Source: Spirochaetota bacterium (GTDB lineage: Bacteria > Spirochaetota > Spirochaetia > Treponematales > Breznakiellaceae). From it: DNA of 36,700 nucleotides. The notes under the pieces are model-generated. The model was not told the DNA's origin. It saw only the letters and a program-made list of their open reading frames with translations, and did no database searches. Of this stretch, positions 1-36,700 are shown one piece after another. The stretch's first letter is position 1, and every line of letters starts with the position of its first letter. Where the stretch lies: assembly GCA_009778155.1 (NCBI GenBank), contig WRKI01000351.1:1-36700 (forward strand), in the 5' to 3' direction. The translations under genes were made by a program, and so were the position numbers.

Positions 1-219
1 CCCCACGGTGGCCGCCCCGTAGCCGAAGGCCGCCGCAATCCTGCTTGCCAGGCCGTAGCCGGTGGAGCCGCCCAGAACCAAAACCAGCTTGGGCGCGCCC
101 GATGCGCCTTTTTTCAATGTTTTTTTGACATACTCGATCTGCCTCTGCACGCTGGCCGCGCACCCGGCCGGGTGGGCGTTAAGACAAATATTGCTTCTTA
201 CTTTCGGCTTTACTACCAT
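1..219 (-). CDS. fabV: Enoyl-ACP/trans-2-enoyl-CoA reductase, FabV/Ter family (partial, N-terminal 73 residues)
   Basis: The gene runs off the left edge, so only the N-terminus is seen. FabV/Ter enzymes reduce the enoyl double bond with NADH in the last step of each fatty-acid elongation round. The visible part has the family's opening, with VKPKVRSN, the NAHPAGCA segment, and the nucleotide-binding stretch [12 protein letters not shown] (about residues 49-60) followed by [11 protein letters not shown]. It is very like the Treponema denticola Ter enzyme as I recall it. The start at 219 follows an AAGGA ribosome site at 229-233. Lying last in a fab operon, it is probably the enoyl-ACP reductase of this cell; no fabI or fabK is seen. 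Whether it prefers ACP or CoA substrates cannot be read from the sequence. Confidence 0.93.
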
Positions 220-251
220 TTTGCATCATCCTTATACAATTTTTTTTCGCT

Positions 252-293
252 CCGCGCCGGACTTCCCGCCGCGCCGCGCCGGACTTCCCGCCG
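252..293. repeat. Two-copy GC-rich tandem repeat between fabZ and fabV
   Basis: The 20-mer CCGCGCCGGACTTCCCGCCG occurs at 252-271 and again at 274-293 (period 22) in the short gap between the fabZ stop and the fabV ribosome site. It is followed toward fabV by a run of eight T on the plus strand (A on the transcript). No function is evident. It could be a slippage-prone spacer or part of an mRNA structure between the two cistrons. Confidence 0.75.
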
Positions 294-296
294 GGT

Positions 297-716
297 TTAA
301 GGCGAGCCGACAAGGCACATCCATTCGGCTTCGGCGGCAAGCTCGTCGCCGACAAAGGCCTTGCCGGACTGCTTGATCATCTTGGGCGAAATGCGCAAGT
401 TTTCGATTTCCGATCTCACTTCGTCGCCGGGGCGCACCTGCCTGCGGAACTTTACCTTGTCCACAGTCGCCAGAAAAAACAGCGCGTCCCCGCCTAAAAC
501 GCCGATTTTGCGCAGGCCCGCGCCGCCTGACTGCGCCATCGTTTCGATTAAAATAACGCCCGGAACCACGGGGTATTCTGGAAAATGCCCCTTAAAGAAA
601 AAATCTTTTTCCGTGAAAACGCGCTTTGCTACAATTTTTTCCTTGCTAGCCTCGACAATCTCGCTTACGAACAAAAACGGATCGCGGTGCGGCAAAAGCC
701 CTTCAATTTCGCCCAT
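297..716 (-). CDS. fabZ: (3R)-hydroxyacyl-ACP dehydratase FabZ
   Basis: This is the cytoplasmic dehydratase of type II fatty-acid synthesis, which converts 3-hydroxyacyl-ACP to trans-2-enoyl-ACP. At 139 residues it has the normal single hot-dog-fold length. The LLPHRDPFLF opening (residues 7-16), the catalytic His44 in GHFPEYPVVPG and the catalytic Glu58 in ILIETMAQ are all present. The ATG at 716 has a clear AAGGAG ribosome site 8-9 bases upstream. It lies 84 bases after fabF and 77 bases before fabV, in the same direction, so it is an internal cistron of the fab operon. FabA is a related alternative, but the short form and the LLPHR motif fit FabZ. Confidence 0.96.
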   Translation of the reverse strand: MGEIEGLLPHRDPFLFVSEIVEASKEKIVAKRVFTEKDFFFKGHFPEYPVVPGVILIETMAQSGGAGLRKIGVLGGDALFFLATVDKVKFRRQVRPGDEVRSEIENLRISPKMIKQSGKAFVGDELAAEAEWMCLVGSP

Positions 717-800
717 GTCTATCTCCTTGTTTATTTTGCGAAAGCCGGAAGGCCGGAAGTTTTCATCCCCTTCCAGCCCCCAGCCATCCGCCCGCCGCCT

Positions 801-2072
801 TTAGGCGGTGTATTTTTTGAAAACAACCATCGCGTTGTGTCCGCCGAAGCCCAGCGACCCGGACATGAAGGCGTTGATTTCGCCCTTTTGCGCCTTGTTC
901 GGCACATAGTCCAAGTCGCAACCCTCGCCGGGGTTCTCGAAGTTGATCGTCGGGGGGAAAAACCCGTCCCGCATCGCCAGAATCCCGGCAATGGCCTCGA
1001 TCCCGCCGCCGCCGCCAATGCAGTGCCCGTGCATACTCTTCGTGCTGGACACCTTCAGCTTGTAGGCGTGATCCCCGAAAGCCAGCTTGAGCATCTTCGT
1101 TTCGCAAGGGTCGTTAATCTCGGTAGAAGTGCCGTGCGCGTTGTAATACTGGATATCCTCGCCCTTAAGCCCCGCGTCCGCCAGAGCCGCCTTTACCGCC
1201 GCGCTGCAGCCCAGACCCTGCGGGTCCGGCGACGTTATGTGATAAGCGTCGGCAGTGCCGGCGTAGCCTGCAAACTCGGCAAGGATTTTCGCCCCGCGCT
1301 TTTTCGCGTGCTCCTCGCTTTCAAGAATGAGAATGCCCGCCCCCTCGGCGATGACAAAGCCGTCCCGGTCCGCGTCAAAGGGGCGGGAAGCCTTTTCCGG
1401 CTCGCCGCACCTTTTGGTTGAAAGCGCCTTGAGCATCTGGAAGCCGCCCACGGCAAAGGGGGTGATAACCGCCTCCGTGCCGCCGGACACCGCCACGTCG
1501 GCGCGTCCTGCCCGGATTAAATCCAGAGCCTGCCCCAGAGCGTCCGCGCCGGCGGCGCAGGCTGTAATCTGGGTGTAGGCCGGCCCGTTTATGCCGAACA
1601 TCATGGAGATGTTTCCAGCCGCCATATTGGGGATCATCATGGGGACGGTAAGGGGCGGCATACGCCTAGGCCCCGAATCGAACATCTTTTTGTGAGATTC
1701 GCTTATAACCTCGAACCCGCCGATCCCGTTGCCTATAACCACCGCCGTCCTCGCCGCGTCGCTTTTCACGCGCCGCTTGCCTTCCCCGTCCGCTTCGGCC
1801 AAAAGGCCGGCCTGCGTAAGCGCCTGGGCCGCCGCGGCGGCCGCAAACTGGACAAAACGCGCCATTTTCCGGGCTTCTTTTTTGTCTATATAGAGGCTGG
1901 GATCGAAATCCTTAACCTCCCCGGCTATAGTAACGTCAAAGCCGTTTGTGTCAAACTGAGTTATCGGCCCTATCCCGCTTTTTCCCGCTTTCAAGCTTTC
2001 GCAAAACTCTTCCACGGTTTTACCGATAGGACTTATTACCCCCATACCTGTTACTACAACTTTTTTCATCAT
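801..2072 (-). CDS. fabF: 3-oxoacyl-ACP synthase II (KAS II) FabF
   Basis: The enzyme condenses malonyl-ACP with growing acyl-ACP during elongation. The 423 residues match the usual FabF length. The thiolase-fold features are present: VVVTGMGVISPIG at the N-terminus, nucleophile Cys172 in ITACAAGADALGQA, the first active-site His in NAHGTSTEIND and the second in KSMHGHCIGGGGGIEA. The start could be either ATG of a tandem ATGATG (2072 or 2069); an AGGAG site lies about 12 bases upstream of the first. It begins 12 bases after the fabG stop. In many bacteria acpP sits just before fabF; here fabG is joined directly to fabF. Confidence 0.97.
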   Translation of the reverse strand: MMKKVVVTGMGVISPIGKTVEEFCESLKAGKSGIGPITQFDTNGFDVTIAGEVKDFDPSLYIDKKEARKMARFVQFAAAAAAQALTQAGLLAEADGEGKRRVKSDAARTAVVIGNGIGGFEVISESHKKMFDSGPRRMPPLTVPMMIPNMAAGNISMMFGINGPAYTQITACAAGADALGQALDLIRAGRADVAVSGGTEAVITPFAVGGFQMLKALSTKRCGEPEKASRPFDADRDGFVIAEGAGILILESEEHAKKRGAKILAEFAGYAGTADAYHITSPDPQGLGCSAAVKAALADAGLKGEDIQYYNAHGTSTEINDPCETKMLKLAFGDHAYKLKVSSTKSMHGHCIGGGGGIEAIAGILAMRDGFFPPTINFENPGEGCDLDYVPNKAQKGEINAFMSGSLGFGGHNAMVVFKKYTA

Positions 2073-2084
2073 TCTTGCCTACTC

Positions 2085-2819
2085 CTAAGTGAACATTCCG
2101 CCGTCTACGGGCAATACCTGCCCCGTTATGTATGAAGAAGCGTCCGATGCGAAAAACAACGCCGCCTCTGCAACATCTTCCTGCTTGCCCGCCCTTTTAA
2201 GCGGGACTTTTTCCAGCATGAACTGACGCGCCGCATCCGAGATGGCCGCCGTCATGTCCGATTCTATGTAGCCTGGGGCAAGCGCGTTCACGCGCACCCC
2301 CCGGCTGGCCACCTCCAGCGCGAGGCTTTTTGTAACGCCGATAAGCCCGGCCTTGCTTGCCGAATAGTTGGCCTGCCCGCCGTTCCCGTGAACGCCGACA
2401 ACGCTTGCCATGTTGATAATCGAGCCTGCCTTTTTGCGCGTCATGTCCCGGGCCACCGTGCGGGCGGCGAAAAAGGCCGCGCTAAGGTTTATGTCGATAA
2501 CCTTTTGCCATTCTTCCTGCGACATTCTGAAGGCCAAGTTGTCCTTTGTTATGCCCGCATTGTTTACAAAGATGTCAAAGCCCCCGGATTCCTTGATTGC
2601 GGCCTCCATTACTTTGTCAACCTCGCCAAGGTTGCCAAGGTCTGCGCACAGCCAGTGGAGTTTGCCGCCGGCCGCCGCAAGCCTTTCTTTTAAGTCGTCC
2701 GGCTCCCTTAAATCCAAGCCCCAGATTTCGGCCCCTTGAGCCAAAAATTTGTCGGTTATGGTTTTGCCAATTCCTCTTCCCGCGCCCGTTATGAGCGCCT
2801 TTTTTCCGTTCAATACCAT
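2085..2819 (-). CDS. fabG: 3-oxoacyl-ACP reductase FabG
   Basis: This NADPH-dependent short-chain dehydrogenase reduces 3-ketoacyl-ACP to (3R)-hydroxyacyl-ACP. It has 244 residues, the typical length. The cofactor motif TGAGRGIGK lies at 11-19, NNAGIT at 85-90, and the catalytic set is Asn110, Ser138, Tyr151 and Lys155 (YSASKAG). The C-terminus YITGQVLPVDGG is characteristic of FabG. The reading frame extends upstream to 2915, but the start at 2819 has an excellent AAAGGAGGA ribosome site and gives the family N-terminus, while the longer version would run into fabD. The site overlaps the end of fabD, so the two are probably translationally coupled. Confidence 0.97.
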   Translation of the reverse strand: MVLNGKKALITGAGRGIGKTITDKFLAQGAEIWGLDLREPDDLKERLAAAGGKLHWLCADLGNLGEVDKVMEAAIKESGGFDIFVNNAGITKDNLAFRMSQEEWQKVIDINLSAAFFAARTVARDMTRKKAGSIINMASVVGVHGNGGQANYSASKAGLIGVTKSLALEVASRGVRVNALAPGYIESDMTAAISDAARQFMLEKVPLKRAGKQEDVAEAALFFASDASSYITGQVLPVDGGMFT

Positions 2820-2830
2820 TTTTTCCTCCT

Positions 2831-3796
2831 TTATATTGCGATTTTTGATATATCTTCGACCGTCCCGGCTGGGAAAACCGGAATCGGGCTTCCTGCATCC
2901 TTCCATAATCCGCAAAGCACCTTGCCAGGGCCAACCTCAAGGCAGGCGTCAAAACCGGCCGCCGCAAGGGAGGCCTCTTCTTCCAGCCAGCGCACGGGTT
3001 TTGTAATCTGCTCTATGGCCAGCTTTTTCGCTTCCTCCCCGCTTGCAACCGTGCCGCTTGTAACGTTGGAGTAAACCGGGATAGCCGGCTCGCCGAACTT
3101 TACCGCATCCAAGGCCGGGCGGAAAAGCTCGACAGCCTGCTCCAAAAGGGGGCTGTGGAAGGGCGTGTTCACTTTAAGCCTTATAACGCGCTTTGCGCCG
3201 GCCTCTTTGAAACGCTTTTCGGCCTCGCCCAAGGCGGCCGCCGTGCCGCTTACCGCAAGCTGGGACGGCGAGTTAATGTTCGCCGCATAAAGGCCGGTAA
3301 AACCCTCGCCCCGCCAGCTTTCAATAAGGGCTTCGACCTCCTTGGGGGCAAGCCCTATGACGGCCGCCATTCCGGGCGCACAGTCCGCATTGCCGCCGGC
3401 CTCTTGAAGCAGCCGCTCGGCCACCTTCTGCATGGCCTGCCCGCGTGCCTTGACCAGCCGGAAACAGTCCTCGGCACTTATCACCCCGGCGGTGGCCAGC
3501 GCAGAGTATTCCCCAAGGCTAAAGCCCGCACAGGCCGCCGGCTTGTAGCCGCGCTCGCCAAGATAGGCCGCCGCGCAAAGGTTCGCAAGCGAAATTACAA
3601 CTTGCGAAATGTCGGTTCTTTTAAGAGTGTCCGCATCCGACTCCAAAAGCTCCTTGACATCCCTTTCCATAATGCCAGACGCGGTGTCAAACAGAGCCTT
3701 TACCGCCGGGCTTCCCGACGAAAGAAAATCCAAAGCCATGCCCGTATACTGCGCACCCTGCCCTGGGAACAAATACGCCAGTTTTTTCTCACTCAT
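2831..3796 (-). CDS. fabD: Malonyl-CoA:ACP transacylase FabD
   Basis: FabD moves malonyl units from CoA to ACP to supply the condensing enzymes. The 321-residue protein begins MSEKKLAYLFPGQGAQ, the classic opening. The nucleophile Ser is in GFSLGEYSALATAG, where the more usual GHSLGE has Phe in place of His next to the nucleophile elbow; variants at this position occur in the family. The catalytic His is in NTPFHSPLL, and the GPGKVL motif is near the end. The frame could extend to 3820, but the start at 3796 has a GGAGGG site and leaves 13 bases after fabH, whereas the longer version would overlap fabH. Confidence 0.96.
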   Translation of the reverse strand: MSEKKLAYLFPGQGAQYTGMALDFLSSGSPAVKALFDTASGIMERDVKELLESDADTLKRTDISQVVISLANLCAAAYLGERGYKPAACAGFSLGEYSALATAGVISAEDCFRLVKARGQAMQKVAERLLQEAGGNADCAPGMAAVIGLAPKEVEALIESWRGEGFTGLYAANINSPSQLAVSGTAAALGEAEKRFKEAGAKRVIRLKVNTPFHSPLLEQAVELFRPALDAVKFGEPAIPVYSNVTSGTVASGEEAKKLAIEQITKPVRWLEEEASLAAAGFDACLEVGPGKVLCGLWKDAGSPIPVFPAGTVEDISKIAI

Positions 3797-3809
3797 TTTT
3801 TTCCCTCCA

Positions 3810-4862
3810 TTACCAAACAATGGCGTTGCCGCCGTAGGTCAGCCCGGCGCCGAAGCCCACGGTTAGCAAAAGATCGCCTTTTTTCAACAGGCCGCCCCGG
3901 TTCATTTCGTCCAAGGCGATTGGGATCGAGGCCGCCGATGTGTTTGCATATTCTTCTATATTAAGGTAAAACTTTTCCTCCGGGATATGCAGCCGCTTTC
4001 TTGCCGCCTGCACGATTCGCGCATTTGCCTGATGCGGAATGATGACGGAAATATCCTCGGCAGAAAGCCCTTCGGCCTTCATCAATGTATCCACGGTTTC
4101 CACAACGGCCTTGACCGCAAAATTGTAAACTTCCTGGCCGTTCATGTAAAGGTGCGGAGGGATGTCCACAACCTCGCCGGCCTTGTAGGGGTTGCGCCCC
4201 CCGCCTTTTTTAATAAGAAGGCTTTCGCCCCCGCCGCCGTCGGCAAAAAGCACCGAATTTACAAGGCCGCGCCTGCCTTCCCCGGCGCAGGGAGCGTCGG
4301 TTTTTTCCAACACAACCGCCCCCGCGCCGTCCCCGAAAAGTATGCAGGAGGATCGGTCTTCCCAGTTGGTTATTTTTGTAAGGGTTTCCGCGCCGATAAG
4401 GAGCACTCTTTTGCGAGCCTCCCTTATGCCCATGATGCCGGCGGCGATTTCAAGGCCGTAGGCAAAGCCGGTGCAGCCGGCGGTAACGTCAAAAGCCAAG
4501 GCCTTTCGCGCCCCCAGCTTGTGTTGAACGATGCAGGCTGTCGAAGGACAGCCGATGTAGTCCGGGAAGGCTGTGGCGATGATGATAGCGTCAAGCGTCT
4601 GCGCCAACTCGAAGGCGGCCGCCTCCCTTTCCGCGCCGCCGGCCTCGGCAAAGCCGGCCGCCATAGCGAGCGCGTTTTTTGCCGCCTCAAAAGCAAGGTC
4701 GCCGGATGTGGTTTCGTCGTCTGTAATGTAACGGCTTCCAATCCCGGTGTGGGAGCGTATCCATTCGTCTGTTGTGTCTATCCCTTTTTCCGCCACAAGC
4801 TCGTCATTTGTAAGCCTTCTGGCGGGCAAAGCCCTTCCGGTTCCAATAATTTCTATAGCCAT
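3810..4862 (-). CDS. fabH: 3-oxoacyl-ACP synthase III (KAS III) FabH
   Basis: FabH starts fatty-acid synthesis by condensing an acyl-CoA primer with malonyl-ACP. The catalytic triad is visible: Cys130 in VTAGCTGFAYG, His in IIPHQANARI and Asn in YANTSAASIP. At 350 residues it is longer than the roughly 317 residues common in the family; the extra length is an Ala/Glu-rich stretch at about residues 64-90, before DAIIIATAFPDY. It is the first gene of the operon. No ribosome site precedes the ATG. Instead a -35/-10 promoter ends only six bases before it, so this gene is probably read from a leaderless mRNA. Confidence 0.96.
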   Translation of the reverse strand: MAIEIIGTGRALPARRLTNDELVAEKGIDTTDEWIRSHTGIGSRYITDDETTSGDLAFEAAKNALAMAAGFAEAGGAEREAAAFELAQTLDAIIIATAFPDYIGCPSTACIVQHKLGARKALAFDVTAGCTGFAYGLEIAAGIMGIREARKRVLLIGAETLTKITNWEDRSSCILFGDGAGAVVLEKTDAPCAGEGRRGLVNSVLFADGGGGESLLIKKGGGRNPYKAGEVVDIPPHLYMNGQEVYNFAVKAVVETVDTLMKAEGLSAEDISVIIPHQANARIVQAARKRLHIPEEKFYLNIEEYANTSAASIPIALDEMNRGGLLKKGDLLLTVGFGAGLTYGGNAIVW

Positions 4863-4868
4863 GATTAT

Positions 4869-4897
4869 ATAATACGGAAAAGCGAAAAAAAAATCAA
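4869..4897 (-). promoter_or_regulatory. Predicted sigma70-type promoter of the fab operon, leaderless geometry
   Basis: On the minus strand TTGATT (4892-4897) and TATTAT (4869-4874) are separated by exactly 17 bases. Six bases then separate the -10 from the fabH ATG at 4862, so transcription would start at or next to the A of the start codon. No Shine-Dalgarno sequence is present. The region is A/T-rich, so chance matches are possible. Confidence 0.6.
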
Positions 4898-4953
4898 GCC
4901 TAAAATGACGAAAATCGAAAAAATGTCAAAAAAACTGCCGGCCGGCCGGCTAT

Positions 4954-5102
4954 CTCACACAAAGGCACAAAGGCACGAAGGCACAAAGGCACAAAGGGAA
5001 GAGGGGGGAATTTTCACCACGGAGGACTGGCAAGCGTAGCTTGCCAGTCCTCCGTGGTTGATCCTCTTCTTCTTCTCCCTTAGTGCCTTTGTGCCTTCGT
5101 GC
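4954..5102. repeat. Palindromic octamer-arm element, copy A
   Basis: The left arm (4954-5003) is built from 8-base units of the type AAAGGCAC and follows TCTCACAC. The right arm (about 5075-5102) is its inverted counterpart. In the centre is a perfect 19-bp palindrome, CCACGGAGGACTGGCAAGC at 5017-5035 paired with 5039-5057 around a 3-base loop. Related copies lie at 26738-27008, 31906-32095 and 34828-35082. It sits between the divergent fabH and 5352 genes, so it is unlikely to be a terminator for either. It encodes no plausible protein and is best described as a MITE-like or structured intergenic repeat. Confidence 0.8.
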
Positions 5103-5121
5103 GAGGATAAGGAAGAAAGCC

Positions 5122-5151
5122 TTGACTTGCAGGCAGGGAATGCGCTAGTAT
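5122..5151 (+). promoter_or_regulatory. Possible promoter for the glycan-locus genes
   Basis: TTGACT (5122-5127) and TAGTAT (5146-5151) are 18 bases apart. They lie just after element A and about 200 bases upstream of the first gene of the plus-strand locus. The leader would contain a small TTTCCGG/CCGGAAA hairpin at 5285-5305. The rest of 5103-5351 holds no convincing gene. The match is moderate. Confidence 0.3.
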
Positions 5152-5351
5152 TGAACTAATTGGAGAACCAACTGGGCTGTTAAAAATCCCAAAAACAACC
5201 ATCCGGGCAGTAAAGCAGAGCGTGTTGCGGCCGCCTGCACCCGGCTGAGATTGCAGGCTCTCCTTAAATTCTCTTTCGGCGTTTTTTCCGGCCCCTGTCC
5301 GGAAAGCTTTTTCGCGCCCAGATGAAACGATTTTCCGCAAAAGGTTTTGCA

Positions 5352-6941
5352 ATGCGCTTGGCGCTTTCGGTTTTCCTACTATCTCTTTTTATTTTCCCGG
5401 CATTTTCCCAAGAAGAGGACGGCACAGACGCGCCACCCTACGCCGCCCCACAAGAAGAGGCCGGCGAGGCTCTGCCGCCGCACATCGCCGCCGGGGAAGG
5501 GGCGGTCTTTGTAATCAACTACTTTCATTTTGACATAAGCGGCCGCACGCGCCCCTTCGCCATACTGAACGCCCTGGAGATCGCCCTGGGGCAGGAAATT
5601 CAGGGCTACGAAGGCCTTCTCTTTTTTATCGCCGAAAAAGAACAGCTTCTTGTAAACGAAAGGCTTTTTAACAGGGCAGACTTGGCCTACTCCGTAGGCG
5701 CCCCGGATGCCGCCGGCAGGTTCCCCCTAGACCTTTTTTTTACAATAGAAGACACATGGAATATAATCGTTCTTCCCCGGCCGAACTACAGTTCCAACAC
5801 GGGCTTTGAGCTTTCCCTAAGCGGCAGGGATTACAACTTTCTGGGCACTATGCACCCCCTGCGCCTTGATTTGACCTACAGGCGCGACACCCAGGGGCGC
5901 AGTTCCTTTGAGTTCCTTTGGGACTCGGACACACCCTTTGTCGCCCTGGGATTGAACTGGCGTTTCATTTTTTTGACAGGCTTTGAATACCGCGTGGACT
6001 CCGATGCGCCGGTGCACTTTTTGAACACCACCGGGCTTGCCGCAGATTTGCCGCTTGGGGGCACGACCCTTACGCTGGGTTTTACCGAATCCTTCATATA
6101 TAATGATGAAAATACGGATAGGGACGCGCCGATCTTCGGGGATTACCAGATGGGCTTTTATATGTCCTCCATGCCCTTTGCCTCCTGGGAAATTCCTACC
6201 GGCGTGGAGGCTTGGCGTTTCGGCGATTTGGTTTACACAGCCCATGTTGCCGGGGTTTTTAACCACGCTTTCAGCCGCTGGCCGCTTGCGGAAAACCGCG
6301 TCGGCCCTTTTTTAGTTTTCGGGCACAGCCTGGGCTTTGAACGGATTGACTGGATTGGCAATTTCCGCCACGGCGGCGGCCTTTACCTCGAAAATTCCTA
6401 CAACCACGATTTTCATTTGAGCGGGAGGGGGCGGGCGGCCTTGAATGTTTACACTGCGGCGACGGCCACCGGCCACTACGCTTTGGGCGGCAGGGCGGGA
6501 GTTTCGGCGCGGCTAATGTTCCGCCACTGGCACTACAGGGATTTTAATTTTAACGACGAGGCCGGCAACGCGATTCGCGGGATTCTTGACCGCTCGCTTA
6601 CGGCAAGCAAGATGCTTTCGCTGAATCTGGATTTTCCGGTCCGCGTGCTGGACTTTACGCCCTCGGTGTGGACGGGCAACCCGCGCCTGCGTTTTTTCGA
6701 TTTTGAAATGCACATCTCCCCCATTGTCGATTTTGCCATTTTCCAAGACCCGCTTAATGGCATTTCCTTTGACATTTCCAACACCGTTATCGGCTACGGT
6801 TTTGAGCTTATGTTTTTTCCGGCGGCTATGCGGAGCATTTATGTGCGCATTAGTTTTGCCACAAATTTTTCCAGCCATTTGAGGGAGTCGCCGGGGGCCG
6901 GCGACAGCGAGTTGTTTTTCGGGTTAAGGCATCATTTTTAG
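5352..6941 (+). CDS. Omp85/D15-like outer-membrane beta-barrel protein
   Basis: The protein starts with a signal peptide (MRLALSVFLLSLFIFPAFS) followed by an acidic, Pro-rich linker. A single POTRA-like region covers about residues 60-130 (NYFHFDISGRTRP, then NERLFNRADLAYSV). A long series of alternating amphipathic strands follows and ends in an aromatic C-terminus (LFFGLRHHF), the usual barrel signal for the BAM machinery. About 529 residues is short for BamA, which has five POTRA domains, so this is a paralogue rather than BamA itself. The frame extends back to 5322, but only the ATG at 5352 has an AAAAGG ribosome site. It is probably co-transcribed with the GT2 gene 12 bases downstream and may act in surface assembly or export of the glycan made here. 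Confidence 0.72.
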   Translation: MRLALSVFLLSLFIFPAFSQEEDGTDAPPYAAPQEEAGEALPPHIAAGEGAVFVINYFHFDISGRTRPFAILNALEIALGQEIQGYEGLLFFIAEKEQLLVNERLFNRADLAYSVGAPDAAGRFPLDLFFTIEDTWNIIVLPRPNYSSNTGFELSLSGRDYNFLGTMHPLRLDLTYRRDTQGRSSFEFLWDSDTPFVALGLNWRFIFLTGFEYRVDSDAPVHFLNTTGLAADLPLGGTTLTLGFTESFIYNDENTDRDAPIFGDYQMGFYMSSMPFASWEIPTGVEAWRFGDLVYTAHVAGVFNHAFSRWPLAENRVGPFLVFGHSLGFERIDWIGNFRHGGGLYLENSYNHDFHLSGRGRAALNVYTAATATGHYALGGRAGVSARLMFRHWHYRDFNFNDEAGNAIRGILDRSLTASKMLSLNLDFPVRVLDFTPSVWTGNPRLRFFDFEMHISPIVDFAIFQDPLNGISFDISNTVIGYGFELMFFPAAMRSIYVRISFATNFSSHLRESPGAGDSELFFGLRHHF

Positions 6942-6953
6942 GGGGAGGGCACG

Positions 6954-7793
6954 ATGCTGACGATAGCGATTCCGGTGTACAACCGGCTTGATTTGTTAAA
7001 GATAATGGCAGACTCCCTTTACAAAACGGTTATTCCAGTACCCTACAACATAAGGGTCTACGACGACTGTAGCACGGAGTTCGGCCTGTCCGAACTGAAG
7101 GGGCTGTTCCCGGATGCGGCCTCCGTTAGGCGAAACGAAACGAACCTGAGGGCTGACGGGAATATGTTTGCTTTTTACAAGGACTTTCTTTTGTCCAGCG
7201 ACGAGTATTTGTTCAACGCGGATTCTGACATTATTTTTAACAAGAACTGTTTTGTCCGGGCCTTAGACCTTATTGGGCAGACGGAGGGTGTTCTTTCGGT
7301 TTTTAACGCGCCTTCGCATCCGGTAAAAGAAGTTGTCGATGAAAACTTTTGCATCAAGGAAACGCTGGGGGCGGCGGGCACTTTTTTTATCAGAAAAAGG
7401 GTGCAAGAGATCATGGGGCATTTTTCCGCGCTGGAGGGGGGGCAGGTGATAGGCTTCGACTGGAAGTGGTCGCGTTTTTTAAGCGAAAGCAATGTCAGGA
7501 TTTTTTGCACAAATGCCAGTCTTGTGCAACACATTGGCTACCGGGGGCAGAACACCGTGATTCCCTACAAGGGGTACAAAAAAATCCGCACGCACAAGCC
7601 TTATTTTGACTACGGAAAAAATTTTACCGTAGATTCTTTGGAAACTGGGCAGATAATCAACGATATTTTTCATAAATTTACCGAGCATAACAGGCTGGAG
7701 GATGAGCGCATTGTGTACATTATGGCCAACAGGCCGATTTCCAAACTGAAGCGTTTTGTGAAAAATGTTTTGGGAATAGACAAGCCTTTGTGA
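6954..7793 (+). CDS. Family 2 (GT-A) glycosyltransferase
   Basis: A 279-residue soluble GT2-type enzyme. It opens with LTIAIPVYNRLDLL, the nucleotide-sugar binding strand, has VYDDCS at about 35-40, and a metal-binding NADSDIIF motif (about 89-96). The acceptor side contains VIGFDWKWSRF. No membrane segment is seen, so it is cytoplasmic, acting on a nucleotide-sugar donor that cannot be named. The ATG follows a strong AGGGGGAGGG site 12 bases after the preceding gene, and 10 bases separate its stop from the first GT4 gene, indicating one operon. Confidence 0.85.
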   Translation: MLTIAIPVYNRLDLLKIMADSLYKTVIPVPYNIRVYDDCSTEFGLSELKGLFPDAASVRRNETNLRADGNMFAFYKDFLLSSDEYLFNADSDIIFNKNCFVRALDLIGQTEGVLSVFNAPSHPVKEVVDENFCIKETLGAAGTFFIRKRVQEIMGHFSALEGGQVIGFDWKWSRFLSESNVRIFCTNASLVQHIGYRGQNTVIPYKGYKKIRTHKPYFDYGKNFTVDSLETGQIINDIFHKFTEHNRLEDERIVYIMANRPISKLKRFVKNVLGIDKPL

Positions 7794-7803
7794 GCGCGGA
7801 TGT

Positions 7804-8868
7804 ATGAAGATACTTATTAACGGGGCCTTTCTTTGCAGTCCGGTAACCGGCCTTGAGCGTTTTGCGCGCCAAATTACAAAGGGGCTTGACGAAATATCAA
7901 AGGAGGGGGAGATTGGGATTGTCGTTCCAAAAAACGCGAAAAATGTCCCTGTGTACAAAAAAATCAAGGTTGTTTTTTACGAAAAGGATATAACATCGTT
8001 TTCCAAGTGGCAGCAGTTTATTCTGCCGCGCATTCTTAAAAAACATAAAGCCCTTCCGCTTGACTTCGGCAACAATTGCTCGCTATTGTGTCCGGGAATA
8101 AGTTTTTTGTATGACATTTATTGCGAGCTTTACCCGGAAGATTTTCAAACAAAAAAAGAAAAGCTGGTATGCTTAAACTCAAGGCTGATATATCGCATTA
8201 TCGCATACCGGGCGAAAAAAATAATCGCGCCGACATACTTCAGCAGGGGTCAAATTGCAAAAGCTTTTCGCATAACGCCAGACAGAATTGCCATTGTTCA
8301 CAATAGCTGGGAGCATTTTAACGATATAAAAAGCGACAGCTCTATTTTCAGCGATTTTCCGGTTTTGGCACAGAAGCCCTTTTATTTTTCCCTGGGAAGC
8401 CTTTCCAAGCGGAAAAACATTAAATGGATTATAGAATATGCGGCCAAAAATCCGTCCGCGCTTTTCGCGATTTCTGGAAGCGCCCTTAACAGCGTTAAGG
8501 TGGACGAGCTTTCCGGCGGCATTCCTGCGAATGTAATTCTTCTGGGTTATCTTGACGACGGGAAGGTAAAGGCGTTAATGGAAAAATGCAAGGCCTTTGT
8601 GCTTCCTTCGTATTATGAAGGCTTCGGTTTTACCCCGCTTGAAGCGCTCTCTTGCGGCGCGAAAATCATTGTCGCAAGGGCGGCAAGCCTGCCGGAGGTT
8701 TACGGGGGGGCGGCGCACTATATCGATCCTTTCGACACTGACGTTGATTTGGACAAACTTTTAGAGCAAGAGGTAGAGCCGCCGGATGAAGTTTTGAAAA
8801 AATACTCTTACGATGAGTCTGTCCGGCTGGTGTACGATTTAATACAGGAATGCATAAAAAAATCTTAA
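7804..8868 (+). CDS. Family 4 glycosyltransferase, tandem paralogue 1
   Basis: A 354-residue GT-B retaining glycosyltransferase (GT4, group 1). The second Rossmann domain carries FYFSLGSLSKRKN and the signature EGFGFTPLEAL with its E-x7-E pair, then ARAASLPEVYGGAAHYIDPF. It has no membrane segments and would act on the cytoplasmic side with a nucleotide-sugar donor. It is clearly homologous to the next two genes over the whole length. Its last codons overlap the start of the next gene by 19 bases. The donor and linkage are unknown. Confidence 0.88.
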   Translation: MKILINGAFLCSPVTGLERFARQITKGLDEISKEGEIGIVVPKNAKNVPVYKKIKVVFYEKDITSFSKWQQFILPRILKKHKALPLDFGNNCSLLCPGISFLYDIYCELYPEDFQTKKEKLVCLNSRLIYRIIAYRAKKIIAPTYFSRGQIAKAFRITPDRIAIVHNSWEHFNDIKSDSSIFSDFPVLAQKPFYFSLGSLSKRKNIKWIIEYAAKNPSALFAISGSALNSVKVDELSGGIPANVILLGYLDDGKVKALMEKCKAFVLPSYYEGFGFTPLEALSCGAKIIVARAASLPEVYGGAAHYIDPFDTDVDLDKLLEQEVEPPDEVLKKYSYDESVRLVYDLIQECIKKS

Positions 8869-9926
8869 TTAACGGCTATTTTTTACGGCGTAAAATTACA
8901 GGCATAGAGCGTTACGCGTATGAAATTACAATGCGGCTTGACAAAATAAGCCTGCCCGGAGAAATTGCAATCATCGTGCCGGGAAACACGGCGAATGTGC
9001 CGCATTTTTCAAACATAGAGCTGATCCGCCATAAAAAAGCGGCCTCCTCCCATATTTTGTGGCAGATGCTGACACTGCAAAGTTTTCTTTTGCGTAACAG
9101 GCGTTATACGGTTTTGGAGTTCGGCAACACCTGCCTGCCTTTTGCGCCGGGCATTGTGTGCCTTCACGACATATACTGCGAATTTTTTCGTGAGGATTTT
9201 TCCACGTTTAAGGACAAGGTTATACGATTGTACAATAGATTGCAGTATCGTTTTATTGCGCGTCTTGCGAAAAAAATAGTAACGGTGTCAGAGTATTCAA
9301 GGGACGAAATTTCAAAGGCGCTTTCCGTTGACCCTTCGCGCATAAGCGTAATCTACTCTAGCGCGGATCATGTAAAATCAATAAAAGCGGACGACGGCGT
9401 TTTCAAACGTTTTCCCGCTCTTTTGGAAACTCCCTTTTATTTTTCCCTGGGCAGCCTTTCCAAGCGCAAAAACCTGCGCTGGATTCTGGAACACGCGGCA
9501 CTGCGCCCCGAATCGCTTTTTGCAGTTTCTGGCGCGAGCCTTCCCACGGTAAAGGTGCGGGAGCTGCAGCAGCCGGTGCCGCCCAACGTGATAATGCTCG
9601 GCTACTTGGAAGACGGGGAGGTCAAGGCGCTTATGCAAAAGTGCAAGGCCTTTATCCTTCCGTCTTATTACGAAGGCTTCGGCCTTACCCCGCTGGAGGC
9701 TCTGGCGGCCGGCGCAAAAGTGATTGTCGCAAATGCTGCGAGCCTTCCGGAAATTTACGGCAGGACGGCCCGCTACATTGACCCTTTCAACTTTGACGTA
9801 AATCTGGAAGAGCTTTTAAGCCAGCCGGCAGAGCCGCCGGATGAAATTCTGGCAAAGTATTCATTCGACCGTGCGGCGCGGCAAGTGTACGATCTTATAA
9901 AAGGCGCGTATGAAAATAATCATTAA
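8850..9926 (+). CDS. Family 4 glycosyltransferase, tandem paralogue 2
   Basis: A 358-residue GT4 enzyme with the same architecture as its neighbours: FYFSLGSLSKRKNLRW, then SYYEGFGLTPLEALAAG with the E-x7-E pair, and ASLPEIYGRTARYIDPFNFD. Its N-terminus (HKKILINGYFLRRKITGIERYAYEI) differs most from paralogue 1, while the C-terminal donor domain is very similar to paralogue 3. That suggests acceptor divergence with shared donor use, which is an inference. It overlaps the upstream gene by 19 bases and the downstream gene by 17 bases, and both starts depend on translational coupling because no strong ribosome site is visible. Confidence 0.88.
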   Translation: MHKKILINGYFLRRKITGIERYAYEITMRLDKISLPGEIAIIVPGNTANVPHFSNIELIRHKKAASSHILWQMLTLQSFLLRNRRYTVLEFGNTCLPFAPGIVCLHDIYCEFFREDFSTFKDKVIRLYNRLQYRFIARLAKKIVTVSEYSRDEISKALSVDPSRISVIYSSADHVKSIKADDGVFKRFPALLETPFYFSLGSLSKRKNLRWILEHAALRPESLFAVSGASLPTVKVRELQQPVPPNVIMLGYLEDGEVKALMQKCKAFILPSYYEGFGLTPLEALAAGAKVIVANAASLPEIYGRTARYIDPFNFDVNLEELLSQPAEPPDEILAKYSFDRAARQVYDLIKGAYENNH

Positions 9927-10974
9927 CGGGGAGTTTCTTTGCAACAATGTGTCGGGAATAGAGCGCGTGGCGCGTGAAATTACACAAAGGCTTGACGAAA
10001 TATCAATGAAAGATGAAATAGGGATTGTTATTTCGAATAACGCGAAAAATGTCCCGGCGTATAAAAATTTGACGGTAATACGCTACGAAAAAGACATAGT
10101 TTCATTTCCAAAATGGCAGCAGTTTATTTTGCCCGGCTTGTTGCGAAAATATAAAGCGATGCCCCTTGATTTCGGCAATAGCTGTTCTCTCTTTTACCCC
10201 GGTATAAGTTTCCTGCATGATATTTACTACGAACTTTATCCCGAAGATTTTAAGACCAAAAGGGAAAAATATGAACGTTTGTATTTTAGGATACTCTATC
10301 GTATTATTGCATACAGGGCGAAAAAAATAGTAACGGTGTCGGAATACTCAAAGGCAGAAATCGTCTCGGCCTTTTCCATTGATCCTTCCCGCATAAGCGT
10401 AGTTTACAACAGCGCGGATCATGTAAAATCGATAAAAGCGGACGATTCTGTTTTCCAGCGGTTTCCCGCTCTTTTGGATGCGCCTTTTTATTTTTCTTTG
10501 GGAAGCCATTCCAAGCGCAAAAACCTGCGCTGGATTTTTGAGCACGCGGCTGTAAATCCGGATTCTCTTTTTGCTATTTCCGGTTCCAGCCTTATAACGC
10601 GCAAAGAGCAGGAGGCGCAAGAGCGAGAACAGCCCTTGCCGCCCAACGTGATAATGCTGGGCCGCTTGGAAGACGGGGAGGCAAAGGCGCTTATGCAAAG
10701 GTGCCGCGCCTTTATCCTTCCGTCTTATTACGAAGGTTTCGGCATCACTCCGCTGGAGGCACTTGCCTGCGGTGCAAAGGTGATTGTCGCAAAGGCTGCG
10801 AGCCTTCCGGAAATTTACGGCCGCACGGCGCGGTACATTGACCCGTTCAATTTTGACGTAAATCTGGGGGAGCTTTTAACCCAGCCGGCAGAGCCGCCGG
10901 ATGAGATTCTGGCAAAGTATTCGTACGACAAAGCGGCACAGCAGGTGTACGCCCTTGTAAAAGGTTTTGCGTAA
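9910..10974 (+). CDS. Family 4 glycosyltransferase, tandem paralogue 3
   Basis: A 354-residue GT4 enzyme. The N-terminal acceptor domain resembles paralogue 1 (IGIVISNNAKNVPAYKN, FPKWQQFILP), while the C-terminal half resembles paralogue 2 (YNSADHVKSIKADDSVFQRFPALL, PPNVIMLGRLEDGEAKALMQ). The gene therefore looks like a mosaic of the two. The E-x7-E motif is in EGFGITPLEAL. A short insertion (SSLITRKEQEAQEREQ) distinguishes it. It is the last intact copy; a decayed tail of another copy lies at about 12013-12129, beyond the Rpn gene. Confidence 0.88.
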   Translation: MKIIINGEFLCNNVSGIERVAREITQRLDEISMKDEIGIVISNNAKNVPAYKNLTVIRYEKDIVSFPKWQQFILPGLLRKYKAMPLDFGNSCSLFYPGISFLHDIYYELYPEDFKTKREKYERLYFRILYRIIAYRAKKIVTVSEYSKAEIVSAFSIDPSRISVVYNSADHVKSIKADDSVFQRFPALLDAPFYFSLGSHSKRKNLRWIFEHAAVNPDSLFAISGSSLITRKEQEAQEREQPLPPNVIMLGRLEDGEAKALMQRCRAFILPSYYEGFGITPLEALACGAKVIVAKAASLPEIYGRTARYIDPFNFDVNLGELLTQPAEPPDEILAKYSYDKAAQQVYALVKGFA

Positions 10975-11017
10975 CGGCTGCCGGTAGGGCAAAATTTAAC
11001 GAAGGGGAGGCAGTGCA

Positions 11018-11911
11018 TTGACGCTGAGCGATAATGCTGACGAGCTGTCGGCAAACAGGGAAATAAAAGACGGCGTGTTCAAGCTTCTGTTTGAAGTGCC
11101 TGAAAACGCCGCGGAGCTGTATTCCGCCTTAAAGGACACAGAGTGCCGCCCAGATGAAATTGAAATCATCACCATTACGACGACCGTGTCCGGCAGGCTG
11201 AAGAACGATCTTGCGATTGTGGCAAGGGGCGAGGCGCTGTTTCTGGCGGAGCATATGTCAAGCTTCTACGAGAATATGCCCGTCAGGTTTTTGATGTATT
11301 TGGGGCAGTTGTATGAAAAATGGATCAAAATGAAGGGCGAGGAAAGGTTTTTGTACGGAAGCAGGCTGTACAAAATCCCCGCGCCCGAGTTCGCTGTTTT
11401 CTACAACGGGGCGGCGGCAAAGCCGGAGAAAGAGATTCTGCGCCTGTCTTCGGCCTTTGAAAATGCCGGCGGCGAAGGCCTGGGCTTCATAGAGCTTGAA
11501 GTGCCCGTGTACAACATAAACAAGGGCATGAACGAAGAGCTATTCAAGAAGAGCGGCAAGCTGAGGCAGTACGCGGAATTTATCGCGAAGATAAGGGAAT
11601 TGAACGGGCTTTACGAAGATCACGCCCAGGCGGTGAAGGAAGCCGCGAACTATTGCATAGCCAACGATATTTTGGCCGATTTTTTGAAAGAGCACGGAGG
11701 TAAGGTTGTGAGCATTCTGTCAACGGTATACGACGAAGAGGCGGCAAAGCGCGTTTACGCGGAAGAATACGCGGAAACGCGCACGGAGAACATTGCGCTG
11801 GAGATGATGAAAATGGGCTTGTCCCAGGAGCAGGTATTGCGGGCTACCAAAATCAGCCAAGAGAAAGCGCGGCAGATTGCGGAAAGGCTCGATTTTTCAC
11901 TTCCAACCTGA
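11018..11911 (+). CDS. Rpn-family PD-(D/E)XK nuclease/putative transposase-like protein
   Basis: A 297-residue protein starting at TTG with a strong GGGGAGG ribosome site 8 bases upstream. The N-terminal part matches the Rpn/PD-(D/E)XK transposase-like family: KDGVFKLLF, ELYSALKD, NDLAIVARGEALFLAEH and NMPVRFLMYLGQLYEKW. Asp64 and Glu78 fit the first catalytic residues. In the usual E-H-Q of related proteins the third residue is Gln or Lys, but here it is Met80, so cleavage activity is doubtful. The C-terminus (TENIALEMMKMGLSQEQVLRATKIS) is a helical segment common in spirochete members. It interrupts the GT4 array: an intact copy precedes it and a GT4 tail scrap follows. A role in recombination is known for Rpn proteins; its role here is unknown. 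Confidence 0.75.
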   Translation: MTLSDNADELSANREIKDGVFKLLFEVPENAAELYSALKDTECRPDEIEIITITTTVSGRLKNDLAIVARGEALFLAEHMSSFYENMPVRFLMYLGQLYEKWIKMKGEERFLYGSRLYKIPAPEFAVFYNGAAAKPEKEILRLSSAFENAGGEGLGFIELEVPVYNINKGMNEELFKKSGKLRQYAEFIAKIRELNGLYEDHAQAVKEAANYCIANDILADFLKEHGGKVVSILSTVYDEEAAKRVYAEEYAETRTENIALEMMKMGLSQEQVLRATKISQEKARQIAERLDFSLPT

Positions 11912-12012
11912 ATACGGAAGCCTCTAAGAAAGTTTTTGGCATCTAGGCAAAAACATCGCTTTTACGGTAAATTGCACCCACGCGATTTAACCCGAAAGCG
12001 ATTTTGAAATAG

Positions 12013-12129
12013 TTTTGACGTTGATCTGGAAGAGCTTTTAAGCCAGCCGGTCGATTCGCCGGATTGATTTCTGGCAAAATACTCATGCAACAGGGCGGCG
12101 GGGCAAACGCGCCTTATAAAGGAAACATT
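12013..12129 (+). pseudogene. Decayed 3' end of a fourth GT4 glycosyltransferase gene
   Basis: Translated with two frame changes, this stretch reads FDVDLEELLSQPVDSPD, stop, FLAKYSCNRAAGQ and then a LIK-like end. This matches the C-terminus of GT4 paralogue 2 (FDVNLEELLSQPAEPPDEILAKYSFDRAARQ). The DNA similarity to 9797-9905 is plain. It contains an in-frame TGA and indels, so it is a remnant. It shows that the GT4 array was once longer, or that a tail was duplicated when the Rpn gene arrived. Confidence 0.8.
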
Positions 12130-12516
12130 ATGATTGGAGTTGTTCGGAAACTTAAAGGCGTGATTTATGAAAAAAAAGCCGACGGTTTTAACGAAGAAGG
12201 CGTAAGCCTGCCAATACTTTGCAGAATATTTTTATGGAAAGGCGTCATAAGGCGGTTTTTTCTGTCTTCTTTTCGCAAAAAATATATAGATAAAAATTCT
12301 TTGAAACGGCAAGGGGAGTGTTTGCGGTGCGGGGCCTGCTGCAAACTTGTGGTAAACAAGTGCCCGTACTTAAAAACAGAAACGCATGAAAAATGTTCTT
12401 GCGTAAAACATGAATCGAACAGGCTGCCAAATTGCAAAGTATTTCCAATAGATGTCAGCGATATAAAAGACAGGGATTTAATTCTGAAAAAACCGTGCGG
12501 GTATTTTTTTGATTGA
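12130..12516 (+). CDS. Small CxxCxxCC cysteine-cluster protein (YkgJ-like)
   Basis: A 128-residue protein whose C-terminal half carries the Zn/Fe-chelating pattern of YkgJ-type proteins: Cys64, Cys67, Cys70 and Cys71 (CLRCGACC), followed by further Cys in NKCPYL, KCSCVKH and PNCKVFPID, and a late KPCGYFF. The start at 12130 has an AAAGGA site 7 bases upstream; the frame extends to 12064, but that part reads through the GT4 scrap. The N-terminal half is basic with a hydrophobic patch (LPILCRIFLWKGVIRRFF). Base composition is more A/T-rich than its neighbours, suggesting transfer. The function of this family in glycan loci is not established. Confidence 0.65.
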   Translation: MIGVVRKLKGVIYEKKADGFNEEGVSLPILCRIFLWKGVIRRFFLSSFRKKYIDKNSLKRQGECLRCGACCKLVVNKCPYLKTETHEKCSCVKHESNRLPNCKVFPIDVSDIKDRDLILKKPCGYFFD

Positions 12517-12563
12517 AAGAATATGGCCGAGCTTTGGCTGGCGGGAAATGCCGGGGGTAAAAC

Positions 12564-14066
12564 ATGAATCTTGACAAAATATTTTCAAATAAACGCGCTC
12601 TTTATGCAGGCCTTGTGCTTGTAGCGTTTTCGCTTGTTTTTACATCGACATTAAGGCCTTTTTCAAACAGGATAATGAACGTAGACACTTCGGTTTATGT
12701 TTCTATTACGCAGGGGCTTTCCCGTGGGCTTGTTCTTTACAGCGAACTTGCAGACAATAAAGGGCCTCTACTTTATTTTATAAGTTTGCCGGGCTTTCAC
12801 CTTGCGGGCATTACCGGCGTGTGGGTTACGCAGTTTGTTTTAATGTTTGTCTCTATTTTCTTCATGTATAAACTCGCGCTTTTATTTGTAAGCGCGAAAG
12901 CGGCTTTTTTGACAGTGGCTTTTACATCGCTAGCGATGCATCCTTTTTATTATGTTGATGCCGGCGCGGAGGAATACGCCTTGCCGTTTTTGGCTGTGTC
13001 GCTTTATATTTTTACCAAGCATTACATTGGCGGCAAGGATGCCGGTTTTTGGGAGGTAGTCGTTTTAGGGGCTTCTTTCGCATTGGCAATCATGATTCGT
13101 TTGAATATGTTTCCGCTTTGGGCGGGCTTTTGCCTTGTGATTATAATCGAAGCTCTCTCGCAAAAGCGTTTTGCAGATATGTTTAAGTATATCGGTGCGT
13201 TTCTCGTTGGGGTATTTGCCGTTCTTTTGCCAATATTTTTGTACTTGTGGCGGCACGACATATTTTTAGACTTTTACTACAATGTAGTCGTCAGCGGCGC
13301 GGCAAGGGGTTTTGCAGTGTTGTCGTTGAACGAGTTTATCCATAATTTTTACACTATAATTAACAGGAGTTTTTCATTCATCCCTTTATGCATAGGCGTT
13401 GTATGGGTTTTTGTAAAATACAAAAACATAAGCGTTTTTTATTTTGCCGGCTTTCTTTTGTCCTATTTTTTGAGCATCCTTTTCCTGTCTTTTTCTAGAG
13501 GGGAGCCTCACTGGAATCTGATTTTAATTCCGTTTTTCGTGCCTGCCGTCGCCTTTTTGTCAGACTTGTTTTTGAACAATGTAAAAGTGAAATACAAACA
13601 CGCGGCTTTGATAATTTTGTTTTGCGTGGCTTTTTCCGAAGGGCTTGCGCGGTTAAGCTCTTATTTGTTTTTTCCCCATGACACAGGCATCCCGATAAGA
13701 GATGCGGGAAGAATTATAGACGAAAACACAGCCCCTAACGATACCATAATCAGTTTGGGCGCGCACGCTTATATCTACCCGTTTACGCAAAGATTGCCCG
13801 CTTCAAGATTTATTATTCAAGGCTGGGCTTTCGACCATATACCGGGTGCGAGGGAAGAGTTTGTATCTGGCATTTTGAACGATCCGCCTAAAATAATTGC
13901 CATTGTATTGAACGAAAACGGAATGCCGCACATGATAGACCACAGATGGCACGGGGAAATATTCGCCATGATGGAAAGCGATTACAGACTTTTGGAAGAC
14001 AACGGGCGTGCAAGAATTTTTATAAGGGAAGATGCGGCTCCCGGTGCAGGCGCGCTTGAAAATTGA
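12564..14066 (+). CDS. GT39/PMT-type integral-membrane glycosyltransferase, tandem paralogue 1
   Basis: A 500-residue multi-pass protein of the GT-C fold (PMT_2/ArnT-like family). After TM1 (LYAGLVLVAFSLVFTS) the first periplasmic loop holds MNVDTSVY, with the likely catalytic Asp, and a second acidic motif in ELADNKGPLLYF. About ten further hydrophobic helices follow, and the protein ends in a soluble domain (from about residue 375) with IIDENTAPNDTIISLGAHAYIYPF. Such enzymes take sugar from a polyprenyl-phosphate carrier on the outer face of the inner membrane; the synthase at 17488 could make that donor. The ATG follows a GGGGGT site. Two paralogues follow directly. Confidence 0.82.
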   Translation: MNLDKIFSNKRALYAGLVLVAFSLVFTSTLRPFSNRIMNVDTSVYVSITQGLSRGLVLYSELADNKGPLLYFISLPGFHLAGITGVWVTQFVLMFVSIFFMYKLALLFVSAKAAFLTVAFTSLAMHPFYYVDAGAEEYALPFLAVSLYIFTKHYIGGKDAGFWEVVVLGASFALAIMIRLNMFPLWAGFCLVIIIEALSQKRFADMFKYIGAFLVGVFAVLLPIFLYLWRHDIFLDFYYNVVVSGAARGFAVLSLNEFIHNFYTIINRSFSFIPLCIGVVWVFVKYKNISVFYFAGFLLSYFLSILFLSFSRGEPHWNLILIPFFVPAVAFLSDLFLNNVKVKYKHAALIILFCVAFSEGLARLSSYLFFPHDTGIPIRDAGRIIDENTAPNDTIISLGAHAYIYPFTQRLPASRFIIQGWAFDHIPGAREEFVSGILNDPPKIIAIVLNENGMPHMIDHRWHGEIFAMMESDYRLLEDNGRARIFIREDAAPGAGALEN

Positions 14067-14103
14067 ACAGGTTTGCGCCTTATATTTAACGGCAGATAAA
14101 AAC

Positions 14104-15573
14104 ATGAATCTTGATAAAATACTTTCAAATAAACGCGCTCTTTATGCAGGCCTTGCGCTTGTAGCGTTTTCGCTTGTTTGGACATCAACATTGAACCCTT
14201 TTGCTAACAGAATAATGAATATAGACACGTCCGTTTACATTGCGATAACGCAGGGGCTTTCCCGCGGTTTTGTTCTTTACAGCGAACTTGCAGATAACAA
14301 GGGACCGGTTCTTTATTTTATGAGTTTGCCTGGCTTTCTTGTTGCAGGCCTTACCGGCGTTTGGGTTACGCAGTTTGTTTTAATGTACATTTCTCTTTTT
14401 TTCATGTACAAAATCGCGCTTCTGTTCACTGGCACTAAAACGTCTTTTTTGACAGTGGCCTTCACATCACTTGCCATGCATTCATTCTACTATGTCCATG
14501 CGGGCACGGAGGAGTACGCGCTGCCATTTTTGGCCGCCTCCCTTTACATTTTTACAAAGCATTATTTTGACGGCAAAAAAACAAGCTTTTTGGAATTAGT
14601 TATTTTGGGCGCATCTTTCGCATGGGCAACCATGATCCGCCTTAATATGTTCCCGCTTTGGGCTGGCTTCTGCCTTGTAATCGTAATCGAATCTCTTGCG
14701 AAAAAACGTTTTGTTGAAACCTTCAAGTATATCGGCGCATTTACGCTTGGAACCGCCGCCGCGTTATTTCCCATATTTTTGTATTTACAGCGACACGGCA
14801 TCTTTTTAGATTTTTACTATAACGTGATTGTCAGCGGCGCGGAAAGGGGCTTTTCGCTTTCTCTTCAAGGTTTTGTTAATAATTTCTATCTTGTAATAAA
14901 CAGAAATTTTTCATTCATTCCCTTGATTGTAAGCGTCGTGTGGTTTTTTATAAAATACAAAAATTTAAGCGGTTTTTACTTCGCCGGTTTTTTTCTGTCC
15001 TATTTGTTAAGCGTCATGTTTCTTTCTTTCACCACCGGGAACAGCCATTGGAACCTTATTTTGATCCCGTTTTTTGTTCCGATGATCGCGTTTTTCTCTG
15101 ACTTGTTTTTGAATAATGTCAAGATGAAATACAAACACGCGGCTTTGATAATTTTGTTTTGCGTGGCTTTTTCTGAAGGGCTTGCCAGATTGGGTTTTTA
15201 TGTTTTTTTCACATTCGATTCTGCCACGCCTATAAGGGCTGCCGGGAGGATAATTGATGAAAATACAAGAGACGGCGACACTATAATCACTCTTGGAGCG
15301 CGTGCGGATATATACCCCTTCACTCAAAGAGTGCCCGCTTCAAGATTTATTTTTCAAAGCGAGGCTTTTGACAATATACCCGGCGCAAGGGAAGAATTTG
15401 TTTCCGGCATTTTGAATGACCGGCCTAAAATTATCGCTTTTTTGCTGGATGAAAACGGAGCGGCTTATATGGTAAACCACTGGTGGCACGGGGAAATATT
15501 CGCCATGTTGGAAACCGATTACAGGCTTTTGGAAGACAACGGCCGCGTAAGAATTTTTATAAGGATTGAATAG
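14104..15573 (+). CDS. GT39/PMT-type integral-membrane glycosyltransferase, tandem paralogue 2
   Basis: A 489-residue multi-pass GT-C protein, highly similar to its neighbours. It has MNIDTSVYIAI and ELADNKGPVLYF as the acidic loop motifs, and a C-terminal soluble part with IIDENTRDGDTIITLGARADIYPF. The frame is open from 14032, but that would overlap the previous gene, and the conserved start MNLDKILSNKRALYAGL at 14104 matches all three copies. No ribosome site is obvious (GGCAGATAAAAAC), so coupling to the gene 37 bases upstream is likely. A 49-base block (15125-15173) is identical to 13588-13636 in paralogue 1, although surrounding codons differ, which suggests gene conversion. Confidence 0.82.
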   Translation: MNLDKILSNKRALYAGLALVAFSLVWTSTLNPFANRIMNIDTSVYIAITQGLSRGFVLYSELADNKGPVLYFMSLPGFLVAGLTGVWVTQFVLMYISLFFMYKIALLFTGTKTSFLTVAFTSLAMHSFYYVHAGTEEYALPFLAASLYIFTKHYFDGKKTSFLELVILGASFAWATMIRLNMFPLWAGFCLVIVIESLAKKRFVETFKYIGAFTLGTAAALFPIFLYLQRHGIFLDFYYNVIVSGAERGFSLSLQGFVNNFYLVINRNFSFIPLIVSVVWFFIKYKNLSGFYFAGFFLSYLLSVMFLSFTTGNSHWNLILIPFFVPMIAFFSDLFLNNVKMKYKHAALIILFCVAFSEGLARLGFYVFFTFDSATPIRAAGRIIDENTRDGDTIITLGARADIYPFTQRVPASRFIFQSEAFDNIPGAREEFVSGILNDRPKIIAFLLDENGAAYMVNHWWHGEIFAMLETDYRLLEDNGRVRIFIRIE

Positions 15574-15607
15574 GTTTGCGCGTTATGTTGGATTGCAAAT
15601 AAAAAAC

Positions 15608-17137
15608 ATGAATCTTGATAAAATACTTTCAAATAAACGCGCCCTTTATGCAGGCCTTGCGCTTGTCGCATTTTCGCTTGTGTATACGTCCACGCTGAAC
15701 CCGCTCTTAAACCGGGTAATGCATATCGACACGACCGTTTATATGTCAATCACGCAAGGGCTTTCCCAGGGGCTTGTATTGTACAGAGACCTTGCGGATA
15801 ACAAGGGGCCGCTGTTGTATTTTATGAGCCTGCCCGGTTTTCGCCTTGCCGGGTTGACAGGCGTGTGGATCGGGCAGTTTGTTTTTATGTACGTTTCGCT
15901 TTTTTTCATGTACAAAACGGCGCTTTTGTTCGCCGGCGCGAAAACGGCGTTTCTAACCGTGGCCTTTACATCCCTTGCAATGCATCCGTTTTATGTAGTT
16001 CATGCAGGCGTGGAAGAATACGCGCTGCCTTTTCTGGCCGCCTCTCTTTACATTTTTACAAAGCATTATCTCAGCGGCAAAGGGACAGCTTTTTGGGAAA
16101 TAGTTGTTTTGGGTTTTTCTTTCGCATGGGCTATCATGCTGCGCCTTAATATGTTCCCGCTTTGGGCCGGCTTTTGTCTTGTAATCGTTATCGAAGCCGC
16201 CGCAAAAAAAAACTTTGCCGAAATATTCAAATATATCGGCGCTTTTATCCTTGGAACGCTTGCCGTTCTTTTTCCCGTTTTTTTGTATTTATGGAGAAGC
16301 GACATATTAGTAGATTTTTACTACAATGTTATTCTGGGCAGCACCGAAAGGGGATTCTTGCTTTCCCTGCAAAGTTTTGTCCATAATTTCTACGCCATTA
16401 TTAACAGAAGTTTTTCGTTTATCCCCCTTTGCATCGCCATAGCTTGGGTTTTTATAAAATACAAAGGGATAAGCAACTTTTATTTTGCCGGCTTTATTTT
16501 GTCGTATTTTCTCAGCGTTCTTTTTCTTTCTTTTGCGCCCGGCGGGGAAAATTGGAATTTGATTTTAATCCCCTTTTTCGTTCCCGTTATCGCTTTTTTG
16601 TCAGATTCGTTTTTGAACAGTTTCAAAACAAAATACAAACACGCGGCTTTGATACTTGTATTTTGCATAACTTTTTCAGAAGGGGTTGTCAGAATGGGAT
16701 TTTATTTTTTTTTCCCGATTGATTCTGGTATCCCCTACAGAAACGCCGGGAGAATTATCGATGAAAATACGACTCCTTACGATACAATGATAAGCCTTGG
16801 ATGGGGGGCAAACATATATCCCTTTGCGAACAGACGGCCCGCTTCAAGGTTCCTTTTCCAAAATGAGCCTGATGGTTACAGGCCTGGCGCTTTCGATCAT
16901 ATGCCGGACGCTAGGGGGGAATTCATTGCGGCCATCTTAAACAACCCGCCAAAAATAATCGTCTTTTTGGTAAATGCCAACGGACAGGCCTACCAGCTTC
17001 ACCCCTCATGGCACGCGCCGATTCTTGGCATGATGGAAACACACTACAGGCTTTTGTACGGCGACCACCGCGTAAGAATTTTTATAAGGGAAGATGCCGA
17101 AACAGACACGGCAGAATTTGCAAATTCTAGAATTTGA
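15608..17137 (+). CDS. GT39/PMT-type integral-membrane glycosyltransferase, tandem paralogue 3
   Basis: A 509-residue multi-pass GT-C protein. The acidic loop motifs are MHIDTTVYMSI and DLADNKGPLLYF, and the C-terminal domain has IIDENTTPYDTMISLGWGANIYPF. It carries a short insertion relative to its paralogues (NEPDGYRPGAFDHMPD) and a charged C-terminal tail. The start at 15608 is chosen by alignment of MNLDKILSNKRALYAG; a TTG at 15566 in the same frame would overlap the previous gene. The leader repeats the GGTTTGCGC-TTAT block seen before paralogue 2, marking the duplication unit. Acceptor and sugar are unknown. Confidence 0.82.
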   Translation: MNLDKILSNKRALYAGLALVAFSLVYTSTLNPLLNRVMHIDTTVYMSITQGLSQGLVLYRDLADNKGPLLYFMSLPGFRLAGLTGVWIGQFVFMYVSLFFMYKTALLFAGAKTAFLTVAFTSLAMHPFYVVHAGVEEYALPFLAASLYIFTKHYLSGKGTAFWEIVVLGFSFAWAIMLRLNMFPLWAGFCLVIVIEAAAKKNFAEIFKYIGAFILGTLAVLFPVFLYLWRSDILVDFYYNVILGSTERGFLLSLQSFVHNFYAIINRSFSFIPLCIAIAWVFIKYKGISNFYFAGFILSYFLSVLFLSFAPGGENWNLILIPFFVPVIAFLSDSFLNSFKTKYKHAALILVFCITFSEGVVRMGFYFFFPIDSGIPYRNAGRIIDENTTPYDTMISLGWGANIYPFANRRPASRFLFQNEPDGYRPGAFDHMPDARGEFIAAILNNPPKIIVFLVNANGQAYQLHPSWHAPILGMMETHYRLLYGDHRVRIFIREDAETDTAEFANSRI

Positions 17138-17190
17138 CGCATCGGAGTAACAGTGCTCCCCCTGCATCTTGCACTGCGGCTTCAACGGCC

Positions 17191-17219
17191 TTGAATATTG
17201 CAAGAAGATGTGTTATATT
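17191..17219 (+). promoter_or_regulatory. Predicted promoter upstream of the antitoxin-like gene and the synthase
   Basis: TTGAAT (17191-17196) and TATATT (17214-17219) are separated by 17 bases. The predicted start lies about 25 bases before the ATG at 17252, which in this case has a good GGAGG ribosome site. It may drive the small gene and the following synthase. Confidence 0.5.
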
Positions 17220-17251
17220 TTAATAAAGCCAAGAAGATTGGAGGTTTGATT

Positions 17252-17458
17252 ATGTTCGCTATTAAAGCAATTTACGATGGAAACGGTTTCAAATTTGAGG
17301 AACCTATCCCTGTAAAAGGAAAATACGAGGTCATTATTGCATTTACAAAGCCGATAGAAAAAACTCAAGAAAAAATCTTAGAGTATTTTAACACTTGGGA
17401 TGAAGACGATGTAAATTCTGTAGCAGAAATAATGAATGAACGAGGCAATTTATTTTAA
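17252..17458 (+). CDS. Small antitoxin-like protein (orphan)
   Basis: A 68-residue protein beginning MFAIKAIYDGNGFKFEEPIPVKGKYEVIIAF. This resembles the short beta-hairpin opening of small antitoxins of the AF2212/DUF2281 type, followed by an acidic helix (TWDEDDVNSVAEIMNERG). The ATG has an ideal GGAGG site. No toxin gene (PIN or RelE-like) follows; the next gene is a sugar synthase. It is A/T-richer than its neighbours. It may be an orphan left from a toxin-antitoxin module, or a regulator. The family assignment is a resemblance only. Confidence 0.5.
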   Translation: MFAIKAIYDGNGFKFEEPIPVKGKYEVIIAFTKPIEKTQEKILEYFNTWDEDDVNSVAEIMNERGNLF

Positions 17459-17487
17459 ATTGGTTGGAATGAACCATTGAAACAATC

Positions 17488-18633
17488 ATGAAAACACTAA
17501 TCATAATCATAACATACAACGAGATAGAAAACATCCCGTTGTTAATTCCTCAGTTGTTTGAAACAATACCGCCCAACGTGGATGTCCTTGTTGTCGATGA
17601 CAGCTCGCCGGACGGGACAGGTGCCGCCGTGGAAGAGCTTGCGAAAAAATACCCAGGGCGTTTGCATTTGTTTACAAGGCCGGTGAAAGAAGGAACGGCG
17701 AAGGCCTATCTTGCCGGCTTTCGCTGGGGCATGGAAAAAAACTATGACGCTTATTTGCAGTTTGACGGGGATTTTTCGCATAACCCGAAATATATCGCGG
17801 CAATGCTCGAAGAAATAAAAACGCACGATGTCGTTGTAGGATCGCGTTATATAAAAGGCGGGCACATAGAAGACTGGACATTGCAGAGAAAAATAATCTC
17901 AAGAGGCGGCTCTCTTTATTCGCGCATTATTTTATCCTGCCCGGTAAAAGATTTAACAGGCGGCTACAATATGTGGCGCAAAACGGCCCTTGAAAAAATA
18001 AACCTTGACGGTATCATCTCTAAAAGTTATTCTCTGCAAATAGAGCTTAAATACAAGGCCTTTTGCGCCGGCTGTTCCATAAAGGAAGTTCCCATAACGT
18101 TTACCGACAGGGAGCGCGGCGTTTCAAAAATTTCTAATAACACCCTGTTGGAAGCCCTTGTCAATGTCTGGAAAATAAAAAAGAACGTCAACATTGACGG
18201 CGCGATAGATCAGTTTTTGAAATTCGCGGCAACCGGCGGGCTTGGCGCTGTTTTGAACCTTTTAATATTTTTCCTAAGCGTGGATGTGGCCGGCCTTCCG
18301 CCTGTCCCAGTGAGCGTCGCTTTGTTTTTGCTGATCGGCTTACAAAATTATATCATAAACCACAAATGGTCGTTCAAGCAGAACACGGGAGGCGAGCCTT
18401 TGTCGTTTAAAAAATGGTTTATGTTCATGTGCGGTGCGCTTGTCGGCTATCTGGCAAATGTCTCCGCAATGAGCTTCATGCTTTGGCAGTTCGAACTGCC
18501 TTGGAAAACAATAGCGCAGGCCTCAGGCATAGCCGTGGGAATGTTCATAAACTTCGCTGTTTCTAGAACGATTGTTTTCAGAAAAAAAAGCGACAGCGCG
18601 GCCACAGCAACAGAAAAGAAGGAGAAACAATGA
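17488..18633 (+). CDS. Polyprenyl-phosphate mannose/glucose synthase (DPM1-like GT2) fused to a GtrA membrane domain
   Basis: The N-terminal ~235 residues are a DPM1-type GT2: LIIIITYNEIENIPLLI, VVDDSSPDGTG, FDGDFSHNPKYI, DVVVGSRYIKGG, then RERGVSKIS and EALVNVWKIKKN. The C-terminal ~130 residues are a GtrA domain with four hydrophobic helices (FLKFAATGGLGAVLNLLIFF, then NYIINHKWSFK, and FINFAVSRTIVFRKK). The first part transfers sugar from GDP-Man or UDP-Glc to a polyprenyl phosphate and the second probably helps it cross the membrane. Placed right after three GT39 enzymes, it is the likely source of their lipid-linked donor. Fusions of this kind are known. The C-terminal tail (SATATEKKEKQ) ends in an overlap with the next open frame. 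Confidence 0.87.
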   Translation: MKTLIIIITYNEIENIPLLIPQLFETIPPNVDVLVVDDSSPDGTGAAVEELAKKYPGRLHLFTRPVKEGTAKAYLAGFRWGMEKNYDAYLQFDGDFSHNPKYIAAMLEEIKTHDVVVGSRYIKGGHIEDWTLQRKIISRGGSLYSRIILSCPVKDLTGGYNMWRKTALEKINLDGIISKSYSLQIELKYKAFCAGCSIKEVPITFTDRERGVSKISNNTLLEALVNVWKIKKNVNIDGAIDQFLKFAATGGLGAVLNLLIFFLSVDVAGLPPVPVSVALFLLIGLQNYIINHKWSFKQNTGGEPLSFKKWFMFMCGALVGYLANVSAMSFMLWQFELPWKTIAQASGIAVGMFINFAVSRTIVFRKKSDSAATATEKKEKQ

Positions 18634-18681
18634 AGCCGCTAATAACCGACATAGGCGGGGTGGCAGGCTCCTGTTTGGCCG
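18596..18681 (+). repeat. Junction repeat (copy 1 of 2): synthase 3' end plus epimerase 5' start
   Basis: These 86 bases match 18945-19030 at about 84 percent by eye. Each copy encodes an AATATE-K-KQ tail, then overlaps an ATG beginning a P/SLIT-IGG sequence. The repeat therefore spans a gene-to-gene junction. Copy 1 continues into unrelated sequence; copy 2 continues into the intact epimerase. Confidence 0.85.
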
Positions 18682-18815
18682 TGTTTTCAGAGCCGCTTTA
18701 CACAATAGAAACAGACTTAACTGCGCAAGAGATTGCGATGATAGACGAAGGCATGGCGGAGTATCGGAAAAATCCGTCAAGTTTCGTTCCGCTTGAAAAC
18801 TTAGGGAAACGCTGA
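18630..18815 (+). pseudogene. Chimeric short frame: epimerase start joined to an antitoxin-like tail
   Basis: The first ~18 codons (MKPLITDIGGVAGSCLA) are a diverged copy of the epimerase N-terminus at 18979. The remainder (DLTAQEIAMIDEGMAEYRKNP) is unrelated to epimerases and looks like the tail of a small antitoxin. The stop TGA lies inside a 15-bp palindrome (18804-18842), so the last residues (GKR) come from the repeat. It has a good AAGGAG site and may be translated, but it is best read as debris of an insertion. Confidence 0.6.
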
Positions 18816-18916
18816 TTAACTCGAAGCTAATCAGCGTTTCCCTCTGCATTTGCTCATTTCATTGCGCAAATGCGGTTAAGAACACTGATTAAATCCTCGA
18901 TGGGATTTAATCAGTG
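18804..18916. repeat. Cluster of three hairpins
   Basis: Three inverted repeats follow one another. A 15-bp perfect stem GGGAAACGCTGATTA pairs 18804-18818 with 18828-18842. An 8-bp stem pairs 18846-18853 with 18866-18873. A 14-bp perfect stem CACTGATTAAATCC pairs 18883-18896 with 18903-18916. The outer two share the core CTGATTA. No T-run follows, so they are not typical intrinsic terminators. They separate the chimeric frame from the intact epimerase. Confidence 0.8.
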
Positions 18917-18944
18917 CTTCCTTAAAATAGCCGTTGGGCGGACG

Positions 18945-19030
18945 GCGCGGCTACAGCAACAGAGGAGAAGAAGAAACAATGACTTCGCTAATAACCGGCA
19001 TAGGCGGAATGGTAGGCTCGCATTTGGCCG
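18945..19030 (+). repeat. Junction repeat (copy 2 of 2)
   Basis: This is the counterpart of 18596-18681, offset by 349 bases. Its first part would encode AATATEEKKKQ and a stop, a ghost of the synthase C-terminus; its second part is the real start of the epimerase gene. The GAGGAGAAGAAG stretch leaves the ribosome site slightly further from the ATG than in copy 1. Confidence 0.85.
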
Positions 19031-19947
19031 AGCTTCTTTTGAAAAACGGAGACAAGGTCGTAGGAATATATTACAACTCGACGGTAAACTTGGAAGAAGC
19101 ACTGGAAAAAGCGACACTGGACTCGCTTGTTTTAATCGAATGCGATGTAAGGTATTTTAACTCCGTTTATGCGGCAATATTGCAGAACCTTCCAGAGCGA
19201 ATATTTCATTTGGCGGCTCAAAGTTTGCCGGCCGCCTCGCTGTTAAAGCCGCAGGAAACCTTTGACATAAATTGCGGCGGCACAATAAATGTTTTTGAAT
19301 CGATAAAAATGATACGAAAACAATTGCCGCATTACAACCCAAAAGTTGTTGTAGCCGCATCCAGTGCCCAGTACGGCGCGTCTCTTACGCCGGAAAACAC
19401 CCCCATAAAGGAAGACGCGCCGCTTTTGCCGCTACACCCATACGGGGCAAGCAAGGTAGCGCAGGACTTGCTTACATTTCAATACTATAAAAGCGATCAC
19501 CTTGCCGGCATCCGCGCACGCATATTTAACACAACAGGCCCCAGAAAGACAAACGATGTTTGTTCAGATTTCACCAAACGCGCGGTGGAAATAGAGCGGG
19601 GGAAAAGCGAAAAACTTCTTGTGGGCAACATAACGACAAAAAGAGCGATAACGGATGTTAGGGATTTAGTCATCGCATTGAAACTGCTTTCGGAAAAAGG
19701 TGAGCCGGGCGAGGTTTACAATATATCCGGCGAGAAGGTTTACGAAGTACGTGAAATCATCGAACTTATAAAGAAAAACTCAAGCGCAAAGATTGAGATC
19801 GAAGAAGACCCGCGCCTTTTAAGGCCGACAGACGAGCCTGTAATTTTCGGGGACTCTGCAAAGTTAAAAAAACTTACGCAGTGGCGGCAAGAGTACCCTA
19901 TAGAACAAACGATAGCGGATATGTTAGAATACTGGAGAAAGCGATAA
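18979..19947 (+). CDS. NAD-dependent sugar-nucleotide epimerase/dehydratase-family enzyme (GDP-sugar type)
   Basis: A 322-residue extended short-chain dehydrogenase. The NAD motif TGIGGMVGSHL is at 6-16, with HLAAQSLPAAS, the YGASK catalytic Tyr/Lys in HPYGASKVAQD, and RIFNTTGPRK. It resembles GDP-mannose dehydratase/reductase (GMD/RMD) relatives. At the active-site strand it has ASSAQYG, lacking the acidic residue of 4,6-dehydratases (T-S/D-E), so a reductase or epimerase is more likely than a dehydratase. Next to the GDP-heptose genes it may modify GDP-heptose or a GDP-deoxyhexose. The start at 18979 is chosen because upstream frames are repeat sequence. Substrate is uncertain. Confidence 0.8.
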   Translation: MTSLITGIGGMVGSHLAELLLKNGDKVVGIYYNSTVNLEEALEKATLDSLVLIECDVRYFNSVYAAILQNLPERIFHLAAQSLPAASLLKPQETFDINCGGTINVFESIKMIRKQLPHYNPKVVVAASSAQYGASLTPENTPIKEDAPLLPLHPYGASKVAQDLLTFQYYKSDHLAGIRARIFNTTGPRKTNDVCSDFTKRAVEIERGKSEKLLVGNITTKRAITDVRDLVIALKLLSEKGEPGEVYNISGEKVYEVREIIELIKKNSSAKIEIEEDPRLLRPTDEPVIFGDSAKLKKLTQWRQEYPIEQTIADMLEYWRKR

Positions 19948-19962
19948 GCCGGCAGGCTTGTT

Positions 19963-20021
19963 AAGGAGAAGCCAATGGTAATAAGATCGAAAGCGCCGCT
20001 GCGGCTGGGGCTTGCAGGCGG
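19963..20021 (+). repeat. hddA 5' repeat (copy 1 of 2)
   Basis: These 59 bases, running from the ribosome site AAGGAG through codon 15-16 of hddA, are identical to 21355-21413 except for one base. The copy follows the epimerase stop and leads into unrelated DNA. Near-identity implies a recent event. Confidence 0.95.
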
Positions 20022-20178
20022 CGATAAAGCCAATATCGATAAAACCCATATAGGCATTATCAGCATGAAGGAACGTGCCGCGATACTCGGCGGCAGCCTA
20101 AAAATTATCAGCGCACCGGAGGAAGCGCATTGGTGCGCCTTGAAATTCCGCTGTTTTAGTGTTATGTTTATAACATGA
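19975..20178 (+). pseudogene. Chimeric frame: hddA start joined to a sensor histidine kinase scrap
   Basis: The first 15-16 codons (VIRSKAPLRLGLAGG) are the hddA N-terminus. They run into THIGIISMKERAAILGGSLKIISAPEE, which is the G-box region of NarX/NreB-type histidine kinases (GIxGMRERAxxLGGxLxIxSAPxxG). The frame then dissolves. It keeps a good ribosome site but cannot give a working kinase of either type. It marks the left end of an insertion of about 1.4 kb. Confidence 0.75.
20140..20175 (+). promoter_or_regulatory. Predicted promoter with operator-like palindrome at the toxin-antitoxin start
   Basis: TTGAAA (20140-20145) and TATGTT (20163-20168) are 17 bases apart, and the ATG at 20175 follows six bases later, so the mRNA would be leaderless. 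The inverted repeat TGTTAT-N4-ATAACA (20160-20175) overlaps the -10 and the first base of the gene. This is a fitting place for an autoregulatory operator of a toxin-antitoxin module. No Shine-Dalgarno sequence is present. Confidence 0.55.
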
Positions 20179-20507
20179 GCGATAAACAAACTGGACAACC
20201 GGCAATTCCGCCATATTTACTGTGGTCTTTTGATAAAAAAAAGGTATGTCCGCTACGGATGTATAAAACCATTATTGAGCAGGTTTTGGAGCGTGGATCC
20301 ATTAAAGATATAGCGGAAATTATCAGGTTTTATGGTCTTGATAAAGTACAAGATGTGGCACTGCGGATTAAGGTATTAAATCCGAAAAAAGTTAATTTAT
20401 TGTCACTTATATGGGATATTCCCCGGGAACAATTCAATGCTTGGAATACAAGAGATTGGGAAAAGATATATGGCGGATTTCTTGGTAAAAGAAACAGTTT
20501 CGGATGA
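20175..20507 (+). CDS. DUF6922-like protein, probable antitoxin partner of the AbiEii-type toxin
   Basis: A 110-residue protein with PPYLLWSFDKKKVCPLRMYKTIIEQVLERGSIKDIAEIIRFYG. I recognise this layout from the small DUF6922-like proteins that precede AbiEii nucleotidyltransferases. It is likely a helical, DNA-binding or toxin-neutralising partner. It overlaps the next gene, the usual arrangement for a toxin-antitoxin operon. The gene is distinctly A/T-rich compared with the surrounding locus, which points to horizontal acquisition. The start codon is set by the promoter geometry and protein family, since there is no ribosome site. The family name is from memory. Confidence 0.6.
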   Translation: MSDKQTGQPAIPPYLLWSFDKKKVCPLRMYKTIIEQVLERGSIKDIAEIIRFYGLDKVQDVALRIKVLNPKKVNLLSLIWDIPREQFNAWNTRDWEKIYGGFLGKRNSFG

Positions 20508-21144
20508 CCTTATTGAAGTAGCCGGAAAACTGTGTGAAATTCCCAGTTTAAAGGAATTCAATATAGTAGGCGGAACGGCTCTTGCTTTGCAGATTGGACA
20601 TAGGAAGTCCATAGATATTGATATGTTTTATAATTCATTGGAAATATCTGTAGATTTTGCCTCAATTTTAGATGATTGCAGGGATACATTTAAAAAAATT
20701 GAGGTCGTTTCAATTTATGAAAACAGAGCTTTGATAACCAATATAGAAAATATTAAAGTAGACATAGCTGTTCAAAGAAATTCAATAATGCTGGATAAAC
20801 CAATAGTTATCAAAGGTTTACGGTTAGCATCCATAAGAGATATAGCGGCCATGAAAATAATGGCAGTGGCAACAACCAGTAATAGAATTAAAGATTATGT
20901 AGATATTTATTATTTATTAAAGCAGTTTTCTTTGGAGTCTTTGTTAGATTTATACCTTGAAAAATATAACGCCGATAATGTTCAAACAGCATTGGAAAAT
21001 TTACCATATTTTTATGATGTGTCGCAGGACGAATTTGAAGCCTTGGATTTTATGGATACTGCCCCGTCATTAAAAGAGATGTGCAGCGTTCTAGCTTGCG
21101 AAGTAAAAAAATATTCTAAAAAGATTATGAAGCAGGATGTTTAA
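20470..21144 (+). CDS. AbiEii/AbiGii-type nucleotidyltransferase toxin
   Basis: A 224-residue minimal nucleotidyltransferase-fold protein. The signature GGTALALQIGHRKSIDIDMF lies at 34-53, with the GG pair and the two metal-binding Asp (49, 51). It is followed by KVDIAVQ, IRDIAAMKIMA and NRIKDYVDIYYLL, all usual for AbiEii. Such toxins modify tRNA or other targets by nucleotide transfer and work in phage defence or plasmid addiction. The frame is open from 20437; 20470 is preferred because it gives the family N-terminus, but neither start has a strong ribosome site. The gene is A/T-rich like its partner, and both sit inside the hddA duplication. Confidence 0.82.
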   Translation: MADFLVKETVSDDLIEVAGKLCEIPSLKEFNIVGGTALALQIGHRKSIDIDMFYNSLEISVDFASILDDCRDTFKKIEVVSIYENRALITNIENIKVDIAVQRNSIMLDKPIVIKGLRLASIRDIAAMKIMAVATTSNRIKDYVDIYYLLKQFSLESLLDLYLEKYNADNVQTALENLPYFYDVSQDEFEALDFMDTAPSLKEMCSVLACEVKKYSKKIMKQDV

Positions 21145-21254
21145 GGAATGGAAATACTGTTAAGGCAACCTCCAACTCTTTATACTGTAGCAGTTACGAG
21201 TTTGCGGTTTTCTCTAAAGGGTACGTCGTACCACCGGTACGCAACCTCTAAAAA

Positions 21255-21312
21255 ATGTCAAACAGGTTTTTGTTAGCTGCTCTTTTCGATGTCTGGAAAA
21301 TAAAAAAATTGC
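21255..21312 (+). pseudogene. Scrap of a DPM1-like synthase gene
   Basis: One frame reads KMSNRFLLAALFDVWKIKKL. It matches the end of a DPM1-type GT2 domain (compare SNNTLLEALVNVWKIKKN in the gene at 17488; the DNA ATGTCTGGAAAATAAAAAA is shared). The rest of 21145-21354 holds a small GTACG-rich inverted repeat near 21220-21241 and nothing recognisable. It suggests that the inserted DNA came from, or recombined with, a related glycan locus. Confidence 0.5.
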
Positions 21313-21354
21313 AAAAAAGCAGATGCGTTGCAACACGCAGTAAATTTGCGATAA

Positions 21355-21413
21355 AAGGAGAAGCCAATGGTAATAAGATCGAAAGCACCGCTGCGGCTGG
21401 GGCTTGCAGGCGG
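21355..21413 (+). repeat. hddA 5' repeat (copy 2 of 2, in the intact gene)
   Basis: Second copy of the 59-base block at 19963-20021, with one difference. It includes the AAGGAG ribosome site and start of the functional hddA. The bases just before it (GCGATAAAAGG) again resemble the end of the epimerase gene (GCGATAA), so the repeat may have spanned the epimerase-hddA junction. Confidence 0.93.
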
Positions 21414-22416
21414 AGGCAGCGACATTGCCGCTTATTACAATTTGCATGGCGGCTATGTATTAAATGTTACGATAGATATGTACGCCTACTGCACGATAGA
21501 AGTCGGCGGCAGTCCCGGAAAAATCGAATTTGTCGCCGCCGACCTTGACATAAAAGAAGAGCATGATACTGCGGAAAAACTCCCTGTTTCAAGCTCCCTG
21601 CCGCTCCATGCCGGCACTTACAATAGCATTGTAAGCAACTTTGTCAAAAAGCCGCTTTCATTCAAAATGACGACATACTCCGACGCGCCGGCAGGCTCCG
21701 GGCTGGGGTCTTCTTCTACAATGGTTGTGGCTATGATAAAAGCCTATGAAGAATGGCTGAACCTGCCGTTAGGCGAATACGACATTTCCGCGCTCGCCTG
21801 CAAGATCGAACGGGAGGATTTAAGCCTTGCCGGTGGCAAACAGGATCAATATGCGGCAACCTTCGGCGGCTTTAACTTTATGGAATTTTACGACAACGAG
21901 CGCGTGATCGTAAACCCGCTTCGTCTGAAGAAATGGATACGCAACGAGCTTGAAAGCTCTCTTGTTTTATACTATACCGGCGTTTCAAGGGAAAGCGCAA
22001 ACATAATAAAAGAGCAAATCCGGCACGCCGAAAAAGGCGATGCAAAAAACATTGAAAGTATGCACGAGGTTAAACAGCAGGCCGTCTTTATGAAAGAAGC
22101 CATACTGAAGGGCGACTTCGAGATGTTTTCCTCCTGCCTTGAAAAAGGCTGGCTTGCAAAGAAAAACTCGGCGGCTTCAATTTCAAACGCTTTTTTGGAC
22201 GGCCTGTATCAGTACGCAATTGACAACGGGGCGAAATCGGCAAAAATTTCTGGCGCGGGCGGCGGCGGCTTTATGATGATTTATTGCGACCCCTGCCTTC
22301 GCGTAAAACTTATACGCGCTCTTAACGAGCATCCGCAGACGGGAAAAACGGGAACAGTTTTAACGACAAGCTTTACAGAAAGGGGAACACAGGCATGGAC
22401 TATTTACAGCAACTAA
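21367..22416 (+). CDS. hddA: D-glycero-alpha-D-manno-heptose 7-phosphate kinase
   Basis: A 349-residue GHMP-family kinase. It phosphorylates the C1 hydroxyl of D-glycero-D-manno-heptose 7-phosphate to give the alpha-1,7-bisphosphate. It has the N-terminal SKAPLRLGLAGGGSD, the phosphate loop PAGSGLGSSS at 108-117, AGGKQDQYAATFGGFN, and the C-terminal KISGAGGGGFMMIY. The AAAAGGAG site is ideally placed. It overlaps gmhA by 22 bases. The alpha-specific kinase implies the GDP-heptose rather than the ADP-heptose branch. This intact copy lies downstream of its own duplicated start. Confidence 0.92.
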   Translation: MVIRSKAPLRLGLAGGGSDIAAYYNLHGGYVLNVTIDMYAYCTIEVGGSPGKIEFVAADLDIKEEHDTAEKLPVSSSLPLHAGTYNSIVSNFVKKPLSFKMTTYSDAPAGSGLGSSSTMVVAMIKAYEEWLNLPLGEYDISALACKIEREDLSLAGGKQDQYAATFGGFNFMEFYDNERVIVNPLRLKKWIRNELESSLVLYYTGVSRESANIIKEQIRHAEKGDAKNIESMHEVKQQAVFMKEAILKGDFEMFSSCLEKGWLAKKNSAASISNAFLDGLYQYAIDNGAKSAKISGAGGGGFMMIYCDPCLRVKLIRALNEHPQTGKTGTVLTTSFTERGTQAWTIYSN

Positions 22417-23024
22417 CCGGCCGCTACCCGGCCTTGGCCGGCTGCACGGCGGACATTGAAAAGGCCTTCGCCGTTATGGTGAAATGTTTTTCCGGCGGCG
22501 GCAAACTGCTTGTCGCCGGCAACGGCGGCAGTGCGGCGGACGCTCAGCATATTGTAGGCGAGCTTATGAAAAGTTTCGTAAAAAAAAGACCCCCGCCAAA
22601 GGATTTTCTCTTGGAACTTGAGAAAATTGACGCATCTATAGCCGAAAACTTGAGCGCGCGCCTGCAAAGCGGGCTTTCGGCCATAGCGTTATCTGAACAT
22701 TCTGCCCTTAACACAGCCCTTATAAACGATATTGACGGGAGTATCACCTTTGCCCAGCAGGTTTTAGGGTACGGCAAGGAAGGGGATGTGTTTATGGGGC
22801 TTTCGACCTCGGGGAATGCGAAAAACGTGATATACGCGGCGGCGGTGGCAAAGGCAAAAAAAATGCCTGTAATCGCCCTTACCGGCGGTGGGGGAGGGGG
22901 GCTTAGACGCTTGGCGGATGTCGCTATAATTGTGCCGGAGACGGAAACATATAAAATCCAGGAGCTTCACCTGCCGGTTTACCACTGCCTGTGCCTTATG
23001 TTGGAGGATTATTTTTTCCAATGA
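22395..23024 (+). CDS. gmhA: Sedoheptulose 7-phosphate isomerase (phosphoheptose isomerase)
   Basis: A 209-residue SIS-domain isomerase converting sedoheptulose 7-phosphate to D-glycero-D-manno-heptose 7-phosphate, the first step of heptose nucleotide synthesis. The sugar-phosphate loop GNGGSAADAQHIVGELMKS begins at 42, STSGNAKNVIYAA is present, and IQELHLPVYHCLC near the C-terminus carries the metal/active-site His. The gene starts within hddA and ends overlapping the next gene as ATGA, giving a tightly coupled three-gene heptose cassette. Confidence 0.94.
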   Translation: MDYLQQLTGRYPALAGCTADIEKAFAVMVKCFSGGGKLLVAGNGGSAADAQHIVGELMKSFVKKRPPPKDFLLELEKIDASIAENLSARLQSGLSAIALSEHSALNTALINDIDGSITFAQQVLGYGKEGDVFMGLSTSGNAKNVIYAAAVAKAKKMPVIALTGGGGGGLRRLADVAIIVPETETYKIQELHLPVYHCLCLMLEDYFFQ

Positions 23025-24361
23025 AAACAGTCATAATGGCCGGCGGCAAGGGAACCCGCATAGCCTCTGTAGCGTCAGACATTCCCAAGGCGATGATCCC
23101 TGTTTGCGGCAAGCCGATCTTGGAACACCAGATCGGCGTTTTGAAAAAAAACGGATTTACCGACATCATAATCGTTACGGGACATCTTGGCCGGCATATA
23201 AAAAATTATTTCGGCGACGGGCGCAGCTTCGGTTGCAACATTTCTTATTTTAGCGAAATACAGCCGCTGGGTACGGCCGGCTCTCTTTACAAGCTGGAAG
23301 AGCTTGCCGAAGATTTTATTTTATTGAACGGCGACATAATTTTTGACGCGGACTTGCAGCGCATGGCGGCCTTCCATAAAAACAAAAAAGCCGCCGCTAC
23401 GCTTGCAGTTCACCCGAACAACCACCCTTTCGACAGTGCGCTTATCTTTTGCGATGCCGGCGGTGTCGTAAGAAAATGGCTTAACAAGGAAGATGAAAGA
23501 TCGTATTACAAAAACCTTGTAAACTCCGGGCTTCACATTATTTCCCCGGAGCTTTTGCGACTTTGTCCGCAGGCAAAAGAAAAGGTCGATCTTGACCGCG
23601 ATATTTTAAAGCCCTTTATACCCAGCGGGAAAATTTTCGCATACATTACCCCAGAGTACATCAAAGATATGGGCACCCCCGATCGTTACGCGCAAGTTTG
23701 CTCCGATATTGAAAAAGGCATTGTCGCCGGAAAAAACCTAAAAGTAAAACAAAAGGCTGTTTTTCTGGACAGGGATGGCACGATAAACAAACTCAAGGGC
23801 TTTATTAAAAAGCCCGATGACTTTGAACTTATCGAAGACGTGGCGCAGGCGATAAAAAAAATCAACTCGCTTGGCTTTTTGGCGGTTGTAATAACAAACC
23901 AGCCGGTAATCGCAAGGGGCGAGGCGGATTTTGAAACATTGGATTTAATCCACAGAAAAATGGAAACAGAGCTTGGAAAAGAGGGCGCGTATGTGGACGA
24001 CATTTATTTTTGCCCGCACCACCCCGACCGAGGCTTTCCCGGAGAGAACGCCCAGTACAAAACAGACTGCCCCTGCCGCAAGCCCAAGCCGGGGATGATT
24101 CTGGCCGCCGCAGAAAAATACAACATAGATATTTCAAAATCGTACATGGCCGGCGACGACAAGCGGGATGTGCAGGCCGGGATAAACGCCGGCTGCACAA
24201 GTGTTTTTCTAAGCGACAAAAGCGAAGAGGCCGAAAACATAAAAGAAAACTGTCCACAAGAGAATGTTTTGTTTTACCCTTCCTTGAACGAATTCGCGGA
24301 CTTTCTGCTGGAGCAAGAGGGCGGGGCAGGGGCACCCGGCGCGAATGAAAATCGCTATTGA
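23021..24361 (+). CDS. hddC-gmhB: Bifunctional D,D-heptose 1-phosphate guanylyltransferase / heptose 1,7-bisphosphate phosphatase (HddC-GmhB fusion)
   Basis: A 446-residue fusion. Residues 1-235 are a sugar-phosphate nucleotidyltransferase: MAGGKGTRIAS, IPKAMIPVCGKP, LNGDIIFDADL and EYIKDMGTPDRY. Residues 245-435 are a HAD phosphatase of the GmhB type: FLDRDGTINK (nucleophile Asp250, acid Asp252), ITNQPVIARG, the Zn-binding Cys331/His333 and Cys350/Cys352, and MAGDDKRDVQAG. Together they remove the 7-phosphate of heptose 1,7-bisphosphate and attach GMP to the resulting 1-phosphate. The start at 23021 is used because it gives the nucleotidyltransferase opening and an ATGA overlap with gmhA. 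With hddA and gmhA, all four steps to GDP-heptose are covered. Confidence 0.92.
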   Translation: MKTVIMAGGKGTRIASVASDIPKAMIPVCGKPILEHQIGVLKKNGFTDIIIVTGHLGRHIKNYFGDGRSFGCNISYFSEIQPLGTAGSLYKLEELAEDFILLNGDIIFDADLQRMAAFHKNKKAAATLAVHPNNHPFDSALIFCDAGGVVRKWLNKEDERSYYKNLVNSGLHIISPELLRLCPQAKEKVDLDRDILKPFIPSGKIFAYITPEYIKDMGTPDRYAQVCSDIEKGIVAGKNLKVKQKAVFLDRDGTINKLKGFIKKPDDFELIEDVAQAIKKINSLGFLAVVITNQPVIARGEADFETLDLIHRKMETELGKEGAYVDDIYFCPHHPDRGFPGENAQYKTDCPCRKPKPGMILAAAEKYNIDISKSYMAGDDKRDVQAGINAGCTSVFLSDKSEEAENIKENCPQENVLFYPSLNEFADFLLEQEGGAGAPGANENRY

Positions 24362-25427
24362 CTGCCGCCATATTTCCTCAAGCGGGGTGGGCGTTTATCT
24401 TCAAGGCATACTGCCTGTTTTTTTGGGCACATCCAATTTTTTTTATCTGTTAGGCGATTTGGAAAAACTAACGGCCGCAGCCGGCGGACGCGAAAACGCT
24501 AAAATAATCGAGTGCGGTGTAAAACCATTTTCTTTTGCCGAAATGTTTTTTTTCCCAAAAGAAATTTTGAAGGCGGCCAACTCCTGCGACCTTTTCTTTT
24601 CGCCTTTTTTCAACGTGCCGCCCGGCATTAAGATTCCTGTTTACACGACAATACACGACATTATTTTCCCCGATATGCCGCATTTGGTTTCAAAGCCCGG
24701 ACTTATTGCGCGTAACTTTTTTTACAAAAGGGCGCATCGCCTATCCAGTAAAATATTTACCGTGTCTGAATTTTCCAAGTCCAGAATTTTGCATCACTTG
24801 GGGGGCGGTAAACCGGTCATTGTTACCCATTCTGCTATACAGGAAAAAATCCTAAACTACAGCGCGAATGCGGCAGCCGGGCGGGCGCAAAAAACAGAAA
24901 CAATTGTTTTTGCGGGAAACGTAAAAAAACACAAGGGGCTTGACCTTCTTTTGCAGGCCTTTGCCCTTCTAAAAAACGAAGGCGCGCCCCACAAACTTGT
25001 CATAATAGGGGAGAGCGGCAACTTCCGCTCTTCGCATAACGCGGCATTGTCCAAAGCCGTGGCCTTGGCCAACGGCTCATCCGCTGGCGATGTTTTTTTT
25101 ACCGGTGCTGTCTCTGACGAACAGCTTATGGAGCATATTTCAAGCGCGGCTCTTCTGGTGCAGCCTTCCCTGTATGAAGGCTTTTGCCTGCCTCCCTTGG
25201 AGGCTCTTGTTTTGGGAACCAGGGCTTTAATCTCTGACATTCCGGTATTGAGGGAAATCTACGGCGGCTTTCCCGTTGAGTTTTTCAAAGCCGGCGATAC
25301 CGCCGATTTGAAAGAGAAAATGTCCGAGCTTCTTTCGCAAAAAGAAGCCCCGCCGCCGCTTGCCGACGAGTTTCGCCTGAAATACACCTTTGAAAAAACC
25401 GCATCCAAGATACTCGCCGGCTTTTAA
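24345..25427 (+). CDS. Family 4 glycosyltransferase (mannosyl/heptosyltransferase-like)
   Basis: A 360-residue GT-B enzyme, MKIAIDCRHISSSGVGVYLQG at the N-terminus, with IHDIIFPDMPHL, FTVSEFSKSRILHH, FAGNVKKHKGLDLLLQAF and the donor motif SLYEGFCLPPLEAL (E-x7-E). It is the GDP-mannose type of GT4 in overall layout and is only distantly related to the tandem GT4 trio upstream. It overlaps the heptose gene by 17 bases, so it is likely the transferase that uses the GDP-heptose made by that cassette; this is context-based. It ends the long plus-strand locus, followed by a hairpin. Confidence 0.85.
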   Translation: MKIAIDCRHISSSGVGVYLQGILPVFLGTSNFFYLLGDLEKLTAAAGGRENAKIIECGVKPFSFAEMFFFPKEILKAANSCDLFFSPFFNVPPGIKIPVYTTIHDIIFPDMPHLVSKPGLIARNFFYKRAHRLSSKIFTVSEFSKSRILHHLGGGKPVIVTHSAIQEKILNYSANAAAGRAQKTETIVFAGNVKKHKGLDLLLQAFALLKNEGAPHKLVIIGESGNFRSSHNAALSKAVALANGSSAGDVFFTGAVSDEQLMEHISSAALLVQPSLYEGFCLPPLEALVLGTRALISDIPVLREIYGGFPVEFFKAGDTADLKEKMSELLSQKEAPPPLADEFRLKYTFEKTASKILAGF

Positions 25428-25443
25428 CACTCTCAAACAGCGC

Positions 25444-25471
25444 GTTACCCTTGTTTTGCAACAAGGGTAAC
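25444..25471 (+). terminator. Strong hairpin after the glycan locus
   Basis: GTTACCCTTGTT (25444-25455) pairs perfectly with 25460-25471 around TTGC, 17 bases after the last stop. A second small CCCTT/AAGGG hairpin follows. There is no T-run, so termination is probable by position, not by a canonical signal. Confidence 0.5.
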
Positions 25472-25541
25472 ATCCCTTAAAAAGGGCTAAAATCTTGGCG
25501 CAACAGCGTGAACGCGCAAAAAATAGATTTTTAAGGAAGGT

Positions 25542-26141
25542 ATGACGATGAATGAAGAGCAGAAAAAAATGAGGCCGGCAAAGACCGGGCAGTTATTGCC
25601 TGGGATTTTTGCCCTGAACAACGAGTTTGTAAGCTTTTTTCTTATGAAAGGGGTATCCGGCTATGTCGCAATCGACTCGGGGGCGGACAACGATCAGACG
25701 GAAAGCGCCCTTGCCGAGCTTGGAATAACAAAAGACAGCGTAAAGGCCGTTCTTTTAACCCACGATCACGGCGATCATACGGAGGGCTTGGAACTTTTCG
25801 AGGGCGCGAAGGTGTACGCCGTAAACACAGCGGCCGCCGGCAAAAACCCCAGCCAAAAAATAGCCAGCGGCGAGAGCTTAGATGTAGACGGGCTTAAGGT
25901 TGAGGTTATTGCATCCGTGGGACACAAAGCGGATTCTGTCTGCTTTTTGATCAGCGGCCAATACCTCTTTGTAGGCGACAACATGAGCATAAAAGACGGG
26001 AAGGCCGATTTGTTTAACTCCGTTTACAACCGCTCCGACGAACAACAGCAAAAAGACATACAGGAGCTAGCCAAAGTGCCGGGCGTTACCCACGTTTTTA
26101 CATCGCATTACGGCTTTGCCGACAGGTCGGTTTTCGGCTAA
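25542..26141 (+). CDS. Metallo-beta-lactamase-fold hydrolase
   Basis: A 199-residue single-domain protein with the MBL metal site: His74, His76, Asp78 and His79 in LTHDHGDHTEG, His128 in SVGHKADS, Asp in FVGDNMS and a late His in FTSHYGFAD. This fits the glyoxalase-II-like/hydroxyacyl hydrolase group of small MBL proteins, but no specific substrate can be given. An AAGGAAGG site precedes the ATG at 25542; the in-frame ATG at 25548 is equally possible. It stands alone between two hairpins. Confidence 0.8.
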   Translation: MTMNEEQKKMRPAKTGQLLPGIFALNNEFVSFFLMKGVSGYVAIDSGADNDQTESALAELGITKDSVKAVLLTHDHGDHTEGLELFEGAKVYAVNTAAAGKNPSQKIASGESLDVDGLKVEVIASVGHKADSVCFLISGQYLFVGDNMSIKDGKADLFNSVYNRSDEQQQKDIQELAKVPGVTHVFTSHYGFADRSVFG

Positions 26142-26160
26142 ACCTTAACGCAAAAACAGT

Positions 26161-26203
26161 GAGCCTCCGTAAAGTGTCGCGTAACGCGCCACGACGGAGG
26201 CTC
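26161..26203. terminator. Bidirectional terminator-like hairpin
   Basis: GAGCCTCCGT (26161-26170) pairs with ACGGAGGCTC (26194-26203), enclosing a smaller GCG-TAA-CGC stem. It lies between the convergent MBL and brnA genes, so it could end transcription from both sides. Confidence 0.6.
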
Positions 26204-26222
26204 CTTCTCCCGCAACATGAGT

Positions 26223-26402
26223 TTAATCAAGGCGGACTTGCACGGGCTTGTATAGCCCTGCGTCTGGGTATTTGGGCTTGAACTCTTGCAACTGCTCTTC
26301 GGTTTGAACCGGGCAGTCGGCGAAATCCTTTGTCTTGAAGTTTTGCAACTCCGCTATGCGTTCATCGCTCATAACTGTATATTTGCTTTCGATAGTTTTC
26401 AT
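26223..26402 (-). CDS. brnA: BrnA-like antitoxin, C-terminally shortened
   Basis: A 59-residue protein beginning MKTIESKYTVMSDERIAEL with YPDAGLYKPVQVRLD at the end. The first part fits BrnA antitoxins. In normal BrnA the final KPVQVRLD is the first strand of a ribbon-helix-helix DNA-binding domain and about 25-35 residues follow; here a TAA comes directly after it. The ATG at 26402 has an AAAGGAG site and lies inside the end of brnT (41-base overlap). The protein may still bind the toxin through its N-terminal part but should not repress transcription in the usual way. Confidence 0.7.
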   Translation of the reverse strand: MKTIESKYTVMSDERIAELQNFKTKDFADCPVQTEEQLQEFKPKYPDAGLYKPVQVRLD

Positions 26403-26691
26403 CGTAACGCTCCTTTTCAGGCGGCTGTGCCAGCCGGGCGGACAGTATTCTTGTACGGTTCGCCCGGTCTGTATAGGAAATAAAAAAGTAGATGCGCCGG
26501 TCAAAGGATGCGATGCCTTTCCAGCGCGTCTCGTCCATTGTGGAGTTTTCGCGGTCATAAGCTTCAAGAAAAAACGGGTCGTCAAATACGGCCAATATTT
26601 CCTCAAAATAAAAGCCGTGGTTTTCCTTGTTTACAGTGTTCTTGCGCTGATCCCATTCAAAACGGCCGTCGAAACTTATTACCGTCCCCAT
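26362..26691 (-). CDS. brnT: BrnT-like ribonuclease toxin
   Basis: A 109-residue toxin of the RelE-fold BrnT family, which cleaves RNA when free. The family pattern is clear: FEWDQRKNTVNKENHGFYFEEILAVFDDPF, then DETRWKGIA (usually E-R-x-x-x-I/G) and IYFFISYTDRANRTRILSARLAQPPEKERY. The ATG at 26691 is chosen because the TTGACA promoter overlaps any longer start. There is no ribosome site, and the -10 ends seven bases upstream, giving a leaderless geometry. It precedes and overlaps brnA, as usual for this system. Confidence 0.88.
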   Translation of the reverse strand: MGTVISFDGRFEWDQRKNTVNKENHGFYFEEILAVFDDPFFLEAYDRENSTMDETRWKGIASFDRRIYFFISYTDRANRTRILSARLAQPPEKERYDENYRKQIYSYER

Positions 26692-26698
26692 AAATATA

Positions 26699-26727
26699 AG
26701 AATACATAGATTTTTGCAGTCTGTCAA
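26699..26727 (-). promoter_or_regulatory. Predicted brnTA promoter, leaderless geometry
   Basis: On the minus strand a perfect TTGACA (26722-26727) and TATTCT (26699-26704) are separated by 17 bases. Seven bases then lead to the brnT ATG at 26691. The promoter lies directly beside the left end of repeat element B. Confidence 0.65.
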
Positions 26728-26737
26728 GGGGTTATTT

Positions 26738-27008
26738 CACGACAAACGCATGAAAGGCCAGTGGCTGTGAAATTACTCCCCATTAAACCCACACAAAGGC
26801 ACTAAGACACAAAGGCACAAAGCACTGATTAGAAAGCCCTGCTTCATTCCTACTTCTTCCTTCCGCTTTTATGTTCGATAATGATGCAAAAGAAAGGCGC
26901 GGGCTTACTGTAGCTCAATCCTAACCTTTGTGCCTTAGTGTCTTTGTGCCTCCGTGTGATTAAAATGGGAGTAAATTCCGAGGCTCGAGCATTCATGCGT
27001 TTGTCGTG
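26738..27008. repeat. Palindromic octamer-arm element, copy B (most complete)
   Basis: The 17-mer CACGACAAACGCATGAA at 26738-26754 is repeated in inverted orientation at 26992-27008. Inside, a second inverted pair reads roughly ATTACTCCCATTAAA, then CACACAAAGGCACTAAG-type octamer arms (left about 26791-26821, right about 26922-26959). The central 100 bases are not related to copy A or C by eye. It fills the gap between brnT and the acyltransferase gene and encodes no likely protein. Confidence 0.85.
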
Positions 27009-27025
27009 GTAAAATGCCCCCGGCG

Positions 27026-28420
27026 CTATTTTGGCCCGAAAAATGCGGTAAAGTTTTGCCTAAAGTCAACTTGAGGCTCTTCCCCAGCGCACATTAGATA
27101 AGCGGCCTTTTCGTAGATGCTTTTTACATTTGCGGGCGTTGTCTCCGCTTCGTTGTACCTTATGCACAAATTCAGCCGGCCGTTTGCCGTAAGAGCGCCC
27201 ACCGTAAGAAAGTTCGCAGGAAAAGCCGGGCAGATAAACTGCAAGTCGGAAACATTAAAGCCAGAATAACCGTCAAAAACGTGCCGGCCAAGATTAGACA
27301 CCCCCAAAGCCTTGTCCTCGATTTTTTCCCCGATAAAATGCGCGATTTGCTTGGCCACCGGGTGATCGACACCACTGTAGTCGCCGACACCACCGCCGTA
27401 AGCGGCAGGAATTACCCATTCCAAAAGGTCTTTGTCAAACTCGTTCAAAAAGTGAACAAGCGCGTGCCGTGTTTTTACGTTAGACAACTGCTCCCTTGCA
27501 AGATTGGCCGCCTCCTTCGCGTTTTGTGAAAAATCCTTTTCCGTATCAAAACTTACGTTAGCCGAAATGCCCGTAACATAATTGCCCATGCAAAAAGCCG
27601 GATCCGACACAAGCTCGCCGCGCAAATTTGCGGCTATGCCAAGACGGATTTCGCTTTTCCCGGCAATATCGGCGGCGGCAAAGGCGAAGGCCGAAGCGAG
27701 CAGTTCGTTTACCGTAAGCCCCCATTCCTTGCTTTTTTCGATCAGCCTTTCAAAGTCGCCGCCGTGAATCGAGCGGACATAAAGTTTCGGTGCAAAGGCG
27801 GCGTTGTACTGCCTGAAAAACTCAAGATAGCCCGCCTTGGAAAAAACCTCGCGCGAGCTGCGCCACTGTTCGTTAAGCCCCCTTGCAAAATCCTGCGCGT
27901 CCGAGTCCAAAAGCTCAGTGTGTTTGAAATACCGATCCTGCGCTTCAAAAGGCGGCACCTGCGGCGTACCTGCCGGCTGTCCGTCCAGCGCAAGAAGAAA
28001 ATCCCTTGCCAAGTTCAAAAAGCCGATACCGTCCCCCAGGACATGATGCCCCAGAATGATAATCTCTGTGTTTTTCCCTGAGATTGCGCATAACCTTACA
28101 AGCGCGCCTTTTGAAAAATCAAAGGGAGCGTTATCCGCGCCTTCAAACCACGTTATCCAGCCGGCCTCGGCGGCGCTGTAATACTCGATCTCAAGGGCTG
28201 TCTTTCTTTTTGCAAGCCAGACGCCGCCGGCCTTGTCCCTTTCGACAAAACTGTTCAAAAAGGGATGCCTTTTGCAAAGCTCGCCGGCCGCCTGTTCGAT
28301 TTCTTCCTTGGAGAAGCCCCGGTCAAGCAAAATCCTGAAGCCCACGTTGGCACCGGGGGAGCTTAAAAACAGCCTTTCATTTTCCAGCGGATATTTTTTT
28401 ATCGCAGCCATCGCAGCCAT
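27026..28420 (-). CDS. Condensation-domain/PapA-like acyltransferase
   Basis: A 464-residue stand-alone protein of the CoA-dependent acyltransferase (NRPS condensation/alcohol acetyltransferase) superfamily. The active-site HHxxxDG is seen as His125, His126, Asp130 in GHHVLGDGIGFLNLARD. Upstream, CKRHPFLNSFVERD fits the family N-terminus, and LTVNELLASAFAFAAA plus RLGIAANLRGEL fit the second lobe. It follows the FAD oxidoreductase gene with essentially no gap, so it belongs to that operon; an acyl transfer onto an amine or alcohol product is possible. Starts at 28423 (GTG), 28420 or 28411 are all feasible. The substrate is unknown. Confidence 0.72.
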   Translation of the reverse strand: MAAMAAIKKYPLENERLFLSSPGANVGFRILLDRGFSKEEIEQAAGELCKRHPFLNSFVERDKAGGVWLAKRKTALEIEYYSAAEAGWITWFEGADNAPFDFSKGALVRLCAISGKNTEIIILGHHVLGDGIGFLNLARDFLLALDGQPAGTPQVPPFEAQDRYFKHTELLDSDAQDFARGLNEQWRSSREVFSKAGYLEFFRQYNAAFAPKLYVRSIHGGDFERLIEKSKEWGLTVNELLASAFAFAAADIAGKSEIRLGIAANLRGELVSDPAFCMGNYVTGISANVSFDTEKDFSQNAKEAANLAREQLSNVKTRHALVHFLNEFDKDLLEWVIPAAYGGGVGDYSGVDHPVAKQIAHFIGEKIEDKALGVSNLGRHVFDGYSGFNVSDLQFICPAFPANFLTVGALTANGRLNLCIRYNEAETTPANVKSIYEKAAYLMCAGEEPQVDFRQNFTAFFGPK

Positions 28421-28423
28421 CAC

Positions 28424-29575
28424 CTAAACCACCGACGGCTCGCGGATAAGCTGGCCGGTCTTGTAGCGGTTCGCGCTGAAAAGCCCGACATCGATATCCG
28501 GCTTCTCCCCCGTGAGCTTTTGGGCAATTATCACCGCCGTTTTCGGGGCAACCATAAAACCGTGGCCGGAAAAACCGGCCACAGTGTAAAGCCCGGCCGC
28601 CCCTTCCATTTCGTCGATAATGGGGTTGCGGTCCGGACTCATGTCGTAAAGCCCCGCCCATTGGCGCACGATGCGGATGTTTTTCAGAACGGGCAAAACC
28701 CGTGTAACCGGCGTGGCGCAGTCTTCAAGGAACTGCCAGCTTGCCTCTTGGTTAAAGCTCACAGGCTCTGCCGGGTCGCCAATGCCCATGATAAAACTGC
28801 CGTGCGGGGTCTGCTGGCAGTAAAAGTGAAAATGAAAGGAAATCACCATAGGATTCTGAATGTGGTTTACAGGCTCGGTGATCAGAATCTGGTGGCGTTC
28901 AGGCAGTACCGGCACTTCCACGCCGGCCATCTTCGTTATCTCGCAGGCGTGCGGGCCTGTGGCGTTTATCACCGTGCCGGCCTGCACATAACCCTTGTCC
29001 GTTTCCACCCCTTGGATTTTTCCGCCGGCAACGCGAAGGCCTGTAACCGTGGTGTAAGTCGCAATCTCCGCCCCCAGCCTTTGCGCCGCCTTTGCGTAGG
29101 CGAAGGTGCAATGGAAGGGATCGGCATGGCCGTCCGTCTGGCAGAAGGTCGCCCCGTACAGCCCCTCGGTGTTAAGATGCGGCACAATTTCCCGCGCCCC
29201 CTTTGCGTCCAGCTTTTGAACCGGGATATCAAGGCTTCGCTGAAGCTCCACGTTTTTCTGGAACTGCGCCCATTCGCCCTCGGTGTAGGCGACAATCAGG
29301 TAGCCCCCTTGGTTAAGCCCGCAGCTTCCGCTGTAGCCGGTGTATTCCTCTAAATGCTCGAAAATGCGGATCGAGTCCCGCGCCAAAGTCGCGTTCAAAA
29401 CCGTGCCCCACTGCTGGCGAATGCCCGCCCCGCAGCGGCCTGTGGCACCCGATGACAAGTATTCTTTTTCGATAATAAGAATATCCTTGCGGCCTCTTTT
29501 TGCAAGCTCGAAGGCCAGGGCGCAGCCGGTAATGCCGCCGCCGATTATCACTATGTCGTAGGCTTTTTTATTCAC
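28424..29575 (-). CDS. FAD-dependent amine/imino-acid oxidoreductase (DAO family, catalytic subunit)
   Basis: A 383-residue D-amino-acid-oxidase-like flavoprotein. The FAD motif IIGGGITGCALAFELAKRG is at 10-28, then SSGATGRCGAGIRQQWG, ATGPHACEI, and a late GFSGHGFMVAP that closes the FAD site. It matches the catalytic beta subunit of proline/hydroxyproline, sarcosine or opine dehydrogenases. The GTG start has an AAAGGGG site and overlaps the upstream BFD gene by 8 bases. Neighbouring Fe-S and FAD subunits indicate that electrons leave to a carrier instead of oxygen. The exact substrate cannot be fixed. Confidence 0.85.
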   Translation of the reverse strand: MNKKAYDIVIIGGGITGCALAFELAKRGRKDILIIEKEYLSSGATGRCGAGIRQQWGTVLNATLARDSIRIFEHLEEYTGYSGSCGLNQGGYLIVAYTEGEWAQFQKNVELQRSLDIPVQKLDAKGAREIVPHLNTEGLYGATFCQTDGHADPFHCTFAYAKAAQRLGAEIATYTTVTGLRVAGGKIQGVETDKGYVQAGTVINATGPHACEITKMAGVEVPVLPERHQILITEPVNHIQNPMVISFHFHFYCQQTPHGSFIMGIGDPAEPVSFNQEASWQFLEDCATPVTRVLPVLKNIRIVRQWAGLYDMSPDRNPIIDEMEGAAGLYTVAGFSGHGFMVAPKTAVIIAQKLTGEKPDIDVGLFSANRYKTGQLIREPSVV

Positions 29576-29849
29576 TTTGTTCCCCTTTTACGAAGTTGCC
29601 CAGTTTTACCGGCTTTACGGTGGGGCGGAAAACGGGCATGGGCATTTCTTCCATAGGTATCTTGTAATGGCGGGAAAGCTCCGCGGCGATAAGAGAGCGG
29701 CAGCACCGGCCTTGGCAGGGGCCCATCCCGGCTCTTGTAACCCTTTTTATTTCGTCTATCGTGCGGTATCCGTCGTTTATCGCCTTTTTAAGCTCGGACA
29801 GGGTGATGTCCTCGCAACGGCAGACTATCGTGTTATCATGTTCGCTCAT
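29568..29849 (-). CDS. BFD-like [2Fe-2S] subunit
   Basis: A 93-residue protein with the bacterioferritin-associated-ferredoxin type cluster site Cys10, Cys12, Cys45, Cys49 (IVCRCEDI and GMGPCQGRCC). Size and order match the gamma subunit (PdhF) of archaeal dye-linked L-proline dehydrogenase complexes. It relays electrons between the flavin subunits. It overlaps the upstream ferredoxin gene by 14 bases and the catalytic gene by 8. Confidence 0.87.
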   Translation of the reverse strand: MSEHDNTIVCRCEDITLSELKKAINDGYRTIDEIKRVTRAGMGPCQGRCCRSLIAAELSRHYKIPMEEMPMPVFRPTVKPVKLGNFVKGEQSE

Positions 29850-30342
29850 TCTTAAAACCCCCTATTTTTACGCCGCGCACTTCCATTGCCAGCTCCTTGG
29901 GAACCGAAAGCCACAGGACGGTCGTCTTGTTTTTCGCGCCGCCAGAGGCCACCCTTACGACCTCGAACCAGCCGCGCTCTTCGCCCGCCCGGTCAAGAGC
30001 GCAGGCGAACTGCCCCTTCTCCGGGACAGGGACAAACTCGTAAGGCAGGCGCACGACAGAGTGCGTCTCGCTGTAGGAGCCGTCAACGACAAAGATTGCA
30101 AGCCCCGGGCACTGGGTTATGCACAGGCCGCAACCGTTGCACTTGTCAAAATCCAGCTTGGGAAGATCGTTGATGCCTGCGGCCTTTGTGATCGCGCCCG
30201 CCTTGCAAGCGTCCACGCAAGGGTTGCAGGGAATCTCCTGAAAGCATTCGATCACCGCAACCGGCCCCTTGGCGATCCGCGCCGCCGGCGGGCTTACCGC
30301 CGCCAGATCCTCTTTTCCCGGAATTCCAGTTTCTATTAGCAT
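29836..30342 (-). CDS. Ferredoxin-like 2x[4Fe-4S] subunit
   Basis: A 168-residue protein with two cluster motifs: Cys33/Cys39/Cys42/Cys46 (ECFQEIPCNPCVDACKAGAI) and Cys68/Cys71/Cys74/Cys78 (KCNGCGLCITQCPG). It corresponds in size and order to the delta subunit (PdhX) of proline dehydrogenase complexes. The C-terminal 80 residues form a small mixed domain without Cys clusters. The ATG overlaps the stop of the upstream FAD gene by one base (TGATG). Confidence 0.85.
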   Translation of the reverse strand: MLIETGIPGKEDLAAVSPPAARIAKGPVAVIECFQEIPCNPCVDACKAGAITKAAGINDLPKLDFDKCNGCGLCITQCPGLAIFVVDGSYSETHSVVRLPYEFVPVPEKGQFACALDRAGEERGWFEVVRVASGGAKNKTTVLWLSVPKELAMEVRGVKIGGFKNERT

Positions 30343-31454
30343 CAGGCACCCCCCGCTGAAAGTTTTTCCAGTTTTTCCACGCCCCTGCGGATGTCCGCCG
30401 CAACAGGGCCTGCACGCAATTCCTCAAGCTCGGCGATTGCCCGCTCTTGAAGAGCGGCGGCCGTGTCCTTCCCGTAGCCGAGGCTCAAGGCGGCCGACAC
30501 GCCGGCAAGCCGCCCCTCGACCATTGCCGAAGACGCTTCCTCCACGCCAGAGACATCCCCGGCGACATACACGTCGGGGTTTGTCGTGGCAAGATAGCGG
30601 TCGATTACAGGCACATGGCCGGAAAGCTCGCTGATGTATGCCATTTTGCAACCCGCCTGCGAACAAAGCTCGGTAAGAGGAGAAAGGCCGACGGCAAGGC
30701 AGATCGTGTCGCACTTGATGTCTTCCTCCGAGCCGGCCACGGGCTGTTTTTTGTCATCAACCTTGTAGATGACAGCCCCTTCAACCTTGCCATTTCCGTA
30801 GGCTTCCTTTATCGTGTAGCGTGTGCGCACCGGGATTCCAAGCCGCCGTATCTTAGAGGCGTGCACCAGATACCCGCCGATCTGCGGCGATCGCCTTACG
30901 ACGGCCGCCACTTCCACGCCCGCCTGTGCAAGCTGATACGAGACGATAAGCCCGATGTTGCTGGCTCCCAGCATGAGCACGCGCTTTCCGGGAACCACCC
31001 CCGACACGTTCATGAGGGTCTGCACCGCGCCGGCCCCGTAAATGCCCGGAAGATCGTTGCCGGGGAAAAGCAGGAAGTTTTCCGCCGCCCCCGTGGCGAT
31101 TATTATTTTGCGCGGCTTTATCTTGATTATCTCCCCGTCGCCACGGCCGGGAAACATACGCTCGGCCAAAACGACCCCGTCCTCGTAAATGCCGATTACC
31201 GTGGTCTGGGGCATTATCTCGATTTTCGGGTCGCCCGCAGCCTCGCTCACAAGGAACTCGCCGATTGCGTTGCCCCTGTCCCCGGCGTACTGCGCCTTGG
31301 AGCCGAAAAATTTGTGGGTCTGTTTTACAAGCTGGCCGCCAGGAATCTCGTCCCTTTCGCAAACGGCGACCTGCGCACCCTGGGCGGCGGCGGCTTTGGC
31401 GGCGCAAAGCCCTGCGGGGCCGGCGCCTACGATTAGTATTTCTGTATTTTTCAT
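30342..31454 (-). CDS. FAD/NAD(P)-binding oxidoreductase subunit (HcnB/PdhA/SoxA-like)
   Basis: A 370-residue two-dinucleotide-fold flavoprotein. GAGPAGLCAAKAAAAQG (10-26) binds FAD, RKIIIATGAAENFLLFPG follows, VLMLGASNIGLIVSYQLAQAG is the second nucleotide site, and DVYVAGDVSGVEEASSAMVEGRLAG closes the FAD site. This is the alpha-type subunit of PDH, hydrogen-cyanide synthase or sarcosine-oxidase-like complexes, lacking its own N-terminal 2Fe-2S domain, which is the separate gene just upstream (4-base ATGA overlap). Confidence 0.87.
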   Translation of the reverse strand: MKNTEILIVGAGPAGLCAAKAAAAQGAQVAVCERDEIPGGQLVKQTHKFFGSKAQYAGDRGNAIGEFLVSEAAGDPKIEIMPQTTVIGIYEDGVVLAERMFPGRGDGEIIKIKPRKIIIATGAAENFLLFPGNDLPGIYGAGAVQTLMNVSGVVPGKRVLMLGASNIGLIVSYQLAQAGVEVAAVVRRSPQIGGYLVHASKIRRLGIPVRTRYTIKEAYGNGKVEGAVIYKVDDKKQPVAGSEEDIKCDTICLAVGLSPLTELCSQAGCKMAYISELSGHVPVIDRYLATTNPDVYVAGDVSGVEEASSAMVEGRLAGVSAALSLGYGKDTAAALQERAIAELEELRAGPVAADIRRGVEKLEKLSAGGA

Positions 31455-31756
31455 TTCAGATCGCCCTTCCCCTTTTGTGTTTCCACCTTCATTCCCGGCC
31501 TTACCTTGACCACGCAGGCGCGGATGTTTGGCTGCCCGTCCACCACCATAAGGCAGGAGGAGCAGTTGCCGATGGCGCAGAAAAGCCCCCGGTGTCTGTG
31601 CAGGGTCTGGCTTTTGCCAAGCTCCTTGACCCCGGCGGCATGAAGGGCGGCCGCGATTGTCTCGCTGGCATAGGCTTCGATTTCCCGCCCGTCAAATGAA
31701 AAAACAGTTTTTTCCCCGCGCTCGAAATTCAAAACAGGATGTTGCTCTATTCGCAC
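31451..31756 (-). CDS. [2Fe-2S] subunit (HcnA/SoxA N-domain-like)
   Basis: A 101-residue plant-type ferredoxin-fold subunit with Cys60, Cys65, Cys68 (CAIGNCSSC) and Cys81 (NIRACVVKV), the layout seen in HcnA and in the N-terminal part of sarcosine oxidase alpha. It is the first gene of the dehydrogenase operon. The GTG start has a strong AAGGAGGA site and a leader of about 60 bases from a consensus promoter. Confidence 0.87.
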   Translation of the reverse strand: MRIEQHPVLNFERGEKTVFSFDGREIEAYASETIAAALHAAGVKELGKSQTLHRHRGLFCAIGNCSSCLMVVDGQPNIRACVVKVRPGMKVETQKGKGDLK

Positions 31757-31825
31757 CCTCGTCCTCCTTAAAAATGACAGTTTATGGGACGCCCCAAGGC
31801 AGCGCGCCCCGGATAATACGCTTTC

Positions 31826-31854
31826 ATTGTACCGTTTGGCGACGATTTTGTCAA
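31826..31854 (-). promoter_or_regulatory. Strong sigma70-type promoter of the dehydrogenase operon
   Basis: On the minus strand TTGACA (31849-31854) and TACAAT (31826-31831) are 17 bases apart. It is the best promoter match in the window. The start would lie about 63 bases upstream of the GTG, in contrast with the leaderless promoters elsewhere. Confidence 0.75.
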
Positions 31855-31905
31855 TAGCGCTTTTGGATAAAGATCACGCCAAAGCACAAAGGCACCATCG
31901 AAATA

Positions 31906-32095
31906 TCTCACACAAAGGCACAAAGACACGAAGGCACAAAGGGAGGAAGAGAAGATGGGATGCGCGAGGCAACAAAAATTCTGATTTTTATCCGCTTGCG
32001 GCCGGCAGACAGCAAGCGGACAGAAAGCGGCACCCGCTGTCATCGCCCTTCTTCCTCTTCCCTTTGTGCCTTTGTGCCTTCGTGCCTTTGTGTGA
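31906..32095. repeat. Palindromic octamer-arm element, copy C
   Basis: The left arm starts TCTCACACAAAGGCAC at 31906 and runs through octamer units to about 31955, including GGAGGAAGAGAAG. The right arm (about 32049-32094) is the inverted counterpart and ends GTGTGA. The centre carries an inverted CCGCTTGC/GCAAGCGG pair (31991-32020). No 17-mer outer repeat is present. It lies between the divergent promoters at 31826 and 32209. Confidence 0.82.
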
Positions 32096-32158
32096 ACCTA
32101 TTCCGAATCGAGCCTGCTCCAAGCGTGTCTTGGTGTGAGCTTATTCCGAATCGAGCCT
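32090..32158 (+). repeat. 26-base direct repeat, period 43
   Basis: GTGTGA-x-C-x followed by TATTCCGAATCGAGCCT occurs at 32090-32115 and at 32133-32158. The first copy begins in the last bases of element C. No function is evident; it could be a partial tandem duplication at the element edge. Confidence 0.75.
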
Positions 32159-32208
32159 TGGCGTGAGGTTTCTTCTTAAAATCCCCGGCAGAAGCTGCAA
32201 AATGGCTC

Positions 32209-32237
32209 TTGTAAAAAGCGCGGAAATCAGGTATATT
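32209..32237 (+). promoter_or_regulatory. Predicted promoter of the 32249 gene, near-leaderless
   Basis: TTGTAA (32209-32214) and TATATT (32232-32237) are 17 bases apart. The ATG at 32249 is 11 bases after the -10, so the leader would be about five bases or less, and no ribosome site is seen. Confidence 0.55.
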
Positions 32238-32248
32238 ATTAGTTAGTC

Positions 32249-32725
32249 ATGATGCGGAAAGTGTTTTATGCCGGCGGCCTTAAATTTTCATGCAAGCGTT
32301 GTTCCGTTTGCTGCAGGCACGAAAGCGGCTATGTTTTTTTATCTCAACCAGACCTCCAGAGGATGGCAGGCCGGCTAAAAATGGACAGCCGCGCCTTTGT
32401 CAAAACCTTCTGTCGCTGGGGCATAAAAGAGGGGCGGCAGTGCCTTGCCCTTGAAGAAAAAGCCAACTTCGACTGCATCTTTTGGGATGCCGGCTGTTCC
32501 GTTTATGATGCGCGGCCGCTGCAGTGCAGAGCCTACCCCTTCTGGCAAAGCGTGCTGGAAAGCCCGGCCGCATGGGAGGCGGCCGCAGGGGACTGTCCGG
32601 GCATGAACTGCGGCGAATTGCACGGCGCGGATAAAATTTTTTCGTACTTAAAACTGCAGGGAGAGCAGGAGTTTATCGAAAAACAAGACTATAATCAGCA
32701 TTCGCAAGGCGCCAGGGAGGCATAA
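32249..32725 (+). CDS. YkgJ-family cysteine-cluster protein
   Basis: A 158-residue protein with the family's Cys15, Cys18, Cys21, Cys22 motif (CKRCSVCCRHESGYVFLS). It is followed by FDCIFWDAGCSVYDARPLQCRAYPFW and GDCPGMNCGEL, giving a set of Cys that probably binds zinc or an Fe-S cluster. The biochemical role of YkgJ proteins is not settled. Its stop codon directly abuts the ATG of the next gene, so the two are coupled. The start may be the first or second ATG of ATGATG. Confidence 0.85.
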   Translation: MMRKVFYAGGLKFSCKRCSVCCRHESGYVFLSQPDLQRMAGRLKMDSRAFVKTFCRWGIKEGRQCLALEEKANFDCIFWDAGCSVYDARPLQCRAYPFWQSVLESPAAWEAAAGDCPGMNCGELHGADKIFSYLKLQGEQEFIEKQDYNQHSQGAREA

Positions 32726-33670
32726 ATGCGTATTCATTTTTGGGGGGTGCGCGGCTCCATACCGGTAGTCAAAAGCTCTTCGCAGATAAAAAGCAAGATT
32801 TCGGCAATTCTGGAACAACTCACCGTTGAAGACCTAAAAGATGTCGAAAGCAAGGAGCGTTTTCTTGCCGGCCTTCCCCCTTGGCTTTTCGGAGCTGTCG
32901 GCGGCAACACGCCCTGCGTAAGCGTCTTGTTCGAAGACACGGGAACCTGCATTGTTTTTGACTGCGGATCAGGCCTGCGCGAGCTTGGCAACCATGCGGC
33001 AGAAGTTTTTTCGCCGTCTCCCAAACAGTTCCACATTTTTCTGTCCCATTTTCATTGGGACCACTTGCAGGGACTGCCCTTTTTCGGCCCCCTTTACGAC
33101 CCCTCGGTAAAGCTGGATTTTTACTCCCCAAAAACCCAGCTTGAAAAGGCTCTCAATACCCAGATGGGCGCACCTTTTTTCCCGGTCAACTTTAACAAGA
33201 CAGGATCGGCGAAAACCTTCAATCTGATTAAGGCTCCCCTCGAAATTGACGGGCGGCAGATCAGCTTCAAAAAACTGAACCATCCGGGCGACTCTTTTGC
33301 GTACTGCATAAGCGAAAAGGGCAAACGGTTCATCTACGCCACCGATGTCGAGCTTACCGCCCCGGACTTCATGAAAACGCGCGACAATTCGGCCTTTTTC
33401 CAAGACGCCGACATGATAGTGCTTGACTGCCAGTACACAATGGGCGAAGCTATAACAAAGTACAACTGGGGGCACAGTTCTTTCACGTCGGCTGTGGACT
33501 TTGCCGTAAACTGGGGGATCAAGCACATGGTGATGTTCCACCACGAGCCGCTTTACAACGACCGCAAGCTCTATGGAATTTTCCATTCTGCTCAGTGGTA
33601 TCTTAAACGTATGGACATAAAGGGTCTTGAAATTTCGCTTGCCTGCGAAGGGAAGGAGTTAAATCTATGA
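32726..33670 (+). CDS. MBL-fold metal-dependent hydrolase (RNase Z/PhnP-like)
   Basis: A 314-residue protein opening with MRIHFWGVRGSIPV, typical of a group of MBL hydrolases related to RNase Z and phosphodiesterases. The metal site His108, His110, Asp112, His113 is in LSHFHWDHLQGLPFF, followed by LNHPGDSFAY, IYATDVELT, LDCQYT and MFHHEPLYND. A linker at 20-55 is helical. The ribosome site GGGAGG lies 5 bases before the ATG. The gene overlaps mltG by four bases (ATGA). The substrate is unknown; a nucleotide phosphodiester is plausible by family. Confidence 0.85.
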   Translation: MRIHFWGVRGSIPVVKSSSQIKSKISAILEQLTVEDLKDVESKERFLAGLPPWLFGAVGGNTPCVSVLFEDTGTCIVFDCGSGLRELGNHAAEVFSPSPKQFHIFLSHFHWDHLQGLPFFGPLYDPSVKLDFYSPKTQLEKALNTQMGAPFFPVNFNKTGSAKTFNLIKAPLEIDGRQISFKKLNHPGDSFAYCISEKGKRFIYATDVELTAPDFMKTRDNSAFFQDADMIVLDCQYTMGEAITKYNWGHSSFTSAVDFAVNWGIKHMVMFHHEPLYNDRKLYGIFHSAQWYLKRMDIKGLEISLACEGKELNL

Positions 33671-34815
33671 AAAAAAATATGAAAAAAAACAAATCGCTTA
33701 AGCCGCTTGTCATTGCTCTGGCGTTGTTTGTAGGACTGGGCTTGCTTTTTGGCCTTTCGGCCTTGGGCGCGTTTATGCACTTCAACTCGCCGCCGCCGCT
33801 TTCCGGCGCGGCTTTGGCGCGCGGCGGGGACGCGCCGGTGTACATTTACGCAGGGCTTTCCGGCGTGGAGGCTGAGGACGACGGCCTTGGGATTAGGCGG
33901 ATGCCGGGCGGCTTTTATGTGGATGTGCGCCCCGGCGAAAGCTCCCAGTCGGTCGGCCGCCGGCTGGAGGCTGCCGGGCTTATCCGCTCCAGCCGTTTCT
34001 GGGATTTGGCCGCCCGTTTGAGCGGCGACTTTATCCGCGCGGGAACCTTCTTTGTGGCCGCGCCTTCCAGCCAGCTTGAAATACGAAGCGTTCTTGTGGC
34101 CGGCAGGCAAGTCATGCTTCGGGTTACTATCCCGGAGGGCGCTACTATAAGAAGGGCGGCGATTATTCTGGAAGAGGCGGGCATTGTCCCTGCGGCCGAC
34201 TTTATTCAGGCGGCGGCCGACCCGCAAATTCTGGCCTACTTTGACATTCCCAACGAAAGCATGGAAGGCTTCCTCTTTCCCGACACTTACCTTTTCCCCG
34301 CCGGCTATCCGGCAGAGCGGGTTGTGCGGGCTATGGCGGAAAACTTTTTCGCGCGTCTTTACGAAAACTTCCCCTCGGCGATGGGGCTTAGCCGGGAAGA
34401 GCTTAACCAAGTCGTGATTCTGGCTTCGATTGTCGAGCGCGAGTACCGCGTGCCCCAGGAGGCGGCTGTCATGGCGGGGGTTTTTGCCAACCGGCTGCGC
34501 ATAGGGATGATGCTTCAGTCCTGCGCCACGGTCGAGTATGTCATTACCGAAATTTTAGGTTTGCCGCATCCGACGAGGCTTTTTTACAGGGATTTGGCGA
34601 TTCCAAGCCCTTTCAACACTTATCTTGTGCGCGGCCTGCCGCCGGCTCCGATTTCCGCCCCTGGCGTTATTTCGCTTAATGCGGCTCTGTATCCGGCGGA
34701 AACCGAGTATCTTTTTTTCCGTCTGATCAACGCGCAGGTGGGGAACCATCATTTTTCAAGGACGCTTGACGAGCACAACAGGGCTGGCCCTCTTATCGCG
34801 GCCGGCCTTCTGTAG
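33667..34815 (+). CDS. mltG: Endolytic murein transglycosylase MltG (YceG family)
   Basis: A 382-residue membrane-anchored enzyme that cuts nascent peptidoglycan strands. It has a basic start (MKKNMKKNKSLK), one TM helix at about 12-37 and a LysM-like region (DVRPGESSQSVGRRLEAAGLI, 86-106). The catalytic domain has GFLFPDTYLFPAG, ASIVEREYRVPQEAAVMAGVFANRL with the likely catalytic Glu257, LQSCATVEYVI and the C-terminal region around NPFNTYLVRGLPP-type sequence. The gene ends inside an 18-base sequence that is repeated after element D. It lies before dnaG, as in other treponemes as I remember. Confidence 0.92.
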   Translation: MKKNMKKNKSLKPLVIALALFVGLGLLFGLSALGAFMHFNSPPPLSGAALARGGDAPVYIYAGLSGVEAEDDGLGIRRMPGGFYVDVRPGESSQSVGRRLEAAGLIRSSRFWDLAARLSGDFIRAGTFFVAAPSSQLEIRSVLVAGRQVMLRVTIPEGATIRRAAIILEEAGIVPAADFIQAAADPQILAYFDIPNESMEGFLFPDTYLFPAGYPAERVVRAMAENFFARLYENFPSAMGLSREELNQVVILASIVEREYRVPQEAAVMAGVFANRLRIGMMLQSCATVEYVITEILGLPHPTRLFYRDLAIPSPFNTYLVRGLPPAPISAPGVISLNAALYPAETEYLFFRLINAQVGNHHFSRTLDEHNRAGPLIAAGLL

Positions 34816-34827
34816 GGGGCTGCCGGC

Positions 34828-35082
34828 CACGACAAACGCATGAACGACACGAACCGGGGGTTTGACGATTATTTTATCGGAAGTATCTCACACTAAGGCA
34901 CAAAGGCACAAAGTTTTGCTTAGAAAGTGCCTCTTAGTCCCTAGATTATCTCCTATTATGCTTTATTGTGAGGCAAAAGGAAGGCTCAAGTCTTATCATA
35001 ATCCCTCCTTTGTGCCTTCGTGCCTTTGTGTGAGTTTAATTGGGAGTAATTTTACAACCACTGACCTTTCATGCCTTTGTAG
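34828..35082. repeat. Palindromic octamer-arm element, copy D, with flanking 18-base direct repeat
   Basis: It begins with the same CACGACAAACGCATGAA (34828-34844) as element B. It then has TCTCACACTAAGGCAC octamer arms (34886-34913; inverted at about 35007-35034) and TTAATTGGGAGTAATTTT, and ends TTCATGCCTTTGT, a degenerate inverted 17-mer. TGTAGGGGGCTGCCGGCC occurs at 34811-34828 (containing the mltG stop) and at 35078-35095, directly flanking the element as a target-site duplication would. Confidence 0.82.
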
Positions 35083-35088
35083 GGGGCT

Positions 35089-35129
35089 GCCGGCCGGCCT
35101 TGGTTTAAGGCTTGCCGGCGGCTTTTTTT
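35089..35129 (+). terminator. Intrinsic terminator between mltG and dnaG
   Basis: GCCGGCCGGCCTT (35089-35101) pairs with 35107-35119 with two mismatches around GGTTT. A seven-T run follows at 35123-35129. It would end the 32249-mltG transcript 23 bases before the dnaG ATG. Confidence 0.7.
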
Positions 35130-35152
35130 GCGGGGGTTTTCCCCGAATCTAA

Positions 35153-36700
35153 ATGAGTTATATTGCAAAATCCTGCATCAAAGAAATTACCGACCGCATG
35201 GACGCGGCCGCCCTTGTCCAAGACTATATCGCTTTGGAAAAGAGGGGCGGGCGTTTTTGGGGGCGTTGCCCCTTCCATGCCGGCGGGCGGGAAAAGACCC
35301 CTTCTCTTAAAATTGACCCCGACTTAAAGAGCTACTATTGCTTTGCCTGCGGAGCCGGCGGCGGGCTTGTAAACTTCGTTATGGAAATGGACGGCCTCTC
35401 TTATCCAGAGGCGCTTAAATCCCTGGCCGCAAGGCTGGGGGTGGAGGTGGTTTACGAGGGGGGGGGCGGCTCTGACGAGCTTGAAAGCGGGCGTTTCAAG
35501 CGGGAAAAGGAGCTTTTGGAGCTTTACGCTCGCACGGCCGGAACTTTTTCGCATTTTTTGCTTAAAAAAGAGGAAGGGGGGGGCGCTTTTCATTATATTA
35601 AAGAAAGGGGGATTTCTGGCGAAATGATTGAGCGTTTCCGTCTTGGCTTCGCGCCGCAGGATGCGGGGTTTTTGTACGGTTTTTTGCAAAAAAAGGGTTA
35701 CTCGCGGGATTTTCTTGACGCATCGGGTTTGTTCGCGCGAGATCGCAGGGGGTTTCCTTTGTTCCGGGGGCGGCTTATGTTTCCTATTTCAGACAGGCAG
35801 GGCAGGGTGGTGGCTTTCGGCGGGCGGGTTTTGTCCGACGGCGGGGGCGTTCGCGGTAGCGCGCCCAAGTACATCAATTCCCCGGAAACCGATATTTACA
35901 AGAAGGGGGATGTGCTTTACGCTTTCGATCTTGCCTTGCCGGAGGTAAGGCGTACGAAAACGGTCTGTATTGCCGAGGGTTATCTTGATGTGATTGCCCT
36001 GCACCAGGCGGGTGTTTCCAATGCGGTGGCTCCTTTGGGCACTGCTTTTTCCGAGGGGCAGGCGAGGCTTTTGCGGCGTTTTGCCGACAGTGTCGTGCTT
36101 CTTTTCGACTCGGATTCTGCCGGCGAAAGGGCGGCGTTCAACGCTATTGTTCTCTGCCGCAAGTATGGTTTTTCCTGTTCTGTCGGGGGGGCTTTGGCGG
36201 CGGCGGCGGGAAAGGATGTTTTTTTTGAAGTTGATGGTAAAGCGGCGGCGGTTAGCGGCCGACATTTAAACGATCCTGCAGAAATTTTGCAAAAATTTGG
36301 TTCCCACCTCTTGAATGTTTCCGTAAAAAATGTTATAGTTGATTTTGAGTACTTAATTTTTCGTGGCAGGTCTCTTTTTGACTGTTCTTCGCCGCACGGA
36401 AAAAGTTCGGCTCTGGCTTTTTTGTTTCCTTTTTTCGACGTTCTGGGGTCGGATGTGGAGCGCGAGGGTTGTATTGCCGCCGCCGCGGATTTTTTCGGGG
36501 CGGACAGGCTGGCCGCCCGCTCCGACTATTTGCGCCACCGGGCGGACGGGCCATCTGGCGGACGGCCGGGGGCTGGTAGCGACGGACAAGGGGCGACTGG
36601 GGGGCAGGGCGCGACGGGTGGCGACGGACAGGCTGTGGGCGGCAGGCTGGCGGCCGGGCGACCGGGAGCTGGCGGCGACGGGCTGGCGGCGGGCAGAGGG
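35153..36700 (+). CDS. dnaG: DNA primase DnaG (partial, C-terminus beyond window)
   Basis: The first 516 residues of replicative primase, which makes RNA primers at the fork. The zinc-binding domain has Cys39, His42, Cys63, Cys66 (RCPFHAGG, YYCFACGAGGG). The catalytic core has IKERGISGEMIERFRLGFAP, RLMFPISDRQGRVVAFGGRVL and APKYINSPET. The TOPRIM part has CIAEGYLDVIALHQAG (about 270) and LLFDSDSAGERAA. From about residue 464 the protein enters a Gly/Ala/Asp/Arg-rich low-complexity stretch (GGRPGAGSDGQGATGGQ and so on) where a short linker to the helicase-binding domain is normal. An in-frame TAA directly precedes the ATG, so the start is firm; no ribosome site is visible. Confidence 0.96.
   Translation, partial: MSYIAKSCIKEITDRMDAAALVQDYIALEKRGGRFWGRCPFHAGGREKTPSLKIDPDLKSYYCFACGAGGGLVNFVMEMDGLSYPEALKSLAARLGVEVVYEGGGGSDELESGRFKREKELLELYARTAGTFSHFLLKKEEGGGAFHYIKERGISGEMIERFRLGFAPQDAGFLYGFLQKKGYSRDFLDASGLFARDRRGFPLFRGRLMFPISDRQGRVVAFGGRVLSDGGGVRGSAPKYINSPETDIYKKGDVLYAFDLALPEVRRTKTVCIAEGYLDVIALHQAGVSNAVAPLGTAFSEGQARLLRRFADSVVLLFDSDSAGERAAFNAIVLCRKYGFSCSVGGALAAAAGKDVFFEVDGKAAAVSGRHLNDPAEILQKFGSHLLNVSVKNVIVDFEYLIFRGRSLFDCSSPHGKSSALAFLFPFFDVLGSDVEREGCIAAAADFFGADRLAARSDYLRHRADGPSGGRPGAGSDGQGATGGQGATGGDGQAVGGRLAAGRPGAGGDGLAAGRG

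Follow-up and report, generated by a model that had tools for sequence, protein, structure and literature searches.

Results

The window, by which we mean the whole 36.7-kb stretch of DNA that was analysed, is contig C351 of a 3.5-Mb metagenome bin of a gut spirochaete in 353 contigs. A synthase gene on the + strand (17488-18633) encodes a GT2 polyprenyl-phosphate glycosyltransferase with a GtrA/DPMS membrane domain (Pfam PF00535 and PF04138), and is followed on the same strand by an intact gene for an NAD-dependent epimerase/dehydratase (18979-19947; PF16363, GDP_Man_Dehyd/Epimerase, E 1e-60). Our repeat search of the window showed that the boundary between these two genes is present twice, as a 95-nt direct repeat at 18592-18686 and 18941-19035 (both +; spacing 349) whose copies are 82% identical and differ at 17 of 95 bases. 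Self-BLAST of the window returned the pair with an E-value of about 2e-20. A preliminary description of this DNA had already reported the doubled boundary, at coordinates that proved correct to a few bases, with an identity of 84% estimated by eye over 86 nt.

Copy 1 holds the last codons and the stop of the synthase, an ATG at 18630, a ribosome-binding site and, as a relic of the epimerase, its first 19 codons. Copy 2 carries the duplicated synthase tail, a ribosome-binding site and the functional epimerase start. That only copy 2 leads into the intact epimerase, as had been described, is confirmed by the 322-residue open reading frame behind it. The differences between the copies are spread evenly over the three codon positions (4/5/3), and comparison with the outgroup locus L014 counts 12 changes at codon positions 1 and 2 in copy 1 against 6 in copy 2, which together point to unconstrained drift of copy 1.

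Our sample of 20-kb stretches covers about 734 kb of this genome (window included) and about 620 kb of relatives, the genomes being fragmented metagenome bins. The nearest ortholog, locus L014, comes from Treponema sp. isolate Emb289P3bin69 (genome G020), whose epimerase has 73% protein identity to that of the window. There 14 bases separate the synthase stop at 5986 from the epimerase ATG at 6001, and the junction contains neither an insert nor a duplication. We take this junction to be the empty site, as seen in one relative that is too diverged for base-exact breakpoints.

The 254 bases between the copies consist of the last ~40 codons of an antitoxin, split by a 117-bp miniature inverted-repeat element (MITE), and 10 further bases. 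The antitoxin tail (18687-18804, +) is fused in frame to copy 1, so that residues 20-61 of the open reading frame 18630-18815 match, by tblastn and HMMER, the final ~40 residues of antitoxins whose genes come directly after those of RelE/ParE-superfamily toxins in the same and related genomes. Intact cassettes matched in this way include those at L115, L116, L119, L122, L124 and others, with about 46-73% identity over the C-terminal, toxin-binding region, and there is a weak match to PF09720 Unstab_antitox (E 0.04, profile positions 23-53 of 54). The antitoxin-like tail that had been noticed behind copy 1 is borne out by these matches. Intact cassettes begin with a promoter, followed by the toxin and then the antitoxin, and the toxin matches PF05016 (E 2e-9) and RelE relatives in the PDB. 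The window relic has no promoter, no toxin and no N-terminal half of the antitoxin; no ParE-type toxin was found in the window, and a search of this genome gave only C344 and C334. Since the toxin gene is absent, the locus is a relic rather than a system, and it is these ~40 residues that point to the identity of the cargo. To the right of the MITE the antitoxin frame appears to resume as TTA AAA TAG (18922-18930, +), which would be the last codons of the interrupted gene, with a stop that fits those of intact relatives (IK-stop, VK-stop). The gap from this putative stop to copy 2 is 10 bases, and the corresponding gap is 1 base at L200, 41 at L201, 44 at L194 and 54 at L192.

Further antitoxin remnants were seen in this genome. 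Those at L151 (1639-1905, between 49-nt repeats of 92% identity) and L154 (736-1100, between 62-nt repeats of 82% identity) share with the window tail at 18687 the C-terminal part from near SE..IETDLT and, like it, have no toxin gene; L154 may be a decayed full-length antitoxin gene. Upstream in the window, a lone antitoxin-like open reading frame of 69 residues (17249-17458; weak AF2212-like/VapB similarity) lies between a membrane-protein gene (stop 17137) and the synthase. Neither a toxin nor a surrounding direct repeat was found for it, and it is possibly a third toxin-antitoxin (TA) remnant in the same operon.

The MITE occupies 18805-18921 (+), with terminal inverted repeats GGAAAC...GCTTCC and flanks TTAG/TTAA. 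It corresponds to a hairpin cluster in the preliminary description, and the hairpins are real (three of them, folding z = -9.9), but they stand outside the duplication process, as part of a nested element with its own 4-bp target duplication. Sixteen complete copies in our sample, 117-119 bp long, end in inverted repeats and are flanked by duplications of 4 bp of target, which are exact for 11 copies and agree at 3 of 4 bases for the other 5. The duplicated target is YTAR-like, a choice that we take to be IS5-like. The terminal inverted repeat has 266 matches genome-wide against 0 for a reversed control pattern, and we estimate about 130-150 copies in this genome. Paired changes are found in the stems (23 cells with both sides changed, compared with 7.7 in shuffles). 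No gene lies inside the element, and no autonomous partner was found among the terminal-repeat positions listed. Copies were seen at loci L094-L113 of this genome and, in diverged form, in genome G004, while most sampled relatives have none. That the hairpins form a structured RNA was considered and rejected, as there is no Rfam match and the element is a MITE.

One gene further downstream, the start of hddA is duplicated in the same layout. The two copies (19963-20021 and 21355-21413, both +; 59 nt, 98% identical) are made of a ribosome-binding site and the hddA start in copy 1, and in copy 2 lead into the intact hddA (21367-22416; NF049969 HddA, E 3e-129, 431.5 bits, below the 600-bit cut-off of the model). 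They enclose a DUF6922 protein, the probable antitoxin partner (20175-20507, +; PF21956, E 8e-15), and an AbiEii-type nucleotidyltransferase toxin (20437-21144, +; PF08843, E 3e-14) whose gene is the only copy in this genome. The DUF6922 protein also has a weak match, below cut-off, to an ISL3 helix-turn-helix. We read the hddA insertion as fresh and that between synthase and epimerase as a decayed one of the same kind. The identities of 98% and 82% agree with the earlier proposal that the synthase-epimerase duplication is the older, and our data support two independent events of one form.

The ends of the hddA insert have features of their own. A C-terminal histidine-kinase fragment (NarQ-like) lies at the left end (20022-20178) and a ~34-nt fragment resembling part of the synthase gene (18149-18182) at the right end (21274-21307), so that the insert is a patchwork. 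Elsewhere in the window, partial copies of sugar-nucleotide gene ends near the open reading frame 12064 (9792-9884 / 12014-12106, and 8739-8807) are probably leftovers of tandem paralogs.

We then took 23 loci of the ParE-type cassette in the genus and counted those that lie between direct repeats with a length of 23 nt or more and an identity of 75% or more. Paralogous gene arrays were set aside as a source of repeats by leaving colinear repeat pairs out of the counts. Seven of the 23 cassettes lie inside direct repeats of 23-120 nt: L192 in this genome (90 nt, 95.6%), L194 (120 nt, 90.8%), L196 (91 nt, 94.5%), L201 (109 nt, 81.7%), L210 (55 nt, 100%), L200 (26 nt) and L211 (23 nt). Random 480-bp positions are enclosed in 0.19% of cases in relatives and in 2.4% in this genome; for relatives alone, 6/21 cassettes against 0.19% gives a binomial probability of 2.5e-12. 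The frequency of enclosing repeats varies widely between cassette families, with 1/30 for MazF-type and 2/20 for DUF6922 loci (one of them the hddA insert of the window), and the control gene rpsI gave 0/30. The remaining 16 ParE-type cassettes, all intact, have no detectable flanking repeat; they could be old, could have arrived by another mechanism, or could be cut by contig ends. The excess of repeats around defence genes leaves the proposal of a recurrent process standing, and the ParE-type counts support it.

Individual cases in the sample of this genome extend the pattern to a MazEF pair (56 nt, 96.4%), an Mrr nuclease (65 nt, 80%) and a BRO-N protein, each enclosed by repeats. At L141 (6633-9418), a BsoBI-type endonuclease and its methyltransferase lie inside a 69-nt direct repeat of 95.7% identity that spans a gene end. 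This is a restriction-modification (R-M) system inserted with a long target duplication in the genome to which the window belongs.

In cassettes that are 75-89% identical, homology covers the two genes and reaches no farther than about -45 (the promoter) on one side and +30 on the other, so that what moves is the bare pair of genes. A conserved attachment site was rejected, as the repeat sequence is different at every locus. No integrase was seen in the inserts of ~500-1400 bp, no transposase domain in those of their proteins that were scanned, and no inverted repeat pair of at least 25 nt within 16000-24000 of the window.

Repeats at L194, L196 and L238 run across a stop/start junction as in the window, those at L192, L210 (with a terminator), L211 and L141 run over a gene end, and that at L201 includes a promoter and start. 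The repeats at L168, L136 and L299 look intergenic, and that at L200 abuts the antitoxin stop. Most of the examined repeats that enclose TA or R-M genes extend over a start or a stop, and none was seen inside an intact gene. At L201 (251-962) the repeat includes the promoter region; copy 1 runs up to the start codon of the toxin and copy 2 ends in front of the host gene, an arrangement that suggests capture of the host promoter by the cassette. It had been suggested that the process targets gene boundaries. Of the 23 isolated local repeats in the genome sample, 8 span a boundary against 4.0 expected, a weak excess that counts the two cases of the window. Since only duplications that span a boundary leave both neighbours whole, the survivors look boundary-seeking, and survivorship is enough to account for their placement.

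Discussion

Here, we have described a doubled gene junction with an antitoxin tail and a nested MITE between its copies. We consider it probable that this locus is the decayed scar of a bare type II TA cassette that was inserted with a long target duplication. The cassette would have had a RelE/ParE-superfamily toxin first and a PF09720-like antitoxin second, in ~530 bp and with no transposase, and its insertion at the synthase/epimerase junction would have copied at least 95 nt of the target. As copy 1 would have retained the synthase stop and copy 2 would have supplied a new ribosome-binding site and start to the epimerase, both neighbours stayed intact. A MITE would later have interrupted the antitoxin gene within its final codons. 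A deletion, before or after that landing, would have removed the promoter, the toxin and the N-terminal half of the antitoxin and fused copy 1 to the tail, and copy 1 would have drifted afterwards.

It is conceivable that replication slippage first produced a tandem duplication of the junction, and that an antitoxin fragment and the MITE fell later into a functionless stretch between the copies. Local direct repeats are indeed frequent here (31 isolated pairs per Mb, compared with 10 in genome G021 and 0 in G020), some of them enclose no recognisable mobile gene, and the MITE did arrive secondarily between the copies. However, slippage leaves unexplained why intact TA cassettes lie immediately within near-identical repeats in several genomes, and why as few as 10 bases separate the antitoxin stop from copy 2. 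We regard this course of events as unlikely.

We think it quite unlikely that a diverged allele or paralog of the epimerase was recombined in downstream, leaving the old start behind as copy 1. An identity of 82%, the differences at functional residues in the epimerase start of copy 1 and the presence of SDR paralogs in the genome would all be in keeping with such a replacement. Yet the repeat includes the synthase tail and stops after 95 nt, its changes are distributed over the codon positions in the manner of a pseudogene, and an equal geometry is found at other junctions with 95-100% identity.

An artefact of assembling a metagenome bin is very improbable: although the bin consists of 353 contigs, many of which end inside the MITE, copies that differ at 17 of 95 bases cannot arise from misjoined identical k-mers, and the pattern repeats in independently assembled genomes. 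We give practically no weight to the hairpin element as the maker of an unusually long duplication, in the manner of a MITE or REP-type insertion, because the element sits between the copies but duplicates 4 bp of target in its 16 complete copies, and in the window is nested in the antitoxin tail.

How the scar of the TA cassette was formed can be discussed in more tentative terms. With copies of 82% identity, separate and joint duplication and insertion cannot be told apart at the window locus. The simplest account would be that insertion of the cassette and duplication of 50-120 nt of the target took place in one event. One candidate step is a break with widely staggered ends that is filled in on both sides of a captured fragment; alternatively, replication could switch template to the cassette and return upstream of the point of departure, recopying 50-120 nt. 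The histidine-kinase and synthase-like fragments in the hddA insert favour template switching or fragment capture. A broader proposal, which we put forward as a possibility that is open to considerable doubt, is that type II TA pairs are mobile by themselves, a bare promoter-toxin-antitoxin segment of ~530 bp entering, as R-M systems do, in a way that leaves 50-120 bp of target duplicated; breaks induced by the toxin or nuclease would perhaps prime the event and addiction would fix its product.

The duplicated target accounts for the ability of a cassette to enter a tight operon and leave the genes on both sides whole; where the two repeats are nearly identical, exact excision would be possible. 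Scars of the same kind around intact pairs in related spirochaetes are a clue to how TA pairs move. A bare cassette, a long target duplication and a preserved stop/start junction make up a signature that can be searched for in any genome.

Insertion of transposons and IS elements produces target duplications of 2-14 bp and involves a transposase. The loci described here differ from these in having repeats of 23-120 nt and, as far as the proteins of the inserts were scanned, no transposase domain, and from site-specific integrative elements in having no integrase in the inserts and no common attachment sequence. The element at 18805-18921 is like other MITEs in its terminal inverted repeats, short fixed target duplication, many dispersed copies and lack of coding capacity; what sets it apart here is its role as a nested passenger and not the source of the 95-nt duplication.

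TA modules in intercistronic regions of operons are known from E. coli, such as relA-mazEF-mazG, dinB-yafNO-yafP and folA-ccdO157-apaH (PMC7167474). The window locus resembles them in that a pair lies between co-transcribed genes, is missing in sister strains and decays at its site, possibly with palindromic repeats, as related in the parts of that 2020 review that deal with these modules (PMC7167474). The same parts do not mention a long target duplication for them, and describe the mechanism of TA integration as unelucidated (PMC7167474).

The closest parallel is with R-M systems, for which insertion with long (of the order of 100 bp) and variable target duplication is stated in the portions consulted of two articles (PMC3874152 and PMC3031569, both citing Nobusato 2000 and Furuta 2010). 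In the relevant portion of a comparison of R-M and TA systems, long target duplications are described for R-M only (PMC3874152), and a search of open-access text for TA modules with long target duplications or long direct repeats led to statements on R-M systems or to unrelated papers only. Shared with these insertions are a bare two-gene unit of addiction type with no transposase, variable direct repeats of ~100 bp copied from the target, and a single uninterrupted target in a related genome (here one relative, at 73% protein identity). The difference lies in the cargo, which is a decayed type II TA pair at the window locus and AbiEii/DUF6922 or MazEF elsewhere. The pattern links the mobility of TA pairs to an insertion mode known for R-M systems, and we file the window locus as a decayed variant, with TA cargo, of the R-M-type insertion with long target duplication.
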